Positions 1 through 64,000 of a DNA stretch of 64,000 nucleotides are shown here, one piece after another; the first letter of the stretch is position 1, and the number at the start of each line of letters is the position of its first letter. The stretch is taken from IMG/VR virus record IMGVR_UViG_3300031251_000015, positions 1-64,000 of that record. One strand, given 5' to 3'. This DNA is from a virus. The position numbers and the translations under genes are program-made. The notes under the pieces are model-generated. The model worked only from the letters and a program-made list of their open reading frames with translations, was not told the origin of the DNA and did not search any database.

Positions 1-1199
1 TTAGCATCTGTTGGCAACCCAAGATTTTGTAAATAAGCAGTTGTACTAAAAGCACCAACTTGATTAATAGTAGTTCCAATACCTCCTGCCGTTCCTGCTA
101 TAGAGTAAATTATTTCACCTGTATCTGGATCATAATTTGCTGTAACATTACTTGAGTATACTGTTGGACCTGACTTGCTTGCTGTGTTTGTTGTATTATT
201 GTATTGAAGAGCTGAAGAATTAGTTTGAGCTATTCCACCATTAAACCCATAGTCAACAATATCTTCAGCATATTGTACAGAATTTTCTTGGCTGGTAATT
301 GTGAAATTAAAAGTTACATCATATACATAAGGAGAGTGCGAAGGAAGTGTTGGAGCGTATCCACCGCCTCTTGTGCTAGTTAGAGCGGCCGGAATATACC
401 ATGGACCTTGAAAATCTATACTTACATTAGTTGTAATACATCGTAATTGTTTCCATTGTCCAATAGACAGTATTACAGGTGATGGCATGAAATGATTTTT
501 TGATGGGGTTACTAAAGCAAATAATTGTTTTTCTAAATCAAGATTTTGACTCATAGAGGCACTACTATCAGCAAAAAATCTTCCGGTCAAAGAAAAAGAA
601 ATAGCACCTGATGAAGCATATATTTGAATTGGTTCTGGTCTGCCAAAAAATTCTTTAGGATTCCAAGAAGCTCCTTTTGTAAACACTATGTTATCTGGAG
701 TAGATTGAAACACTATATACAATGGGGATTTACCATTATTTCCAAGGTTAAACTCTGTCTGTATAACAACTGGTATGAACTTACTTCCTATATTAAAATT
801 AGCATTGTTTATAACTTTGTCATCAATTTTAGTAGATTTTCCGCTTTTAATAAAATCAATAACACCATTAATTAGTGTTGCTGTACTGCCATTAACTACA
901 CCATGTCTACCTAAAAAAGTACCTAATTGAAAATCAGCTATTTGTCTAACATCTGTTTTAAATCCTGGCGGTAGTGCTCCTAAAACTCCCTGTGTTAGTC
1001 CTGGAACTACTCCGCCGCCGAGCAGCGATTGATCTTTTTGATTGGCCGCTGTTAAATTAGCATAATAATCTTTAGTTTGTCTAGTTATAATATCTGCTGG
1101 TGAAGTTGTAGCATTACCATTAGAAGATGTTACGGTGCTTATGCTTGTTGGTATGGTAGAAACAGCAGTCATTTGTGAAACAGTGTCTGGTAACATCAT
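1..1199 (-). CDS. Tail/baseplate structural protein, 3' end outside window
   Basis: Open frame from an ATG at 1199 (a second ATG follows at once) running off the left edge, so about 399 N-terminal residues are visible. An AAGGAT ribosome site lies just upstream. The protein is rich in Ser, Thr, Gly and Asn, as virion proteins are. Its second half carries a pattern of the type FFADSSASM, then PSPVILSIGQWK, then SPYVYDVTFNFTI, which resembles tube-like or LysM-like baseplate and tail-tube-initiator proteins. It follows the sheath gene, separated by a terminator. I infer a tail or baseplate role; the exact T4 counterpart (gp48 or gp54 type) is not certain. Confidence 0.6.
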   Translation of the reverse strand, partial: MMLPDTVSQMTAVSTIPTSISTVTSSNGNATTSPADIITRQTKDYYANLTAANQKDQSLLGGGVVPGLTQGVLGALPPGFKTDVRQIADFQLGTFLGRHGVVNGSTATLINGVIDFIKSGKSTKIDDKVINNANFNIGSKFIPVVIQTEFNLGNNGKSPLYIVFQSTPDNIVFTKGASWNPKEFFGRPEPIQIYASSGAISFSLTGRFFADSSASMSQNLDLEKQLFALVTPSKNHFMPSPVILSIGQWKQLRCITTNVSIDFQGPWYIPAALTSTRGGGYAPTLPSHSPYVYDVTFNFTITSQENSVQYAEDIVDYGFNGGIAQTNSSALQYNNTTNTASKSGPTVYSSNVTANYDPDTGEIIYSIAGTAGGIGTTINQVGAFSTTAYLQNLGLPTDA

Positions 1200-1223
1200 A
1201 TCTTCGTATCCTTACACATTTAA

Positions 1224-1262
1224 TTCAAAAAAACAAAAGAGCCTGTCTTTTGAACAGGCTCC
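1224..1262 (-). terminator. Intrinsic terminator after tail sheath
   Basis: Inverted repeat GAGCCTGT / ACAGGCTC (1239-1246 and 1254-1261) with a 7-nt loop. On the minus strand it is followed by TTTTGTTTTTTT. It lies 20 bases beyond the sheath stop codon. Confidence 0.85.
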
Positions 1263-1282
1263 TCTGATAATTGGATTAGGTG

Positions 1283-3994
1283 TTAAACAGTAGAAGTTGA
1301 AGTAGTAGAAGTAACACCAACTTGAGGCAATATGGTGAAGGTTTCTATAATTATTTCAGCTGTCTTTGTTGGAACTATACTAATCTTCATAGCTAACTGA
1401 TTATTATTCAGTACTGCTGCGGTATTAACATTTGGGCCAACATCAATTGTATAACTCTGAATAGCACCTAGTTTTTGCTGGGCTTTTAAAAGACCGTCAG
1501 CAACTTGTTGAAGTCTATAAGCTGTTGTCATATCTCCAGGCTCAAACTCAAATACCTTGGAGGCTGTAGCAATAACTTTACGTAAACTTAATAGAAGTCT
1601 GCGAACATTTACACGATCAAGAGCTGTTGTGGTAGTCTGTAAAGTATACTGACCACGGATATAGATGCCGTACCCAGGCTCATTGTGGATAGGATTAATG
1701 TGAGCTAAGGATAACGCATCACGATCACCCTGAGAAAGTAACCGTTCTGTTGCTAAAGCATCTGTCAACATTCCACGATTGACCCCAGCAGGAGCATAAT
1801 ATACATCTGCCACTGAATCATTGTAAGCATATTGAGCAACTACTTGACCAGATGGAGGAACAAATACATTCTTCTTATTAACTGAATCAGCTATCTGAAT
1901 CCAAGGATAATACATTGCACCGTAAGAACTGTTAATGTTAGCAATGTTATTTCTGTAGGCTACAGCTGATTGAACATTTAAACCAAAAGGAGGATCTATG
2001 ATTGACATAGCATCTCCACGACCCTGACAAATAGTTATCATGGCGGTAGAAACAATTGGATCAGCTGACCATCCTGGGGCAAGTAATAAATTAATATCAA
2101 TTGCTTCAGCATTGGCAAAAGAGTATAGTCCAGTATTAACACCATTTCCAACTATATCATAAGAAGATACTGATGAGCCTAACGAACCACCAAACATAGT
2201 GTTGAATAATGTTTTATTAAATCCAGTAGGTGATGAAACATATTTCGTTCCAGCTGAAATACCTGAATTGGTTTCTGAGAGTAAAAATACTGGTGAGAAG
2301 TTTAAATAATCACTATTTGAGGTAGCTAATGTTACAGCTCCAGTTATCATATTAAGAGCATCAACTGTAGTATAATCTATTTTCATAACAGCTATACGAG
2401 ATGACGCAGTTAACTGTGACTGGATACTCTCAATTGTTCCTTGATACTGTTCTATTAAATTAAAATCTACTAATCTTTGTGAGGTAGATAATACACTTAT
2501 TGAAGAGTTTCGTTGATAGAAACTTAATGTATAATTCTGAACGTCTGAGGCTGTCTGGTCTGTTATATTCATACTTAATACAATAGAAGTATTAGATAGA
2601 TCTGCCTCGCCTAAACTTGTAAACTTAAGAACTGTTGGGACATATGAGGTTCCAGCTTTAACTGTATTCCAGGTAGGTCTGTATAATCCTACATTAAATG
2701 TTCCAGTTAATACCTGATCAGAAGTTGTTAAAGTGGCATTAGGAGTTACAGATTGGGCTGAGTAAAGGAAAGTTCCCTTAATACCCGCAACTAGTGCTGA
2801 AAGCCTAATTTGAATAATATTACCATTAGAATCTAAATTAGTGTCTACAGCACTGAATCCTTTTGAATTTCCATTAACATCTAATGAACCAATTCCATAT
2901 AAAGTTGAGCCTGGAAGAAGAACACGACAAGCATTATAGAAAGCTAAAGAATTAGGAGAACCGCTCGCTGGTGCAGACACTTGATTAACAAGCGACAAAG
3001 CTTCAGATAAAATGGCATTTAGAATAGATAAAGTGTTAGCATTATTACCAGCAATAGTTGGATCGTATATCGGTAATAAAATACTATATGAAGTAGGGGA
3101 GCCACCACCGACTACAGCAAGTAATGATTCTAAATCAGTTAATCCAAATGTTCCAGCATTTATTTTAGAAAGAATCGTAGCGCCACTTGTGCTGTCATAC
3201 ACTAAATTAATAGGCAGTCCTGTTGAAGTTACTCCAAGAGTCATTATAGCAGTATTATTAGTTGGTGGTGTCCAAGCTGATGGCTGCTGTAGTGCTATAG
3301 AACCAGAGGCCATTGCTGCTACTGGTGAATTAGTAGTAGAAAATGCTGATAATGGCAAAGTTACTTGTGGAAGGGTTGGGGTAGTTCCTACAGTGCTTAC
3401 CCCAGTTATACTAGCAACAGTTCCCTTACCTGGACCAGTGAGAATAGTAAAAGGAGCGCCAAGAGCTGGGGAATTACTAGAAACAGACGCAAGAGATAGG
3501 AAATCTGAACCTAGTTTACCAACAGATACGGCGGCGTTTGTAGTATCTGTTGGATCAAATCCTGGAAGAACCGTTTCAGCATCCAACACAATAGTTTTAG
3601 CCACTGTAGTAACTGTTGGAAGATCTGTTAAAGTCAGTGTAACAGTTGAAGCTGTTTGACTGGCTAATGACCAAGCGCCCTGATATTGTGTATAATTAGA
3701 CGGCAAGAACATAGAGGCTGCAGCAAATTTAGCGTCACTTGCTGTTACTCTTGTTACCCATAACATATTTCCCTGTTCAAGATATGACATAGCGGCATAT
3801 CCTAAATAGTGCTGTGGATTAACATTGCCAAAAGTATTAACAAAATCATTTTGCGTAGTAATAAGTATTGGTGTATTAGTTGGACCAGAATCAGCAGTTC
3901 CAACCATACCAACAATAGTAGATGATAAGTTTGAAATATATGCAGAGAGATCTTGTTCAACAGCGTAAACACCAGCGGAGATGAAATTAGTCAT
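1283..3994 (-). CDS. Tail sheath protein (T4 gp18-like)
   Basis: 903-aa contractile tail sheath subunit; it would polymerise around the tail tube and contract at infection. The N-terminus (ISAGVYAVEQDLS, then GMVGTADSGPTNTP and a QGNMLWVTRV segment) and the C-terminal domain (INPIHNEPGYGIYIRGQ, RLLLSLRKVI, FEPGDMTTAYRLQQV) are typical of the family. At 903 aa it is longer than T4 gp18 (659 aa); the extra length lies in a Ser/Thr-rich middle (about residues 130-450), probably surface domains. It lies downstream of the tube gene, the reverse of the T4 18-19 order, and ends at a strong terminator. The long opposite-strand frame at 3012-3659 is a shadow. Confidence 0.95.
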   Translation of the reverse strand: MTNFISAGVYAVEQDLSAYISNLSSTIVGMVGTADSGPTNTPILITTQNDFVNTFGNVNPQHYLGYAAMSYLEQGNMLWVTRVTASDAKFAAASMFLPSNYTQYQGAWSLASQTASTVTLTLTDLPTVTTVAKTIVLDAETVLPGFDPTDTTNAAVSVGKLGSDFLSLASVSSNSPALGAPFTILTGPGKGTVASITGVSTVGTTPTLPQVTLPLSAFSTTNSPVAAMASGSIALQQPSAWTPPTNNTAIMTLGVTSTGLPINLVYDSTSGATILSKINAGTFGLTDLESLLAVVGGGSPTSYSILLPIYDPTIAGNNANTLSILNAILSEALSLVNQVSAPASGSPNSLAFYNACRVLLPGSTLYGIGSLDVNGNSKGFSAVDTNLDSNGNIIQIRLSALVAGIKGTFLYSAQSVTPNATLTTSDQVLTGTFNVGLYRPTWNTVKAGTSYVPTVLKFTSLGEADLSNTSIVLSMNITDQTASDVQNYTLSFYQRNSSISVLSTSQRLVDFNLIEQYQGTIESIQSQLTASSRIAVMKIDYTTVDALNMITGAVTLATSNSDYLNFSPVFLLSETNSGISAGTKYVSSPTGFNKTLFNTMFGGSLGSSVSSYDIVGNGVNTGLYSFANAEAIDINLLLAPGWSADPIVSTAMITICQGRGDAMSIIDPPFGLNVQSAVAYRNNIANINSSYGAMYYPWIQIADSVNKKNVFVPPSGQVVAQYAYNDSVADVYYAPAGVNRGMLTDALATERLLSQGDRDALSLAHINPIHNEPGYGIYIRGQYTLQTTTTALDRVNVRRLLLSLRKVIATASKVFEFEPGDMTTAYRLQQVADGLLKAQQKLGAIQSYTIDVGPNVNTAAVLNNNQLAMKISIVPTKTAEIIIETFTILPQVGVTSTTSTSTV

Positions 3995-4019
3995 GAGTTA
4001 AAATCCTTTATAACCGATA

Positions 4020-4508
4020 TTACGAAAGTGTTACTTGTGCTTCATCTATAAGTAAAGTTAAAGTTACTTCCTGGTTGCCTTTACCATCTTCCCACGATAA
4101 ATCTTTACGCTTTAGATCTTTAGGCCAAGCACCTACTAATACCCAAGATTCAACAACTGAGTGATCTGGGCCATATATTAGTAGAGTAAGATTTTTCTTG
4201 TATGAAGAAGCGAATCCCATTAAAGAAGTATTTATGTTATAAACCTGTGTCCACCAAGCTTCAATAGAGTTGGCAGCAGCATTGTCCACCATATCATAAA
4301 ATGTAACAGTAATATCGCTGTATGTAATTTTAGACCCAGCTACTTTGTAGTAAGTGTGCATTCTATGAATATCTACTTGGTCTACATTCATACTAGGCAT
4401 TGTTACAGATTTACAAGTTAGCCGAAGATTGTCGTCAAGTAATATCTCATACCTATTAAGTCTCTTGGGTTCTTGAGTGTTATCTGTCCACCCCATTAAT
4501 TGTGCCAT
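4020..4508 (-). CDS. Tail tube protein (T4 gp19-like)
   Basis: 162 aa, the same size as T4 gp19 (163 aa). It would form the inner tail tube through which DNA passes. The pattern N-RYEILLDDNLRLTCKSVTMPS, then KVAGSKITYSDITVTFYD, then SWVLVGAWPKDLKRKDLSW matches phage tube proteins. It is directly upstream of the sheath gene (25-base gap) and has its own motif-B promoter about 40 bases upstream, so tube and sheath probably form one late transcript ending at 1224. Confidence 0.9.
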   Translation of the reverse strand: MAQLMGWTDNTQEPKRLNRYEILLDDNLRLTCKSVTMPSMNVDQVDIHRMHTYYKVAGSKITYSDITVTFYDMVDNAAANSIEAWWTQVYNINTSLMGFASSYKKNLTLLIYGPDHSVVESWVLVGAWPKDLKRKDLSWEDGKGNQEVTLTLLIDEAQVTLS

Positions 4509-4548
4509 TGTAAAAGTTCCTTCAAAAAATTGAGTTTATATAACATTC

Positions 4549-4574
4549 TATATACTACATCTACAAATTAATTA
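4549..4574 (-). promoter_or_regulatory. Motif B promoter-like site for tail tube/sheath
   Basis: On the minus strand this reads TAATTAATTTGTA, then seven bases, then TATATA. The same AATTAA-TTGTA plus TATA arrangement occurs before the genes at 30346, 39781 and 11343. Its upstream end overlaps the stop codon of the small frame at 4572. Confidence 0.5.
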
Positions 4575-4697
4575 CACTGTTATTTTCTTTCGTTTATTTT
4601 CTTCTTGTTTCTTTTTATTTGGTATCACACGCTCTCTATAAACAGATTCTCGTCTGTTCTTTATATAAGTGTGTAGTGGTTTAATCTTCTTTTTCAT
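4572..4697 (-). CDS. Small very basic protein, 41 aa
   Basis: ATG at 4697, one base after the TAA of the membrane-protein gene, so translation is probably coupled. The product starts MKKKIKPLHTYIKNRRESV and is dominated by Lys and Arg; no family is recognised. It fills what would otherwise be an empty gap before the tube-gene promoter. A clear ribosome site is lacking, so a chance frame is possible. Confidence 0.45.
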   Translation of the reverse strand: MKKKIKPLHTYIKNRRESVYRERVIPNKKKQEENKRKKITV

Positions 4698-4698
4698 A

Positions 4699-5001
4699 TT
4701 ACTTTGTTTCAGTTGTTTCTTCTTTTGTGGTTTCTTCAGGAGGTTCTTTCCCAGACCATTTGGCCCATATAATTCTTACTACTTCTTTGATAGAAGCCAC
4801 TGAATAGCCACCTATAACTAAATAAAAAAGATAGTCAGTCAGTTGCTTGATATACGTAAGTGTAGTAAATATACCATGTGGATTTATTGCCACTGTTAAA
4901 TGGATAAGTAACATGACAAAAAAAGATATAGTTGAAATTATACGACCGTAAGAAGCACTTTCATCTGAAGAATATACTTTACTTAACCATGATAAAAACA
5001 T
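4699..5001 (-). CDS. Small membrane protein, possible holin
   Basis: 100 aa with two hydrophobic stretches (about residues 24-40, SFFVMLLIHLTVAI, and 56-75, YLFYLVIGGYSVASI) and a charged C-terminal tail rich in Glu, Lys and Thr. Size, two membrane spans and a charged tail fit holin-type proteins, which permeabilise the inner membrane so endolysin can reach the wall. The endolysin is far away at 42.3 kb, so holin is only a guess; it could be any small late membrane protein. It lies after a GIY-YIG homing endonuclease gene. Confidence 0.55.
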   Translation of the reverse strand: MFLSWLSKVYSSDESASYGRIISTISFFVMLLIHLTVAINPHGIFTTLTYIKQLTDYLFYLVIGGYSVASIKEVVRIIWAKWSGKEPPEETTKEETTETK

Positions 5002-5005
5002 AGTA

Positions 5006-5674
5006 TTATCCTTTCCATATAATATTTTTTATAATTCTTCCTATGGTTGCTTGAGAGACATTAAATATTAAAGATAAATCTTGTTGAGATATTTTTAATA
5101 TTTTATAATTTTCTCGAATTCTATCTACTTCATTTTTAGTTAATTTAGCCATGTGGTTCTTTTCTCCCATCTGACTATAAGATATTTTACCACCAAAATC
5201 ACTTGGTTTTTTCTTTCCTTTTGTACTATTTGATATTTTTTCACCAAAACTTTTTGGATGTTTATATCCCAAAGAACGCGTATTTCCTATAAGACTTTTC
5301 GATATTTTTTTCTTTTGTTCTTCAGTAATTGGATTATTATTTATATAATTACACACAGCATCTGATATTTTCTTTCGTAATTCTACAGTATATTCTTTTA
5401 TAATTCTACCACCATCGCCACCATCTGACCTATTCATTCCTATCTTTGGGTTTGTAGAATTATAAAAAGATATCCAGTATATTTCTCGCTCATTTAATAA
5501 TTTTTTATCTTGTATATTATCTTCAATTATTTCTTTTTTAAATTGATTTTTACCATATTTTTTAATTTTTGCTTTAAGTATAATACCAGAACCTAAATAC
5601 TTTGGGTTATTTATAACACTTTGCCCAATGTAAATAAGTCCAGTAGCAATTTCGGTTGTTTTATATATAATCAT
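5006..5674 (-). CDS. GIY-YIG homing endonuclease
   Basis: About 222 aa from the ATG at 5674; an in-frame GTG at 5680 is the alternative. The N-terminal nuclease domain shows IYKTTEIATGLIYIGQS (the GIY-YIG strand pair) and KYGKNQFKKEII. NUMOD-type repeats follow (KKISKSLIGNTRS, GEKISNSTKGKKKPS), and a C-terminal helix-turn-helix ends in SQATIGRIIKNIIWKG. Such enzymes cut intron-less or endonuclease-less alleles and spread their own gene. It is inserted between an HNH gene and the 100-aa membrane protein, so it is a mobile passenger rather than a phage function. AT content is higher than in neighbouring structural genes. Confidence 0.9.
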   Translation of the reverse strand: MIIYKTTEIATGLIYIGQSVINNPKYLGSGIILKAKIKKYGKNQFKKEIIEDNIQDKKLLNEREIYWISFYNSTNPKIGMNRSDGGDGGRIIKEYTVELRKKISDAVCNYINNNPITEEQKKKISKSLIGNTRSLGYKHPKSFGEKISNSTKGKKKPSDFGGKISYSQMGEKNHMAKLTKNEVDRIRENYKILKISQQDLSLIFNVSQATIGRIIKNIIWKG

Positions 5675-5686
5675 AAGCACTCATAC

Positions 5687-6268
5687 TTAATTATTAGATA
5701 AAAAGGAATCCATTTTTTGTTTAGTCAGATTAATTATATTTTCAGGTATTTCACATACTTGAGAGTTTCTGAAAACTATAGCAAGTAAATCAAAAGATAG
5801 TTCTATGTTTATCTTGTTCGTGTCACCGTTATGAGCATCTAAAAAATGACAACTGGAGCACATACACACTAGGTTATTAGGTTCTACAAGGTATTCTGGA
5901 TATTGTGATTTACGTAAAATATGATGAATATGTAAATCAGTTTGTTTTCCACAAAGTACACATTCATTATTGTCTCGTTTTTTTATATAATCATGAACAG
6001 GTTTTACAAATGTATAATATAAAAATCTATGTCGATTAGTTGGAAAGGTATAACTGGCATGATTTTCTCTTTGCTTTAAACGTAACTCAGTATTATAACA
6101 ACCACAGCTTAATGTATCGCTGCCTAGATGGTCTGCTCTAACTGAAACTATATTGTTACATTTACATCTACATATCCAGTAAGAATGGCTTCCTTGCTTG
6201 GTCCAGTCACGTTTAACAGCTGTTAAAAACCCAAACGTTTGATTACGTCTGTTAATTAAACTACTCAT
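5687..6268 (-). CDS. HNH homing endonuclease
   Basis: 193 aa; its ATG overlaps the TAA of the dNMP kinase (TAATG). The N-terminal part has FGFLTAVKRDW followed by CRCKC and LSCGC, the cysteine-bearing domain common in phage HNH proteins. The nuclease core is CVLCGKQTDLHIHHI then PNNLVCMCSSCHFLDAHNGD, with two CxxC zinc ligands and the catalytic His pair. It is a free-standing homing endonuclease between dNMP kinase and the GIY-YIG gene and shares their transcript. Confidence 0.9.
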   Translation of the reverse strand: MSSLINRRNQTFGFLTAVKRDWTKQGSHSYWICRCKCNNIVSVRADHLGSDTLSCGCYNTELRLKQRENHASYTFPTNRHRFLYYTFVKPVHDYIKKRDNNECVLCGKQTDLHIHHILRKSQYPEYLVEPNNLVCMCSSCHFLDAHNGDTNKINIELSFDLLAIVFRNSQVCEIPENIINLTKQKMDSFLSNN

Positions 6269-6789
6269 TATTTTACACCAAGGATAACTTCAATTATTTT
6301 ATCTAATTCAGTATATAAGTCATCAAGAGAAGTATTGTTCTTAACTACATAATCATACTCAGTAAACAAATCAAATTCTAATTCAGATTGATGAGTTAGC
6401 TTTATCGCGCCTCTTTGTATTCGTATTTCTTCATCAGCTTCTATTTTAATTATAATAAATCCTTCTTCTTTTAACCTACATAACTCATTTAGATATCGAG
6501 CATCTGTAACTATAACTGGAATATACTTTGGTTCAAATTTAATATCTTTAATAAGAGCATCAATCCAAATAGTAGGTTTATGCTGTCTTGCCCAGTCTCC
6601 AAGAAACTGTAAAAATGCTCTATCTTTATTTTCAGGCAAGTCTAAAAACTCCTGAACCATATATAAAATGTCGTATAAAGGCTTGGCAAAAGAAAAAGAT
6701 TTAGCTTGTAACAAATATTGTCGTGTTAAATATTCCGCTGAAGAATCTTTACCCGAGCGCATTGGTCCTGAAAAAGCTATACGTATCAT
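6268..6789 (-). CDS. Deoxynucleoside monophosphate kinase (T4 gp1-like)
   Basis: P-loop kinase of 173 aa, with GPMRSGKDS as Walker A near the N-terminus, a conserved FLQFLGDWARQ segment and VIVTDARY with the following helix. T4 gp1 phosphorylates dNMPs to dNDPs, using a similar opening motif. I start it at the ATG at 6789 because a GGAG ribosome site sits six bases upstream; the longer frame from 6831 would run through the motif-A promoter and is rejected. It is first in an operon with the HNH and GIY-YIG genes. It supplies precursors together with the ribonucleotide reductase and dUTPase in this window. Confidence 0.85.
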   Translation of the reverse strand: MIRIAFSGPMRSGKDSSAEYLTRQYLLQAKSFSFAKPLYDILYMVQEFLDLPENKDRAFLQFLGDWARQHKPTIWIDALIKDIKFEPKYIPVIVTDARYLNELCRLKEEGFIIIKIEADEEIRIQRGAIKLTHQSELEFDLFTEYDYVVKNNTSLDDLYTELDKIIEVILGVK

Positions 6790-6800
6790 TAAATCTCCAT

Positions 6801-6822
6801 ATATAATATAAGTATCGACAAT
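6801..6822 (-). promoter_or_regulatory. Motif A promoter-like site for dNMP kinase
   Basis: Minus strand TTGTCGATACTTATA followed by TTATAT, 12 bases before the kinase ATG and directly after the capsid terminator. This is one of the best copies of the repeated motif A. Confidence 0.7.
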
Positions 6823-6832
6823 TGTTGGCATA

Positions 6833-6864
6833 AAAAAAGAAGAACCCGAAGGTTCTTCTTTTTT
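6833..6864 (-). terminator. Bidirectional intrinsic terminator after major capsid gene
   Basis: Stem AAGAAGAACC / GGTTCTTCTT around a CGAA tetraloop, flanked by a run of A on the left and T on the right, so it works in both directions. It ends the capsid transcript 20 bases after the stop codon. Confidence 0.9.
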
Positions 6865-6883
6865 ACTTAATTAATCGTTACAG

Positions 6884-8491
6884 TTAAACGACACCGTAAT
6901 CAGCGGCTGGAGTGCCACCAGAAGTATAAAGATTCTGTACCTGTAAAACACCTAGACCATGGGCACCATCAAGTAGTACCTGGTGGTCATAACGTTGCTG
7001 TAGACCAACGACTGTGCTGAAGATGTCGCCGGAAAGAACGTCAATACTTGGAGGAGTTAGATAAGTTACGAAGGGGAAGTAAGCATAAGGAGCTTTACCT
7101 AGATCCTTGGAAGTGAAACCCATTAGAATCTTGTCTGACTGAGGGAACTGAGGAGCGCGAGCTACTGTAAAGTTATTAACGGTGCCAAACTTCTCGCCGC
7201 CAATTTCTGATTCGCCCTGTGGCTTGTGACTCATATCCTGCATCTTGAATTCAGCAGTATTCTGAAGTAGGGTAAATACGTGTGGGTGAGTTACTGCGAA
7301 CATTCCTTCACCACGGAGGAAGTCAATTGACATGTCATTAGCAAGATAGTTCATCTTGTGGACTAGTTCTTGGTTCTTCTGGAACATTGTTCCACGGAAA
7401 CTATTGGCTGGGTATGACGCATCGTAAGTAGAAACCTTACCAGCGTTAGCCATCATGTCCATCATCATTTCTAGGTCGATTTCAAGAGCCATTGACTCTG
7501 TCATTCCACCGACTAGCTCTTTAAGAGCGTCCATACGACCTTCAGTATAAGCCTCTAGGTCCTGGATTGCTTCAGCTGAAATCTGAGCAAAGTTCTTACG
7601 TGAACGAGTACTTACCTGAATCAGACTTTGAACGAAGCTAACTTCACCAAGAGCCTTATTACGTTCCTGGTTATACTGATAACTAACCTGGAAAGTAGCG
7701 GTTCCACCAAGACCAGTTAAACCAGCAGCGGTAAACGCATTGGCAGCAGTTTCAGCAAGACTAATGGAAGGGACACCAGAACCATTAACAGTAATTGTTC
7801 CGTTAATAACTGAGGGAGCGACAGCAGCCATGGCACCAGCTCCGTTATCTACAGCAATAACTGCAGTATTACGAGGATTGGTACTATCATAAACTGAAAT
7901 AGAAGCAGTTCCGCTGATATATGGTGAGTAAGTTGGAGTATAGCCAGATAGAGCACTGGTTCCACCAACTTCATTTACTACCTGACCTGAGTAATTAGGA
8001 TCAATTCCCTGAGTCATATCTTCATAAGCAGTAGAACCTGAACCAAACTTCTTGTAATTAGCTGGGTCCATGTATTCACGACCTGCAGTAGTAGCACCCT
8101 TAGTGGTGTTACGAGAAAGTCGGAAGGTCTGAATGACTTGTGTAGGAACATCAAGCTGACGGGTAGCAATAAACTTGGTTACAACAATCTGTGGAAATAC
8201 GCGGGTAATAATTGTTGGTAACATGGCCTTGTTATAGGTAGCTACTGAAGATGATGTAGTGGCTTCAGTTAAGGGCTGGTTACGAGTAGCATACTGAAGT
8301 GACTTTACAGCATGAAGGAAAATTGTGTTACGATATTCTGGGTCATTAGTAACTGTCTGAAGATTCTCGTTAAAGGTCTTCCAGAATGAGGACTTGCCAG
8401 CTTTCTTTGCGGCACTTTCATCGCGTTCAAGAATAGCTTTTACACGTTGCTCACTTAGCATTTCTAAATTGACAGGGTTGTTTTTAAACAT
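6884..8491 (-). CDS. Major capsid protein (T4 gp23-like)
   Basis: 535 aa, close to T4 gp23 (521 aa). Family patterns include MLPTIITRVFPQIVVTKF, a TQGIDPNYSGQVV stretch, the helix segment ETMALEIDLEMM-like (SMALEIDLEMMMDMMA) and FAVTHPHVFTLLQ. Residues 74-77 read LTE-A, a good match to the gp21 cleavage rule, giving a predicted 76-residue propeptide. GC content is visibly higher than in neighbours, as expected for a highly expressed gene. An AGGAGA ribosome site precedes the ATG. It sits after scaffold and before a strong terminator, the T4 order. Confidence 0.95.
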   Translation of the reverse strand: MFKNNPVNLEMLSEQRVKAILERDESAAKKAGKSSFWKTFNENLQTVTNDPEYRNTIFLHAVKSLQYATRNQPLTEATTSSSVATYNKAMLPTIITRVFPQIVVTKFIATRQLDVPTQVIQTFRLSRNTTKGATTAGREYMDPANYKKFGSGSTAYEDMTQGIDPNYSGQVVNEVGGTSALSGYTPTYSPYISGTASISVYDSTNPRNTAVIAVDNGAGAMAAVAPSVINGTITVNGSGVPSISLAETAANAFTAAGLTGLGGTATFQVSYQYNQERNKALGEVSFVQSLIQVSTRSRKNFAQISAEAIQDLEAYTEGRMDALKELVGGMTESMALEIDLEMMMDMMANAGKVSTYDASYPANSFRGTMFQKNQELVHKMNYLANDMSIDFLRGEGMFAVTHPHVFTLLQNTAEFKMQDMSHKPQGESEIGGEKFGTVNNFTVARAPQFPQSDKILMGFTSKDLGKAPYAYFPFVTYLTPPSIDVLSGDIFSTVVGLQQRYDHQVLLDGAHGLGVLQVQNLYTSGGTPAADYGVV

Positions 8492-8546
8492 TTACTTATC
8501 TCCTGGATAAAATTAATTATATTTTTTATTATAGTTTAGGAAAATA

Positions 8547-9410
8547 TTAACCTAAATAAATCTCATAATCTAAAGCAGATATATCTTTCTTATCTGATGT
8601 AACTTCTTTTGTTTCATTTTTCTTAGTATTTATTGCTTCTGCTATAACTTTTACTTTATTTCGCTGTGTAGATTGTGTTGAAGTTTCTACTGGCTTTACT
8701 TCTTCTGTTACAACTACTTTTTCAGTTTCTGCCTTTTTAGCAAGCTCTGTTTCTTTTTCTTTTAGAGCAGATTTAGCAGCTTCAAGGGCTTGCTTACCTT
8801 CAACTAATGTTTTGGGTTCTAATTTTAATACTGTCTCATATAGTAATGCTACTTTTTCTGTTGGATACCCAGAGCATTCAGCTACAACTAATGAATGTAA
8901 ATCACCTGATAATGACTTAGCTTCAAGAGTTCTAACTTTCTTGGTAGCTTCGTTGAGCTTCTTTTTAAGGTCATCTATATCAGCCTGAGTCTTTCCAACT
9001 ATTTCATTAATGTTCATAAAAGGAGCTAATTCACGCATAGCTCTTGAAAAAGCTTCCTGAAGTTTAGCTGAGTTACTTGAGGTCTTAACATCCTCCTCAA
9101 TAGCTATAGTTAGATTTTTAACTGACTCATTAATAAATTCGTAGACTTCTTTTCCTAATTTCTTCTTTGCTTCATTAAATTTACTTTCGTAAAATTCCTT
9201 TAATTTAGCTTCAAAAAGATTTGACTTAGCTAAAATAGTCTTTTTGAAAATATAAGATTCTTTTTCAAAAGATTTCTTCTGTTCAGCTAATTTAATTTTT
9301 TCAGCTTCAAGAGAGGCTTTAGTTTCTTCAACAGCCTTCTGAATCTGTTCCTCTAGTACCTGACGAACATCAGCGTTAGCTAACAGTTCTTTAATTGATT
9401 TCATGTCCAT
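8547..9410 (-). CDS. Prohead scaffold core protein (T4 gp22-like)
   Basis: 287 aa, almost wholly predicted coiled coil: long Lys/Glu/Ala helices (for example EEQIQKAVEETKASLEAEK and LKKKLNEATKKVRTLEAK). T4 gp22 is a 269-aa helical scaffold that fills the prohead and is destroyed by the gp21 protease. Position between protease and capsid genes is diagnostic. An AGGTGA ribosome site precedes ATG-GAC-ATG at 9410. Confidence 0.88.
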   Translation of the reverse strand: MDMKSIKELLANADVRQVLEEQIQKAVEETKASLEAEKIKLAEQKKSFEKESYIFKKTILAKSNLFEAKLKEFYESKFNEAKKKLGKEVYEFINESVKNLTIAIEEDVKTSSNSAKLQEAFSRAMRELAPFMNINEIVGKTQADIDDLKKKLNEATKKVRTLEAKSLSGDLHSLVVAECSGYPTEKVALLYETVLKLEPKTLVEGKQALEAAKSALKEKETELAKKAETEKVVVTEEVKPVETSTQSTQRNKVKVIAEAINTKKNETKEVTSDKKDISALDYEIYLG

Positions 9411-9438
9411 ATCTGTTCACCTATAAAATAATTACTTA

Positions 9439-10059
9439 TTACTGAAAATAACTTCGTAGCTCTTCAATAAACTTTTTACGTTCTAATTCTCTTTCTAACT
9501 GACGTTTAAAGTCAGCTCCTTCATTAACTGGTTGAATAAATGCTTTTTGTGTTGACGGGTCATGCACACAATCAAATGTTACTAATTTATATTCATCTAC
9601 TGTGGTGCTATCGTAACCTTCAGTTATTGAACCAAAGCCACGACTTGAAATACCCACAGTACAGTTGTTTCTAATTAATGCACCGAGTAGTCTGCCAGAA
9701 GGAGTTCCAGCTGGGCCTGGGTCATCAAATACAACAGCTTCACCAATTAAATCGCTACCTGAAAACTTTAAAGTAGTTATTACATGACTTACATTCTTTA
9801 AAGATACTGTAGGAGATTGATCTGCTGGGTGGTCTAATTCCCCAAACATATTACGAGACATTAAGCTTTCACTTGCTTCCTGAATGGCTTTATCTAATAC
9901 CTTATAAGGATAGATTCTTCCATTTTGATTTTTTGAATCTGCTCGTTGAAAAATACCACGAATTTTCAAACTTTTCCATGAAGATTGTGGATTAATTTTC
10001 TCTTCCAGCACTTCAAAGCCGTGTGTGGATGAGGTTATTTCAACTAATTGGTTAAACAT
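9439..10059 (-). CDS. Prohead serine protease (T4 gp21-like)
   Basis: 206 aa, matching T4 gp21 (212 aa), peptidase S77 family. MFGELDHPADQSP carries the conserved His (residue 77) and VGISSRGFGSI the catalytic Ser (138 or 139). The enzyme matures the prohead by cutting capsid, scaffold and internal proteins after (L/I)xE. The N-terminus reads KIRGIFQRADSKNQNGRIYP, also typical. It sits between the acidic core protein and scaffold. Candidate substrates in this window are the capsid protein (LTE-A) and several proteins with targeting-like N-termini. Confidence 0.93.
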   Translation of the reverse strand: MFNQLVEITSSTHGFEVLEEKINPQSSWKSLKIRGIFQRADSKNQNGRIYPYKVLDKAIQEASESLMSRNMFGELDHPADQSPTVSLKNVSHVITTLKFSGSDLIGEAVVFDDPGPAGTPSGRLLGALIRNNCTVGISSRGFGSITEGYDSTTVDEYKLVTFDCVHDPSTQKAFIQPVNEGADFKRQLERELERKKFIEELRSYFQ

Positions 10060-10071
10060 TATTAATCCCTA

Positions 10072-11343
10072 TTAAACTACGGGTTGATTCTGTGGTTCTT
10101 GTTGAGGAAGTTCTGGAGACTGGCCCATAGGATTTTCACCAAGTTCTTCAGTTGGTTCACCCTCTTCTTCTGGCTCTTCTGCTGAATCTGGATCTTCTCC
10201 TTCGTCGTCATTCTTGAGTTCGATTTCTTCAGCACCTAAATCTTGTTCTGGTGTATACAAATCCGAATCAAGGAAATATTCTAATACTGGATGCCACTGT
10301 GCTTCTATTGAAGAAAGTTCGTCATCAGCTAACTCAGGACTATTTAAAACATCTATATCATGCTTAAGTTTATCGTCTAAATCTGCGTTAACCTTTGCAT
10401 TTTCCGGATTATTAGCCTCACGACTAACGAACTCTGACATGCCATTGAGAATAGACAGTAATACAGTTTTGTGCAGTTCTTTGATTTCTTCATCACTTAA
10501 TTTAGAAGGATCGAATTCTTCAAATTCGTGCTTTCCTTCTTCCTCTTCTGGAAATTCATTTTCTATATCTTCTGGAGCGCTATAATCTTCTCCTTCAATA
10601 TCGTCATCTTCTTCATTTTCAAACTTGCCATCATCTAATTTATAACCGTTATCAAGTTCATGGCTAATATCATCATTAGCTTCTGTTAACGTTTTAGCAG
10701 TTTCAAAAAGTTTTTCAGTAAGTATTTCTGCTAAATCTTTATTACCAAGTAGGGCGTCTTCTACTATTGGTAACACTTTTGTTTTACCAAGGAATAAAAC
10801 ACAGCCACAAGTTTCAATTAATGAAGCGCATTCTGCTACATCAAACTCTTTACTTTCAGCTAATGTGGCAAGAGAAAAAACTTCAGACTTAAATTCAGAA
10901 ATTTGTGAAGTTGCTTTCTTACGAAGTTTAAATCCTGGTGCCTTTTTTACCAAGTTTTCTGTAAATGTTTGTGGAAATTTTGTTCGAAGAAGATTAAACT
11001 GATAAAATTCCTCACAGAAATTCCTCATGTCTTCTTCAGCGGTAACATAGTCATCCTCAACTAAATTATCAATAAGTTTAAATAATGATTCTTTTAATTC
11101 CTTTTCAGTATCTTTAGCTGAAACATAAATGACCTCATTGTCTAGTATATCATCGGAGGTCATTTTAGCTTCTGCCAAATTATGTTTAAACTTGGCTATG
11201 ACTAAATAATTATTTTTCTGGAATAACACAGCATCATCTGTATATTCTAGAATGGTGCAATCTTCTGTTAAAAGATTACATAGTTTTTGCCCTAAAGCAG
11301 CATTACCGCTCTTAAGAATACTTGTTAAAGTCTTTAAACTCAT
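10072..11343 (-). CDS. Acidic prohead core protein (gp67/gp68 position)
   Basis: 423 aa with a very acidic C-terminal half (runs of Glu and Asp such as NEEDDDIEGEDY and EEPEEEGEPTEE) ending in a Pro/Gln-rich tail. The N-terminus MSLKTLTSILKSGNAALGQ is an amphipathic helix followed by NLLTEDC, a possible protease site. T4 encodes the small core proteins gp67 and gp68 at this place, between portal and protease; this is far larger. I see no enzymatic motif. A core or internal head function is inferred from position, charge and N-terminus only. Confidence 0.65.
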   Translation of the reverse strand: MSLKTLTSILKSGNAALGQKLCNLLTEDCTILEYTDDAVLFQKNNYLVIAKFKHNLAEAKMTSDDILDNEVIYVSAKDTEKELKESLFKLIDNLVEDDYVTAEEDMRNFCEEFYQFNLLRTKFPQTFTENLVKKAPGFKLRKKATSQISEFKSEVFSLATLAESKEFDVAECASLIETCGCVLFLGKTKVLPIVEDALLGNKDLAEILTEKLFETAKTLTEANDDISHELDNGYKLDDGKFENEEDDDIEGEDYSAPEDIENEFPEEEEGKHEFEEFDPSKLSDEEIKELHKTVLLSILNGMSEFVSREANNPENAKVNADLDDKLKHDIDVLNSPELADDELSSIEAQWHPVLEYFLDSDLYTPEQDLGAEEIELKNDDEGEDPDSAEEPEEEGEPTEELGENPMGQSPELPQQEPQNQPVV

Positions 11344-11377
11344 TAGAATGCCTTTTCTAAAATGTAGTTACTTACAT

Positions 11378-11401
11378 CCATACTTACAATTTAATTATAT
11401 A
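11378..11401 (-). promoter_or_regulatory. Motif B promoter-like site for head genes
   Basis: Minus strand TATATAATTAAATTGTAAG, upstream of the 423-aa core protein, protease, scaffold and capsid genes and in the 80-base gap after portal. Confidence 0.5.
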
Positions 11402-11423
11402 AAACCACTAACACTTTAATATA

Positions 11424-13358
11424 CTATTCAAATATCTCTTCTGGTTCTGTTAAACTTGATTTTTTATTTTCCACAAGAGAGGTAACACATCGTTTTTTAT
11501 CATGAAGTGGAAGTAAACCACCATCTTTAATACTTTCTTCTAATATTTTTATACTATTCTTATATCTAACAACTTCACATACAGTGTCATTTGTTTCTAA
11601 AATTAAACCACCAATATATCGTCTATTTTGCATTAAAGGAACTCCAGCTTGGCCACCCATATCTGGAGACATTGGTTGACCACCTTGTTGTGATTGATCT
11701 GGCATCTGTTCAGCGCCCATATCTTCTGGTGACATTCCTTGACCACCCATATTAGAGAAATCTTCTCCACCCATAGGCATTCCTCCACCCATACCGCCCA
11801 TTCCTTCCATGCCAGCTTGTGGTGCTGTAGGATCAATTTTAAATATCTCTTCAATTTCAGCGTCTGATTTATTTAATACAGTTTTAGCTACCCAACGACG
11901 ATTAGCTCCCCAACCAGTCCATTTAGCTGCTAAATCAAGTAAAGCACCATCGTTTTCTATTCTTGCTTTTTCTTCAACATAGGAAGGACGAGACATTACT
12001 AAATTAAAAGATTTTAATTCAGTCTTACTTGAAATACCCCGAATAGCTAAATGAATAAAACACAAATCTTTAATAGCTTCAAGAAAATCTTCTTGAATAT
12101 TTTGAATGGCCTTACTAAAAGTAACATTCTGCTGTGATAACATTCCCTTTGAAGATACATCACCTTCGTATCCAAGGAAAGATTTAGGAACTTTAAGAGC
12201 AGAAAATAGCCGATTATTTAAAAATTCTACATCCTCAATCTTACCGATATCAGCAACTCCAGCCAGTTGTTCTACTTTAGTTGCTCCATTTTTCTGCATT
12301 GGAATATATAAGTTAGCATTCATATCAAGCAGCTGATAACGTTCATTAAGTTTACCAGTTGGATCAAAATACTCTTTTTTAGCTAATGCGTTTATCTGTT
12401 TCTTTACTATATTTTCAGCATCAGCGCCTTGATTGTTTCCTACATCAACGTAAAAAACTAATCTGGTTGGTGCCCTGTTTAATCTATAAATAATAAGAGA
12501 ATCAAATAATAAATCAAGTTTCTTCCAAGTATCTACAGCTGCGTCTAACGGGCTTGTTCCATAAGGCATAAACAAACCATTTCCACGAAGTTTAAAGTGT
12601 AGCATTTCATATTTTAAGAAAGTTATTAAAGAATTTTCGTTTTCTTTTTGAGCACTATCACCTGTCATATAAGGTAACGATAGAGTATTAAGATTTACAT
12701 ATGGATTTGTAGTAGCTGAACTAACATTGGCATTCTGAACAGCGCTCTTTAACACGTCTATATCTTGAACGTATCCAATTAAACTTCCCTTATCTTCTAG
12801 TCTATAAACAGAAATAGCGTCTATTTCAGTTAAATCAGTTACTCCGCCTACTGAATCTAATTTTAACGCCACAAAATGGTCACCATATTTAACCATATTT
12901 CGTATAATAGACCAACTTCTATAATTATTTATTCCTAAATCAGTTAATAATGTTTCAAGTTCATCTTGAATGTAACGAGAAGAAGAGTGGACACCAACTA
13001 CTTTACCTTGTTGATTTTTTTGAGTGGCTTCATTAGCATAAACATCAATGGCTGAAGCTATTAAATCAGTGTCCATTCTATCATACATAGTATATCTACC
13101 ATGTCGTAGAGTTTCTCGTTCAAGATATTTATGATAATTTTTTCCTAAACCTTCTTCATTAAAAATTGTTCCACGGCCCATTCCCTTTTTGGAAATTACC
13201 GTTGGTTCTACTGCCGGTTTAGCTGATAGTTCTCTATTAGTGGTGCTTAATGCTTTTTCAATAGAGTTTCTCGCAACAAACTCTCCTGGTTTGCTGTTAC
13301 TAAATACTCTGCCAAGTGCCGTAAATATATTTTTAAGTTGGAAAGGTGAATCGGCCAT
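11424..13358 (-). CDS. Portal protein (T4 gp20-like)
   Basis: 644 aa. It would form the dodecameric head vertex for DNA entry. Typical segments are RHGRYTMYDRMDTDLIASAI, DVYANEATQKN, LNRAPTRLVFYVDVGN and VPKSFLGYEGDVSSKGMLSQ. After about residue 515 there is a Met/Gly/Pro/Gln-rich low-complexity linker (GGMGGGMPMGGEDFS) and then an unusual 70-residue tail with two Cys that T4 gp20 lacks. The stop is TAG, with TAA ten codons later. It follows terminase, and a start at 13358 is supported by family alignment at GRVFSNSKPGEF. Confidence 0.93.
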   Translation of the reverse strand: MADSPFQLKNIFTALGRVFSNSKPGEFVARNSIEKALSTTNRELSAKPAVEPTVISKKGMGRGTIFNEEGLGKNYHKYLERETLRHGRYTMYDRMDTDLIASAIDVYANEATQKNQQGKVVGVHSSSRYIQDELETLLTDLGINNYRSWSIIRNMVKYGDHFVALKLDSVGGVTDLTEIDAISVYRLEDKGSLIGYVQDIDVLKSAVQNANVSSATTNPYVNLNTLSLPYMTGDSAQKENENSLITFLKYEMLHFKLRGNGLFMPYGTSPLDAAVDTWKKLDLLFDSLIIYRLNRAPTRLVFYVDVGNNQGADAENIVKKQINALAKKEYFDPTGKLNERYQLLDMNANLYIPMQKNGATKVEQLAGVADIGKIEDVEFLNNRLFSALKVPKSFLGYEGDVSSKGMLSQQNVTFSKAIQNIQEDFLEAIKDLCFIHLAIRGISSKTELKSFNLVMSRPSYVEEKARIENDGALLDLAAKWTGWGANRRWVAKTVLNKSDAEIEEIFKIDPTAPQAGMEGMGGMGGGMPMGGEDFSNMGGQGMSPEDMGAEQMPDQSQQGGQPMSPDMGGQAGVPLMQNRRYIGGLILETNDTVCEVVRYKNSIKILEESIKDGGLLPLHDKKRCVTSLVENKKSSLTEPEEIFE

Positions 13359-13419
13359 ATATTTAATTCCCTAGTTTTACTCTGTTAAGTAGTTCTTCTG
13401 CTAGCATCTCATCATATCG

Positions 13420-13548
13420 TTAAAAGTTTCCTTTGTGAGCAATATATAAATGACAAGATTTACATACAGCCATTATTTTATTTTTACTTATATAAAATTC
13501 TGTTGCATCTTTTTCCAGTTGACATTTTTTACACTTCTTAACAACCAT
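13420..13548 (-). CDS. Small zinc-binding protein, 42 aa
   Basis: ATG at 13548, directly after the terminase stop. It has CKKCQLEKDATEFYISKNK then CKSCH, a four-cysteine zinc knuckle of the kind found at the N-terminus of many phage HNH or endonuclease-VII-like proteins. It could be a complete small protein or the truncated start of such a nuclease. After its TAA the same frame stays open for RYDEMLAEELLNRVKLGN, and an ATG inside this gives a 14-codon frame (13363-13407) ending just before portal. No function is claimed. Confidence 0.6.
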   Translation of the reverse strand: MVVKKCKKCQLEKDATEFYISKNKIMAVCKSCHLYIAHKGNF

Positions 13549-13550
13549 AA

Positions 13551-15527
13551 TTAGTTATTCCTGAATAAAAACCGTTGATGCATTTCAGTAATGGTTCTAA
13601 ACTCGTCACTAAAAATATCTTCAATAGTGAATTTTCGAGCCATCGGTATTAATGAAATAGATTCAGCTAAACTATAACTATTATCTAATACAAGATTACC
13701 CATATTACCTATTAACTCATCTGCTGCTATTCTCTTTTCAAACTCTTCAACTGGATGCTGTAAATCCAATTCATCAAGACCAGACCCAGCGTATTCTCCA
13801 GATTTTATTTTGTGATATAGAGTTAATCTGCTATTTAACATTTCTTTTGATATACCCATTTTAGCAGAATGATACTCTAAATAATCATCAGAATATTCAC
13901 CGTTAGACAGTGTAGCCCTAGCATCATAAGCAAAGTTAGAATCTATATGAGGTCTGTGTACAGTTTCTCTTGGAGTTAAAGTAACTACTGATAAAGCCAA
14001 GGCAAGAACAGCATCGTCTTGTCCATGTTTAGCTTCCATTTTTCTTGTACCATCAGAGTATACAGCACCAGCAGTAAAATTTTCCATTTGTAATCGTAAC
14101 CTAGAACTTTTTAATCCTCTTGAATGTACTGGATTATTATAAAATAAAATAAGTTTCTCTATTAATAATGACCGAGTAGCACGATTAGTCTGGAACCCTG
14201 GTGTATTTTTAACGGGATCATACCAAATATTGTTGTATCTTCGTTGTTCAAGTAAATAAAATACCATTTCAGAATACGAGTTAGATTCAATTACTAACAT
14301 AGCGTTATTATAGTGTCTTGCCGTCTTAACTAATATGTCTACGAAAACTTCAGTTGGTAATTTTCCAACATATTCAGCGCATTGTTCATAAGTATCTTGG
14401 TCTATAACTTGAAAACTTGTATAGTCTTTTGCAGTTATTTTATTAGAAGCACAATCTACTCCTATTATATATCTGCCATGCGGATCAGCTTTATGCCACA
14501 TATAAAGAGTATCCTCATATGTAGCACCACCATACACTTTATTTAGAATAGGTGAAGATAAATTAAAACTACTTAATACTTCTTTTGTAAATAAAGAATA
14601 TAAGTTAATATGAAACTCACACTCGTATTCCTGTCTAAACTTATCTTCGTTACCGTTATCTAATCTAATCTGGTCTTTCCTAAAATTAGGATTTTTAGTA
14701 AAGATTGACGATACTGTCCAAGGAAACTCATAAAGTTTCCAATTAACTTCATCTTTATCAGCACTTTGAGTTCTTGCTCTTGCTGTTGATACTGTTTTAT
14801 AGAACCAGTTATCAGGAGAATCGCCATTAGGAGTACTGATAGCAATAAGTTTACCATCGGAAGCGGCAACAGTAGGACCAATGGCTTTCACTACTTCATC
14901 ACATTCTTTAACGAATGACGCTTCGTCTAACAATACTAATGTGGCGGAGAATGAACGAGCAGCATTTGGATTAGATGTGATAGCCTTAACTGTAGATTTT
15001 GTATCAAACTCTACTGTATTTTTACTATACAATACACAAGATGGTTTAAGCCATTCTGGTAAAAATTCATACGCTGTTTTTAATTTTACAATAAACTCTT
15101 CCGCCGATTCTTTTCTATGGGCTACAATTAGACACCGCTTACCTTGTGAGAATATAGAAAACCACAATGCGTAAAACACCAGTGAGGTAGATACACCCAA
15201 CTGTCTTGCTTTGTTTACAATTACATATTTTTCATCAATGAAAGACTGTAATAATGTTTTCTGATATTCTTCTAACTTCATTGGGATAATACCAGCGCCG
15301 CCAGGACCAGTAATAAACCCATATGTTTCAGCAAAATATTGTATGTTATCTACACATTTTTTACGTTCATTTTCAATATAACTAATAAGAATATTTTTTG
15401 TTTCTTCTTCTGTCTTACCCTCAACTCTACATCGCTGAATAAGACGCTCTGGTTCATAAAAAATATGATGCTTATCTTCTACTTTATGTTGATACTTCTT
15501 GGCTAATACTTTTTTACTTATACTCAT
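13551..15527 (-). CDS. terL: Terminase large subunit (T4 gp17-like)
   Basis: 658 aa packaging motor. The ATPase domain has NKARQLGVSTS (Walker A variant, about residues 106-115) and ATLVLLDEASFV (Walker B with catalytic Glu, about 195-206), then LIAISTPNG as the coupling motif. The nuclease domain shows the acidic triad in YIIGVDCASNK, AMLVIESNSYSE and HGQDDAVLALALS. T4 gp17 is 610 aa. The start overlaps the stop of the small subunit (TAATG), showing coupling. Confidence 0.95.
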   Translation of the reverse strand: MSISKKVLAKKYQHKVEDKHHIFYEPERLIQRCRVEGKTEEETKNILISYIENERKKCVDNIQYFAETYGFITGPGGAGIIPMKLEEYQKTLLQSFIDEKYVIVNKARQLGVSTSLVFYALWFSIFSQGKRCLIVAHRKESAEEFIVKLKTAYEFLPEWLKPSCVLYSKNTVEFDTKSTVKAITSNPNAARSFSATLVLLDEASFVKECDEVVKAIGPTVAASDGKLIAISTPNGDSPDNWFYKTVSTARARTQSADKDEVNWKLYEFPWTVSSIFTKNPNFRKDQIRLDNGNEDKFRQEYECEFHINLYSLFTKEVLSSFNLSSPILNKVYGGATYEDTLYMWHKADPHGRYIIGVDCASNKITAKDYTSFQVIDQDTYEQCAEYVGKLPTEVFVDILVKTARHYNNAMLVIESNSYSEMVFYLLEQRRYNNIWYDPVKNTPGFQTNRATRSLLIEKLILFYNNPVHSRGLKSSRLRLQMENFTAGAVYSDGTRKMEAKHGQDDAVLALALSVVTLTPRETVHRPHIDSNFAYDARATLSNGEYSDDYLEYHSAKMGISKEMLNSRLTLYHKIKSGEYAGSGLDELDLQHPVEEFEKRIAADELIGNMGNLVLDNSYSLAESISLIPMARKFTIEDIFSDEFRTITEMHQRFLFRNN

Positions 15528-16048
15528 TACTCACCGCTCAAAAGTCTATCAACAGATGATTCTTTTAATGAATTTGATGAGTCGAAATGTTCAGTTTCAA
15601 ATTCAATTTCTTCTACATCTGCGTCTATTGTTTCAAAAGCAACTTGTTCTGCTTTCTTACTATCTATAGTTTTTTGGGTAGTTACTTTAGCACCAAGAGC
15701 AGCACCCATAGCAACTCCTGATAATATAGAATCGAAATCAGACATAACTGTTTTCTTTTTAGCTGCTACTTCAAGACCCTTATCAGTGACAAGAGTTTTC
15801 AAAATATCTATACGTTTCTTGAAAGTATCCATTCTAACTTCACTTAATCGCGCTAAAGCTATTGGAAAACTAACGTCAGTGGATTGAATAAGTCTATCTT
15901 TAAGTATTTCAATAATAGCATCTAAATCATCAGCTACTATATCTAAATCCTTAAGCATTTTTACTACTTCTGAATCAACAATGTCATTAGTTTTGTCAAT
16001 TCTAACAGCATTTTTGTCTTTTCTTGTTTGTGGAGTCATGTCAGCCAT
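15527..16048 (-). CDS. Probable terminase small subunit (T4 gp16-like)
   Basis: 173 aa, mostly helical, close to T4 gp16 (164 aa). It would bind the packaging start and stimulate the motor. Evidence is position and size: it is immediately upstream of and overlaps the large subunit by one base. The middle ALARLSEVRMDTFKKRIDIL is a plausible coiled-coil oligomerisation helix. The C-terminal third is acidic. No motif proves the assignment. Confidence 0.7.
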   Translation of the reverse strand: MADMTPQTRKDKNAVRIDKTNDIVDSEVVKMLKDLDIVADDLDAIIEILKDRLIQSTDVSFPIALARLSEVRMDTFKKRIDILKTLVTDKGLEVAAKKKTVMSDFDSILSGVAMGAALGAKVTTQKTIDSKKAEQVAFETIDADVEEIEFETEHFDSSNSLKESSVDRLLSGE

Positions 16049-16069
16049 ATTATAGCTTTCTAAAAATAG

Positions 16070-16549
16070 TTATCGTAGAGTCATTTCAGCATCAGTTCTT
16101 GTCTTAATAGCTTCAATTATATCAGTAAATCGCCCAAGATTTTTTGCTTTACCATCTACACAAATCTGAGCAAGCCATTTTTTATTCTTCTTGTCCCATC
16201 CAACACCTTTAATACCTGAAGTGTTATCCGCTCGTAAATCAGTATTTATAGTATTAATTGCACAAGTAGCTTCACGAAGATTACTCCAACAATTATTACT
16301 TGGGTTTCTATCAATATGGTCAATCAAATCTACCCAAGAGTTTGTCATATATAAAAAGGCTAACTGATGTGCTAAATATCCTATTCCATTTATTTTTATT
16401 TTTTTATACCCATCAGGTCTAGCACATCCCACTATTTTACCAATTTTCCATTTTCCTCTATTTACCTTACTTATGAAATCTCCAGTTAATGGTAGATATT
16501 CTAAAGTTTGTTTAAGTTCACTACTTGTAATAGTTCTTTGTGGTTTCAT
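16070..16549 (-). CDS. HNH endonuclease with AP2 DNA-binding domain
   Basis: 159 aa. HNH core: GIGYLAHQLAFLYMTN, then LIDHIDRNPSNNCWSNLREAT. The C-terminal AP2-like domain is SGIKGVGWDKKNKKWLAQI with LGRF. This HNH-AP2 layout is a common free-standing homing endonuclease. It sits between the methyltransferase-like gene, with ATG directly after its TAA, and terminase, so it is a passenger in the packaging operon. Confidence 0.92.
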   Translation of the reverse strand: MKPQRTITSSELKQTLEYLPLTGDFISKVNRGKWKIGKIVGCARPDGYKKIKINGIGYLAHQLAFLYMTNSWVDLIDHIDRNPSNNCWSNLREATCAINTINTDLRADNTSGIKGVGWDKKNKKWLAQICVDGKAKNLGRFTDIIEAIKTRTDAEMTLR

Positions 16550-17122
16550 TTAAAGTTTCTCAAATATAGTTATAATTCTAAATCTATGATTCGTACTTTT
16601 TAACATCCCGATACACGCTACTATTTTGAAATCTATTTTTCTAAATTGTGGAAGAACTTGGTCGAGCCATACCACATGACTGCCAGCAGTTAATCCATTA
16701 CCAAGAGCCTTCATTACTTTATTACGGTGTATCATAGTAGTTTGATAGTGGTCGCAATCCTCCACAGAATACGGAGGGTCAGCTAATACTAGATCAAAAG
16801 TAGATAAAGGAACGTTTAATAAAGTTTGAGCATCATCTATATAGTCTGGATTATTTGCGGCGTTAATATCAACTGTCTTTCCTGGAAATATAGCTGTATC
16901 TACTTTACCAGAAAATAAATGAAGAACATTAGTCTTATCTGGGAACATTGCCTTGATACGTTTAAGATAACCAGCAGGATATCCACCATAGTAAGTTGAT
17001 TTTACTTTATAATTGTTTCCCATTATAAAGGTTCCAACTACTCTTTCATCACCGCCAATAAAAAGAGACTTTGGAAATCCAGTTACCTTCTCATAATTTT
17101 CTATTCGTTCTTTCCAGTCCAT
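16550..17122 (-). CDS. DNA methyltransferase-like protein (DPPY motif)
   Basis: 190 aa from the ATG at 17122, one base after the sigma-factor stop; a longer start at 17149 would overlap that gene. LVLADPPYSVEDC is the motif IV of N6-adenine or N4-cytosine DNA methyltransferases, and VLHLFSGKVD near residue 75 resembles the SAM-binding motif I (usually FxGxG) but is degenerate. It is short for a full methyltransferase and has no visible target-recognition domain. It may modify phage DNA against restriction or be a non-catalytic relative. Confidence is good for the fold, low for activity. Confidence 0.7.
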   Translation of the reverse strand: MDWKERIENYEKVTGFPKSLFIGGDERVVGTFIMGNNYKVKSTYYGGYPAGYLKRIKAMFPDKTNVLHLFSGKVDTAIFPGKTVDINAANNPDYIDDAQTLLNVPLSTFDLVLADPPYSVEDCDHYQTTMIHRNKVMKALGNGLTAGSHVVWLDQVLPQFRKIDFKIVACIGMLKSTNHRFRIITIFEKL

Positions 17123-17123
17123 A

Positions 17124-18101
17124 TTATTCGCTATCTTCCTTGCTATCACCTACATTAGCTAATTCAGAAAATATTACTAATGGCCCGAATATCATTTTTA
17201 TAAGTTCAAGAGCGTCAACAACATCCTTAACTTTAACACCACATTCATTTTTCAAAGTAAAAAGTAAATTATGAACCAATCTTGATGAAGCCTCTGGTGA
17301 TTTAAGAAGCTCTAAAAGTTTTGTAATTATCATCTTATTCATATCAGAAATTAATTCATCGTCTGAATCTTTTAGTGTCTCTAATACTAATAAGAACTCC
17401 TGAAAAATAACAGGCCCATCCGTTACAGAATAAGCCTCATTACCATACAATCTCGACACATTTTCATAGCTTACATTTGTTATTCGTTCAGCGCCGTAAG
17501 TCATAGTAATAGTTGTAATTCCGTAGTTCAATACCATAGTAAAATAGGTATAAACTCTTGCGTAAATATCACGACCATTATCATCTGTTCCAACTATTCT
17601 TTTTGGATCAAACTTATCCATCGCCTGAATAATTTTTAATATAGCACTCTGAAATATCTCTTCATATGCTAATCCATGTTTATGTCTGGCATATTTGAAT
17701 ATAACACCATCTATTAATGGATAGCAATAAGTTAAAAAATCATTCCTAGCATCATAGTCTTTTGTATCATGCCATTTTGTCCAGAGATACTTACCAACAT
17801 CTTCAATAAAATAGTTATTAGACTTTTTGCCGCGTTTCTTTTTATTAGCAAGTTCCGGAAAGCGATCTGGGAATAAGAGATATGCTTTTAACAAAAAACT
17901 ATCCGAATACTTATCATTCGGATATTTGTCTAACATTTCTTTTATTATTCTTTTTTCCATGTATTCAACAGCCAATTTATCATACATCACTACACGATAA
18001 GAGTGTTTGGTATCTCGTCCAATATCTTCCTTGTCAATCCCCAAATCTTCACACATATCAGCATATGGAGTTAGATTATCTTTATCATTAGTTGGTATCA
18101 T
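17124..18101 (-). CDS. Sigma-70-like RNA polymerase sigma factor (gp55-like)
   Basis: 325 aa. Residues about 118-200 resemble sigma region 2: ARNDFLTYCYPLIDGVIFKY, then YEEIFQSAILKIIQAMDKFDP and RVYTYFTMVLNYGI, matching the region 2 pattern of leading helix, D/E-xx-Q-x-A-xx-(G/K)-(L/I) and F-xx-Y. No clear region 4 is visible, as in T4 gp55, the late sigma (185 aa). It probably redirects host RNA polymerase to phage promoters and is the best candidate reader of motif A or B. It lies upstream of packaging and head genes, overlapping the end of a GIY-YIG gene by 14 bases. Confidence 0.75.
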   Translation of the reverse strand: MIPTNDKDNLTPYADMCEDLGIDKEDIGRDTKHSYRVVMYDKLAVEYMEKRIIKEMLDKYPNDKYSDSFLLKAYLLFPDRFPELANKKKRGKKSNNYFIEDVGKYLWTKWHDTKDYDARNDFLTYCYPLIDGVIFKYARHKHGLAYEEIFQSAILKIIQAMDKFDPKRIVGTDDNGRDIYARVYTYFTMVLNYGITTITMTYGAERITNVSYENVSRLYGNEAYSVTDGPVIFQEFLLVLETLKDSDDELISDMNKMIITKLLELLKSPEASSRLVHNLLFTLKNECGVKVKDVVDALELIKMIFGPLVIFSELANVGDSKEDSE

Positions 18102-18795
18102 TTGTCTCTTTCCATGACTTATTACTTATAATATTGTATATAGCACCTTGAGACATACCATACCAAGAAGCTAACTCTTTTTGAGATATATTAAATATAC
18201 TATAGTTATTTTTTATGTTGTTTATTTGATTCCACGTAAGTTTAGCACTATTACTCTTATCTCCAGATAGTGCCACTCTATTTTTTTGTTTATGTTCTTC
18301 TGTACATTTTTTACCAGTATTAGCTGTTGATATTTTTTGTCTTGTTTCAGCTAATACTATTTTTCCTTTTTCAGATAAGGATATTTTTCTTTTATGTTCT
18401 TCTGATTTTATTTTACCTTTTTGAAACTTTGACATATTTTGTCTTGCTTCAAGTGAGATTATCTTATCTCGCATTCTTTGTTTAGTTTCTTCTGAAAGCT
18501 TATATCCACTAGGACCTTCTCCACCATCAGTAAAATTACATAAAGTATATCCATCAGACCTAAAAGTATGTATCCAATGAGTTTCTAACTTAAAGGCTTC
18601 ATGTTCTTCTTCACAAGGTATTAATTCTATTCTTACGCAATCTCTACCATCTTTTTTAATTATACTTTTAGCCCAGCTATTTCTATGGGCCGAAAAATCT
18701 AATGCTCTTTTTCTAGAACCCTTACCTACATAGAAAGGAGTTGTTCCATCTTTTCTATAATATATATAACAGTAAAAGCGTGTTTCTTGTTTCAA
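18088..18795 (-). CDS. GIY-YIG homing endonuclease, TTG start
   Basis: About 235 aa. The N-terminus RFYCYIYYRKDGTTPFYVGK is the GIY-YIG strand pair, followed by KRALDFSAH and several NUMOD repeats (EHKRKISLSEKGKIV, TRQKISTANTGKK). A C-terminal helix-turn-helix ends in ISQKELASWYGMSQGAIYN and SNKSWKE. No ATG is available: AAGAAGG at 18803-18809 is seven bases before TTG at 18795, which fixes the start; TTG at 18801 is too close. It overlaps the sigma-factor gene downstream. A deleted relative is recognisable at 41601. Confidence 0.9.
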   Translation of the reverse strand: MKQETRFYCYIYYRKDGTTPFYVGKGSRKRALDFSAHRNSWAKSIIKKDGRDCVRIELIPCEEEHEAFKLETHWIHTFRSDGYTLCNFTDGGEGPSGYKLSEETKQRMRDKIISLEARQNMSKFQKGKIKSEEHKRKISLSEKGKIVLAETRQKISTANTGKKCTEEHKQKNRVALSGDKSNSAKLTWNQINNIKNNYSIFNISQKELASWYGMSQGAIYNIISNKSWKETNDTN

Positions 18796-18831
18796 GAACA
18801 ATCCTTCTTAATTTAATTTATTAAAGTTAAT

Positions 18832-18855
18832 GATTATAAGTATTGTATCGACCAA
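18832..18855 (-). promoter_or_regulatory. Motif A promoter-like site before GIY-YIG/sigma operon
   Basis: Minus strand TTGGTCGATACAATAC followed by TTATAATC. It lies directly downstream of the uvsX terminator, so the endonuclease, sigma factor and packaging genes can be transcribed separately from uvsX. Confidence 0.6.
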
Positions 18856-18874
18856 AAACAATTTAATTATTAAT

Positions 18875-18910
18875 AAAAAATTGGGAAATCCGGCTAAAGA
18901 TTTCCCAATT
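18875..18910 (-). terminator. Intrinsic terminator after uvsX operon
   Basis: Twelve-base stem AATTGGGAAATC / GATTTCCCAATT with an 8-nt loop, followed on the minus strand by a T run. It lies 25 bases after the 88-aa gene. Confidence 0.9.
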
Positions 18911-18934
18911 ACTATAATGAGTACGAAATAAAAA

Positions 18935-19201
18935 TTATTTATTTTTTAATTGTTTTGATAAAATAGAAGGGACAACACAATGATTTTCAACGTAAACAGC
19001 AATAAGTTTATTAGTTGTTTTATTTCTATATTGCTCATGACCCATTCCAAAGTCTGAATCCCATTCTATTAAATCGCCAATAGAAATACAAGAAACATCA
19101 TTAAGTATTTCAAAAGTGGTATATTGTTCACCGTCAAATGGATGCGTATATACAGCTACCATATTATTTTTACATATATGACTAATTTTACCTTGTCTCA
19201 T
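18935..19201 (-). CDS. Unknown small protein, 88 aa
   Basis: ATG directly after the uvsX stop, so co-translated in the uvsX operon. The sequence looks beta-rich (KISHICKNNMVAVYTHPFDG, then SIGDLIEWDSDFGMGHEQYR), with a GDLIEWD turn resembling small SH3-like or OB-like barrels. No family recognised. It is last before the operon terminator. Its context with the recombinase, a 109-aa gene and ssb suggests a DNA-metabolism accessory role, but that is inference. Confidence 0.75.
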   Translation of the reverse strand: MRQGKISHICKNNMVAVYTHPFDGEQYTTFEILNDVSCISIGDLIEWDSDFGMGHEQYRNKTTNKLIAVYVENHCVVPSILSKQLKNK

Positions 19202-20350
19202 TTAGTTATTCTCTATTTCAGAAATATCACCAATATCAGAAGCATTTGGTAGTTCAACATCAGACTGGGCTGCAAAGTTTAAGCTTTTTCCGAAACAATC
19301 TTTCATCATCTTTAAGAAGTGTTGCTTATTTTCTTCTGACTTGTTAAACAATTCAGCAAAAGTGTCAATAGAGTTAAACTTTTTTTCGGTCCCGTCAGGT
19401 AATATTATTGTCTTCCAAGCACCAGTTCCTAAATAAGAACTATCATTAAGTAAGTCATAAACGATATGAGCATTACAATAACCTAAATTATTATAATAAA
19501 GACGCATTGGAAGAGTACGGCCAAGAGCAGCAGACGATTTACATTTGATAATCTTGGTACGAACAATATGTCCATCAGGCATTTTCGATTCACCAATAAA
19601 CTTACCACGTTCCATAAAAAGCCTTGAAATACAAGCATATTTTATGGCATCGCCGCCGCTAGAAACATAGGTAGGGCCAGTCCAAGAATTACCAACACCA
19701 ATAGCAGTTCTAACTTGATTAATTGCTAATACAGCCAAATTAGTTTCACGACAAAGCATTTTAGTTCTTTGTAAACCCTTCTTGATCATTCTAGCTGTTA
19801 GAGCTACTTGATTGGAATCATAGTCAGCTTCTTGTTCTGCTCTTGTAGTAAGTCCAGCGATACTATCAATTACTACTAAACTTGGCACCGTTATATTCTT
19901 TTTTTGAATATAATTAGCTATTTTTTCTACCTGACTAAAAACCTTTTCGGCCAAATCTTCAATTGTTATAATACACTTACTAGTATCTACTCCAAAAGTT
20001 TCGAAACGGTACTTATCACCGGCTCCGCCCTCACTATCAATAAGAGCAGCTAATCCACCAAGTTTTTGTATTTGACCCAGCATATGAATACCGAAGGAAC
20101 TCTTACCGCTACCTTCTTTTCCGCATACTTCGGTGATTGCTCCTTGAGGAATGCCGCCGCCCAAAAGATAGTCAAGAGCATCTATACCTGTAGGTATAAA
20201 CGCTCGCACAAAATCGTCATCATCTATTGCTGCGCTACTTCCATATTCTTTACGTAATTCCTTCTTAAAATCGTCTAAATCAGAAAAGATATCAGTAGCA
20301 TTAACTATTTGAAGGTCTTTATCTAATTTATTACTTTTCTTGCCAGCCAT
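19202..20350 (-). CDS. uvsX: RecA-like recombinase (T4 UvsX-like)
   Basis: 382 aa, T4 UvsX being 391 aa. Walker A is CGKEGSGKSSFG (about residues 76-87). Walker B is VPSLVVIDSIAGL, followed by a RecA-type L1/L2 region (AVLAINQVRTAIG). The protein forms filaments on ssDNA for strand exchange and recombination-dependent replication, working with the gp32-like protein and gp46/47 in this window. The start overlaps the stop of the 109-aa gene (TAATG). The C-terminus is acidic, as in the family. Confidence 0.95.
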   Translation of the reverse strand: MAGKKSNKLDKDLQIVNATDIFSDLDDFKKELRKEYGSSAAIDDDDFVRAFIPTGIDALDYLLGGGIPQGAITEVCGKEGSGKSSFGIHMLGQIQKLGGLAALIDSEGGAGDKYRFETFGVDTSKCIITIEDLAEKVFSQVEKIANYIQKKNITVPSLVVIDSIAGLTTRAEQEADYDSNQVALTARMIKKGLQRTKMLCRETNLAVLAINQVRTAIGVGNSWTGPTYVSSGGDAIKYACISRLFMERGKFIGESKMPDGHIVRTKIIKCKSSAALGRTLPMRLYYNNLGYCNAHIVYDLLNDSSYLGTGAWKTIILPDGTEKKFNSIDTFAELFNKSEENKQHFLKMMKDCFGKSLNFAAQSDVELPNASDIGDISEIENN

Positions 20351-20679
20351 TATTTAGTTTCCTTTATAGTTTCTACATATATTGCGTGTTCACTTTTAGT
20401 TAGATTAAGATAGCCAGTAATAACTGGATATTCATAGTCTTCAAGATTAAATGCCGCTACAAATTGTCCATCAAATTGATCTAATTTTTCTCTAATTGGC
20501 TCTAATCCCTTTGATGGGATTGGAAGGTTTAACAGGGGTCCACCATTATTTTCACATAAACAAAAAGAGGAATAACCTCCCCTAATGCCGGTAATAAGTT
20601 CGCCGTTAATATATAGCTCAATACCATTAGTAATTTTTATCTGTCTAAATGAAACTTCTGCCATAGGCTGTTCTGTCAT
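20350..20679 (-). CDS. Unknown protein in uvsX operon, 109 aa
   Basis: First gene of the operon, with motif A and an AAAGGAG ribosome site upstream. The product has IELYINGELITGIRGGYSS, then CLCENNGGPLLNLP, and a C-terminal ITGYLNLTKSEHAIYVETI. It appears mixed alpha/beta with no recognised domain. One-base overlap with uvsX suggests matched production. A recombinase or replication accessory role is only inferred. Confidence 0.75.
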   Translation of the reverse strand: MTEQPMAEVSFRQIKITNGIELYINGELITGIRGGYSSFCLCENNGGPLLNLPIPSKGLEPIREKLDQFDGQFVAAFNLEDYEYPVITGYLNLTKSEHAIYVETIKETK

Positions 20680-20690
20680 TACTACTCCTT

Positions 20691-20710
20691 TTATATATTA
20701 TCGACAAATA
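20691..20710 (-). promoter_or_regulatory. Motif A promoter-like site for uvsX operon
   Basis: Minus strand TATTTGTCGATAATATATAA, 12 bases before the 109-aa gene and right after the ssb terminator. Confidence 0.65.
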
Positions 20711-20712
20711 AA

Positions 20713-20738
20713 GAAAAAGCCTAAACCGAAGTTCAGGC
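20713..20738 (-). terminator. Intrinsic terminator after ssb
   Basis: Minus strand GCCTGAAC, TTCG tetraloop, GTTTAGGC (with one G-T pair), then TTTTTC. It lies 21 bases past the ssb stop. Confidence 0.9.
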
Positions 20739-20758
20739 TAATTCTTATTTACTGTATA

Positions 20759-21640
20759 TTAATCTTCCATTGCGCGTTTTAGGTCTTCAAGGTCAAACGG
20801 AACATCTTCTACTTCGATTGGCTTGCTATTCTTGACCGGAAGCTTATCCTCAACGGGCTTCTGATACTTTTGAAGCATTTTACGTTCTGCTTCACTTTCA
20901 TCAACTTCTTCTTTTTCATCCTCTTCTATTGGTGTTGACATGAAATCCTTAAACTTCTTGTCAAGTTCAGCATCAGTTAGTGGAGTAATGATAGAAGTTA
21001 GATCGGGAGACTTATCAATCAGGTCTTCCCAAATCTTCTTACCTGATTTACCTTCAAAGGCAACACTTGGATCGTCAAAATCCCAGGTAATAGTTGCGTA
21101 GGCGTCTTTACCAGCCTTCTTCGTCTTGCTCAAATCAACGTTTCGACCAGTAGCAAAATCAACGAAGTCAATTTCACGTTCCAGCTTGTTCTTGATTAGA
21201 TCCATATTGGTCGCGGAAGAAGCACGAACAATCTTGAGGTCTTCGGTCTTAATATCAGAAGTATCAATTTCGTTTGGCTCATATCCGACAAGCAGATAAT
21301 GAGTTTTTACGAACAACTTTTTCGCAGCTTCAAGATATTCCTTATTTTCAGTCTTGGTGAACTTACGATAAGTCTGGGAAGCTAGTCCACAAAACGGGCA
21401 TTCTCGCTCTTCCGAAGCTCTTGGACAGGCGACACTTTCAAAATGACCATCAGGAAAGTTTAGAGCGTGATGATTATAGATAGCAACTGGCAATTCAAGG
21501 TTTTCTGATTTCAGAGGGAGAAAACGCATGGTGTAGTGCTTACCACTATCTAGCTTCATCCAGGTAAAGTTTGATGTTGCTTTCTTTGCCTTTGACTTTT
21601 CTAGCTTTTCCTTAAACTTGTTAAAATTCGTTGTTGACAC
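20759..21640 (-). CDS. Single-stranded DNA-binding protein (T4 gp32-like)
   Basis: 293 aa, T4 gp32 being 301 aa. The start is GTG at 21640, fixed by AAGGAG eight bases upstream. The N-terminal basic segment FNKFKEKLEKSKAKKATSN is the cooperativity region. A zinc site is formed by H57 or H58, then C72, C81 and C84 (ESVACPRASEERECPFCG). The C-terminal tail is acidic (EEDEKEEVDESEAE), as needed for partner binding. It coats ssDNA during replication and recombination. Its long structured leader suggests autogenous control as in T4. GC content is higher than average, indicating strong expression. Confidence 0.93.
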   Translation of the reverse strand: MSTTNFNKFKEKLEKSKAKKATSNFTWMKLDSGKHYTMRFLPLKSENLELPVAIYNHHALNFPDGHFESVACPRASEERECPFCGLASQTYRKFTKTENKEYLEAAKKLFVKTHYLLVGYEPNEIDTSDIKTEDLKIVRASSATNMDLIKNKLEREIDFVDFATGRNVDLSKTKKAGKDAYATITWDFDDPSVAFEGKSGKKIWEDLIDKSPDLTSIITPLTDAELDKKFKDFMSTPIEEDEKEEVDESEAERKMLQKYQKPVEDKLPVKNSKPIEVEDVPFDLEDLKRAMED

Positions 21641-21656
21641 TTTAGTGTCTCCTTAC

Positions 21657-21692
21657 GCGGCATCCCGCAAAATAAGCAACCGATCTGGTCGC
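21657..21692 (-). promoter_or_regulatory. Structured leader of ssb mRNA
   Basis: Two inverted repeats lie between the motif-A promoter and the ribosome site: GCGACC / GGTTGC (21676-21692) and GCGG / CCGC (21657-21668). The second ends only three bases before AAGGAG. T4 gp32 represses its own translation through a leader pseudoknot, so a similar operator is a reasonable inference. Confidence 0.5.
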
Positions 21693-21713
21693 CAAGTTAC
21701 TAATCTGTCTTAC

Positions 21714-21732
21714 ATAGGTAGTATCGACCGTA
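21714..21732 (-). promoter_or_regulatory. Motif A promoter-like site for ssb, with inverted repeat
   Basis: Minus strand GGTCGATACTACCTAT. It lies inside an inverted repeat TAGGTA (21715-21720) / TACCTA (21731-21736), which could be an operator. Confidence 0.55.
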
Positions 21733-21952
21733 CCTACTATAACTTAATTCGAAAAAAATATTTATTTTTATTAAAGTTTTTGCTCAAGGTACACGATAAT
21801 AAGCATAGGCGTCTTCGGGAAGAGGAACCTAAAGGAGGAGATGGGAGATAGAAGTAGATAGAAATAAACCTAATACAAACCAAATCAAAGCAACGAAGTG
21901 AATGAAACGAAGTGGAATGAACGAGTTGTACAAGGTATATAATTAAGCGTAT
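21733..21952. other. Divergent intergenic control region
   Basis: About 220 bases without a gene between the leftward ssb promoter and the rightward 352-aa gene. It contains a purine-rich stretch around 21830-21870 with an AAAGGAGGAG that precedes only a 6-codon frame, an imperfect direct repeat (ACGAAGTG at 21893 and 21907, each followed by AATGAA-like sequence) and TATATAATTAAG just before the rightward gene. No origin could be demonstrated. Confidence 0.5.
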
Positions 21953-23011
21953 ATGAATAATCTCAAGTTCAGGACAAGGTTCTCATTAAGGTTAAGAACT
22001 GGTAAACGAGCTAAACTTCTAAACTCACGAACTAAAAAATCGGAGAAATGTAATCCTGTACTAATAATAGATTTAACATATATAGAAAACTTATTAAACT
22101 CAAAAAAACAATATAAAAACTCTTCTCTGTACAATAAAGATACTGATGCTCTAATACAACGAATGTATGAGTGGCTATCTTCTGCTTTTAACTTAACAAC
22201 ACCACAAGGTATTTTGTTTACTGCTGAAAAAGAGACAGAGTTCCTTAAACTATTAGATAAAGATATAATGTATGGAAACATTAAGAACATTATATTTTCT
22301 ATTATAACTCAACAATCTATATCTAAACCTCTATGTATATTATCTGACAATCTCGAATTATGGTCTTTATCAGCACCTTCTACTAACCTGTCTTTTTTAG
22401 CTATCGACTCTAATAATAGGATGATTTACTATAATAACAAGACAGGATTAGATATTCTGTCAAAATTCATAGGTACATATAAGATAGTCAATAAGTTAGG
22501 ATTAGACAGCTTAAAGTACGTTAGTTTACAATACCTGTACATCTTGTTGTTCTATATTCAGTTTACTAATAACAAACCTGACACTGACTTCTATTTTGAC
22601 AATGATTTTTTCAAGCAATTTACAAATAAACAGTTTTCTAAATCAAATGGATATGGATTAGAACTGATTACTGCTGCTCATAAGTTTTTAAGTTATGCCT
22701 TTCTGACCAAACCAGAGTTTATGGATTACTTCTTAATTGGAGAAATATCACACTATTCTCTTAATTTACAGAGATTAGTCAAACTTATGTATTTTGATGT
22801 TCAGATATTAGATGCTATGAAACGAGCTTATCATACTAAAAGTTGTCCTGTGTTTATATCTAACCTTACCATACCCAGTATTAACCCTATTCTACCTGCC
22901 AATTTTACCTATTACCCTGAAAAAATTACAAAAATAGATATTGAAGTTCCTAAAACTGCCGATACTATTAGTGATATAGAGAGCTATGTCACTAACCTTT
23001 TAGGATTATAG
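21953..23011 (+). CDS. Possible degenerate FEN/PIN-like paralog, 352 aa
   Basis: Unrecognised by any clear motif. Its layout parallels the intact FEN protein encoded next: PVLIIDLTYIENLLNSKK matches NVLLIDGTNLLLRVLFSKN, QGILFTAEKE aligns with VYVAFDNGG, and PLCILSDNLELWSL aligns with QVILLSNDSDFLQLL, with SLQYLYILLF matching SFEYLYYKVI. Most of the metal-binding acids are missing, so it would be non-catalytic. The basic N-terminus (residues 1-30) may bind nucleic acid. No good ribosome site precedes the ATG. The stop is TAG, overlapping a homing-endonuclease scar. The relationship is inference. Confidence 0.6.
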   Translation: MNNLKFRTRFSLRLRTGKRAKLLNSRTKKSEKCNPVLIIDLTYIENLLNSKKQYKNSSLYNKDTDALIQRMYEWLSSAFNLTTPQGILFTAEKETEFLKLLDKDIMYGNIKNIIFSIITQQSISKPLCILSDNLELWSLSAPSTNLSFLAIDSNNRMIYYNNKTGLDILSKFIGTYKIVNKLGLDSLKYVSLQYLYILLFYIQFTNNKPDTDFYFDNDFFKQFTNKQFSKSNGYGLELITAAHKFLSYAFLTKPEFMDYFLIGEISHYSLNLQRLVKLMYFDVQILDAMKRAYHTKSCPVFISNLTIPSINPILPANFTYYPEKITKIDIEVPKTADTISDIESYVTNLLGL

Positions 23012-23116
23012 TGTCAGGTATTTACAGTATTCAAATCAATAATAAAATATAATATGTCTACTTCTACTATATTTAGCATAGTTCATAATGATACATGGAA
23101 AGAACAAATAAATGGT
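23011..23116 (+). pseudogene. GIY-YIG homing endonuclease scar (N- and C-terminal remnants)
   Basis: From GTG at 23011 one frame reads VSGIYSIQINNKI then stops at 23050-23052, matching GIY-YIG N-termini such as TGIYKITNI in this window. From 23048 another frame reads YNMSTSTIFSIVHNDTWKEQ, matching the helix-turn-helix C-termini (VS-ST-I--IV-N-TWKE). The middle of the gene, about 170-200 codons, is missing. The scar ends inside the start of the FEN gene. Confidence 0.65.
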
Positions 23117-24167
23117 TAATCCTAGATTTCTTGGTAATAAAAACGTGCTTCTAATTGACGGTACAAATCTTCTTTTGAGGGTCTTATTTTCAAAAAATAA
23201 GGGCAGCGTAGTTATATCTCAACCAGAAATGATACTGGAATGTGCTATGATTTTCATACGCCAGATAACTATTTGCCTCAAAAAATACTCTTGTGAACGT
23301 GTTTATGTAGCCTTTGATAATGGTGGTTCTATACGAAAAAAAGCTATTTTTGAGGAATATAAGCAAAATAGACCTAATTCTGGAACAAATTATGGGCAAG
23401 TTTCACCCTATAATGATGCTACAAACGACCTTTTTGTTAGTTTAAAGACCAAAACACTAGAACTTTGCCATATTTTTAACCTTCCAATCTTTCATGAATA
23501 CGGTATTGAGGCCGACGATGCCTTAGCGATAATGGCAAATCAGCTTACCTCCATTGGAAAACAGGTTATATTATTGAGTAATGACTCAGATTTCCTTCAA
23601 TTATTAAGGATTCCGTCTATTATTTGCTCAATTCCATATAATAAATCTGAAGTAACCCTGGATTCTTTCACTAAATACTTTTCAGAACTTCCAAAAAGTA
23701 AAGGAATTACTATTTCTTCCTTCGAATATCTGTATTATAAAGTAATCGTTGGCGATACTTCCGACAATATCCAAGGTATCAGAGGCATTGGATATAAAAC
23801 ATTAAATAAATTAATGAAAGAACAGTTGCCATTAGAGGAAAAAACTACTATTGAGATGTACATAGCTGATGGATTAGACTATATAAAGCTATTAGCTTCT
23901 AGAAATTCTACAAAATTAGAAAAATTAATACATGATAACTTAGACTTGTTAATACGAAATTATAAATTGATTGAACTCTCAGAAAAATATATTAGCTCAA
24001 AAACTGTGTCTTTAACCCTAAAAAAGCTCATGGAAGTGCCTGAAACACCTGATAAGAAGGATGTTATCAAGCGATTTAACACCTTATTTCCTAATTCGTC
24101 GGAGCTGGACTTCGTTTTGAATACTTTGTTCGCTTTCAAATCTATCTATCAAGAAGTTTCAGAATAA
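23112..24167 (+). CDS. 5'-3' exonuclease / RNase H, FEN family (T4 Rnh-like)
   Basis: 351 aa, T4 Rnh being 305 aa. Metal-binding acids are in VLLIDGTNLL, VAFDNGGSIRKKAIFEEYK, GIEADDALAIMA and LLSNDSDFLQLL. The helix-three-turn-helix is VGDTSDNIQGIRGIGYKTLN. It removes RNA primers and flaps from lagging strands. A GGAAAG ribosome site precedes the ATG at 23112. Gene order with primase downstream supports a replication operon. Confidence 0.92.
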   Translation: MVNPRFLGNKNVLLIDGTNLLLRVLFSKNKGSVVISQPEMILECAMIFIRQITICLKKYSCERVYVAFDNGGSIRKKAIFEEYKQNRPNSGTNYGQVSPYNDATNDLFVSLKTKTLELCHIFNLPIFHEYGIEADDALAIMANQLTSIGKQVILLSNDSDFLQLLRIPSIICSIPYNKSEVTLDSFTKYFSELPKSKGITISSFEYLYYKVIVGDTSDNIQGIRGIGYKTLNKLMKEQLPLEEKTTIEMYIADGLDYIKLLASRNSTKLEKLIHDNLDLLIRNYKLIELSEKYISSKTVSLTLKKLMEVPETPDKKDVIKRFNTLFPNSSELDFVLNTLFAFKSIYQEVSE

Positions 24168-24180
24168 GCCGATACTGGTA
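24167..24180 (+). promoter_or_regulatory. Motif A promoter-like site for HD hydrolase
   Basis: AGCCGATACTGGTA directly after the FEN stop, followed by GGAGG and the ATG at 24195. The TATA half is weak, so this is a poor copy. Confidence 0.4.
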
Positions 24181-24194
24181 CTGGAGGATTGGGT

Positions 24195-24782
24195 ATGGAC
24201 TCATTACAAATAGACACTTTTATATCAGGCGTTATAGGATTATCTCATGTAGAACGATATCATGGGCATCAAACTATTAGTAAGCAGAGTGTGGCAGACC
24301 ATAGTGCCAGAGTTGCTCAATTAGCTCATATCGTAGCCTTTGAGTTCTATCGTGGAGATATAAATAAAGCTAATTCAGTTTCTGTATTTGCTCTTTTTCA
24401 TGACTTTTCTGAAAGTTTACTAAAAAGTGATATCAATTCAAGTGTAAAAAACAAACTAGGAATACGAGAATTAGTAAAACAGTTGGAAATTAATGTAGTT
24501 AATGAGTCTTTTGACAAAACTTCGCAACAATCTTATGGTGATGTAAGTCATATTAATGATTTACTATTAGAAAATTGCGAAGAATCTGACGATTACTGTA
24601 TTTTAAAACTATGCGATACGCTTGATTTTGGGTTGTATGTTAAAAATGAACTAATGTTAGGCAATAGTTATATGTTCCCATTACTCGATTCATTTAAGCG
24701 TGAGTTTTCTAAATATCCAGATTATTTAAAATCTACTCATATAGTTAAGGAAATATACGATAAGATAATAGTGGAGCAGTAA
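24195..24782 (+). CDS. HD-domain phosphohydrolase, YfbR-like 5'-nucleotidase
   Basis: 195 aa from the ATG at 24195, chosen because GGAGG is seven bases upstream; the TTG at 24189 lacks this spacing. HD-superfamily ligands are visible in HGHQTISKQSVADHSARVA, FALFHDFSES and CDTLDFGLYV. YfbR-type enzymes remove the 5'-phosphate from dNMPs, which would fit dNTP pool management with RNR, dUTPase and the dNMP kinase. It sits between FEN and primase and overlaps the primase start (TAATG). Confidence 0.85.
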   Translation: MDSLQIDTFISGVIGLSHVERYHGHQTISKQSVADHSARVAQLAHIVAFEFYRGDINKANSVSVFALFHDFSESLLKSDINSSVKNKLGIRELVKQLEINVVNESFDKTSQQSYGDVSHINDLLLENCEESDDYCILKLCDTLDFGLYVKNELMLGNSYMFPLLDSFKREFSKYPDYLKSTHIVKEIYDKIIVEQ

Positions 24783-25678
24783 TGTCTGAAATTATCTTAA
24801 ATTGCCCAAAATGTGCCGAACATGAGACTCCTAAACTCTACGTGAACGTGGAGTTAGGATGTTTTAATTGTTTTCGTTGTGGATTTAGTGGAAAACTACG
24901 TAAATTATACCAATTTCCAGAATTAGTATCATCTTTGGAAGATAAAATCTCATTATCAGAGTTTACCAAGCTTAAATCATTTAAGCCTATGGAGCTTACT
25001 GATATTGACGCATTAGAGGACTTAAATCCAGTAAGAGAATTGGTATATTCTGACCCACAATACACTTATTTAATGAACAGAGGCTGGACGGATGCTTTAA
25101 TCTTCCTTTATAAACCTCTTTTATCATTAAACCCTAAATATAAGGATAGAGTTGTTCTTCCAGTCATAAAAAACGAAAAAATTATATATTTTACTGCTCG
25201 TTCTATTGAGCAAAATCCAGCAATGAAGTATAAAAATCCAGCAATTCCTCGAAAAGATGTTATTTTTGAGTCTATTTTACCAGAAAATCAGTTTTTCAAG
25301 GAAACTTTGGTAATTTGTGAGGGATTTTTTGATGCTTTTAAAATACCTAATTCCATAGCTCTTTTTGGCAAGACAATTACATCTGAAAATGAGCTAAATA
25401 TACTCAAAAAAGCATCAAATAAGACAGAAATCTATGTTTGTCTTGATTTTGGTGCAGAACATTGGATTGAAGGTATCTGTAAAAAACTTCATGACTGGAT
25501 GCCTAATAAAAAAATCCACTTTATCGATACTAGTAAATATGAGGATAAGGATTTGGGTAAGTTATCTGAAGAATTGGACTCGTTTGAACTTATGTCATGG
25601 ATTAAAGAAAATAGTAAGGAATATTCGACAATTTCGTTAACTGATACTTTACGAAGCAAATTAAGGATGTATAATTAA
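24782..25678 (+). CDS. DnaG-type DNA primase (T4 gp61-like)
   Basis: 298 aa, T4 gp61 being 342 aa. The N-terminal zinc ribbon is CPKCAEHETP and CFNCFRCGFSG. A Toprim domain follows, with KDRVVLPVIKNEKIIYFTAR, LVICEGFFDAFKI (catalytic Glu) and IYVCLDFGAE; the usual DxD second motif is reduced to a single Asp. It lays RNA primers for lagging-strand synthesis. No replicative helicase or polymerase gene is in this window. It is the last protein gene before a tRNA. Confidence 0.88.
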   Translation: MSEIILNCPKCAEHETPKLYVNVELGCFNCFRCGFSGKLRKLYQFPELVSSLEDKISLSEFTKLKSFKPMELTDIDALEDLNPVRELVYSDPQYTYLMNRGWTDALIFLYKPLLSLNPKYKDRVVLPVIKNEKIIYFTARSIEQNPAMKYKNPAIPRKDVIFESILPENQFFKETLVICEGFFDAFKIPNSIALFGKTITSENELNILKKASNKTEIYVCLDFGAEHWIEGICKKLHDWMPNKKIHFIDTSKYEDKDLGKLSEELDSFELMSWIKENSKEYSTISLTDTLRSKLRMYN

Positions 25679-25724
25679 ATGTATATGTTAGAGACTTTAA
25701 TGAACAAGTTTACGTAGGTTTTTA

Positions 25725-25802
25725 GTACCTGTAGCATAGTTCGGCCTAATGCGGTGGCCTCTAACTCCATGAGCGCAGGTTCAAATCCTGTCAGGTACAC
25801 CA
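25725..25802 (+). tRNA. tRNA with CUA anticodon (amber suppressor type)
   Basis: Full cloverleaf with encoded CCA. Acceptor GTACCTG pairs with CAGGTAC over seven bases. D stem GCAT/ATGC has an 11-nt loop containing GG. The T arm is GCAGG, TTCAAAT, CCTGT. The anticodon stem is GTGGC/TCCAT with one C-T mismatch next to the loop CTCTAAC (25759-25765). U33 and A37 are in place, so the anticodon at 25761-25763 is CUA, reading UAG. Discriminator is A73, variable loop four bases. The amino acid cannot be told from sequence alone. Confidence 0.82.
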
Positions 25803-25877
25803 ATCGTCCTCCTTGATGATTAAATGACTGTATTGCTTTATTAATACATGACATTTAATCAAAAAGGAGATTTTATT

Positions 25878-26504
25878 ATGTCAACTTCTATAAATACCAA
25901 TGAAATCAAACAACCACATGCTCCACGCTTTACACCAGAACAAAAGGAAGCATGGCAAAAAGCAAAAGAATTATTAAAAACTAGTATGAATTACCAGTCT
26001 AAACGAGCACTTCATATCGCAATGTCTCAATTACGATTAGAAGGTGGCCGAAAGCATAGGGGTCCGATTGAGGCTCTTCCGAAGAACGAAACAAAGCTAC
26101 AACAACATAATGCTGAAATAGTTAATATAAGACTTAATGAACGTGTAGCTGAATGGAAGGAATATTTAACTAACCCAGGTTCGCGTAAACTGTATATTAT
26201 TGTTAGTCCTGATTTAGATACCTCACAATCAGCCGTACAAGCCTCCCATTGTGCCGCAGACTTTGTTAAGCAACATCCACTCGCTCCTTGGATTAACGGT
26301 ACCATGGTGCTTCTAACGATGGATACTGATAAAATAAAAGGTAAAAATGCGTTAGAAATCTTTTGTAATGATTATTTCTGGTATGTTGATTACAAAACTT
26401 GCTGGAAAGAACCAGATCAGGATAACAGAATAACTGCTGTTGCTATGTTATGTGACTTTGGAAATGACCGAATAGGAAAGCAGCGAGGAGTTAAGTTGCT
26501 ATAA
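25878..26504 (+). CDS. Peptidyl-tRNA hydrolase Pth2-like protein
   Basis: 208 aa from the ATG at 25878, which has AAGGAG eight bases upstream; the frame from 25848 is not needed. The C-terminal half reads KLYIIVSPDLDTSQSAVQAS then HCAADFVKQHP and NGTMVLLTM, matching the Pth2 pattern of V-R-DL-(x)n-AAQ-HAA. The usual R before DL is SP here. Pth2 enzymes release peptides from stalled peptidyl-tRNA. The N-terminal 100 residues are basic and helical with no known domain. It lies directly after the amber-anticodon tRNA, which may be meaningful. Family call is moderate. Confidence 0.6.
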   Translation: MSTSINTNEIKQPHAPRFTPEQKEAWQKAKELLKTSMNYQSKRALHIAMSQLRLEGGRKHRGPIEALPKNETKLQQHNAEIVNIRLNERVAEWKEYLTNPGSRKLYIIVSPDLDTSQSAVQASHCAADFVKQHPLAPWINGTMVLLTMDTDKIKGKNALEIFCNDYFWYVDYKTCWKEPDQDNRITAVAMLCDFGNDRIGKQRGVKLL

Positions 26505-26522
26505 TTAAGTTTGGAAACTAAT

Positions 26523-27710
26523 ATGGAATCGATCCCAAAACTGTTATTGGTAGAAAACTTTAAATGGCTACTTGGTCAGCTTCATGCTTTTGATGACCCT
26601 CAGTTTACTTATGCTTCAGTAGGTAGACAAGACTTACGTGGTGGTGTACGTAGAGAATATCGGTATGAAAAACATTACGATACATACTACAAGGGTTCAA
26701 TTATAACAAAAAGCCCGTCACCAACCCAAGTAGCTATTGGCAATACTCAAATAGAATGTGACGAATGGGACATTACTCACCCAAAGTTCAAAGATCCAGA
26801 ACTTAAAGAAAAATACCCTAAACCAGATACTCATTATACCGTATTAGTTACTAGCAGACGTAGTTTACAAAACAAAACAGCACAACGTTGTTATGTTTCT
26901 TGTGATTGTATGGATTTTAATACTACTTTTAAAGAAGAATTATTAAAATATGGATATACTAATGGGACTACTCTACAAGGAACCGGCAAGAAAAAACTAG
27001 CACCGGCAATTTGTAAGCATATATACTCTGTGTTAATGCGTGAATATATGTTCTATATTAACACGGAAGATTCTGAACAGCTAACTCCATTAATTACTTG
27101 GCCGAAAGAAGCGCCACCAGAAAAAGAACAAGTACCTACACACTATGATTATGAACCTATTGAATATGAAGAAGAGCCAGAAGAAGGAATCCCACCAATT
27201 CAACCTTTAGGAAAACCAAAACGAGGAAGAATACCAAAGACTCCTGAACAAAAGAAAACTGAATACGAAAAAATTATAAAACAGTCTCTAAAATTCATTG
27301 CTAACACTATGCCAGGAGGAATTAACGCTTACAAGAACACCAGACAAGGCGATACTTCCTATAAAAAATATAAGTTTATGGTTAAAAAGTATTTCCAAGG
27401 TTGGGTTATTGTTTACTCTAATCCTCTGCTTAATCCATTTAGAGACAAAGCAAGAGAAAAAGAAATTGTACCACTAATAAATAGAACAGCCAGAGGTATG
27501 CTTCCGTTTGGTGATTCTACGGTAGTGTATACAAAGTATTTTTCAAAAGATGAATTGATGGGGTTTATCAGGTCTGAAACAAAGGAAATACAACCTAATC
27601 AAATTGAAAAACTAAATAAAATACTTAAAAAGTATACCTTAACTGAATCATTAGAGGTTTTAGATAGTGAATCTTCTTCTATATTAACTACTTTATTAGG
27701 ACTTTACTAA
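26523..27710 (+). CDS. SWIM zinc-finger protein, 395 aa
   Basis: Start chosen at the ATG at 26523; the in-frame TTG at 26511 is an alternative. CYVSCDCMDFNTTF followed about 35 residues later by AICKHIYSVLM is the CxCx(n)CxH pattern of SWIM zinc fingers, which bind DNA or protein. Next come an acidic Pro-rich linker (YDYEPIEYEEEPEEGIPP), a basic stretch (KPKRGRIPKTPEQKK) and a second folded region. No enzymatic domain is visible. A virion or DNA-binding role is possible. Confidence 0.6.
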   Translation: MESIPKLLLVENFKWLLGQLHAFDDPQFTYASVGRQDLRGGVRREYRYEKHYDTYYKGSIITKSPSPTQVAIGNTQIECDEWDITHPKFKDPELKEKYPKPDTHYTVLVTSRRSLQNKTAQRCYVSCDCMDFNTTFKEELLKYGYTNGTTLQGTGKKKLAPAICKHIYSVLMREYMFYINTEDSEQLTPLITWPKEAPPEKEQVPTHYDYEPIEYEEEPEEGIPPIQPLGKPKRGRIPKTPEQKKTEYEKIIKQSLKFIANTMPGGINAYKNTRQGDTSYKKYKFMVKKYFQGWVIVYSNPLLNPFRDKAREKEIVPLINRTARGMLPFGDSTVVYTKYFSKDELMGFIRSETKEIQPNQIEKLNKILKKYTLTESLEVLDSESSSILTTLLGLY

Positions 27711-28069
27711 TGACCACAAGTGTATTTAAAAAATCAGTTGTAGTTAACTATAATACAACATCGTTTCCTGCCGATACTATACATACCTTAGTAAGAACAT
27801 TTAATAATTCTGTTATAGATTCAGCAGGTAATCCAGATGCTTCTCAAATACTTGTATACTTTAATGGGCAGCAAATAGGGACTACCACAACCTCTAAATA
27901 TTTTTACTCTATATCATTTACTGGTTCTCCTACCACCTCTTTTACAATAACTTTATCAGCTAACACATCTTATACAAGTCCTGGATATGTTTCTGAAACT
28001 CCTTACGCAGTAGTGATCGGGCCGAACGATTTATTTTTTATTGATTATACTTATACTATAACGAGCTAA
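27710..28069 (+). CDS. Unknown beta-rich protein, 119 aa
   Basis: Starts with overlap of the preceding stop (TAATG). Thr, Ser and Tyr-rich with alternating hydrophobic strands (ILVYFNGQQIG, YFYSISFTG, SFTITLSANTSYTS), typical of an immunoglobulin-like or jelly-roll virion protein. No cysteines or catalytic motifs. Neighbours are of unknown or structural type, so a minor virion protein is inferred. Confidence 0.65.
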   Translation: MTTSVFKKSVVVNYNTTSFPADTIHTLVRTFNNSVIDSAGNPDASQILVYFNGQQIGTTTTSKYFYSISFTGSPTTSFTITLSANTSYTSPGYVSETPYAVVIGPNDLFFIDYTYTITS

Positions 28070-28074
28070 TAAAC

Positions 28075-28563
28075 ATGTCTGATAAAACACAAGAACAGTT
28101 TCTTAATGATACTAAAACACAGATATTACAATATTTATACAGGTCATTACAAGAACCTGCTAGCGATTTGATTAAATTTCTTCAAGAAACGTCAGGTAAT
28201 GGTAACTTAAATTGGCAAAATTCAGCAAATAAAGCTAAATTAGGTATTGTATTTGCTTCTTTGGCTAATAGTATAAACAATTATACGCTAGCTGATGGCG
28301 ATTTTAGAACTTATTTATTGCTACAATTAGTAAATATTACATATAATCAATATACCGATGAGCTATTTTCTCAGTTTTTACGTCAAGGATATAACATAAC
28401 TCCAGAAAGTGTTGTTGGATCTTTATCTACAGCCTATTCTACACAAGAACCTCAAAATACTAATTTTCCAGGTGACGCAAATACATCAAGTGAGTATTTA
28501 CCAATTAAGCCACAAGATAGATTAGTACCTTCAGTATTATATTCAGACTCTGACATTGATTAA
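28075..28563 (+). CDS. Unknown helical protein, 162 aa
   Basis: Starts MSDKTQEQFLNDTKTQILQY and is mainly helical to residue 125, then has an acidic, Pro/Ser-rich tail (NFPGDANTSSEYLPIKPQD). The final eight bases overlap the next frame. No family recognised; likely a virion or assembly protein from context. Confidence 0.65.
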   Translation: MSDKTQEQFLNDTKTQILQYLYRSLQEPASDLIKFLQETSGNGNLNWQNSANKAKLGIVFASLANSINNYTLADGDFRTYLLLQLVNITYNQYTDELFSQFLRQGYNITPESVVGSLSTAYSTQEPQNTNFPGDANTSSEYLPIKPQDRLVPSVLYSDSDID

Positions 28564-28915
28564 AAAATTAAATCTTTCAGACTTTTTAGCGCAAAGCTAC
28601 ATTACATCTCCTTTAACGTTTCAACCGAAGGAGTGTGATAATATGAGTTTTAGTTTGATAGAATTTTATAATATCATGTCAGCACACGTTGGTTCATTTA
28701 TTATAGACGAAATTACCTATTCGGCTATAATACCGTCAACAAGTAACCTTTATTTTTTCAGGGAGTCAGACAATGACGAATTTATTTTGTTATTTGACCC
28801 AATCAACGATATAAAAAAGAAAAATAATAGCGATTTTACTGTATTTTATTATCCTAATACTATTATTAATATTTCGTTAAGGGAATCAAATGTCAAAGAA
28901 GACAGGAATATATAA
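28556..28915 (+). CDS. Unknown protein, 119 aa, start uncertain
   Basis: Two starts are possible. TTG at 28556 gives an N-terminus KKLNLSDFLAQ that nearly repeats KRINLSDMLAQ of the 815-aa protein at 35591, which argues for it. ATG at 28643 has a much better AAGGAG ribosome site and gives 90 aa. The body is SFSLIEFYNIMSAHVGSF then YFFRESDNDEFILLFDP. The C-terminus overlaps the inserted GIY-YIG gene and may have been altered by that insertion. No domain recognised. Confidence 0.6.
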   Translation: MIKKLNLSDFLAQSYITSPLTFQPKECDNMSFSLIEFYNIMSAHVGSFIIDEITYSAIIPSTSNLYFFRESDNDEFILLFDPINDIKKKNNSDFTVFYYPNTIINISLRESNVKEDRNI

Positions 28916-29519
28916 AATTACTAATATATTAACAGGAGATTTATATATTGGTTCAGCAACAGATATAGTAAAAAGATGGTGGCTACACAAATACCAATTA
29001 TTAAAAAATATTCATCATTCTACTTATCTTCAAAACGCTTATAATAAATATGGAAAGAATACTTTTATATTTGAAGTATTACTTTATTGTGAAATAAAAG
29101 ATTTACTATTTTTTGAGCAACGAGCAATAGATACATATAATCCAGTATATAATATGTGTAAAATTGCTGGATCTAATAGAGGTTTGACTATATCTGATGA
29201 GCACAAACAAAAAATAGCAAAAGCTAACTTAAAAAATACACACAGACTTGGCAAAGTTCTCTCAAAAGAACACATACAAAAAATATCAGAGGCAAATAGT
29301 GGTGAAAATAACTATATGTTTGGCAAGAAACACTCTAAAGAAATGAGACAAAAAATGTCAAACAATAGTAAAGATAAATCAGGAGAGAATAACCCAATGT
29401 TTGGAGTTCATAGATTTGGTAACTTAAATCCCATGTTTGGAAAGCACCAATCAGAAGAAACTAAAAAGAAAATATCAGAAGCAGCAAAGAATAGAAAAAA
29501 GGATACTAATAATGTCTAA
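28890..29519 (+). CDS. GIY-YIG homing endonuclease with NUMOD3 repeats
   Basis: 209 aa. SKKTGIYKITNILTGDLYIG is the GIY-YIG pair, followed by a W-x-H-K helix, NAYNKYGKNTFIFEVL and FFEQRAIDTYNPVYN with the catalytic Glu. The C-terminal half has at least four NUMOD3 DNA-binding repeats (DEHKQKIAKANLKNT, KEHIQKISEANSGENN, SGENNPMFGVH). It overlaps both the preceding gene and the start of the next, an insertion exactly at a gene junction that supplies its own ribosome site. Confidence 0.93.
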   Translation: MSKKTGIYKITNILTGDLYIGSATDIVKRWWLHKYQLLKNIHHSTYLQNAYNKYGKNTFIFEVLLYCEIKDLLFFEQRAIDTYNPVYNMCKIAGSNRGLTISDEHKQKIAKANLKNTHRLGKVLSKEHIQKISEANSGENNYMFGKKHSKEMRQKMSNNSKDKSGENNPMFGVHRFGNLNPMFGKHQSEETKKKISEAAKNRKKDTNNV

Positions 29520-29907
29520 AAAATCTACACGATTATTAAAATGTAATATGTATGAGGATGCCGAAGAGTTATTATATTCGACAGAAACAGAAGTAGTAAA
29601 AACGAAGCACATTGAACCTACACGACCAAAAAGACAGACATCATCGGTATCTCCATCAAAAGAAGCACCAGATAGAAATAAAATATTTGGAGAAGCTATT
29701 TCAGTAAAGTCAGTTTCTTGTAATTGTAATAAATGTGGAACTCACGTGAATGGTGTTTTAATTAATACTATCTATTCACCAGCTTCGGATATGCTTACTC
29801 CATTTATATCTTATGAATGTGTAAATTGTAAACATTCAGGATTTCGATCAGTATTAGCCAAAGCTCTGCCAGTAAAAGACTTCGACAAAATTTATTTTAA
29901 TTCGTAA
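29512..29907 (+). CDS. Zinc-ribbon protein, 131 aa
   Basis: ATG at 29512 with AAGGAT upstream, overlapping the GIY-YIG stop; longer frames into that gene are rejected. The first 60 residues are basic and probably disordered. Then comes SCNCNKCGTHVNG and ECVNCKHSGFRS, two CxxC pairs forming a zinc ribbon. No enzymatic motif. It could bind nucleic acid. It is followed by a second zinc-containing gene under motif A. Confidence 0.65.
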   Translation: MSKKSTRLLKCNMYEDAEELLYSTETEVVKTKHIEPTRPKRQTSSVSPSKEAPDRNKIFGEAISVKSVSCNCNKCGTHVNGVLINTIYSPASDMLTPFISYECVNCKHSGFRSVLAKALPVKDFDKIYFNS

Positions 29908-29924
29908 TTTGTCGATAATATAAG
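29908..29924 (+). promoter_or_regulatory. Motif A promoter-like site for 114-aa zinc protein
   Basis: TTTGTCGATAATATAAG, beginning at the stop of the previous gene and ending 20 bases before the next ATG. Confidence 0.65.
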
Positions 29925-29944
29925 TATTATATCAAGGGATATTT

Positions 29945-30289
29945 ATGGATTTAATCAAAAAGAAGTATGTTTGTAATGTATGCTCTTATCGTGGCGCTAT
30001 ATTGACAGCAATTAAAGATAATAGAACTATTACAACTGACTTTTTGCGAGAATATGTAGAACCTCTCGGGGAAATATCAGAAAATATTATATATAGTTAT
30101 GAAGTAAATCGGGATGATACTGGATTATTATTAAATAAAAAGCCAGTTAAATGCGTCTGTGAAAAATGTGGAGAAATTGACATAAAATATATACCAGATC
30201 AAAAGTTTGATAATGTTCTTAATTTTTATCCTACCTGTGAAAATGAAAAATGGTTGAGGGGTTTTTGTGATCTTGGGCAAAAGCGATAG
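29945..30289 (+). CDS. Zinc-finger protein, 114 aa
   Basis: Two cysteine pairs, YVCNVCSYRG at the N-terminus and CVCEKCGEIDIKY in the second half, with a further Cys pair near the end. AAGGG precedes the ATG at 29945. TAG stop, with TAA five codons on. Function unknown. As a motif-A gene, it is more likely non-structural. Confidence 0.65.
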   Translation: MDLIKKKYVCNVCSYRGAILTAIKDNRTITTDFLREYVEPLGEISENIIYSYEVNRDDTGLLLNKKPVKCVCEKCGEIDIKYIPDQKFDNVLNFYPTCENEKWLRGFCDLGQKR

Positions 30290-30307
30290 TTCACGGTCAA
30301 GTAAGAG

Positions 30308-30333
30308 ATAATTAATTGTAATGAGTTTTATAC
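30308..30333 (+). promoter_or_regulatory. Motif B promoter-like site for 1747-aa gene
   Basis: ATAATTAATTGTA, seven bases, then TTATAC, 13 bases before the ATG with AAGGA in between. Confidence 0.5.
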
Positions 30334-30345
30334 TTAAGGAATACA

Positions 30346-33300
30346 ATGTTCATCAAATCACAGTTATTTAAGTCTCTTTATGAAGCTCGTAAGCCAAAAA
30401 AACCAGTAGAAGAACCTAATCCAAGTGAGGATGCTGAGGATATTGAAGCCGGGGAGCAAGCTGGATGGAAAATTAAACGTCCAAGTAAGTCTAATAAGGG
30501 AAAAATATTCAAGAGTCCAGTACAAGCTGCTGTAGACGCTGGTAAAACAACCAAGCCAGGAGCAGTTTCTAACCGAGTTGAAAAAGTTGCTATAAAAGAT
30601 GTTGCTAAAAACGAAGAAGCTAAAGGAAAATCTAAAAAAAGTAAAGAAGAAGAACCGTTTAAGGATTCTCCAAAAGTAAAAGGTAGTGAAGCATTTAAGC
30701 CAGAAGATTTAAAAAGTAAATATCTAAAAACTAAATCTGAATATGGAAATGCCTATATGAAAAATAGGCAGTCTGTAGCTGATTTATATGCTGACGTAGA
30801 AAATATACCTTTTAGATTATCAGCCAAAAAATCACGAAATCTTTTTAAATATTTTTCAGAAGTTTTATTAGATTCAGAAAATGCCCAAATAAGAGAGGAT
30901 GAACAATCACAACCAGCCTTCAAAGAATTACTAGATATTCTTCGAAAGGGTGGCGTTGGTGGATTACATTCTAATGAAGGCTATAATAATATACCAACTT
31001 ATGTTTTATTTATGGTATTGGTATTTCCACTAATACAGCCTGATATGGTATCTTATTTATTCAGTAAACCAAACATAGCTAATTTTTTCAATACCTTATC
31101 AAAAACTTATTCTGGAAATATTTTAAATCCAATTTCTTTTTCTCCTAATACTGACTTATCATCTTTAGATCAAATTAAAGATGAGTATACTAGACTAGTA
31201 GTTGAACAGTTTCAAAACATGCTGCGCTCAAACGATCCAGAACAACAGCCAGAAAAAGTAGAATTAGCCAGATATTTACAAGAGGTAACTTCAGGACTAT
31301 CACAAAGTTTTACAAAATCTATTGGAAGCTACAAACATAAAAATGAAATAACTAAAACTATATATTATGCTATAGCTGGTGGTTATGTGCCAGAAAATTT
31401 AGATTACTTTGAATTAGATGATAAAAAAGTACAGGATTATTTTAATAATAAGAGTTTATCAAAAGAACAGAGTTTACTTACAGATGCCGCTGAGCAATTA
31501 GTGTATCATCGTAGTGAGAGTATAGAAGAAAGTCCAGCCCTTAATAAAAATTTAGCTGGCATGAATGCTAGAAATGAACTCGCATGGAAATACGCACTAG
31601 AAACTAACAGACTGCAACGTAAGCGTAAGAATAAAGAAATAGAGAGAGCTGAAAAAACTAGAAGTATTAATTTAGGTACTTTTGAATATTTCAAAGAATT
31701 ATCAAGAGCTATCCCACAAATTAATGAAAATGATGCCAAGCTAACTGAAATATTAAACAATATGTTTAATTTTGGAGAGGGTCTTACTACTCTTTCAGTA
31801 GAATCAGTTAGTAAAAAAACAACAAATGACTTACATAATTTTGCTAAAGAAGGAATGGATTTAATATCGGCAATTTTTTCTAATGATGCTTTATTATTAA
31901 AAACATTTAATAATGTGGCAGAAAAAATTCCAGTTATTAAGCAAAGTATAATTGAATCAGAAGATAGAATAGCTTATGTTAGAGATACTTATTTAGCTCC
32001 GTTTAAAACCCAGTTATCTACTATATTAAAGAATTTTGCAGCAATAACTGAAGAAGATGTAAGTATTTTATTAAATACTGTTATTTCTATTACTAATTGT
32101 ATAGGTAAACAATTAGAGCCATTCAAGCTCAAACCAATTTTATATAGTTATGAAACCCATCTAAAAAAAGCAGAATTAAGATCTAATATTTACAGACTTG
32201 ATGGATTTGCTTTCCTTCGTAGTGTGTTAAATTTAGATTCTCTTTTAATTGAAGCTGGTAAAATTACTAAAAAAGCTGGAAAAGTAGCAAAACAAAAAGA
32301 AGAAAAACCAACTACAGATCAATCAGTAACAGCTGGTGAAGAGGGCGCAGAATTTAAAACTGGGGTACTTCTCGGAAGTAAGAGAAGTTCTAAACAGTTA
32401 CAGGCTGCTAGAAGAGAAATAATGGAAACCAAGGCAGTATTGACTAGCTTACGAAGCGTTACTGCTAGACTGTTAGATATAATTAGACAAAAAATTGAAG
32501 ATGCCGATCTTAAAATACTAAATGCACTAGTTTCAGGGGCTACAGAAGAAGAGGATATAGTTAAAGTATCTGAATTTTTAACTACTTTGGTCTCTGATAT
32601 TTCTTCTAGATTTTTCTCTAAAAATAGTCCATATAAACTTTCATTACTATCTGCTGGGGAGTCTAAAGAAGCCCTAGTTGCTAAAACAGTAACATTGAAT
32701 CTGATAGAAGATGCTAAAAATAGTTTATTAGCTACTCCTGGTGTATTTAATGGTAAAACAGAATATTATGATGGATTAACTGATGATTTTATCAACTTTG
32801 TTAATTTAGTTACATCAATCAAACCAGACTATGCTGGATTAGCTATAGATCCAGTAACTGGCGAAGTTTCATCAAACTTAAAAGATGCTATAGATCCAGC
32901 AAGTAGTTCTAAAAGTTTCTTTGGAAACTTCTTTTTCGCCGGATTACCAAGAGCAATAGAGTCAAATCCATTAGCAAAACTTTGTCTACAAAAGTTTATG
33001 TTACTAAAGTTTAAACGTCTATTCTTTAACCCGTTATCTACCGCTTCATCAAAAACTATTTTATTACCAGAAGCAATATCAGCTAATCCAAAAGCTGCGG
33101 CACAAATAGATGCTTATTTTAAACAGTTACAAAATACATGTCATGGCGGAATACAAACAGCAGTTGATGAAATTGACACAGAAATTTTAAGTTCTTATGG
33201 AGATTCTACAAGAAACTTTACTACCTTTGTTAATGAAGAAGATCCCACAGTATCTGCTACTACTGCATTTTATATTCCAGGAACCCATGATAAAGAATAT

Positions 33301-35589
33301 GAAAAAGTAACAGAGCTTATTGGTAATAGAGCTATGGAATATCTTGCCAGAGGTAAAAATATACAAACAGCTAATCGTCTATTTTTAGAAGAGTTTGCCA
33401 AAGTTCCAGTATATGAAGAAGGTGAAAAAGGATCTAAAATATATACAAGTGTAATAAACGCCATAGATCTTATATCTACTGCTATTAATCTTAAAGCAGC
33501 ACAGACTGCCTTCACTGGAGATAAGAAAGCAGAGGAAACATTAACTTCTCTAATTAAAAAATATATGAAAGAAGGGAATGACAGTCTAGTTGCTGATTTA
33601 ACAACAAAACGCAATATGTTTGAAGATTTGCTAGCTAGATTTGAAAAAGAATCACAGTTTAGAGGCACCAGTTTAATAAATTATCAGACTAATAGAATAG
33701 ATAATCCAGTTCTAGCTCAAATACTTGATAAATTTGACGCGTTTATTTCAGAAGAGTCCTTAGCTAAAAGTCTTGTTGAATACGCTCAAGATGTCGCTGA
33801 ACGTAAGGCATCTGGAACTTGGGATATTTCTGGCGTTAAAGAAATTATAGCTAAAACTGGAATAATGTATAAACAGATAGCGCATTTTAAGAGCAGTTCA
33901 ACAAAAAAAGAAGCACCAGAAGAAATTACAGAAATAGCAGCAAAACAATCTTTATTTGATGAAACTAATCCAAAGGCATTAAAGTTTAAGTTTGAAGGAA
34001 CAAGAGAAGTTGTAAAAGAGTTTATAGATAGAGTCTTTGGTAGAACTATTATACCATTAGGCAGAGATGCTCACAGAAATGCCAATGAAGCTCCTGTAGA
34101 ATCTTATAATGAACGAATAAGTAAATTAGTAACTGCGGTAGATTTAGCTACTAGTGTATATGTAGATTTTTATAACTCCATTAAAGAAGTTGATAAAGCA
34201 GAAGAATTGAAAGTAGCTAAAAGTTTGGCCGAATTCAACTGCTCAAAATTAAACGAGTGTTTTACAATTATAAAGCATTTCGATACTGTTGGAATATACA
34301 ACGTACAAACTCAAACTGAATTGTTAACCACCATTCAGCAACTAAAACCACATGCTACACTTTCTATTCGTGACATTAGTAATGAAATACAAGATGTAGA
34401 AAATGTGCTACCAAATCTACTAAAGCTTAATAGTAGTGATGATGAAGCTGGTAAAAAGTTTGCCGAGAAGAAAGAAGATATATTTAACAATTATCTAGGA
34501 TCAAGACATGTGTATAGTCTAATGAAACAAGGATATACCCTTACAGAAATTTTTGAAAGGGTTAAACAGATAATGTTAGAAAAACAAGGCAATCCAGAGT
34601 TTGTTAATTTTGCCTCACAAGAAGTTGTAGAACCAGAAGTAACCACAACTGTATCTGGAGTTAGTAAAAAGGTTAATAAATCTGCTGATACTTTGGCTGA
34701 TATTTTTATTAAGCGATTGAGGTTTAACTATCCGATAGAAAATAGTGGAAATAATACGACTAATGGTCTAGACAATAGATTCTTAAGTAGATATGCCACT
34801 TTATTAGACCCAGCTACTTATTCTCTTAATCTATCACCGGAAGTTAAAACACAATTAGTACAAGCTGCCAGTAATTTACTAACGTCATTACCAGGGATAC
34901 TCGACCAGGAACGTAACACAAAGAAAGCTAAACTTTCAGCAGCAGGAACGTCTCCAGAAGAGATATCGGCACAAGATATACCAAATGATATTATAATTAA
35001 GAAAATTCAAACTACCGTGACAGGTACTGCTGGTATTGTAAATGAAATAACAAAAAAGACAGTAACAACATTACGTGACCCTAGAACAATAAAGCCAGTT
35101 GTAAAAGAAAGCATGTTTAATTTAGCCAAAGCCATTTTAGAAGCTATGGATGATGAAAACAATGACAAAAAGAAACCATTTACTAATATTTCAGCTTCTC
35201 AAAATAAAAGACGAGATGAAGCAGAAGCACGAAACCAAGAAGCTGGTCCGAAAGCTAATGAAATGACTTCAGGTGATGCCGCCACATTAACAAGTTTAGC
35301 TGCTATCTTAAAGGCAAGCTATGGAGTAACGTGTTCCCCAGAGGCAGGTCTTATGAGAGGTAACGAACCATTTACTTTCACTTTCCTTGAATATACCGTT
35401 GATTTATTACAAGAGTATAATAGCTCACTTAAAGAATATTTAGTAATTATTAACAAATATGTAGAAGGTTCAGATACAATAGAATTTGAAACTTCCAGAC
35501 CTGGGGCTGACCATAATATTTATTGTAAGATGTTCTATTTTAACAAGCTAAAACAAATAGTAGATACGTTCTATAAATCAACGGTATAA
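30346..35589 (+). CDS. Giant probable virion-internal protein, 1747 aa
   Basis: The largest gene here and not recognised. It begins MFIKSQLFKSLYEARK, an amphipathic helix ending in LYE-A, like T4 capsid-targeting propeptides cut by the prohead protease. Residues about 18-130 are Lys/Glu-rich and probably disordered; the rest is nearly all helical with few cysteines, including a second charged linker near 640-670 (KKAGKVAKQKEEKPTT). There is no polymerase, protease or ATPase motif visible. Motif B precedes it, and it is followed two bases later by the 815-aa gene. A head-internal or ejected protein is the favoured inference. A multidomain enzyme beyond recognition cannot be excluded. Confidence 0.7.
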   Translation: MFIKSQLFKSLYEARKPKKPVEEPNPSEDAEDIEAGEQAGWKIKRPSKSNKGKIFKSPVQAAVDAGKTTKPGAVSNRVEKVAIKDVAKNEEAKGKSKKSKEEEPFKDSPKVKGSEAFKPEDLKSKYLKTKSEYGNAYMKNRQSVADLYADVENIPFRLSAKKSRNLFKYFSEVLLDSENAQIREDEQSQPAFKELLDILRKGGVGGLHSNEGYNNIPTYVLFMVLVFPLIQPDMVSYLFSKPNIANFFNTLSKTYSGNILNPISFSPNTDLSSLDQIKDEYTRLVVEQFQNMLRSNDPEQQPEKVELARYLQEVTSGLSQSFTKSIGSYKHKNEITKTIYYAIAGGYVPENLDYFELDDKKVQDYFNNKSLSKEQSLLTDAAEQLVYHRSESIEESPALNKNLAGMNARNELAWKYALETNRLQRKRKNKEIERAEKTRSINLGTFEYFKELSRAIPQINENDAKLTEILNNMFNFGEGLTTLSVESVSKKTTNDLHNFAKEGMDLISAIFSNDALLLKTFNNVAEKIPVIKQSIIESEDRIAYVRDTYLAPFKTQLSTILKNFAAITEEDVSILLNTVISITNCIGKQLEPFKLKPILYSYETHLKKAELRSNIYRLDGFAFLRSVLNLDSLLIEAGKITKKAGKVAKQKEEKPTTDQSVTAGEEGAEFKTGVLLGSKRSSKQLQAARREIMETKAVLTSLRSVTARLLDIIRQKIEDADLKILNALVSGATEEEDIVKVSEFLTTLVSDISSRFFSKNSPYKLSLLSAGESKEALVAKTVTLNLIEDAKNSLLATPGVFNGKTEYYDGLTDDFINFVNLVTSIKPDYAGLAIDPVTGEVSSNLKDAIDPASSSKSFFGNFFFAGLPRAIESNPLAKLCLQKFMLLKFKRLFFNPLSTASSKTILLPEAISANPKAAAQIDAYFKQLQNTCHGGIQTAVDEIDTEILSSYGDSTRNFTTFVNEEDPTVSATTAFYIPGTHDKEYEKVTELIGNRAMEYLARGKNIQTANRLFLEEFAKVPVYEEGEKGSKIYTSVINAIDLISTAINLKAAQTAFTGDKKAEETLTSLIKKYMKEGNDSLVADLTTKRNMFEDLLARFEKESQFRGTSLINYQTNRIDNPVLAQILDKFDAFISEESLAKSLVEYAQDVAERKASGTWDISGVKEIIAKTGIMYKQIAHFKSSSTKKEAPEEITEIAAKQSLFDETNPKALKFKFEGTREVVKEFIDRVFGRTIIPLGRDAHRNANEAPVESYNERISKLVTAVDLATSVYVDFYNSIKEVDKAEELKVAKSLAEFNCSKLNECFTIIKHFDTVGIYNVQTQTELLTTIQQLKPHATLSIRDISNEIQDVENVLPNLLKLNSSDDEAGKKFAEKKEDIFNNYLGSRHVYSLMKQGYTLTEIFERVKQIMLEKQGNPEFVNFASQEVVEPEVTTTVSGVSKKVNKSADTLADIFIKRLRFNYPIENSGNNTTNGLDNRFLSRYATLLDPATYSLNLSPEVKTQLVQAASNLLTSLPGILDQERNTKKAKLSAAGTSPEEISAQDIPNDIIIKKIQTTVTGTAGIVNEITKKTVTTLRDPRTIKPVVKESMFNLAKAILEAMDDENNDKKKPFTNISASQNKRRDEAEARNQEAGPKANEMTSGDAATLTSLAAILKASYGVTCSPEAGLMRGNEPFTFTFLEYTVDLLQEYNSSLKEYLVIINKYVEGSDTIEFETSRPGADHNIYCKMFYFNKLKQIVDTFYKSTV

Positions 35590-35590
35590 T

Positions 35591-38038
35591 ATGAAGCAAA
35601 CTAAAAGAATAAATCTTTCTGATATGCTAGCTCAACTTGAAAAAGCCGAGCTAGCAAGTTTGTTCGAAATTATTAAACCTAAAACAACCCAAGATATTAA
35701 ATTAGCTGCGGCAGAACGTGAAAGATACAGCGACATTCGTAAAGATACTGGGGTGGTAAAGCAGATCACACAAGAACCTGGAACAATGATAAAGCATGGG
35801 CTACAAAATACAAAAGATGCTTATGCCAAGGCTAATATTGTACCGTATTTGACTAACACTTCTTTATATAAGGCATTCGGTTCCTTATCTCCAGAACAAC
35901 AACAAGGGATGGAAAACGCGGCTATAAATTATAGTGATAAGCTTAAACAGATAAATTGGACGTATCATTTTTATTCAACTATTCTAAAAGGGCCTAGTGT
36001 AAAGCTAACTACTTTAATGGTTAAGCCCGAGATAGTTATACCATCAGCTAAAACAGTAGAAGATTTCTATACTAATTATAGTGTATCTAATTATGCCCCA
36101 TTATTTGAAGATACCACTACTGCGGACAGAGTTATTTCTGGAACAAGAAGCGGTGATGATATATATTTAAACACCAATAATGAAGTAAGAGCATATGTTA
36201 GATCAGAGAAAGAACGCGGATTGTTTATTGGGGCCGTAGTATCAGGCGCCAGATATGTTAATTTTACTCAATTAGAATCTAATATATCATCAGAAGAAGG
36301 TTTAAAACTTAAAAACTTTGCCTCATCTATTCTTGACACAGTCAAACAAAAAGTATTTACAGATATTGAACCCTTTTTTAGAACTGATAATGAAAAAGCA
36401 TTTTTAAATACTTTAAAAACATCACAACTTTCACCAGTATTTATGGATTCTTTGTTTTTTGGATTAGTAGACGTGATGAATATTCCATTATCAGTAAATT
36501 ATGGTGTTAAACAAAAAGCTGGGGAGGCTTTACGAGGGTTTAATGTATTAAATAACCAAATGTACGGAGAGTCTTTAGCACAGTCTAACCCACCAGCAGC
36601 TTCGGCTATTATTTCTAATTTAGACAAGTGTATGACTTTTGGCAATCCTTTCTTACGAGATTTACAGAAGTTAATGAGGGCGGCGTCTAAAGCTCGGTAT
36701 ACTCCAACACATTATAATAAACTTACTAATGTTTTATTTGCCAAGTTTGGAGATTTACTATCTAAACTTACCGCTATATGTGGAACAAGTGCTTATGATT
36801 TTGATACAATTTTTTGTAAAAATTCTCCACAAGATAAAATAGACCAATTAAACCATGATTTTGAGTCTGGTTCTATATTTTCAGGATCTAGCGACACTTC
36901 ACGATACCCAAATCCATTTATAAGAATATTGTTTACAAAAAGAAATGAACCAGACCCAGCATACATAATAAAACCAATGCATGTAAGTGCTTTAGCTTTT
37001 GCGCAAGAAACAAAATATAAGTCTAAAAGTGGAACACTTCCATTATTAGTAGCCCTTAACAGTGATAAAGAAACTGTTAAAGCTAATGAATGGAAAGGAG
37101 TAGGAATACCAGAAGATGAACATAAAGAGATTTTAGCAAAGGCACAAGCTGAAACTGGAAATATAAGCAAAGCAAGTTATGTTAGAGTATTATCATCCCT
37201 CGCTGACCGTGACGATACCTCACAAAATGCTCAAGCGGGTAAAGACAGAATGGCTGCGGCACAGTTATTAAATACTTTCGAGTCTTTATATAATGGCGAC
37301 GGAACTTTTAAACCTAACCATGTATTATTTGCCATAGTTCCAAGAGTGTTATTCCAAGGTGCTGCTCAAGGTATATCAACAGAAGTTAGTATAGATCTTC
37401 AAATGGAGAATGCTAATAAAAACATAAATATATATAAAGAAAGTTTTGAGTATGATCGACGTGAAGCAAAAAAGAAAGCTTTAAAAGAAGTAGAAGATGC
37501 TAATAATATGTCTATTATGGGAGACCCAACTTCTCCTGACGTTAATAAAGATATTGATACTAAAATAGCTAAAAGAAATGAAGCTAAAAAAGTAGCCAAT
37601 GAACGATTAGCGTTATTTAAAAATGTAGCTCTTGATGATACAAAAGATGAAATAATCAGTAGTATAACTGCTAAAATGGTACCACTTACTGATGTTCTTA
37701 ATACGTTCTTAACACACATGTATACCTATGATATGTCATCGCAAGAGTTAGTTAATCTTCAAGGAACTTTTAAAATTATTGTAAGAAATATTCAAGCTGG
37801 CTATTGGACTATGAAAATACCCTGTTTACGTAATACTAAACTTGGATTAATTAGTTTATTAAAAACTGACAGAGGAGATTTTAATCTTAATCAATTTGAA
37901 GATATAGAAACTTCAATTAGTCACTTACGTCAAGAATTAATAGATATAAAATTAGCAGAACAAGCCACGGAACAGCCACATCAAACGCCACCTAGCAGTA
38001 TTATATTACCCCCAGGATACGACCCAATTAAGTTTTAG
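35591..38038 (+). CDS. Large probable virion-internal protein, 815 aa
   Basis: Two bases after the 1747-aa gene, so co-translated. The N-terminus MKQTKRINLSDMLAQLEKAE is an amphipathic helix with QLE and AE steps, similar to the start of the frame at 28556. The body is helical with a few beta stretches (RGLFIGAVVSGARYVNF). The C-terminus is Pro-rich (PSSIILPPGYDPIKF). No family recognised. TAG stop. Together with its neighbours it may form an internal-head module. Confidence 0.68.
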   Translation: MKQTKRINLSDMLAQLEKAELASLFEIIKPKTTQDIKLAAAERERYSDIRKDTGVVKQITQEPGTMIKHGLQNTKDAYAKANIVPYLTNTSLYKAFGSLSPEQQQGMENAAINYSDKLKQINWTYHFYSTILKGPSVKLTTLMVKPEIVIPSAKTVEDFYTNYSVSNYAPLFEDTTTADRVISGTRSGDDIYLNTNNEVRAYVRSEKERGLFIGAVVSGARYVNFTQLESNISSEEGLKLKNFASSILDTVKQKVFTDIEPFFRTDNEKAFLNTLKTSQLSPVFMDSLFFGLVDVMNIPLSVNYGVKQKAGEALRGFNVLNNQMYGESLAQSNPPAASAIISNLDKCMTFGNPFLRDLQKLMRAASKARYTPTHYNKLTNVLFAKFGDLLSKLTAICGTSAYDFDTIFCKNSPQDKIDQLNHDFESGSIFSGSSDTSRYPNPFIRILFTKRNEPDPAYIIKPMHVSALAFAQETKYKSKSGTLPLLVALNSDKETVKANEWKGVGIPEDEHKEILAKAQAETGNISKASYVRVLSSLADRDDTSQNAQAGKDRMAAAQLLNTFESLYNGDGTFKPNHVLFAIVPRVLFQGAAQGISTEVSIDLQMENANKNINIYKESFEYDRREAKKKALKEVEDANNMSIMGDPTSPDVNKDIDTKIAKRNEAKKVANERLALFKNVALDDTKDEIISSITAKMVPLTDVLNTFLTHMYTYDMSSQELVNLQGTFKIIVRNIQAGYWTMKIPCLRNTKLGLISLLKTDRGDFNLNQFEDIETSISHLRQELIDIKLAEQATEQPHQTPPSSIILPPGYDPIKF

Positions 38039-38046
38039 AAGAGACT

Positions 38047-38328
38047 ATGGAACCAACACAACAAGAACAGTCAGTATCTAATGAAATAACAGAGATGTCT
38101 TTACAAGAAATGATGTTTCTTGTAAGTGCTTGTTTTTATACAACCGCTGCCGAAATAGGCCAACAAGCTTTAGAAGCTAAAAATGAAGCACTTGTAGTTA
38201 TTAAACATGCTGACGTTCCAGATATAGCAAAAGAAATTGAAGCGGCCGGCAAAGAAATAACTGATTTTAAAACAAAAGAAACAAAATATGATGGCACGGC
38301 GGAACCTTTAACTCCAGAAGAACCATAG
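38047..38328 (+). CDS. Small acidic helical protein, 93 aa
   Basis: Eight bases after the 815-aa gene. The sequence TEMSLQEMMFLVSACFYTTA is a hydrophobic helix, followed by Glu/Lys/Ala-rich helices. The TAG stop is in the same reading frame as the PD-(D/E)XK gene 11 codons later, with only motif A between. No function recognised. Confidence 0.6.
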   Translation: MEPTQQEQSVSNEITEMSLQEMMFLVSACFYTTAAEIGQQALEAKNEALVVIKHADVPDIAKEIEAAGKEITDFKTKETKYDGTAEPLTPEEP

Positions 38329-38344
38329 TTTGTCGATACTAATA
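38329..38344 (+). promoter_or_regulatory. Motif A promoter-like site for PD-(D/E)XK nuclease
   Basis: TTTGTCGATACTAATA, the closest match to the consensus, ending 20 bases before the ATG at 38365. Confidence 0.7.
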
Positions 38345-38364
38345 ACAGAGCTGTTTTAGGAGCT

Positions 38365-39759
38365 ATGTTGATTGACAAGACTACGATTCAGTATATAAAT
38401 CCAGCACTTAAGTTTTCAATAAAGAAATATTTTCCCTTGAAGGAGAAGACGTTGTTATACGACGCCTTGCTTTTTTGTAGTGTGATATCTAAAACTCCAA
38501 TGCGCTGTTCTTCTGCTGATTTAGAAGCCTTTAGTAATTTAATGATTAACTGTAAAGAACTTGATATATCTTTAGAAAAATATTTAAGTTGTGCTTATGC
38601 TTATATTAAGAAATATTCAACTCCTGGGCATAGGCTCGGAATATCTTATTTTCTAAATGATTCAGTAATAGAGTATTGTGGCTCTATGTTGGAAAAGTTC
38701 ACTAGCTCCTCTTTGTTTTTAGAGCAAGTAAAAAATGATATTCTGTCTACAGAAAAAAGTATAAGAGAATTAATGACGGAAACTTCAATATCATACGAGC
38801 AATCTTTTGGGAATATGCTTAAAAATAAAAAAATAAGTTCATTCTTTTTAGCGTATAAGAAGTTTTGTAATTCAGTGTTAGTTAAAGACTACAATTCTGA
38901 ATATTTTATGACATTAGTTAATATACTAGAGCCATTCTTTACGTATATTTTAGCTAAAAATAATGTATATAGTCCTCATAGGATACAAAAGTGGAATAAT
39001 TCTAAAATAGAAGATTTTAGTTTTTGTTCAGTGTATTTTACAGATAGATACATAACTAACGAACTTATAGAAGAATGCCTAGGCAACGAAGCTACTGAAA
39101 ATGGAACAAAGTTACACAGTATTTTTGAATCTATTTTTACTAGATATAACAAAAATAAAGTAAAAAATCTAAAAAATATAGCATTAAAATATTTTAAATC
39201 TACAGCTTATTTGGATATAAAGAAAGAACTACCTGAACATATGTCGTTTATAGAGGAATTATTTACAAAAGATGATTCTATTTTTTATTCCTTGCTTGAT
39301 GAAAATACACAAGTTTTAGTAGAACATACAATGAATGCTAATCTGGCTGGATTTGAGTTTTATGGAACAGCAGATTTGATTTTTATAAACAATAACAAAG
39401 CTTATATATTTGACTATAAATCATCAAAATTAGATGAAAAGTATTTAACAAAAAATAACGACAAGTATAATAAACAAATTAGTCTTTATGCTAAACTATT
39501 AAAAGAAGAACATCCAGAACTTATTAGCATAACTGGAAAAATTATATATACAAGAGGATTACTACATCCGTTTGATAAATTAAATGATAATATTCATATA
39601 GAACGAGCATTAGACATAGAAAAAATTAAAAAAACATTAAAATCAGGCATTCTTATGCCAAATACTCGCAATTGTTTTCTCTGTAGACACCCGGCTTGTA
39701 AGTTTAGAACACGACCTAGTATTTGGGCAGAGGATGGTTCGCGAAAAATAAGCAATTAA
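38365..39759 (+). CDS. PD-(D/E)XK superfamily nuclease (RecB/Cas4-like)
   Basis: 464 aa. The catalytic core is in the second half: NGTKLHSIFESIF (conserved His), FEFYGTADLIFI (motif II Asp) and KAYIFDYKSSKLDE (the (D/E)xK pair), then KQISLYAKLLKEEHPE. A C-terminal cluster NCFLCRHPACKFR could hold a metal or part of an iron-sulfur cluster as in AddB/Cas4 proteins. The first 240 residues are helical and unrecognised. Role in recombination or DNA processing is inferred. Motif A gives it its own promoter. Confidence 0.85.
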   Translation: MLIDKTTIQYINPALKFSIKKYFPLKEKTLLYDALLFCSVISKTPMRCSSADLEAFSNLMINCKELDISLEKYLSCAYAYIKKYSTPGHRLGISYFLNDSVIEYCGSMLEKFTSSSLFLEQVKNDILSTEKSIRELMTETSISYEQSFGNMLKNKKISSFFLAYKKFCNSVLVKDYNSEYFMTLVNILEPFFTYILAKNNVYSPHRIQKWNNSKIEDFSFCSVYFTDRYITNELIEECLGNEATENGTKLHSIFESIFTRYNKNKVKNLKNIALKYFKSTAYLDIKKELPEHMSFIEELFTKDDSIFYSLLDENTQVLVEHTMNANLAGFEFYGTADLIFINNNKAYIFDYKSSKLDEKYLTKNNDKYNKQISLYAKLLKEEHPELISITGKIIYTRGLLHPFDKLNDNIHIERALDIEKIKKTLKSGILMPNTRNCFLCRHPACKFRTRPSIWAEDGSRKISN

Positions 39760-39777
39760 ATTGTAGAGGTTATATAC
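39753..39777 (+). promoter_or_regulatory. Motif B promoter-like site for 201-aa gene
   Basis: CAATTAAATTGTAGAGG followed by TATATAC, overlapping the nuclease stop and ending four bases before the ATG at 39781; with this spacing any leader is extremely short. Confidence 0.5.
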
Positions 39778-39780
39778 ACT

Positions 39781-40386
39781 ATGAAATCATTAATTAGAAT
39801 GTTTTTAGATGAAGCAGTTGAAGATGTTAATTTACCAAAAGAGCCAGTCAGTGCCGCAGAACCAGTAGGACAGCCTATGAGTAGTGGTGATTTTGCTCCT
39901 CCCCCCGCAACTCCAAGTTTAACACAACAGGCTCCCGGTGCTGCCGCCATGCCTAAAGGTCAGGCTGGAACAAACACTATTCAAAAAGAAGTACTAGATA
40001 AGCAAGTTATTCTTACTATTCTTGGTGAAATGAAAAGTGTTATTGCTTTCTATGATAAAAAGTTTGAAAGTGAAGATCTTGATTTAGAGACTGCCAAGAA
40101 AGTTATTGATAACTTTCTAGCCAGTTTAGCCACACATGCTAATAACATTGCTAATTTAATAGGTGAAGATACCCCAGAAGAAGCTCCTATGGAAGAGCCT
40201 TTACCAGAACTTCCTCAAGAACCAATGCCAGAACTTCCTCAAGAACCAATGCCAGAACAAACACCAGCACAAGATGATGGATTAGGTAATGAAGCTCTTC
40301 CTACAAGTCCTTCACAAGAAGAATATACAAATCCGTTTGGTCATGCCGAAGAATCTGATTTTACTGATCCATCTGGAGCACTATAA
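39781..40386 (+). CDS. Acidic Pro-rich protein with capsid-targeting-like N-terminus
   Basis: 201 aa. MKSLIRMFLDEAVEDVNLP is an amphipathic helix ending in LDE-A, resembling T4 internal-protein propeptides. After a Pro/Ala-rich stretch comes a helical middle (ILGEMKSVIAFYDKKFESED), then an acidic Pro/Gln/Glu tail with a tandem ELPQEPMP repeat. Likely an internal head or core-type protein. It starts a run of closely spaced small genes (TAATG overlap with the next). Confidence 0.65.
   Translation: MKSLIRMFLDEAVEDVNLPKEPVSAAEPVGQPMSSGDFAPPPATPSLTQQAPGAAAMPKGQAGTNTIQKEVLDKQVILTILGEMKSVIAFYDKKFESEDLDLETAKKVIDNFLASLATHANNIANLIGEDTPEEAPMEEPLPELPQEPMPELPQEPMPEQTPAQDDGLGNEALPTSPSQEEYTNPFGHAEESDFTDPSGAL
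40204..40251 (+). repeat. Perfect 24-base tandem repeat within coding sequence
   Basis: Two adjacent identical 24-base units beginning CCAGAACTTCCTCAAG, encoding the doubled PELPQEPM. It adds eight residues to the acidic tail and looks like a recent slippage duplication. Confidence 0.9.
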
Positions 40387-40709
40387 TGGCATCATATACT
40401 ACAAAGTTTAGCGTTGGCGATACAGCATATTATATTAAACATGCTAATGTTATATCTGTTGTGGTATCTGATATATACATTCATGATTTTGTTGGGTTAG
40501 GAATTAACTCCACCGGGTCTTCTAGCAATATAAATCCTCCTCTAATTTCATATAAAGTGTCTCATTCTGTGAATAGCTCTGGTGTTGGCGTCTCTAAAAA
40601 TGGCCCGTCAACATTTAATGAATCAGATTTGTATTATATAGCCGAAGTTACTGCTACAATGAATCAGATTTTAGCACAAAAAGCACTCAATTTACAGGCA
40701 TTAAACTAA
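40386..40709 (+). CDS. Small beta-barrel-like protein, paralog 1
   Basis: 107 aa, starting TTKFSVGDTAYYI. The next gene starts with the nearly identical TTQFSIGDTAYFP, so the two are tandem duplicates. The FS(V/I)GDTAY segment followed by V-V-DIY/DVY strands resembles small SH3-like barrels. This copy has a Gly/Ser-rich insertion around residues 40-60. Overlaps both neighbours' stop and start. Virion or accessory role unknown. Confidence 0.65.
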   Translation: MASYTTKFSVGDTAYYIKHANVISVVVSDIYIHDFVGLGINSTGSSSNINPPLISYKVSHSVNSSGVGVSKNGPSTFNESDLYYIAEVTATMNQILAQKALNLQALN

Positions 40710-40988
40710 ATGGCTCAAATAATAACTACACAATTTTCTATTGGTGATACTGCTTATTTTCCGTTATTTGCCACCGCTACTATTTATGTAGTTACTGTTA
40801 TTGATGTTTATTTAAGAAATGTAAATGGACAATCTATTGTTTTATATGATTTACAAAGAATAGATAATAAGACTGTATTACAAGGTATTCCGCAAGATCA
40901 AGTATTTACTTTTCCACAAGCAAAAGCTTCTTTACTAACTTATCTACAAGCAAAAATAACTGAAGTAACTAACTTAACGGTATCTTAA
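40710..40988 (+). CDS. Small beta-barrel-like protein, paralog 2
   Basis: 92 aa, paralog of the preceding gene (FSIGDTAYF, then VVTVIDVYLRNVNG, then a helix ending the protein). It lies directly next to the first copy with no gap and overlaps the next start (TAATG). Shorter insertion than paralog 1. Function unknown. Confidence 0.65.
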   Translation: MAQIITTQFSIGDTAYFPLFATATIYVVTVIDVYLRNVNGQSIVLYDLQRIDNKTVLQGIPQDQVFTFPQAKASLLTYLQAKITEVTNLTVS

Positions 40989-41596
40989 TGGCAACTCTAT
41001 ATAACAAATTATTTGAAACATTTGACACTCTATCAAAATCAAATGTAACTAATGGGTCAATAGATGGTGTTATATCTCCATACTCTGTCCCAGCCAAAGA
41101 TTCAGTTGGTATAGCTGTAGATACGTTAAACGATTCAGATAGAATTGATAGTAAAATCTCGATAGTACATAAGAAGTGTCAGTATAATATCATGATGGTT
41201 TCTGCTTCTGACATGGAAGGATTTAGAACGTTATGTGAAAGACTTACAGACGCTTTTAAATTAAACAAGATTTTTGATAATGATCCACTAATTCAGACTA
41301 AATTGGCAGAAATACTTGCTTACAGTTATATATCCAAAAACTCTACCTATCTTATATACCCTGATATTTTTCAGGCAAAGACCAAGGCTCTGTCTGTGTT
41401 TAATGTGGCTAAAAAGCTTGGGCTAAACTTTCTTAATTCAAAAGTTGAAGATTTATTAAAGAAAGTCTTACTCACCGTATTTTATAAGATTTCGTTTGAC
41501 CAAGATGATAAACAAAAAACTGAACAAGCACCAACCAAGCCTACCACACAGCAGCAACCATTACAACAGCCCTTACAAACTCCTGGAATAAAATAG
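40988..41596 (+). CDS. Unknown protein, 202 aa
   Basis: Starts MATLYNKLFETFDTLSKS, another amphipathic N-terminal helix. Middle is mixed alpha/beta with SKISIVHKKCQYNIMMVSAS; the tail is Gln/Pro/Thr-rich (PTTQQQPLQQPLQTP). No known family. Ends in TAG immediately before a homing-endonuclease scar. Grouping with the preceding small genes suggests a virion protein. Confidence 0.65.
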   Translation: MATLYNKLFETFDTLSKSNVTNGSIDGVISPYSVPAKDSVGIAVDTLNDSDRIDSKISIVHKKCQYNIMMVSASDMEGFRTLCERLTDAFKLNKIFDNDPLIQTKLAEILAYSYISKNSTYLIYPDIFQAKTKALSVFNVAKKLGLNFLNSKVEDLLKKVLLTVFYKISFDQDDKQKTEQAPTKPTTQQQPLQQPLQTPGIK

Positions 41597-41600
41597 CATA

Positions 41601-41694
41601 ATGAATATTACTTATTGTTATGTGTATTATAGAAAAGATTACTCCAGCGACAGTTAGTTTAATAGTTCGTAATAAAACTTGGAAGGAAGAATAA
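41601..41694 (+). pseudogene. GIY-YIG homing endonuclease scar (N- and C-terminal remnants)
   Basis: Frame from ATG 41601 reads MNITYCYVYYRKDYSSDS and stops; YCYVYYRKD matches FYCYIYYRKD of the intact GIY-YIG gene at 18.1-18.8 kb. A second frame (41620-41694) ends ATVSLIVRNKTWKEE, the standard C-terminal DNA-binding helix. The two overlap, so about 180-200 codons were deleted with a frame change. It fills the gap between the 202-aa gene and the lysis pair. Confidence 0.75.
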
Positions 41695-41699
41695 ATAAA

Positions 41700-42320
41700 A
41701 TGACTACCGAATTAGAAGTAGTTGAAACTTTTTGGCAGAAATATAAAAAAGATGGCGTATATTTTGGTATAGTGATAGTTCTTGTTGCCTCAGGATTTGG
41801 TTTTTGGTATATAAAAGATCAGAAACATTCTAAAGCTATGGCTGAAACTGCCTCAAAATTGGCCTCGTTAAATAGTGATTATACTAAATTAAACGCAGAT
41901 AAAATCGCAGCAGACACAAATGCAGCCAATGCTCTATCTTTATATAAAATAGAACACGCTAAACTTATTGCTCAATTAAAGAAAAAACCAGTACAACAAA
42001 CTACTCCAACAACTCCATTAGAACCTCTACCAGTTATACCATCATCTACTAACCTTGATGATTGTAACAAGCTTGTTCAACAGCTAACCACCGATAACAA
42101 TGATTGTATTACTGTAGTAACCACTCTTCAGACAGACAAACAAGCTGCTGAAGCTGTTATTAATAATCTAAAAGATACAGTAATTACTACTAATAAAGAA
42201 ACAGAGGAAGCAAAAGCACAAACTGTCTCTGAAACAAAGCGGAAAGTTTGGTATAGAAATGGATTGTTAGTAGAAACCGGCTGGATAATTTTACATATAC
42301 TTACTCATGGGGCATTATAA
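41700..42320 (+). CDS. Membrane-anchored coiled-coil protein, possible spanin
   Basis: 206 aa from the ATG at 41700, with GGAAGGAAG upstream; the TTG at 41679 belongs to the scar. One membrane span (YFGIVIVLVASGFGFWYI, about residues 21-38) with a short cytoplasmic N-terminus is followed by long periplasmic helices and a Pro-rich break (QQTTPTTPLEPLPVIP). The C-terminus is mildly hydrophobic. This layout, directly overlapping the endolysin gene, resembles an Rz-type inner-membrane spanin that disrupts the outer membrane at lysis. No lipoprotein partner was found, so the call is tentative. Confidence 0.5.
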   Translation: MTTELEVVETFWQKYKKDGVYFGIVIVLVASGFGFWYIKDQKHSKAMAETASKLASLNSDYTKLNADKIAADTNAANALSLYKIEHAKLIAQLKKKPVQQTTPTTPLEPLPVIPSSTNLDDCNKLVQQLTTDNNDCITVVTTLQTDKQAAEAVINNLKDTVITTNKETEEAKAQTVSETKRKVWYRNGLLVETGWIILHILTHGAL

Positions 42321-42769
42321 TGGTAACACAGCTATCTCCTAACTTTACATTAGAACAATTAGTATTTAGTCAAACTGCTGCTCGTAAAGGAATAGACAAT
42401 ACTCCCTCACCAGAAATTATTGCTAATTTAACTAATCTTTGTGTTAATCTGTTAGAACCAGCAAGAGAACTACTTAACGCTCCAATTCATATTGATAGTG
42501 GTTATAGATGTAAGGAATTAAACGTTGCTGTAGGTGGTGCCGCTACTTCCGAACATGTGTTAGGTCACGCCGCTGATTGTATACCGCAAGGTTGGGATTT
42601 GGCTCTTGCTTTTGATACTTTACGCACTTCTGACCTACCCTATGACCAGATTATTTTTGAATGTAAGGAATGGATACATTTAGGCATGGCGGCTGACGGA
42701 GTTACACCAAGACGAGAAGCCTTAACTGCTACTGGTGGTCCTGGTGCTTGGCATTATCAAAAAGTTTAA
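42320..42769 (+). CDS. M15-family peptidase endolysin
   Basis: 149 aa. IHIDSGYRCKELNVAVGGAA, then SEHVLGHAADC and EWIHLGM give the His/Asp/His zinc site of peptidase M15A, which cleaves D,D or L,D peptide bonds in peptidoglycan. No signal peptide, so it needs a holin. The start overlaps the upstream membrane gene (TAATG). Family length is about 120-150 aa, so the protein is complete. Confidence 0.9.
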   Translation: MVTQLSPNFTLEQLVFSQTAARKGIDNTPSPEIIANLTNLCVNLLEPARELLNAPIHIDSGYRCKELNVAVGGAATSEHVLGHAADCIPQGWDLALAFDTLRTSDLPYDQIIFECKEWIHLGMAADGVTPRREALTATGGPGAWHYQKV

Positions 42770-42782
42770 TTAAATAATTAAA

Positions 42783-42800
42783 TTAACCGATAATATAATT
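42783..42800 (+). promoter_or_regulatory. Motif A-like promoter site for 69-aa gene
   Basis: TTAACCGATAATATAATT followed by GGAG and the ATG at 42811. The first half is weaker than the consensus. Confidence 0.5.
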
Positions 42801-42810
42801 GGAGAAATGT

Positions 42811-43020
42811 ATGACAGAAGGCAACACATCAATTAGTTTTACGGATCAAGAATTAAAAGCTTTACATACCATAGTAAGCCAGTTTAAAATTAATGTGACG
42901 ATTGAAGATTTACTAAAAGTGGCAAGTAAGGAAGAAACTACCCCATTAGTTTCTATCTTACAAAAGCTATCAGAAGCTGTTGTAAATCGCCAAAAAGAAA
43001 TAAATACGTTTGAAAAGTAG
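42811..43020 (+). CDS. Small helical protein, 69 aa
   Basis: ATG at 42811 preceded by GGAG; the TTG 12 bases earlier is rejected. The product reads SFTDQELKALHTIVSQFKIN then LLKVASKEETTPLVSIL, a compact helical protein with charged ends. No family recognised. TAG stop. Its motif-A promoter suggests a non-structural accessory role. Confidence 0.6.
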   Translation: MTEGNTSISFTDQELKALHTIVSQFKINVTIEDLLKVASKEETTPLVSILQKLSEAVVNRQKEINTFEK

Positions 43021-43021
43021 G

Positions 43022-43036
43022 TAATTAAATTGTAGT
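43022..43036 (+). promoter_or_regulatory. Motif B-like site for 48-aa gene
   Basis: TAATTAAATTGTAGT immediately after a TAG stop, followed 14 bases later by an AAAGGATATAAT box before the ATG at 43062. Confidence 0.4.
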
Positions 43037-43061
43037 ACAAAGTTTATCGAAAGGATATAAT

Positions 43062-43208
43062 ATGCGTAATGGTTCAGAGACACACGGAAAAGGTGGAGAG
43101 CAAAAAGGTCCAGTTAAGGTTCCTAGTAAGACCCAGAAAGGTCTTACTACTGCTGATGTAACCAAGAAGGGCACAGTTAAGCCCACTCCTTGTAAAGAAA
43201 ACAAGTAA
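43062..43208 (+). CDS. Small basic Gly/Lys-rich protein, 48 aa
   Basis: Open frame with AAAGGAT before the ATG. It reads MRNGSETHGKGGEQKGPVKV and later TKKGTVKPTPCKENK, rich in Lys, Gly, Thr and Pro and probably disordered. GC content is above the surroundings, suggesting high expression. No homology recognised. Confidence 0.55.
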   Translation: MRNGSETHGKGGEQKGPVKVPSKTQKGLTTADVTKKGTVKPTPCKENK

Positions 43209-43245
43209 ATAATTAATAAATACACTAACTTAAAGGAATACTACA

Positions 43246-43344
43246 ATGGTTGATAAGAAGAAGGAAGTAGAGAAGAAGGACGAAAAGAAGCCCTTCCCAT
43301 TCAAGAAGAAGGACGAAAAGAAAGACGACAAGAAGAAGAAGTAA
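43246..43344 (+). CDS. Lysine-rich micro-protein, 32 aa
   Basis: ATG with AAAGGA upstream and a terminator downstream, so it is the last gene of a transcript. About half the residues are Lys, the rest mostly Asp and Glu around a PFPFKKK centre. Such a composition suggests nucleic-acid condensation or a charge-balancing virion peptide. It is too short for any domain call. The preserved RBS and spacing argue that it is translated. Confidence 0.55.
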   Translation: MVDKKKEVEKKDEKKPFPFKKKDEKKDDKKKK

Positions 43345-43363
43345 CATAGTTATAATTTCTACG

Positions 43364-43392
43364 AAAAAAGAAGGTTTCGGCCTTCTTTTTTT
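43364..43392 (+). terminator. Intrinsic terminator before RNR
   Basis: AAAAAAGAAGG pairs with CCTTCTTTTTT around loop TTTCGG, giving a stem that runs into a T tract. It separates the lysine-rich genes from the reductase. Confidence 0.9.
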
Positions 43393-43400
43393 ATGCCTTT

Positions 43401-43415
43401 TTGTCGATACTAAAA
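43401..43415 (+). promoter_or_regulatory. Motif A promoter-like site for ribonucleotide reductase
   Basis: TTGTCGATACTAAAA directly after the terminator. It leaves a 60-base leader before the ATG at 43478. Confidence 0.7.
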
Positions 43416-43423
43416 TGACAGAA

Positions 43424-43456
43424 AGTTGCTATTTTCATCTGGGATGAAACGCAATT
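43424..43456 (+). promoter_or_regulatory. Stem-loop in RNR leader
   Basis: Outer pairing AGTTGC / GCAATT and inner TTTCAT / ATGAAA with loop CTGGG. It lies between promoter and ribosome site (GGAG) and is too small for a cobalamin riboswitch. Role unknown. Confidence 0.4.
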
Positions 43457-43477
43457 AACTTTACGGAGTTACACTAC

Positions 43478-46400
43478 ATGACAGATCTTCTAAACAAAGA
43501 AGCTTTACAGTATTTAGTAAGTAAAAACATATCACCAGAAAGCGCATCCGAGGCACAATTATCCGATGCTAAAGCTTACAGTAACTGCTATAATTGGTAT
43601 ATTGAAACGCAAAAGGTTCTACCAAATACAGCAGATTTAGCATCAAGTATTTTTGTACAGAAATATGCCCTACACAATACGGTTGGTATTTGTTTAGAAC
43701 AGACTCCTGAAATGATGTGGGATAGGATTGCTAACGTACTTGCCGATGAAGAAATTGCTACTAATCTTGTTAATACAGATAGATCCTATTGGTTTAAGCA
43801 ATTCAGAGAGATTTTGACTAACTGGAAGTATAGTCCTCAAGGTTCTGGTCTTTATGCTCTTGGCAATCCTTATGTTAAAGCCAGCGCAAGTAATTGTTTT
43901 GTTGTTAATTCTCCAAGTGATAGTTTAGAATCTATTTTTGATACAGCTAAGGATATGGCTCGTATTTATGCTGCCCGTGGTGGTTGTGGAACTAATATAT
44001 CCAATCTTCGTCCATTTGGTGCTACTACTAATAATGCCGCCAAGTCTTCTACTGGTGCCGCAAGTTTTATGGACTTTTTTAGTCATGTAACTTCTACTAT
44101 TGGACAAGCTGGTAGACGTGGTGCTCTGATGCTTTGTATGGAAGTTCATCACCCTGATATTTTTAGATTTATTGAAATGAAACAAGATTTGGATAAACAA
44201 TGGTTCTTTGAAGAGCTTGCCGAATCTGGTGTAAACATTAATGATTGGAAATATTCAAGTATTGCCGACCGTCTTAAATCTACTTCTCATGCCAATGTAT
44301 CTGTTCTTATCGATAATCAGTTTATCAATGCCGTAGAAAATGATTTAGACTACGAACTTTACTACGAGTTTGAGAATAACCAGTATCCAAGGATTTCACA
44401 ATGGGTTAAGGCGCGAGATATTTGGGATAAACTAATTGAAGGTGCTACTAATTCAGCTGAGCCTGGAATCATTAACATGGAATTGATTAGGAAAGAAAGT
44501 CCAGCAGATTGTTATTCTGAACCAACTGACTATATTATTGGCGATAAGAAAGTTACTTACTCGTTTAAGACTACCGCCACTAACCCTTGTATTTCCGGCA
44601 ATAGTTATGTGTTAACTGATAGTGGATATAAACAAGTTAATACTCTATTAAATACTTCATGGAAAGCTACTATTAACGGTAATAATTATGATGCATCAGC
44701 TTTCTGGGAAACTGGATATAAACAAATCTATAATGTGACGCTAGCTAATGGAACAACAATAAAAGCCACATTAGACCACAAGCTTCAGTTAATTGATGAC
44801 TCCTGGGTAACAGTAGAAGATTCATTAAATAAAATATTAAAAAATAACGTAGTAGAAACATACAATGTTTTAGACATATCTTCTGATGATTTTAAAAGTG
44901 GTTGGCTAGTTGGTTCTATTGTTGGAGATGGCTATTACACAACTACTTCCGGTTCAGCTGTAATGTATTGGGGTAAATGTGCTAATGAACTAGCGGAATA
45001 TGCTAACACTTGTTTAAATAGAACTACAACGTTAACTAAAACAGAAAATAAAATAAAAATAAGAACCAATACAATTAATGACTTACTTTCTTCTATTATT
45101 GAAATAGACACAAAAGAAATTAAACCAGCTATATACAGTAAATCAAAGGAGTTTATCTCTGGCTTTTTAAGTGGATTATTCGATGCAGATGGTAGCGTTC
45201 AAGGAACTGCTCTAAAAGGATATAGCGTTAGGTTATCTCAATCTAAAATATCTCTTATTGAACATTGTCAACGATTACTTCATATGCTTGGTGTTTCAAG
45301 CAAGGTTTGTAAAAATAGACGGTTAGAAAATGAAAAATATTGGGCACAAGGAAATAAAATATATATAAGTAAAGCACAACATGAATTACTTATTTCAAGT
45401 TCTAATTTACTTTCCTTTAATTCGGCCATTCATTTTATAACTACTTATAAGTATAACAAACTTAATACAATTATTGAAAATACTAATTTCTATATGTCAA
45501 AACCAAAAACAAAGGTAATTAGTATTGTATTATCAGGCGTAGAACCTGTTTACGATTGCACTGTTGATACTGTTCATTGCTTTGATTTAAACGGTATTAT
45601 AGCACATAATTGTGGTGAACTTCCATTATCCCCTGGTGATAGTTGTTGCTTGGGAACTCATAATCTTCCAGCTTTCGTTATCAATCCATTTAAAGATAAC
45701 GCAAAGTTTGACTGGGCTGGATTTGAAAAAGTAGTTATGCTGTCAACTCGCGCTCAGGACAACATTAAAGGTATTGATATTGGTCTTGTCCCACTTGAAA
45801 TAAACAAAGTATCAGCTATCCTTGGTAGACGTATTGGTATGGGGTGTAATGGCCTCTCTGACTGTCTTGCTATGCTGGGAATACGATACGACTCTGACAA
45901 GGCTATTGAGGTTTCTGGACGTATCTATGAGCTACTACGCAATACAGTATATGCTTCATCGATTCAGTTGGCAGAAGAAAAAGGTGCCTTCCCAATTTAT
46001 AACGCTGAAAAGGAAAAAAATAACCCATTCCTGTTAAGACTACCAAAAGAACTACAAAATAAGCCACGCAGAAACATAGCTTGTTTGACAAATGCTCCTA
46101 ATGGCTCTATGTCTATTGAAATGAACGGTTCTTCGTCAGGTATTGAGCCTGTATTTGAAACTGACGAGTATATGCGTAATGTAAAGCGTTCTGGAACCAA
46201 TGATTTCGTTCAATTTAAGGTTCGTCATCAGGCTATTGAAGATTGTGTAAATGCTGGTGGAAATCCTAATATATTTGTTAAGGCAAATGATGTTAGTGGA
46301 GAAATGCGTATTAAACTTCAGGCCACTATTCAAAAATATATTGACCATGCTATTTCGGTAACTACAAATCTTCCACAAGGAACTACCCAAGAAGTAGTGG

Positions 46401-47068
46401 GTAGTCTATATCTAAAAGCGTTTAAAGCTGGTTGTAAGGGCTTTACCGTATACGTTGATGGTTGTAGAACTGGTGTATTAAATACTATAAAGACTGAACC
46501 AAAAGTACACAAGGTAACAGATAGACCTAAAACAACTGATGTAGATGTGTTTAAGACCAAATATAAAGATCGTTCATATATGATTTTAGTTGGAAAAATT
46601 AAAGGTGTACCATGTGAAATCTTTGGAGGAGAAGAGACTGGATTAAGTCTTCCCACCAAATATAAATCTGCTACTTTAACCAAGAAATCAAGAGGGCACT
46701 ACACTCTTAATATTCAATTATCAGAAGACCCAGAAGATATTTTAAAGGTTAATAATTTAGGAAATCTTTTTCCGGCAGGGGATGTAATAACTATCGCCAG
46801 AATGATTAGTTTATCTTTACGAAATGGTATCCCAATTTCCGAAATAGTAGAACAATTAGCTAAAAGTGGCTCTACACTATATGATGCCCCGACAGTATTT
46901 GCTAGAGTTCTTAAAAATTATATTCCAGATGAAGAGATTATTTCAAAAGAAAAGGCTAAAAATAAACCATGTCCAGAATGTGGTAGTGAGCTAAATTATA
47001 AGCGTGAAAGTGGTTGTTTAACTGAAATATGTAGTTCATGTAGTTATACTAATTCTAAATGTGGATAA
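43478..47068 (+). CDS. nrdJ: Class II (B12-dependent) ribonucleotide reductase with intein
   Basis: 1196 aa including a 341-aa intein; the mature enzyme is about 855 aa. Class II signs: NPYVKASASNCFVV (first redox Cys, residue 139), RIYAARGGCGTNISNLRP, NPCGELPL rebuilt across the splice site with the radical Cys at residue 712, the NLPQGTTQEVVGSLYLKAFK and GCKGFTVYVDG segment, and a C-terminal zinc ribbon CPECGSEL / CSSC typical of NrdJ. It makes deoxynucleotides from ribonucleotides using adenosylcobalamin, so it needs no oxygen or second subunit. Motif A drives it. Confidence 0.93.
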   Translation: MTDLLNKEALQYLVSKNISPESASEAQLSDAKAYSNCYNWYIETQKVLPNTADLASSIFVQKYALHNTVGICLEQTPEMMWDRIANVLADEEIATNLVNTDRSYWFKQFREILTNWKYSPQGSGLYALGNPYVKASASNCFVVNSPSDSLESIFDTAKDMARIYAARGGCGTNISNLRPFGATTNNAAKSSTGAASFMDFFSHVTSTIGQAGRRGALMLCMEVHHPDIFRFIEMKQDLDKQWFFEELAESGVNINDWKYSSIADRLKSTSHANVSVLIDNQFINAVENDLDYELYYEFENNQYPRISQWVKARDIWDKLIEGATNSAEPGIINMELIRKESPADCYSEPTDYIIGDKKVTYSFKTTATNPCISGNSYVLTDSGYKQVNTLLNTSWKATINGNNYDASAFWETGYKQIYNVTLANGTTIKATLDHKLQLIDDSWVTVEDSLNKILKNNVVETYNVLDISSDDFKSGWLVGSIVGDGYYTTTSGSAVMYWGKCANELAEYANTCLNRTTTLTKTENKIKIRTNTINDLLSSIIEIDTKEIKPAIYSKSKEFISGFLSGLFDADGSVQGTALKGYSVRLSQSKISLIEHCQRLLHMLGVSSKVCKNRRLENEKYWAQGNKIYISKAQHELLISSSNLLSFNSAIHFITTYKYNKLNTIIENTNFYMSKPKTKVISIVLSGVEPVYDCTVDTVHCFDLNGIIAHNCGELPLSPGDSCCLGTHNLPAFVINPFKDNAKFDWAGFEKVVMLSTRAQDNIKGIDIGLVPLEINKVSAILGRRIGMGCNGLSDCLAMLGIRYDSDKAIEVSGRIYELLRNTVYASSIQLAEEKGAFPIYNAEKEKNNPFLLRLPKELQNKPRRNIACLTNAPNGSMSIEMNGSSSGIEPVFETDEYMRNVKRSGTNDFVQFKVRHQAIEDCVNAGGNPNIFVKANDVSGEMRIKLQATIQKYIDHAISVTTNLPQGTTQEVVGSLYLKAFKAGCKGFTVYVDGCRTGVLNTIKTEPKVHKVTDRPKTTDVDVFKTKYKDRSYMILVGKIKGVPCEIFGGEETGLSLPTKYKSATLTKKSRGHYTLNIQLSEDPEDILKVNNLGNLFPAGDVITIARMISLSLRNGIPISEIVEQLAKSGSTLYDAPTVFARVLKNYIPDEEIISKEKAKNKPCPECGSELNYKRESGCLTEICSSCSYTNSKCG
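44588..45610 (+). mobile_element. Intein with LAGLIDADG homing endonuclease in RNR
   Basis: Residues 371-711 of the precursor. Block A begins CISGNSYVLTDSG with Cys1. Block B is ATLDHKLQL. Two LAGLIDADG-type helices are LVGSIVGDGYY and FLSGLFDADGS. The end is CFDLNGIIAHN followed by Cys+1. All residues needed for splicing (Cys1, block B His, terminal HN, Cys+1) are present, so it should be active. The insertion point lies between NP and the catalytic Cys of NPCGE. Confidence 0.95.
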
Positions 47069-47069
47069 T

Positions 47070-47138
47070 ATGGCTGTTTGTATAGATTTAGCAGGTAAAA
47101 GATTTAATAGATTATTAGTAATCGACAGCAATCATTAA
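47070..47138 (+). pseudogene. HNH homing endonuclease N-terminal remnant
   Basis: A 22-codon frame two bases after the RNR stop reads MAVCIDLAGKRFNRLLVIDS. DLxGxRFxRLxVI is the usual opening of phage HNH proteins with a Cys-bearing N-domain. Nothing recognisable of the remaining gene follows. It could be translated but would be functionless. Confidence 0.55.
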
Positions 47139-47168
47139 TAAAAATAACAATATAGGAGACATAATAAA

Positions 47169-47366
47169 ATGTCTGAAATTAAAGTAGGAGATATAGTAAA
47201 ATTAAAATCAGGTGGACCAAATATGACTGTAACAAGTAATGTTGGTGGTCTTTATCAATGCCAGCATTTTATATTTGATACTATATCTAATAATTGGTGT
47301 ATAGGTCAGCCAATTGAAGTAGCAGGAGAAGCATTAGTTATGCTAGAATGTCCTTGTAATGCTTAA
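47169..47366 (+). CDS. YodC-like DUF2158 protein
   Basis: 65 aa: IKVGDIVKLKSGGPNMTV is the hallmark of the DUF2158/YodC family, followed by CQHFIFDT and W, then ALVMLECP. These are small SH3-like proteins of unknown function widespread in bacteria and phages. ATG has GGAG upstream. Its stop abuts the stop of the convergent gene with no spare base. Confidence 0.8.
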   Translation: MSEIKVGDIVKLKSGGPNMTVTSNVGGLYQCQHFIFDTISNNWCIGQPIEVAGEALVMLECPCNA

Positions 47367-47654
47367 TTAATCTTCTTCTTCATTAGCAGAACCCGACTCT
47401 TCTTTGTCGGGTTCTTTTTGTTTGTCAGAGCCTTGTATTAGGTCTTCAAAATGATGTATTACTACTTCACAACCAGCATAAGCATCATCAAGTGGTTCCA
47501 TCTTTTCCATGTCGCTAATGCCAGTCTTTAATAACTCTATTTTCTCTTTTAGTTTCATAGCTTCTAACATTAAATCATTACATTTATCTTTAAACGATGA
47601 TTTAATATCAGTTGCCTTAATAAAATCCTGAGTTACTAAAGAATTGCGTTTCAT
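47367..47654 (-). CDS. Unknown protein, 95 aa
   Basis: Helical, with coiled-coil potential (CNDLMLEAMKLKEKIELLKT) and an acidic C-terminus. The last 10 or so codons also form, on the plus strand, the terminator of the RNR/YodC transcript. It is last in a minus-strand group of four genes starting at 49378. No family recognised. Confidence 0.65.
   Translation of the reverse strand: MKRNSLVTQDFIKATDIKSSFKDKCNDLMLEAMKLKEKIELLKTGISDMEKMEPLDDAYAGCEVVIHHFEDLIQGSDKQKEPDKEESGSANEEED
47388..47420 (+). terminator. Plus-strand terminator inside an opposing gene
   Basis: AGAACCCGAC / GTCGGGTTCT, ten perfect pairs with an 8-nt loop, followed by TTTTTG. It ends the plus-strand transcript 22 bases after the YodC stop, within the coding sequence of the convergent 95-aa gene. 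Confidence 0.88.
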
Positions 47655-47655
47655 A

Positions 47656-48165
47656 TTAAATCCTATTATCTATATCGTGTACAGAATGATTGGTTTTTTC
47701 AAGCGGAATATTTTTATTCTTAAAATGTGTTAGATATTTTTCAGTTTCTGGTGGTATATTTTCTAACCCATTATTTATTAAGTTGTGTCTACCCCAGTTA
47801 TACGCAGCAAGAGTTTCTCCCCAATTACCAAAATGCTTGTATAAATCACCAAGATTTTTGGCTGCTTCCTTGGCAGCTTCCATTGGATTAAATGGATTAC
47901 CAGCAAACTTAACACGAAGTTGAAATAAGCCTTTGGCACCCTTTGAGGATCTTGCTTTTGGATCTCCTTTTGACTCTATTTCTATAACATATTTTAAAAG
48001 ACCAGGATACAGACCATTGATATCTTCTAACTTATCTAAATGTAGTGCTTTATACCAATAGTCAGGAGATTGAACCTCCATATGTATCATAGCAGGAGGA
48101 TAAACTGGTGGAGCAGCTTGATGTTCATCTACTCTAATAAACTGATTGGTATTTAGTTTTTTCAT
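47656..48165 (-). CDS. SLT-type lytic transglycosylase
   Basis: 169 aa. LKYVIEIESKGDPKARSS carries the catalytic Glu, then KGAKGLFQLRVKFAG and TLAAYNWGRHNL complete the lysozyme-like SLT fold, which cuts the glycan backbone. The N-terminal 50 residues (starting MKKLNTNQFIRVDE) are a possible virion-targeting region. It is not next to the M15 endolysin, so it is more likely a virion-borne wall enzyme used at entry. One base separates it from the 95-aa gene downstream. Confidence 0.85.
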   Translation of the reverse strand: MKKLNTNQFIRVDEHQAAPPVYPPAMIHMEVQSPDYWYKALHLDKLEDINGLYPGLLKYVIEIESKGDPKARSSKGAKGLFQLRVKFAGNPFNPMEAAKEAAKNLGDLYKHFGNWGETLAAYNWGRHNLINNGLENIPPETEKYLTHFKNKNIPLEKTNHSVHDIDNRI

Positions 48166-48690
48166 TTATTTCTTTGATTGTCTAATAAATTCGTTTTGTT
48201 CTAATACCTTTGTTAATTTATAAGATCTACCACCGTCGTCCTCAGCTTTCCATATTCCAGGTTCTATATCAAATTTTGCCATACGTTTAGTTAAATATTC
48301 ATCTGGAACGGCTTTACCTGCGTCAATTCGTTCTTGTGTTTTATTTTGACGTATTACAGTTTCTATATCTCTTGGTAGTACTTTTAGTTCTACTTCATAA
48401 CCATATTCAATAGCTCTATTTATGTATTTACTCCTATCTCCCTTTTTAGCATTTTGATTGTCTACAAAAATAAGAGGAACATCAGCTAAAAGAGCTTCCG
48501 TAAATCTGGCAAAACACTCAGAATGAGCATGCCAAACATGAGTAGCGTCATACACATGTTTACCATCTGTTTCAAAAAAGTTATCCATAGAACATACAAC
48601 ATATGGAGAAGTAGCTGTTTTAGTATATTCTTTTATAAAATAACTTTTTCCAGAACCAGGAGGTCCAACTAAAATAATAACTTTACCCAT
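48166..48690 (-). CDS. P-loop nucleotide kinase-like protein (AAA_33)
   Basis: 174 aa. KVIILVGPPGSGKSYFIKEY is Walker A; VVCSMDNFFETDG and PLIFVDNQNAKKGDR are the matching substrate and Walker-B-like segments; RQNKTQERIDAGKAVPDEYL follows. This resembles polynucleotide-kinase-type and N4BP2L1-like ATPases. It probably phosphorylates a nucleic-acid end or small substrate, but that is unresolved. Its TAA lies just before the transglycosylase ATG with no gap. Confidence 0.8.
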   Translation of the reverse strand: MGKVIILVGPPGSGKSYFIKEYTKTATSPYVVCSMDNFFETDGKHVYDATHVWHAHSECFARFTEALLADVPLIFVDNQNAKKGDRSKYINRAIEYGYEVELKVLPRDIETVIRQNKTQERIDAGKAVPDEYLTKRMAKFDIEPGIWKAEDDGGRSYKLTKVLEQNEFIRQSKK

Positions 48691-48703
48691 TTAGTATTCC
48701 TCT

Positions 48704-49378
48704 TTACTGTAATTTACTTTTTAAGAAATCCATTAATTCTTTGTTATTTGTTGGATTTTTAGTTAACTGTTGTATTAGTTCAGCAATAACTTCTTGTTGT
48801 GATAAGCTAACTGAAGGTGTTCCAGTATCAGCAGGGCCACCAGGACCCGGTTCTTTATCACCCATAACAGCTTCTGGATTATCTAAATCATTAAATAAGT
48901 TATCACCATCTGGATCGCTAACATCTGGATTAGTTTCAAGATTTGGAGAGTATCGTTCAGTTTCATCACCAAGAGTTTCAGGGTCATCAAAATCGTATTC
49001 AACTGCTATATCCGCATCAGGGTCATACGAAAGAGGAACTTCTTCGTCATCAGTAATAAGATTAGGTTCTCCTGATAATCTGGCAAAAGAACCGCCAGTA
49101 TATTCATATGGTTCTTGTTCGCCTTTTGTATTTTCGGCTTCTTCATCAGCTAACATCTTTTCACGTTGAGCTTCTATAGCAGCTTGTGTCATATTATGAA
49201 TTGATTTAGCTGGTTCACCTTCCCTAAATGACCCAGTATCAGGATCTTCTGTACTGGAAGCAGCAGTATAGTCAGCCACGTTACCAAAATGACCTGCTTC
49301 GTATAAGGCACCAAACGGATCAGTAGTATCTTTATATGATACTTCGTTTGCCTGTTCAAAAAGATGACGCTTGTCCAT
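48704..49378 (-). CDS. Acidic protein, possible head protein, 224 aa
   Basis: Starts MDKRHLFEQANEVSYKDTT then DPFGALYEAGHF; LYE-A repeats the cleavage-like step seen in the 1747-aa protein. The rest is acidic and Pro/Gly-rich (YSPNLETNPDVSDPDGDN, GDKEPGPGGPADTGTP) with a final helix. Likely disordered; a core or internal head protein is plausible. GAGG precedes the ATG. First gene of the minus-strand group. Confidence 0.6.
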   Translation of the reverse strand: MDKRHLFEQANEVSYKDTTDPFGALYEAGHFGNVADYTAASSTEDPDTGSFREGEPAKSIHNMTQAAIEAQREKMLADEEAENTKGEQEPYEYTGGSFARLSGEPNLITDDEEVPLSYDPDADIAVEYDFDDPETLGDETERYSPNLETNPDVSDPDGDNLFNDLDNPEAVMGDKEPGPGGPADTGTPSVSLSQQEVIAELIQQLTKNPTNNKELMDFLKSKLQ

Positions 49379-49420
49379 TTAAAATATCCTCGTTAAAGTT
49401 AATTATTGTAAACCATAAAG

Positions 49421-49440
49421 GCTCATAATTTAATTGCTCA
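49421..49440 (-). promoter_or_regulatory. Motif B-like site for 224-aa gene
   Basis: Minus strand GAGCAATTAAATTATGAGCC, sharing AGCAATTAAATT with the sites at 39753 and 60604. The TATA box is weak. Confidence 0.35.
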
Positions 49441-49455
49441 ACCATATAGCAGTAA

Positions 49456-49470
49456 TGCCGATACTTAATA
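49456..49470 (+). promoter_or_regulatory. Motif A promoter-like site for gp47/gp46
   Basis: TGCCGATACTTAATA, 14 bases before the ATG at 49485, with GGAAAGGG between. Confidence 0.6.
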
Positions 49471-49484
49471 ATGGAAAGGGTTTT

Positions 49485-50525
49485 ATGACCAAAATAGTAT
49501 TGTCATCGGACTATCATCTAAAATTTGGAGCACAATTTGATCATACCCTTGAAAACGGGCTACCTTCTCGCTTAAACGAAATAATTGAAAGTGTAGATTG
49601 GGTAATAAACACTGGGAAAAAGCACAAAGCCACTGTTTTTATTGGTGGTGGTGATATTTTTGATAACAGTGAGCGTCTAAATACGAAAGAGGGTTTAGCA
49701 ATATCTGAAATGTTTAAACGAGTTAAATCTAATTATAAAAACAATTATTTTATAGTTGGAAATCACGATATTATATCAAGTAACCACAACATTCTAGATT
49801 TGTTTAATCCTCTCATTAATGTATTTTCTAAACCTACATATTTAGATGTTAATGGAGCAAGACTTTATTTTCTTCCATATTTACGTGAAAGTCTTGATGT
49901 ATACGCTGCTATCAAAGAGTTCCAAGATAAATATGATTGTCCTGGTAAGAAATATCTCATAGGGCACTTCTGGGATGCTCAAACTATTAGTGTTGATCCA
50001 GAGGCAATTGACTTATCAAAAGTAAATACAAACTTTTTTGACCGTATATTTTTAGGACATTATCATGTTCCTACTAGTGATTTAAATAGTAAAGTTGTAT
50101 ATATTGGAACACTTCTAAATAAACGATTTAACGAAAATGGTGGAAAAGGTTGTTGGATACTTGATACTGATACAAATAAAATAGAGTTTGTTGCTAATCC
50201 GCATTCCCCAGAGTTTATTCAGACTATTGACACAAGTGTATTAGCTAATTTAGAAACACTTAATAAGAATGCTTATTATAGAGTATTTACTAACCCAGAA
50301 AATGTGTTAGAGATTACTAAACTATTAAGTGTTACCAAGGGATTTGAGCTATTAACTAAACAGGAAACGGATAGTCAACAGCACATCAGTATTCTTAACA
50401 TTGAAAAGAAAAACAGTAGTTCATTAAAAGACTATATTCTCAACAATTGTGATTTGTTCCTACCAGAAGGAATTACAAAGGATGAGTTTAAAGAAGCTGG
50501 AACAACTTTCATGAGTAACCTATAA
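49485..50525 (+). CDS. Recombination nuclease subunit (T4 gp47 / SbcD-like)
   Basis: 346 aa from the ATG at 49485; the longer frame from 49434 would include the promoter. Metallophosphatase motifs: SSDYHLKFG (I), GGGDIFDNS (II), VGNHDII (III), LIGHFWDAQ and FLGHYHVP (IV/V). T4 gp47 is 339 aa. With gp46 it forms the Mre11-Rad50-type complex that resects DNA ends for recombination-dependent replication. gp46 starts two bases after its stop. Confidence 0.93.
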   Translation: MTKIVLSSDYHLKFGAQFDHTLENGLPSRLNEIIESVDWVINTGKKHKATVFIGGGDIFDNSERLNTKEGLAISEMFKRVKSNYKNNYFIVGNHDIISSNHNILDLFNPLINVFSKPTYLDVNGARLYFLPYLRESLDVYAAIKEFQDKYDCPGKKYLIGHFWDAQTISVDPEAIDLSKVNTNFFDRIFLGHYHVPTSDLNSKVVYIGTLLNKRFNENGGKGCWILDTDTNKIEFVANPHSPEFIQTIDTSVLANLETLNKNAYYRVFTNPENVLEITKLLSVTKGFELLTKQETDSQQHISILNIEKKNSSSLKDYILNNCDLFLPEGITKDEFKEAGTTFMSNL

Positions 50526-50526
50526 T

Positions 50527-52326
50527 ATGGGATATAAACTAAAATCTATTACAGTTGAGAACTTTGTAGTGTTCAAAGATAGGACTACTGTTGATTTCTC
50601 TTACAATCAACTTAACTTGATTGAGGGTATTTATCATAATAACCCCAGTCAAAGTAATGGCGCTGGCAAAAGTTTCATTATTGATGCCGTTTGTTTGGCG
50701 TTATTTGGCAAAGGAGTAAGAGCAAATTACCTATCAGACTATCTTCCGTTCTCTAATCCAACTGGTGGCATATACATCGGCCTTGAATTGATTGATGAAA
50801 ATAACACGAATGTAAAAATTGAACGTTGGAAGCGTCCTAACAGTGATACCAATAAAGCAAAACTATGGAAAAATGGGGTATGTATTTCACAAGACTCCAC
50901 TATAACTAAAATTGACGAGGCAATACAGTCTATTATAGGTATTAATCACACTAACTTCTTATCCTGTATTTTCTCTGTCATGCTTCCTGGGTTTCTTCGT
51001 TTACGACCGGCCCAGCGATTTGAGATTTTAGAACACGCTCTGGCTGTCAAACGAATAGAGTCCGTAATTAAAAAAATCAACGCGTCTATTAAGTCAAATG
51101 AGGACGCTATATCTGCTATTCATTCAGTTATCACAGAGAAAAATAACAAATATATTTCTGAAAAAACTAAAAAAGAAATATACTGTTCTAATATAGACTC
51201 CATTAAAGAAAATATAACAGAACATGAAGCTGAACTTGTAGACTATCAGGGTCAAGAGAAATCTATTTCAGATAAAATAAAAGAAACGCAGCAATTTTTG
51301 AAAGAATGTAATATACAGCTTGCTCCATTAGATATTGAATATAATGAACTTGTAGCTGAACGACGAGCAAAAGAAGTAAATAAAGATAATTTAAAGTTAA
51401 AAAAGACGGCAGTATTAAAGTCTTTTAAGAAGAATGGTCAAGGCAGTTTGGAATGCTCTGTTTGTAAATCTTCTTTAACCGAACATTCAAAAGAATCCGT
51501 AAAAGAACATTATGATGCTGAAATAGTAAAAATAGAAAATGAAATACTCGCATTATCCGCAATTATCATAGAAAAAAATAATAAAGTAAATAAAGTAACT
51601 AAAATTAAAGAGCAAACAGAAAAAGCTTATAATAAATTAGTAGCCTCGTTGTCTTTTGTTCAGACAAATATGATGGCATTAGAGAAAGCTTTGATAAATA
51701 ATCGAGCAAGTTTAGAGACAGCTTCCTCCTCCTTTAACGAAGCTTTATTAAACTCTTTAAATAAAGAACTTAAAGAATTACGAGATAGCCTTAAAAATAC
51801 TGAAAAACAGCTAACAATAAATATAGCTTGGAAACAAGTAATGTCAAAAAATGGGCTACGTTTAAGTTATATTAAAGAAGAAGTTTCTACTTTAAATGCT
51901 CTTGCCAGTCGTTATGCTACTGCTATTTGTGAAACTCCAACCCAAGTAAGATTTTTTATAAATGATGAAAAAGATAATCCATCGCTAGACTTCACAGTAA
52001 ATGGGCAAAACTCTGGTATGGCATCTACAGGTGAGCGTGGGAGACTTGAAATAGCAATGACTTTATCCCTACTATCACTACTTAAAACAGCAGGATTATC
52101 TTTGGACTTTCTTATTCTTGATGAGGCTCTGGATGGTCTTTCACAAGCAAGCAAACAAGCTGTATTAAATGTGATAGACTCTCTTTCGTTGGATTATCAG
52201 GTTCTCATGATATCACATGACGATTTAATAAAAAACAGACCAGGGTATGTAATCCAAGTCATGAAAGATGCCTCAACCGAAAGATCCACTATATCGACGT
52301 ATACTCGGAAATCTCAACCAGAGTAG
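50527..52326 (+). CDS. Recombination ATPase subunit (T4 gp46 / Rad50-like)
   Basis: 599 aa, T4 gp46 being 560 aa. Walker A is SNGAGKSFIIDA (about residues 43-54). Long coiled coils flank a zinc hook CSVCK (Cys 313 and 316). The signature is STGERGRLEIAMTLSLL, Walker B FLILDEALDGLS. It partners gp47. Stop is TAG, and the 3' end overlaps the convergent RusA gene by 38 bases. Confidence 0.94.
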   Translation: MGYKLKSITVENFVVFKDRTTVDFSYNQLNLIEGIYHNNPSQSNGAGKSFIIDAVCLALFGKGVRANYLSDYLPFSNPTGGIYIGLELIDENNTNVKIERWKRPNSDTNKAKLWKNGVCISQDSTITKIDEAIQSIIGINHTNFLSCIFSVMLPGFLRLRPAQRFEILEHALAVKRIESVIKKINASIKSNEDAISAIHSVITEKNNKYISEKTKKEIYCSNIDSIKENITEHEAELVDYQGQEKSISDKIKETQQFLKECNIQLAPLDIEYNELVAERRAKEVNKDNLKLKKTAVLKSFKKNGQGSLECSVCKSSLTEHSKESVKEHYDAEIVKIENEILALSAIIIEKNNKVNKVTKIKEQTEKAYNKLVASLSFVQTNMMALEKALINNRASLETASSSFNEALLNSLNKELKELRDSLKNTEKQLTINIAWKQVMSKNGLRLSYIKEEVSTLNALASRYATAICETPTQVRFFINDEKDNPSLDFTVNGQNSGMASTGERGRLEIAMTLSLLSLLKTAGLSLDFLILDEALDGLSQASKQAVLNVIDSLSLDYQVLMISHDDLIKNRPGYVIQVMKDASTERSTISTYTRKSQPE

Positions 52327-52711
52327 TTTCAGTGGTTCCTACCTCTTTCCTTAAATGTAGATCCCAAATCTGACGATCATCAAGTTCAAAGTTAAGTTCT
52401 TTAAATGCTGTAAATATGGAATCGATTAAAGCTTTCTCAACTGAACTTATATCTTTTTGCCGTATGGTCTTTCCATCTTTTAGAAGCCATGAAACTGATG
52501 TAACTTTGATAAATACTGTTAATCGTTTGCCAGTAAGCGCCGATAATTCTTTTAGAAGCTTTGGTTCTTTTACTATTTCTTTAACTTCATCCTCTATTAA
52601 TTTCTTAAACTTTTTACCTTCCGTAGATATAAATCGTCTTTTTTGGCCAGGAATATTAACATACAATTTATTAACACTAATTGGAAACACATTAAACAAT
52701 AGTCGTATCAT
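52289..52711 (-). CDS. RusA-like Holliday junction resolvase
   Basis: 140 aa, family usual 120-140. SVNKLYVNI at the N-terminus, then RQKDISSVEKALIDSIFTAF and LDDRQIWDLHLRKE give the Asp pairs of RusA; the usual Asn after D-I is Ser here. It would resolve four-way junctions, standing in for T4 gp49, and fits the neighbouring recombination genes. Convergent with gp46, TAG stop. Confidence 0.82.
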   Translation of the reverse strand: MIRLLFNVFPISVNKLYVNIPGQKRRFISTEGKKFKKLIEDEVKEIVKEPKLLKELSALTGKRLTVFIKVTSVSWLLKDGKTIRQKDISSVEKALIDSIFTAFKELNFELDDRQIWDLHLRKEVGTTETTLVEISEYTSI

Positions 52712-52731
52712 ATACTTAATTAAGGAATAAC

Positions 52732-53190
52732 ATGACCTTACCGTTGTATTTTAAGAGATTAGTAGAAACAGCTATTCTACCAAGAAAGAACTTCCCAACA
52801 GATGCTGCGCTTGATCTCTACTACCCGGCATTTGCTGAAAATATAACAATAGAACCAGGAAATCAAGTAGTGGTAGAAACTGGGGTAGCTTGTATTGTTC
52901 CGGAAGGTTACTGGTTAAAGTTTCATGAGCGTAGTGGGTTGGCGGCTAAAAAGGGAATTAAAGTATCAGCCGGTGTAATTGATAGTAATTATACCGGACA
53001 ACTTAAAGTTATTCTTTTAAATACATCGCATATTCCACAAACTATAACAGCAGGATCAGCTGTTTGTCAGTTTACAATAGAGTTAGTAATTAATGCTGAT
53101 ATTCATTGGGTTGACGCTGATGTATTTGACAGGTTAGCAGAAGCCAAGGATAGGAAAGAGAAGGGCTTTGGATCCAGCGATAAAGCATAA
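52732..53190 (+). CDS. dut: dUTPase
   Basis: 152 aa trimeric dUTPase. Motif 1 is TDAALDLYYPA, motif 2 and 3 HERSGLAAKKGIKVSAGVID then YTGQLKVILLN, motif 5 RKEKGFGSS at the C-terminus. It hydrolyses dUTP to dUMP, preventing uracil in DNA and feeding dTMP synthesis. AAGGA precedes the ATG. It is followed one base after the stop by the 161-aa gene. Confidence 0.95.
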   Translation: MTLPLYFKRLVETAILPRKNFPTDAALDLYYPAFAENITIEPGNQVVVETGVACIVPEGYWLKFHERSGLAAKKGIKVSAGVIDSNYTGQLKVILLNTSHIPQTITAGSAVCQFTIELVINADIHWVDADVFDRLAEAKDRKEKGFGSSDKA

Positions 53191-53191
53191 T

Positions 53192-53677
53192 ATGAGCCAT
53201 TTAAATAAGAAAATACAAACTGTTCCTTATGTGATAAATCATATAAACACGACTATTACTTCTGAACAATCCCCATTTGAGATGATAACAGAGGCTCCTT
53301 GGTTTGTACGATTAATAAGTAAGGGACAGTATTGTGTTTATAAGGAAACTGTGTATGTTCCATCTTTCCATCTAGAACTAGTCAAATCTGCTCATGAAGA
53401 AGATAGAACGTTAGCCACATCCAAAGTTCTTCCATGTATTATGCTGTTACATGACTTTAAAAGCGTTTCTTTATTTAGAATGATTAAGTTTTTGTATACT
53501 TTAAAATATCAATTACATTACTTTTTATACGAATTCTTATTTTTAAAAGCCGCTGATAGTAGATTTTATGAATTAGTTACCATGGGGTTCTTGACAAGTA
53601 GAAAACAGTATCTAACAAAAGTGCCTCCTGAAATAATAGAGGCACAATTGCGTGAGATACTAGAAACTAATTCGTAA
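53192..53677 (+). CDS. Unknown protein, 161 aa
   Basis: ATG at 53192 one base after the dUTPase stop; the longer TTG start inside dut is rejected. The protein has YVINHINTTITSEQSPFEMI, a VRLISKGQYCVYKETVYVP beta region and a hydrophobic helical segment LHYFLYEFLFLKAADSRFY. No family recognised. It overlaps the convergent 953-aa gene by 11 bases. Confidence 0.65.
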   Translation: MSHLNKKIQTVPYVINHINTTITSEQSPFEMITEAPWFVRLISKGQYCVYKETVYVPSFHLELVKSAHEEDRTLATSKVLPCIMLLHDFKSVSLFRMIKFLYTLKYQLHYFLYEFLFLKAADSRFYELVTMGFLTSRKQYLTKVPPEIIEAQLREILETNS

Positions 53678-56528
53678 TTAGTCTAGGGTCATTATGATGA
53701 ATAACAGTACCATCATCATTTTTAGGTACATTAAAGTTCTTAAATACAGTAGTTCTACGTTTTGGTTTTTCAGGTGCCGGATTGATAATTTCTTCCGGCA
53801 CTTCTCCTTTTAGAACAGCGTCAATATCAGCATTCATATATCGTTCAGCTTCAGCCGATTCTTTTTCATCGGCTGTTTTTGGTTTATCTACTACATTAAC
53901 CAAGGGAACTTCATGTGGACTATTTATTCTTTGTGCTCCAATGATTAGTCCCTGCATAGCTTTTGATAGTCTACTATTCCCTAATTTAGTTTTTATAGCT
54001 GTCATGTTAGCTTCTAATAGCTGTTTTAGTAGAGTCCAATTACCTTCTTCAGCTGACTTAATGGCTTTCTGAAAATTAAGTCCAGTTTTACCTTTAAAGA
54101 AAGACAATAACCAACTCTTCATATCTTTAAAATTATCAGCAAAAGTTGGGTTGAGCATAGGGTCAAACTCTTCTACCGGAAGATCTTTAATCTCATTAAA
54201 CTTATCCATTATTTTATTTATTACACTTGGTGGAGCTAAACTACGCAACGTTCCCTGTATTAGATCTGGTTTGGCTTGTCCTATATTAATATATGTAGCT
54301 GGATTTTTAGCAAAGTCAATTAGAAATAATCCGAGTTTATATAATACTATTCCTATTTGTTGCAGCACAGGGAGTAAGGATACTACAAAAGCATGGATAA
54401 CAGCGTCTTGTAGTATTTGTCCTGAATTATCTACCTCTTCGTTTATTTCAGAAGATGGCGTTTTTAAAGCTATTAAGACTTCTATATTTTTCTGTAACGC
54501 TGTTTTTTGATTTGGTTTAATAGCACTAAACTGACCTTTAGCATATTGATCATTATTAATAGTGGTTAAAAAAGCTTTGAGTTCGTCTAATGTAAAGTTT
54601 TTAAGATCGGCGGCTAATTGTTTCTCATCCTTTTTTTCGTTATTAATAGTCAAAATACGATTACCAGTTTCATCAGTTCTCATAATACAATTCAAAGATT
54701 TAACCAATTCTTTAGCGGCTTTTGTAAGATTTTTTTCAAGTTCTCCACCATACAACTGCTTATCCTCTGAACCCACTAATAAATTACTAATCACTTTTTT
54801 ATCAAAATATTTTTCAGCATTTCGTAATAACTCTATAGGCGTTTTGCTTGATTGTATGTTATTTAATATTTCTTCCATTTTTTCTTTTGACAGACTATTT
54901 ATCTGAAGTTTAGTATAAGTAACTAATTTATCTTTAAATAACTTATCTGCTGTAACTGCGATTCTTCCAGTAGTGTTAATAAAGTCAGGCACTACTTCGT
55001 CAGATAGCCCCAGGGCTATTTTAGCCATTTGCTTTTCAATTGCCGGTTTATTCATAAATAAAAAGTCAGTCAACCCATATTTACGTATAATTTTATACAT
55101 TATTTGTTCTATATGATTAGTAATATCCTCAGTTATAGGTACCTCAGCGCCAGATAGTGTTATTAAATAACTAACACAAGTTAGCACGTCTACTTGCAGA
55201 TTAGATATACGAATATTTCCTGTAGGCAAGTAGTCAGTTGAATTATCATATAAATACTTTAGTAAATTAACATCCACTAACTTTGTATTAGTTCTATCTA
55301 CGTTAAACACTTTAACTTTGTAATTGTCTGGTTCGGCAGACCAATCCATAAGTAATCTACCAACGCAGCTGGCATAACTCATGGAACTAAAATAGGCATG
55401 TAAAAAATTATTGCTACTAAATATAACGTTATCTTTTACCGATTGTTCAGATTGCTTTACGTCCGCATCAGAAAATACTCGTTCTCTATTCCCACTCTCT
55501 TTTTCGTCTTTAAAGGGTATTTCTTTTTCAGCCTCTAGTTCGGCATCTATACTCATGTTAAACCCTGGAACGATATTTCTTTTAGTTGCCTGTTGTTTAC
55601 GAGTGTTTAACTCTTTTTCACGATCATTGGGATTAAATATACGACGATATATACGTTCATCAATATACGGAATATTAGCTGGTGTGGCAACTACATATAA
55701 CCGTAATATACAATTTACGTATTTAGTTTCCAAAGAATCTTTTACATCCTCTACACTAGAAACTGAATCATTTTCAAAGTTTTGTGAGGTTGGAACTCTA
55801 TTAGCCTCCTTTAAGAAACATATAGATTTAGTGATGAATTGTTCTGGAAGTTTTATGTCCTGTTGGTCTATAAACTTGGTAAGTAAATCAGGCTTACTTC
55901 CAAGAATATCCTGTATATTTTTCGGCAAAGAGTTATATATTTGATGAAAATATCGTAAATCACCGTTGCTTGGAAAGAATAACTTTTGGTATAATCCAGA
56001 TTTAAGTCTGGTAAAATCTCCTGGAATAGCACTAAAAGAAGATGCTTTCCCCTTGGATGCTGTTGATCCCATTCTTTGATACGGTATATACCCATTCCAA
56101 TAATAATATTTACATCTAATTAAAGATATTGCAAGATTTTTAATTAAATCTTCACCAGAAAGAAGGTCTTTTAAACTATGTACTTTGGCATTAGCTAATA
56201 CTACTTGTTTATTTTCTTTTCTAAACTTTTCTATAATTGCTGCCAATTCAGTAGCAAACTGAACGCTATTATTTTCTACTTCATTTTCCATTACAAGTTT
56301 TTCATAACTGTAATTAGCTTCCTTGGCCATTTTGTATAGCTTGTTAAACGATGACGAAGTTATTAAGGTAGATGCAGCTTCTTCATCAGTTATACTATCG
56401 TCATCCTCTTCTTCGGTTTCTTCTTCTTCGGTAGGATCTAATGGATTTGACCCCGGCTCTAACACATCATCGTTAGACTCATTTTCTTCTAATAACCTTA
56501 AAAGTATATTTTTTATATTGGTATCCAT
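53667..56528 (-). CDS. Large probable virion-internal protein, 953 aa
   Basis: Starts MDTNIKNILLRLLEENES, an amphipathic helix with LLE-E and no other known motif, then an extremely acidic stretch (TEEEETEEEDDDS). The body is helical, with one strongly hydrophobic region near residues 690-725 (AFVVSLLPVLQQIGIVLYKL) that could insert in a membrane. The C-terminus is basic and Pro-rich. Upstream of it is the baseplate spike. The N-terminal pattern matches the 1747-aa and 201-aa proteins, suggesting packaging in the head and perhaps ejection. TAG stop. Confidence 0.68.
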   Translation of the reverse strand: MDTNIKNILLRLLEENESNDDVLEPGSNPLDPTEEEETEEEDDDSITDEEAASTLITSSSFNKLYKMAKEANYSYEKLVMENEVENNSVQFATELAAIIEKFRKENKQVVLANAKVHSLKDLLSGEDLIKNLAISLIRCKYYYWNGYIPYQRMGSTASKGKASSFSAIPGDFTRLKSGLYQKLFFPSNGDLRYFHQIYNSLPKNIQDILGSKPDLLTKFIDQQDIKLPEQFITKSICFLKEANRVPTSQNFENDSVSSVEDVKDSLETKYVNCILRLYVVATPANIPYIDERIYRRIFNPNDREKELNTRKQQATKRNIVPGFNMSIDAELEAEKEIPFKDEKESGNRERVFSDADVKQSEQSVKDNVIFSSNNFLHAYFSSMSYASCVGRLLMDWSAEPDNYKVKVFNVDRTNTKLVDVNLLKYLYDNSTDYLPTGNIRISNLQVDVLTCVSYLITLSGAEVPITEDITNHIEQIMYKIIRKYGLTDFLFMNKPAIEKQMAKIALGLSDEVVPDFINTTGRIAVTADKLFKDKLVTYTKLQINSLSKEKMEEILNNIQSSKTPIELLRNAEKYFDKKVISNLLVGSEDKQLYGGELEKNLTKAAKELVKSLNCIMRTDETGNRILTINNEKKDEKQLAADLKNFTLDELKAFLTTINNDQYAKGQFSAIKPNQKTALQKNIEVLIALKTPSSEINEEVDNSGQILQDAVIHAFVVSLLPVLQQIGIVLYKLGLFLIDFAKNPATYINIGQAKPDLIQGTLRSLAPPSVINKIMDKFNEIKDLPVEEFDPMLNPTFADNFKDMKSWLLSFFKGKTGLNFQKAIKSAEEGNWTLLKQLLEANMTAIKTKLGNSRLSKAMQGLIIGAQRINSPHEVPLVNVVDKPKTADEKESAEAERYMNADIDAVLKGEVPEEIINPAPEKPKRRTTVFKNFNVPKNDDGTVIHHNDPRLITN

Positions 56529-56539
56529 ATATTTAATTC

Positions 56540-59113
56540 TTATATACTAAATTGTGAGTTTTGTGTTATAGCTATGATAGTAGCACCATACGACAAAACA
56601 TCATTTTTAATTATTGTATTAGTATTTGCGTAATGAGAATAATAAAAACTACTTTCTAATGCCGGATACCCATAACCGCCACCAATAACTATACTGTTAT
56701 ATAAATTTTCTATATCGTTGCTTATAGTATTAGTTTCTATACAATAAATATAATCCATTAACACAGCTCGCATAGCATACTCCTTACTACCAGCAGCACC
56801 AGTAAGTGGATCTGTGTCTGACCATATTAGATTACTGTTGCTTTTAGTTAATAAAGAATATAACGAATTAGCTCTGGTATTTATAAATTGTATAGCAATA
56901 TCTATATTATTGGCAGGACTTGTGTAAGAAGCTAATTGTGCCGAATCATCTTTAATATACTTTGCAACTACCGGTGATATTTGATAAACACCAACTCTTC
57001 CATTTATTGAGGGAGGATTTGGATTACCCTTACATGCCAATAACAATATAGCTTTTAGTATTTTAGGAGTTATACGAGAAGCAATTTCATTTTTATTGGG
57101 TTGAATGTAATTTTTCCATCCTTGATTTATTAAGTCATCATAAGTGCTAAATGGGAACTTAATTTGATTTATAGCATCTTGAGCAACGTCAGCCGCATAT
57201 CCATTTTTTGTTATCTGACTTAATGATTTACCTAGTGTACCACCAGCTAAATTATAATAAATGTTCGAAGTGCTTTGTTTTAAAGCATCATTCATATCAT
57301 TTTTTCTATTGTCATCTATTCGTTGAAATATTCTAGGTATATTATATTTCTTAAATACATTTTTATCAGTATTTACAGGAAAATCTGTAAAGGCAGAAAT
57401 AGCTTGATTTGTAAATCCAGTCCCAGCAAAGGATTTTATCACCTGTCTGGCTCTAGTATAAACAGCCATACAGGAATTGAATATACCTCCAAGTACATCG
57501 AACACTAGATTTCTATTTATTTTAAATTCGGCACTACCAGGAGTATACAGTTTAAAGTTACCATCTGGATCAAACCCAAGGTAAGCACCTGACGGATGTC
57601 TTAAAAATACCTGCTCTGCCCCAGGATCTAACGACATTTCTATACCAATTGGTTTATCATAGTTATAATTATTAGCAATAGTCCATGCCTGTGTAAAGGA
57701 ATCTATTTGATTAGCACCAACATTTACTGTAGTTTTTATATTAGTTCCTTGAACTTTATTTCCCAACCATTGTTTTAAAGGATCAATAAATATACTATGA
57801 TTATGTTGCGAAGTTGTTCTATCAGTAATTGCTTGAGTAGGACTTGCCGATGTAAACACTTCCCAGTGTAAATGTGCTCCAGTAGTGTGTCCACCAGAAC
57901 CGGCAGCACCAACCGCACCACCAGTTATGCCTAATGTGCTTCCTACACTATATTTGTTACCTTGTATACCACTTACTGAAGATAAGTGCATAAAAGTATG
58001 ATAATAGTTATCAGCACCTTGGTATATTATATAGTTACCAGCAGTACTGCTACCAAGTTTTACGTAAACTACAGTACCATCAATAGGAGCTACTAATGTT
58101 GTTGTTCTAGTTGAAGTATTAAAAGTTAAATCAATACCATCATGCCACTCACCATTAGCCCTCGTACACCCAAAAGTCTGACCTTGTTGTAGGCTTGGAG
58201 CATTCCATGATATATTAGTTGGAATAGGCAGTTGTTTAGTTATAGTTATATTAGGAGTAGTATCTAATGGAGCTGGTGTATTATTTAAATTAGCATTTTG
58301 TACTGTAGAAGTTAATGTAGTAGTTGTGGCAGAAGGATGTAATAAATCTATGTTAATAATTGGATTAGTAGTATTGATAGTAGAATTTCTTACTCTAAAT
58401 GGAGCTGATTGTGTTGTTGGAAAGTTTGGATATGCTGAGCTAAAAGCTTGATATATATTTCCAAATTCAGTAGTGACAGCTTGTTGGGTTAATGGAATAG
58501 CACCACCAAGAAATATTTCTTCTTGACCCTCAACATCGCTTAGCAAAAGAGAATAACCTTTCTCGCTTTGTATTTGATACGATTGTACTACTGAATCATA
58601 GGTTAAATCTACGGTAGGAGTGATGGGTGTTCCTGGAGTTATTTCAAATAATGGTGTTTTTCTTACCGATTGAGCAAGATCTGTTTCATGAAATACAGAA
58701 CCTAAAACTATTGGATAATTAGGATCGTCATCTTCAAATGTAACTATTACTTCAGTGCCTATTTTAGGTATGTTAAATACACCAAAATTTGATATTGTTG
58801 CTCCGTTATTTAAGTCACTAGTAGATGCCCAATTATGTCCTAATACTGGTGCCCAAGGCAAACAAGCTACCGAATCTGGATTAGTTATATCACCAAGTCT
58901 GTTGGTAGTTTTTCCACTTTCATTTAAGTTATACGGATTAGCCGGGTCATTCTGTAGCATTCCGCCGTGAAGAAGCGGAATCCAAACCTTAACTCTCCCA
59001 GATTGTAGTGGATCATTAATATCTACAACAAGACCTCTAGTTATATTTCCCGATACACCTTGACTAGTATACTTAAAAAAATCTCTAGTTGAAAAATCTA
59101 CAGTTTCTGGCAT
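56540..59113 (-). CDS. Baseplate hub/spike protein with M23 peptidase domain (gp5-like)
   Basis: 857 aa. The N-terminal OB-type domain (GLVVDINDPLQSGRVKVWIP and FGVFNIPKIGTEVIVTFED, YPIVLGSVF) is that of gp5/VgrG-like hub proteins. Residues about 300-420 hold an M23 endopeptidase: GEWHDGIDLTF (His, Asp), YYHTFMHLSS and AHLHWEVF. A later segment LACKGNPNPPSINGRVGVYQ (about 680-700) resembles an SLT transglycosylase but lacks the catalytic Glu. T4 gp5 uses lysozyme instead; M23 would cut peptide crosslinks at entry. Followed two bases later by gp53-like gene. Confidence 0.88.
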   Translation of the reverse strand: MPETVDFSTRDFFKYTSQGVSGNITRGLVVDINDPLQSGRVKVWIPLLHGGMLQNDPANPYNLNESGKTTNRLGDITNPDSVACLPWAPVLGHNWASTSDLNNGATISNFGVFNIPKIGTEVIVTFEDDDPNYPIVLGSVFHETDLAQSVRKTPLFEITPGTPITPTVDLTYDSVVQSYQIQSEKGYSLLLSDVEGQEEIFLGGAIPLTQQAVTTEFGNIYQAFSSAYPNFPTTQSAPFRVRNSTINTTNPIINIDLLHPSATTTTLTSTVQNANLNNTPAPLDTTPNITITKQLPIPTNISWNAPSLQQGQTFGCTRANGEWHDGIDLTFNTSTRTTTLVAPIDGTVVYVKLGSSTAGNYIIYQGADNYYHTFMHLSSVSGIQGNKYSVGSTLGITGGAVGAAGSGGHTTGAHLHWEVFTSASPTQAITDRTTSQHNHSIFIDPLKQWLGNKVQGTNIKTTVNVGANQIDSFTQAWTIANNYNYDKPIGIEMSLDPGAEQVFLRHPSGAYLGFDPDGNFKLYTPGSAEFKINRNLVFDVLGGIFNSCMAVYTRARQVIKSFAGTGFTNQAISAFTDFPVNTDKNVFKKYNIPRIFQRIDDNRKNDMNDALKQSTSNIYYNLAGGTLGKSLSQITKNGYAADVAQDAINQIKFPFSTYDDLINQGWKNYIQPNKNEIASRITPKILKAILLLACKGNPNPPSINGRVGVYQISPVVAKYIKDDSAQLASYTSPANNIDIAIQFINTRANSLYSLLTKSNSNLIWSDTDPLTGAAGSKEYAMRAVLMDYIYCIETNTISNDIENLYNSIVIGGGYGYPALESSFYYSHYANTNTIIKNDVLSYGATIIAITQNSQFSI

Positions 59114-59114
59114 G

Positions 59115-59456
59115 TTAACCTAGTATAGAATTGACAGAACTTAAATCAGCTACTAATAATTGTGTTCCGGTAGACAGTGTAGAAAATGGGTCAATTATTC
59201 CATTAAACCATAATACTAACCACCAGTAATCCTCTGAACCATACAATGTATTTGCTATTAAATCAGCCCTATTTTCAAAAGACGCTGGAATTATATAAGT
59301 TCCTACAACTGGAATAGCTGATCTGTATGATGATGGCAATGGAAAGTAGGTTTTATATTTTTTTGATGGAGAAAATATACCACCTTTGTTACTCCATAAA
59401 GCTTGTGGTGATGGAGCCTGTATTACGTTACCATTCCAATCAACTATAAGACTCAT
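59115..59456 (-). CDS. Baseplate wedge protein (T4 gp53-like)
   Basis: 113 aa. Diagnostic core: YIIPASFENRADLIANTLYG, then EDYWWLVLWFNGIIDPFSTL and TGTQLLVADL, the RxDxIA...YG...YWW...N...DPF pattern of gp53-like proteins. T4 gp53 is 196 aa; this is a compact version with only the core. It lies just upstream of the hub gene. Confidence 0.85.
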   Translation of the reverse strand: MSLIVDWNGNVIQAPSPQALWSNKGGIFSPSKKYKTYFPLPSSYRSAIPVVGTYIIPASFENRADLIANTLYGSEDYWWLVLWFNGIIDPFSTLSTGTQLLVADLSSVNSILG

Positions 59457-59482
59457 ATATGTTTCCTTAAAGTTAATTCCTG

Positions 59483-59500
59483 TTATTGACGATACTTTAT
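59483..59500 (+). promoter_or_regulatory. Motif A promoter-like site for 343-aa gene
   Basis: TTATTGACGATACTTTAT, 15 bases before the ATG at 59516 with GAGGAG between; in the divergent gap with gp53. Confidence 0.6.
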
Positions 59501-59515
59501 GCAGAGGAGTAATTT

Positions 59516-60547
59516 ATGACTACATCTTTGACAACAACATACACAGTAACCCCAGTTACTTTTGGATACGGTTCCAGCGTATATCCGATGCCGCCTGTAT
59601 GCACTAATTACCCAGTTAATATAGGAGGTAACTACTATCCAACATTTCCTGGAGTTATTTCGAATAATTATGTTCAAAATAACTGGTCTAATTGTCGTAA
59701 TACCTACGATTTATCTAAAATGACTGATAGTAAAGATTTTATATTCACTTGCCTTAAACAAATTATAAAAGACATATTATATATATTACCATGTCCTCTT
59801 GATGTTACTTATGATAAAATGTCAAGTAATTATTTTTCATTGGTAGAAAATGATTTAGATGGTGATATAAACACAGCTACAGATATACGTGAATTTTTTA
59901 AAACTAATAGAAGTTTAGCAGTAGTAGCATATGATATCCATTTAAACAGACTTGAAATGTCTTCAATGTTTAGTGAAGAATCCCCAGTTTCTAATATAGA
60001 TAACTTACTAGATGATAAATTACAAATTAAAGAAAATAAAGAAGAATACTTTATGTCATTAAAATCAAGGTTTTTACCATTAGTTAATCTGCGTCTATTA
60101 AATATCACAGATAATATTATTTTGACGTTTGAAAAAGATCTGAAACAAGGTATTTTACCGTTTATTCATACTTCTAATTATCTTTTTAATCCCCTATATA
60201 ATAGTAAATCAGAGGGTCAAAAAGCCTCTGATCTGTTATCTTCGTTAACTTCTGAAGCTCTACTAATAGACAAGTCACATTTACCAGACATTCAGCCTTA
60301 TTTTTCTCCAGAATATTGTTATTTATCTTTACAAAATAAAGAAGTGATACAAGAAGCATTGGAGACTTTTGATAAATCTAAAGAAGGACTGATAAATTTT
60401 TTAAATAAAATAACAGTCCCCGGAACTAACGTAATACCTTTTATAGAAACAATGATAGACCATTGTGCTATGAATCAAAATATAGTGAATATAGAACGAT
60501 ATGCTTACATAACTTTACGACATTTAATTGAATCTAATTTGATTTAA
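59516..60547 (+). CDS. Unknown protein, 343 aa
   Basis: The N-terminal 60 residues are Tyr/Pro/Asn-rich and low-complexity (TPVTFGYGSSVYPMPPVC, NYPVNIGGNYYPTFPGV), then the protein is helical and acidic from residue 70. GAGGAG precedes the ATG. Ends before a strong terminator, so it is a single-gene transcript. No family recognised. Motif A suggests a non-late function, but the N-terminus resembles virion tails. Confidence 0.65.
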   Translation: MTTSLTTTYTVTPVTFGYGSSVYPMPPVCTNYPVNIGGNYYPTFPGVISNNYVQNNWSNCRNTYDLSKMTDSKDFIFTCLKQIIKDILYILPCPLDVTYDKMSSNYFSLVENDLDGDINTATDIREFFKTNRSLAVVAYDIHLNRLEMSSMFSEESPVSNIDNLLDDKLQIKENKEEYFMSLKSRFLPLVNLRLLNITDNIILTFEKDLKQGILPFIHTSNYLFNPLYNSKSEGQKASDLLSSLTSEALLIDKSHLPDIQPYFSPEYCYLSLQNKEVIQEALETFDKSKEGLINFLNKITVPGTNVIPFIETMIDHCAMNQNIVNIERYAYITLRHLIESNLI

Positions 60548-60568
60548 TAAGCTAACTAACAAAAGTAT

Positions 60569-60600
60569 ACCTCCAATGTAGTTATTGGAGGTTATTTTTT
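60569..60600 (+). terminator. Intrinsic terminator after 343-aa gene
   Basis: ACCTCCAAT / ATTGGAGGT, nine pairs, loop GTAGTT, then TATTTTTT. Confidence 0.9.
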
Positions 60601-60616
60601 ATAGCAATTAAATTAT

Positions 60617-60850
60617 ATGATAATACTTTCAACACTTCCAAAAAACTCATTAGGAATAGTTAAAATACTAAATGTAAACCAGTCTACCATAACAAAGTTA
60701 GAGACTTTGGGAATTACAATAGGTACAAAAATAAAGTTAAAACGAATAGAAGAACGAGATATAATTATAGAATCTTATATAGAAGGTAATAAAGTTAAAG
60801 CAACTTTATCTATAGACGATGCTCTTAAAATTCTAATAAATCCTATCTAA
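60617..60850 (+). CDS. FeoA-like SH3 domain protein, 77 aa
   Basis: MIILSTLPKNSLGIVKIL, then KLETLGITIGTKIKLKR, then a strand pair and ATLSIDDALKILI. This follows the FeoA pattern (L-LG-G-I-(x)n-A-I), normally a small cytosolic partner of the FeoB iron transporter or a C-terminal domain of DtxR regulators. No FeoB is visible. No ribosome site precedes the ATG, which lies only a few bases after a motif-B-like AGCAATTAAATT, so the mRNA may be nearly leaderless. Overlaps the convergent gene by 18 bases. Confidence 0.65.
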   Translation: MIILSTLPKNSLGIVKILNVNQSTITKLETLGITIGTKIKLKRIEERDIIIESYIEGNKVKATLSIDDALKILINPI

Positions 60851-61171
60851 CACTCTGGCAGTAATCCAATTGTAAGAAAGTAATTTTAAAGTATGTTTAA
60901 GTAGGTCTTCATTTATTATATCTTTTGGCATTCCAACTATATCAAACTCTTCAGCATCTGGTGGAAGATCATATTCTAATAAAGAAGTTTTACCTATCTC
61001 GTAATCTATTCTTGGCGCTCCCCAATAAAATGAAGTATCACCAGTCATTAGTGAAATTAGTTTATTAGCGGCTATGGTATCTTCACATAAGGCCACTTCG
61101 GATTTTCTGTGTTTTAATGTTACATATTCACCAGTAGGAATATGTAACACAGCATATACACTATTGGACAT
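60833..61171 (-). CDS. Unknown protein, 112 aa
   Basis: ATG at 61171 inside the end of the preceding gene; a GTG at 61183 is the alternative. SVYAVLHIPTGEYVTLKHR then a helix, TSFYWGAPRIDYEIG, and acidic LEYDLPPDAEEFDIV. Mixed alpha/beta with no known family. TAG stop. Co-transcribed with the zincin. Confidence 0.65.
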   Translation of the reverse strand: MSNSVYAVLHIPTGEYVTLKHRKSEVALCEDTIAANKLISLMTGDTSFYWGAPRIDYEIGKTSLLEYDLPPDAEEFDIVGMPKDIINEDLLKHTLKLLSYNWITARVLDRIY

Positions 61172-61997
61172 GAGACACAACACTACTTGCTAAATCTGTT
61201 AATTGCTTAACTAAAAGAATAAAAAACTTATGTCTTACTTTTGAATCTACTAAATTATCTAAAAATTTTGTTTGTATATCTTGAGAGAATTCGTTTTTAA
61301 TGTTTGGAATAATTTTACTGCGTATAAATTGTTCTTGTTGTTGTGGTGTTTTATCTTTAAATTCTTGCTTATATTTATAAAATAACTGTAAAGCTAAATC
61401 ATGTGAGTATGGTCCTAACTCATCCTTGGAATTAGCATACTCTGATTCTGTTTTATATATAGGCTTATTCAGTACAGTATCAATTTCTCGCCACTCAAAC
61501 GGTGGGAGTATGCTAACTAATTTATCTATTCCAAGGTTTATTACAGCTTTGGTATCTTGTTCTGCATGTATTAACTCATGGTATAAGCTTTGAATTACTG
61601 TTTTTGCTGGGATTTCTTCTAGTCTAAATAAATAAATAACAATTCTTACTTTAATTTTTTTATAATTTTTGATTGTATTAGTAACATTGGCTACATTAAA
61701 GGTACATTTTCCGTATGCTCCGTCACATTCGTTAGTTTTATAAAAATTACAAGATAATGATTCCAATGTTATACCAGCTTTATGTAATAATTTTTTAAAA
61801 TATTCTCGTATTATGTGTTCTAACATCATATCAGATACTTGCGAAGTCCACTTTGAACTATTCAAAACCAATTTTAACCATGATTCTTGATTTTGAGTAT
61901 ATTGTTCTATGCTCGACCAAAGATCATTAGTGACTCCCAAGGCCATTTCAGTTAGATTTTCACGCTGTATAAACGATGTATGACTTATGGATACCAT
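61161..61997 (-). CDS. Putative zinc metallopeptidase (HExxH), 278 aa
   Basis: QSLYHELIHAEQD (about residues 136-148) is a full HExxH zinc motif, preceded by a strand-forming KVRIVIYLFRLEEIP as in zincin edge strands. A third ligand may be Glu in YKTESEYANSK. CNFYKTNECDGAYGKC carries three cysteines. It could be a virion or host-directed protease. No signal peptide. TAG stop; divergent from gp25 with motif A upstream. Confidence 0.6.
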   Translation of the reverse strand: MVSISHTSFIQRENLTEMALGVTNDLWSSIEQYTQNQESWLKLVLNSSKWTSQVSDMMLEHIIREYFKKLLHKAGITLESLSCNFYKTNECDGAYGKCTFNVANVTNTIKNYKKIKVRIVIYLFRLEEIPAKTVIQSLYHELIHAEQDTKAVINLGIDKLVSILPPFEWREIDTVLNKPIYKTESEYANSKDELGPYSHDLALQLFYKYKQEFKDKTPQQQEQFIRSKIIPNIKNEFSQDIQTKFLDNLVDSKVRHKFFILLVKQLTDLASSVVSHVQ

Positions 61998-62028
61998 ATA
62001 ATTAATTTACTCTAAAAAGTACTCTTCA

Positions 62029-62046
62029 GATGTAGTATCGGATATA
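62029..62046 (-). promoter_or_regulatory. Motif A promoter-like site for zincin gene
   Basis: Minus strand TATATCCGATACTACATC, about 32 bases before the ATG at 61997. On the plus strand the same gap holds GGATATATATAGAATTAAG before gp25. Confidence 0.5.
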
Positions 62047-62077
62047 TATAGAATTAAGTAAATAAATAGAGATTATT

Positions 62078-62479
62078 ATGACAACAGCTAAAAAAACAAC
62101 GGCAATGAACTCGACTTACTCTGGTATTTCGTTTCCTCCAAGGAAGGGCGCTGGAACAGGATTTTTTGCTATGTCAACTGATACAGACTTAATTACTAAC
62201 AGCATTCAGGTTCTTTTAAACACTAAAAAAGGGTCAATGCCAATGGTGCCCTCGTTTGGAAGCAGCGCACAGGATTTATTATTTGAGCCAATAAATGATA
62301 CTACACAAGGGTTAATAGTAAGTGCCATACAAGCAGATATAACTAAGTGGGAACCCCGTGTTTCCGTTGTTCAAATCATGGCGGCAAGCACTGACAACAC
62401 CCGTATATTTCAGCTTACCCTACAAATAAAAGCCACAGGTCAAATAATTACTCAAACAATTCCCTTATCAGCTATGTAG
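62078..62479 (+). CDS. Baseplate wedge protein (T4 gp25-like)
   Basis: 133 aa, T4 gp25 being 132 aa. The GPW/gp25 pattern is clear: TDTDLITNSIQVLLNTKKGS, then MVPSFGSSAQDLLFEP and AIQADITKWEPRVSV. gp25 is part of the wedge core that joins hub and sheath and has a lysozyme-like name but no enzyme activity. TAG stop followed closely by other stops. Confidence 0.93.
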   Translation: MTTAKKTTAMNSTYSGISFPPRKGAGTGFFAMSTDTDLITNSIQVLLNTKKGSMPMVPSFGSSAQDLLFEPINDTTQGLIVSAIQADITKWEPRVSVVQIMAASTDNTRIFQLTLQIKATGQIITQTIPLSAM

Positions 62480-62497
62480 TATTGACGATACTATATA
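62478..62497 (+). promoter_or_regulatory. Motif A promoter-like site for membrane protein
   Basis: AGTATTGACGATACTATATA, overlapping the gp25 stop and 10 bases before the ATG at 62508. The left part forms a dyad AGTAT / ATACT. Confidence 0.6.
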
Positions 62498-62507
62498 GGG
62501 AAGTAAG

Positions 62508-62858
62508 ATGCTATTTTATATTACAATTTTATTTACGCTATTGCTGGGCGCTTTACTTACAGAGGGTATTTTTAGCTATCTTCTACACATAAATCTAAAA
62601 GATAATCGCCAATATATTTATACATATCTACTAAAAAATGAAAACGATATAACATTAGAGGAATATACATTAAAAACATTTTTTCCAAAGTATTTTGTAA
62701 TTTTACTTTATTTTATATTAAGTTTATTAATCGGTAATTCACTACCTCATTTTTATTCAATTATATTATATACAGCTTCTTTAACTGGATTAATAGGTTT
62801 ACGAGTTTATAACAGGCATATTTTCAATAACATTTGGCAAATTATTAATAAAGTGTAA
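62508..62858 (+). CDS. Membrane protein, 116 aa
   Basis: Three hydrophobic segments: ITILFTLLLGALLTEGIFSY (N-terminal), KYFVILLYFILSLLIG and FYSIILYTASLTGLIGL. Short charged loops between them. No signal of a known family; an inner-membrane accessory protein is likely. Motif A gives it a promoter. It is followed three bases later by the 119-aa gene. Confidence 0.7.
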   Translation: MLFYITILFTLLLGALLTEGIFSYLLHINLKDNRQYIYTYLLKNENDITLEEYTLKTFFPKYFVILLYFILSLLIGNSLPHFYSIILYTASLTGLIGLRVYNRHIFNNIWQIINKV

Positions 62859-62861
62859 ATT

Positions 62862-63221
62862 ATGCATGATGTGCTTATGGTTAATCCTAGTGGATCGTTT
62901 GGACAAATAGATTTAATGGTTCAGCTAAAGTTGAACAAAGAAATAACTAACTTGATACACATCAGTAGCAAGTGTTCTGTAGCCATAGCCTCACGGTTAA
63001 CCTTTTTATTGACTTCTGTAAATGAAGCAAGGTATAACTATCAAATAATCTCATATAAATATGTAATCTCAGATATACTAAGTCTCATGCCTGTTGAGTT
63101 ATCAAATAACAATAATAGCTATAACGATAATTTAGAAAACTTTTTTATAGCCTTTGAAGATGTTATTTTAGAATCTTTCAATGTATTTGATTGGTGTACA
63201 ACTTCTGTAATAGTTTGTTAG
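62862..63221 (+). CDS. Unknown protein, 119 aa
   Basis: Starts MHDVLMVNPSGSFGQIDLMV and continues helical, with YQIISYKYVISDILSLMP and a Cys-containing end. No recognised family. TAG stop followed one codon later by TAA. Probably co-transcribed with the membrane protein. Confidence 0.6.
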   Translation: MHDVLMVNPSGSFGQIDLMVQLKLNKEITNLIHISSKCSVAIASRLTFLLTSVNEARYNYQIISYKYVISDILSLMPVELSNNNNSYNDNLENFFIAFEDVILESFNVFDWCTTSVIVC

Positions 63222-63311
63222 AATTAATTTTAGGTAGTATCCTGGCGGGTATACCTATTAATAACGAACGCCGTAAGGGTTCAAACAAACTGCCTTTTAA
63301 GGAGATAAGCA

Positions 63312-63761
63312 ATGAATGGGTTAGAAGCATTTAGAAATATTTCAATTGGAATGGACGCACTGATTGATAAGTTAGTAAAAGCAAACGATAGTGCCTTTCC
63401 TCCATATAATTTGTATAAAGTTAATGATAACAATTTTAAAATAGAGCTTGCTATGGCCGGATATCTAAAAGAGGATATTAGTATATCTGTCGAAAATGGT
63501 ATCTTACTAATTTCAGCCAATAAAGCTTCTAATTTATATAGTCTTGTTACTGATAAAACTTCTTTTGATATAAAAGATAAAGATAATAATAATGTATGTC
63601 CAATACATAATGGCATTGCTGGTAGATGGTTTAATAAGAGTTTCCAGTTAGCCGATGATATTCTGGTAATAGGCGCATCTTTTAAGGAAGGTATTTTGAC
63701 AATAGATTTAACACAGCCAGAACCTCCTCCACCTACTACAAAAACTATAGCTATTAAGTAG
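63312..63761 (+). CDS. Small heat shock protein Hsp20
   Basis: 149 aa with a complete alpha-crystallin domain: PPYNLYKVNDNNFKIELAMA, GYLKEDISISVENGILLIS, HNGIAGRWFNKSFQLADDI and GASFKEGILTIDL. The C-terminus ends in KTIAIK, with the IxI anchor used in oligomer assembly. Such holdases are found in many T4-like phages of aquatic bacteria and may help virion assembly. AAGGAG precedes the ATG. Tandem TAG-TAA stop. Confidence 0.93.
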   Translation: MNGLEAFRNISIGMDALIDKLVKANDSAFPPYNLYKVNDNNFKIELAMAGYLKEDISISVENGILLISANKASNLYSLVTDKTSFDIKDKDNNNVCPIHNGIAGRWFNKSFQLADDILVIGASFKEGILTIDLTQPEPPPPTTKTIAIK

Positions 63762-63805
63762 TAATCATTACTGATAGTTATAGAAACAAACTTGTAATAC
63801 TAATG

Positions 63806-63824
63806 TAGTATTGACAATACTTTG
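63806..63824 (+). promoter_or_regulatory. Isolated motif A-like dyad before terminator
   Basis: GTAGTATTGACAATACTTT contains the palindrome GTATTG-A-CAATAC. No gene lies between it and the terminator at 63837. Confidence 0.35.
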
Positions 63825-63836
63825 CCAGGATATTAT

Positions 63837-63869
63837 AACAGCTCTAAAAAAATTAGAGCTGTTTTTTTA
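63837..63869 (+). terminator. Intrinsic terminator after hsp20
   Basis: AACAGCTCTAA / TTAGAGCTGTT, eleven pairs, AAAAA loop, T tract. Confidence 0.9.
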
Positions 63870-63882
63870 ATTGTAATTCTTT

Positions 63883-63900
63883 CTTGCCGATACTAATATA
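63883..63900 (+). promoter_or_regulatory. Motif A promoter-like site for last gene
   Basis: CTTGCCGATACTAATATA followed by GAGGAG-type sites and the ATG at 63924. Confidence 0.6.
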
Positions 63901-63923
63901 GAGGAGCATATAAGGAGGCTCAA

Positions 63924-64000
63924 ATGATATATATAAATCAAATGGATTTAACAGACATTCCTATTTATGGACCATATAGTCAAGGAAGCCAGACACCTAA
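63924..64000 (+). CDS. Start of an unidentified gene, cut by window edge
   Basis: ATG with AAGGAG seven to eight bases upstream and motif A before that. The 25 visible residues begin MIYINQMDLTDIPIYGPYS. Too short to assign. The strong signals make a real gene likely. Confidence 0.65.
   Translation, partial: MIYINQMDLTDIPIYGPYSQGSQTP

Follow-up and report, generated by a model that had tools for sequence, protein, structure and literature searches.

The tRNA with a CUA anticodon in the window (the whole 64,000-nucleotide stretch of viral DNA analysed here) is a genuine UAG-reading tRNA, outside any genome-wide code change, and it is probably the RNA half of a conserved pair in which a stop-reading tRNA, nearly always one for UAG, accompanies a dedicated PTH2. 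The pairing, and an early UAG in many of the PTH2 genes, are seen in sequence comparisons, from which we infer how the two partners might act together. The sequence-only reading had described the tRNA and passed over both the PTH2 gene next to it and the general association of phage PTH2 with stop-anticodon tRNAs. The features of the locus are:

24782-25678, + strand: DNA primase-like gene 5' of the tRNA, context only (phrog_47, E = 4e-35)
25725-25802, + strand: tRNA, anticodon CUA at 25761-25763, encoded CCA at 25800-25802 (ARAGORN, Rfam RF00005)
25864-25869, + strand: Shine-Dalgarno-like AAGGAG, 8 nt 5' of the ATG at 25878 (sequence)
25878-26504, + strand: predicted PTH2-type peptidyl-tRNA hydrolase gene, 208 aa, longest ORF 25848-26504 (tblastn relatives, fold, conserved residues)
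25878-26186, + strand: N-terminal helical extension of about 103 aa, common to the nearest relatives L017-L019 (alignment, model, tblastn 56% over 225 columns)
26187-26450, + strand: PTH2 domain proper (profile match; model pLDDT mostly 79-96)

ARAGORN made one tRNA call in the window, at 25725-25802 on the + strand with anticodon CTA, exactly where the tRNA had first been placed, and Rfam RF00005 matched 25725-25799 with 56.8 bits against a gathering score of 29 (E = 1.4e-9). No second tRNA was found by either method anywhere in the 67,598-base record. The tRNA forms a complete cloverleaf and has C32, U33 and A37; the CUA anticodon, U33, A37 and CCA tail given by the sequence-only reading are thereby confirmed, and its view that the molecule should read UAG is, with this anticodon, judged right. 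The C-U mismatch that it saw in the anticodon stem is also drawn by ARAGORN, at position 31-39 (C31 at 25758, U39 at 25766). Among stop-anticodon tRNAs that neighbour phage PTH2 genes, 12/44 have a 31-39 mismatch, compared with 22/401 of the other tRNAs at these loci (P = 2e-5), and because of this enrichment we do not regard it as a sign of decay. ARAGORN labels the gene tRNA-Pyl on account of the CUA anticodon only. The hallmark of tRNA-Pyl is a six-pair anticodon stem; the stem here has four pairs and the 31-39 mismatch, which does not fit that identity.

The window has 62 ORFs of 90 aa or longer; their stop is TAA in 48 cases, TAG in 14 and never TGA, and the TAG count agrees with the earlier estimate of about 15 genes ended by that codon. 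When TAG is opened, ORF coverage goes up only from 0.923 to 0.945, and 3' extensions past TAG-terminated genes are neither longer nor shorter than those past TAA-terminated genes. Thus, TAG functions as a stop, and the 64 kb contain nothing that depends on its being read. The search for TAG-interrupted genes that had been recommended found none within the window; no gene there requires read-through, and the structural and replication genes hold no in-frame TAG. The sequence-only reading had placed partial read-through or a late switch above full recoding: the small change in coverage agrees with it that recoding is not complete, and the lack of TAG-interrupted genes and the likeness of the two sets of extensions speak against the late switch. 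Full or late TAG recoding was rejected, since the window gives it no support, as was assignment to the stop-recoded phages (code 15, TAG as glutamine), whose CUA tRNA is present here and whose in-frame TAG codons and gain in coding density are not. Two local candidates were also set aside: a read-through fusion of 38047-38328 with 38365-39759, which is near chance expectation, and an amber-gated gene at 16550-17155 (ATG-TAG-GTG), for which an ATG further downstream is the likely start.

The phage is a divergent T4-like myovirus, given its genes for a Gp23-type major capsid protein, portal, terminase, UvsX, SbcC/SbcD-like proteins and sheath. The virus record is an incomplete contig of 33% GC, and a direct search for close relatives returned a single contig, with a near-identical terminase (L002). 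TGA is almost absent as a stop (0/62 ORFs of at least 90 aa vs 18% in other AT-rich loci, P ~7e-6). TGA-free phages are known for hosts reading TGA as glycine (PMC10746230). A UGA-less host was rejected because a TGA-terminated ORF lies at 64343-64633 of the record, just beyond the window, and so was a sense meaning of TGA, whether for the window, which lacks any in-frame TGA, or for L017-L019, among which the L018 gain resembles the GC effect of other GC-rich loci. The ribonucleotide reductase large subunit at 43478-47068 holds an intein with a LAGLIDADG endonuclease, and the N-termini of the ORFs at 5006-5680 and 28890-29519 resemble, by eye, GIY-YIG homing endonucleases.

The PTH2 gene starts at 25878, 76 nt past the tRNA end at 25802, both on the + strand. 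Its modelled structure and its relatives mark it as PTH2-type, a predicted peptidyl-tRNA hydrolase. The relatives found by tblastn with its product were all distant and came from Lak megaphages (code 15) and one further huge phage; a CTA tRNA adjoins PTH2 in LR756500 and a TTA tRNA does so in Lak-B5. The predicted structure matched PTH2 structures only, with a probability of 0.99-1.00, and the best 11 PDB matches were all of the PTH2 fold (Bit1, MJ0051, AF2095, TA0108, Atu0240). A Pfam scan of the protein gave no family at E <= 0.01 and did not reach the PF01981 gathering score, which the same-family relatives L021, L034, L049, L077, L083 and L012 exceed. Q, H, EPD and T are invariant across 57/57 phage PTH2 clusters, the window copy among them. 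The phage PTH2 family shows no equivalent of the GK motif found in archaeal AF2095, so hydrolase activity is not certain. The window gene has no in-frame TAG, its frame being open from 25848.

PTH2 loci were fetched by protein pattern alone, with an alignment of three PTH2 domains, which gave 80 loci from viral contigs; with phage records added, they formed 57 PTH2 clusters at 70% identity, 56 of them with a scanned locus. A stop-anticodon tRNA is present in 47 of these 56, within 1 kb of PTH2 in 41/47 and on the PTH2 strand in 46/47. Where a cluster has at least three tRNAs including a stop-anticodon one, the latter is the nearest to PTH2 in 30/33 cases (expected 5.8, P ~7e-24), and at several loci the tRNA begins 0-15 nt past the PTH2 stop. 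These tRNAs are highly diverse and unrelated to each other in sequence, so a single orthologous tRNA family was rejected and the anticodon appears as the conserved trait. No stop-anticodon tRNA was found near PTH2 in XacN1, RAS14, RaK2 or Mx1, and none is annotated there in phiAS5 or Atu_ph07. The converse association fails: among 20 phage CTA tRNAs flanked on each side by 1 kb of sequence, only two have PTH2 within 1 kb, so such tRNAs exist for other reasons too. In L017-L019 the tRNA is placed relative to PTH2 as in the window. On this comparative evidence, phage PTH2 and a stop-anticodon tRNA appear to be a gene pair previously unremarked; the literature covered, an incomplete set that is no proof of novelty, contained no such link between phage PTH2 and suppressor tRNAs.

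In Lak phages TAG is read as glutamine, TAA ends 17/18 ORFs, and the PTH2-linked tRNA reads TAA (anticodon TTA). This ochre tRNA lies about 600-700 nt 5' of PTH2 in L004, L015 and L016, and a TAA-reading tRNA was reported, without explanation, in 51/51 Lak genomes (PMC8346664). In Lak-A2 (L015, about 11920-12004), the PTH2 frame, compared with that of Lak-C1, is interrupted 5' of the domain where ten A occur in a row, which may be an assembly error or a frameshift site.

In 20 of the 57 clusters, the stretch from the nearest 5' in-frame stop to the PTH2 domain lacks any start codon. That stop is TAG in 20/20 of these start-less frames vs 173/878 other long frames, and an ATG stands 1-8 codons ahead of this TAG, hereafter the gate, in 19/20 clusters, several of these ATGs being preceded by a Shine-Dalgarno sequence. 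Since the frame has no start of any kind 3' of the TAG, a gated PTH2 could be produced only if UAG is read. Amber suppression in E. coli is favoured by a 3' purine. The +4 base after the gate is a purine in 20/20 clusters vs 96/172 genuine TAG stops (P = 2e-5). A second scan, with gated PTH2 sequences as queries, gave 15 new clusters, of which 14 have a TAG gate (+4 purine in 14/14) and 11 a stop-anticodon tRNA within 4 kb; with both scans pooled, the purine test reaches P = 2e-8. Overall, 34 of 72 PTH2 clusters have an early in-frame gate, whose stop is always TAG and whose +4 base is always a purine. No TAG excess was seen in same-shaped frames elsewhere in the PTH2 loci. Moreover, TAG is a rarer stop in gated phages (7.2% vs 16.0%, P = 4e-5), as expected if UAG is read there to some degree, and the gated or ungated label changes at least five times on the PTH2 tree. 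Mycobacterium cluster C phages were excluded from the count, since a GTG 7 nt past a Shine-Dalgarno sequence comes after their TAG. L025, L028, L056, L074 and L008 have lone TAG codons within the PTH2 domain and not at its start.

Two cultured phages are gated, each with a CTA tRNA nearby: Serratia phage BF, with ATGACGCAC-TAG before PTH2, and Acinetobacter phage ME3, with ATGACT-TAG. The BF PTH2 (L217, 4001-4252) has no annotated CDS, probably owing to the early TAG, and in several related Erwinia phages the corresponding place likewise has no annotated feature.

Peptidyl-tRNA drop-off is highest in early elongation, chiefly ahead of a poorly served codon, and the freed peptidyl-tRNA is recycled by Pth (PMC10192219). 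It is on these grounds that we propose a suppressor tRNA coupled to a dedicated hydrolase that depends on suppression. The CUA tRNA would decode UAG weakly, in competition with the host release factor RF1; abortive decoding might free peptidyl-tRNA, above all near the start of a gene; PTH2 would recycle it, and an early amber in the PTH2 gene would tie hydrolase output to the level of suppression. Charging of the tRNA, read-through and PTH2 activity are supposed, and the pairing and the gate are read from the sequences. Somewhat more tentatively, the nonsense tRNA of these phages and a PTH2 gated by that tRNA's own codon may form a stop-codon circuit complete in itself, in which suppression, or equivalently host RF1 activity, would set the amount of hydrolase, and of which the window would be an ungated relative. 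The window, like L017-L019, has the pair and not the gate, so the role of its tRNA is less certain than in gated relatives; its targets could be genes beyond the 67.6-kb fragment or TAG stops, of the phage or the host, that are read through at a low level, or it may have none.

A different action of PTH2, at the UAG codon itself, where it would lower the suppression yield or aid release and its own early UAG would give negative feedback, would fit the amber at the very start of a gene for an amber-acting product, and also a linked tRNA that reads a stop still in use, UAG in most phages and UAA in Lak. The known substrate of Pth enzymes is free peptidyl-tRNA, however, and they do not act at the ribosomal A site, which makes this reading unlikely. 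Partial recoding or a late code switch, with the tRNA serving TAG codons within late genes, draws on the suppressor tRNAs of recoded phages (e.g. PMC8346664) and on the possibility that most of this genome is missing; with TAG ending genes as it does here, structural and replication genes free of it and extensions alike after both stops, it is a long shot.

PTH2 could also serve defence, by clearing peptidyl-tRNA from ribosomes that host tRNA nucleases have stalled, the CUA tRNA being a decoy or incidental. Such a role is put forward for jumbo phages in PMC7824862, and phage PTH2 often lies within tRNA-rich regions, but its neighbour is specifically a stop-anticodon tRNA and half of the family has an amber gate, so the chance is slimmer still. 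That the window tRNA is a decaying passenger, as the C31-U39 mismatch and the lack of a target codon in the window might suggest, is hardly credible for a 56.8-bit tRNA with an encoded CCA, a place relative to PTH2 shared with L017-L019 and a mismatch typical of its class.

The conserved pair, our preferred reading, can be compared with several known systems. In prfB, which encodes RF2, an in-frame UGA provides autoregulation by negative feedback. The PTH2 gate resembles it as a stop codon close behind the start codon of a gene for a translation factor; it differs in being an amber, with same-frame read-through by the linked tRNA as the proposed route, and the window's own copy has no gate. 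An archaeal-type peptidyl-tRNA hydrolase in phages was already described for jumbo phages, in an account (PMC7824862) whose available part includes neither the pairing with a stop-anticodon tRNA nor the early in-frame amber. The stop-recoded Lak and crAss-like phages (code 15) share with the window a phage-encoded CUA tRNA, whereas in the window TAG stays a stop (14/62) and opening it has little bearing on coding density; in Lak, moreover, the tRNA beside PTH2 reads TAA and not the recoded TAG.

A further likeness is with XacN1 (PMC5852040) and Summit (PMC9022506), standard-code phages that use TAG as a stop and encode a CUA tRNA whose target gene was not found. The window differs from them in that a partner gene is found; the PTH2 of XacN1 (L013) has neither a nearby tRNA nor a gate. 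The PTH2 pairing suggests a partner for such orphan suppressor tRNAs of standard-code phages and for the TAA-reading tRNA of Lak, and in gated phages the PTH2 amber as a concrete target codon. The gate pattern also reveals genes missed by annotators, such as that of Serratia phage BF, and the proposal is open to test in cultured phages.
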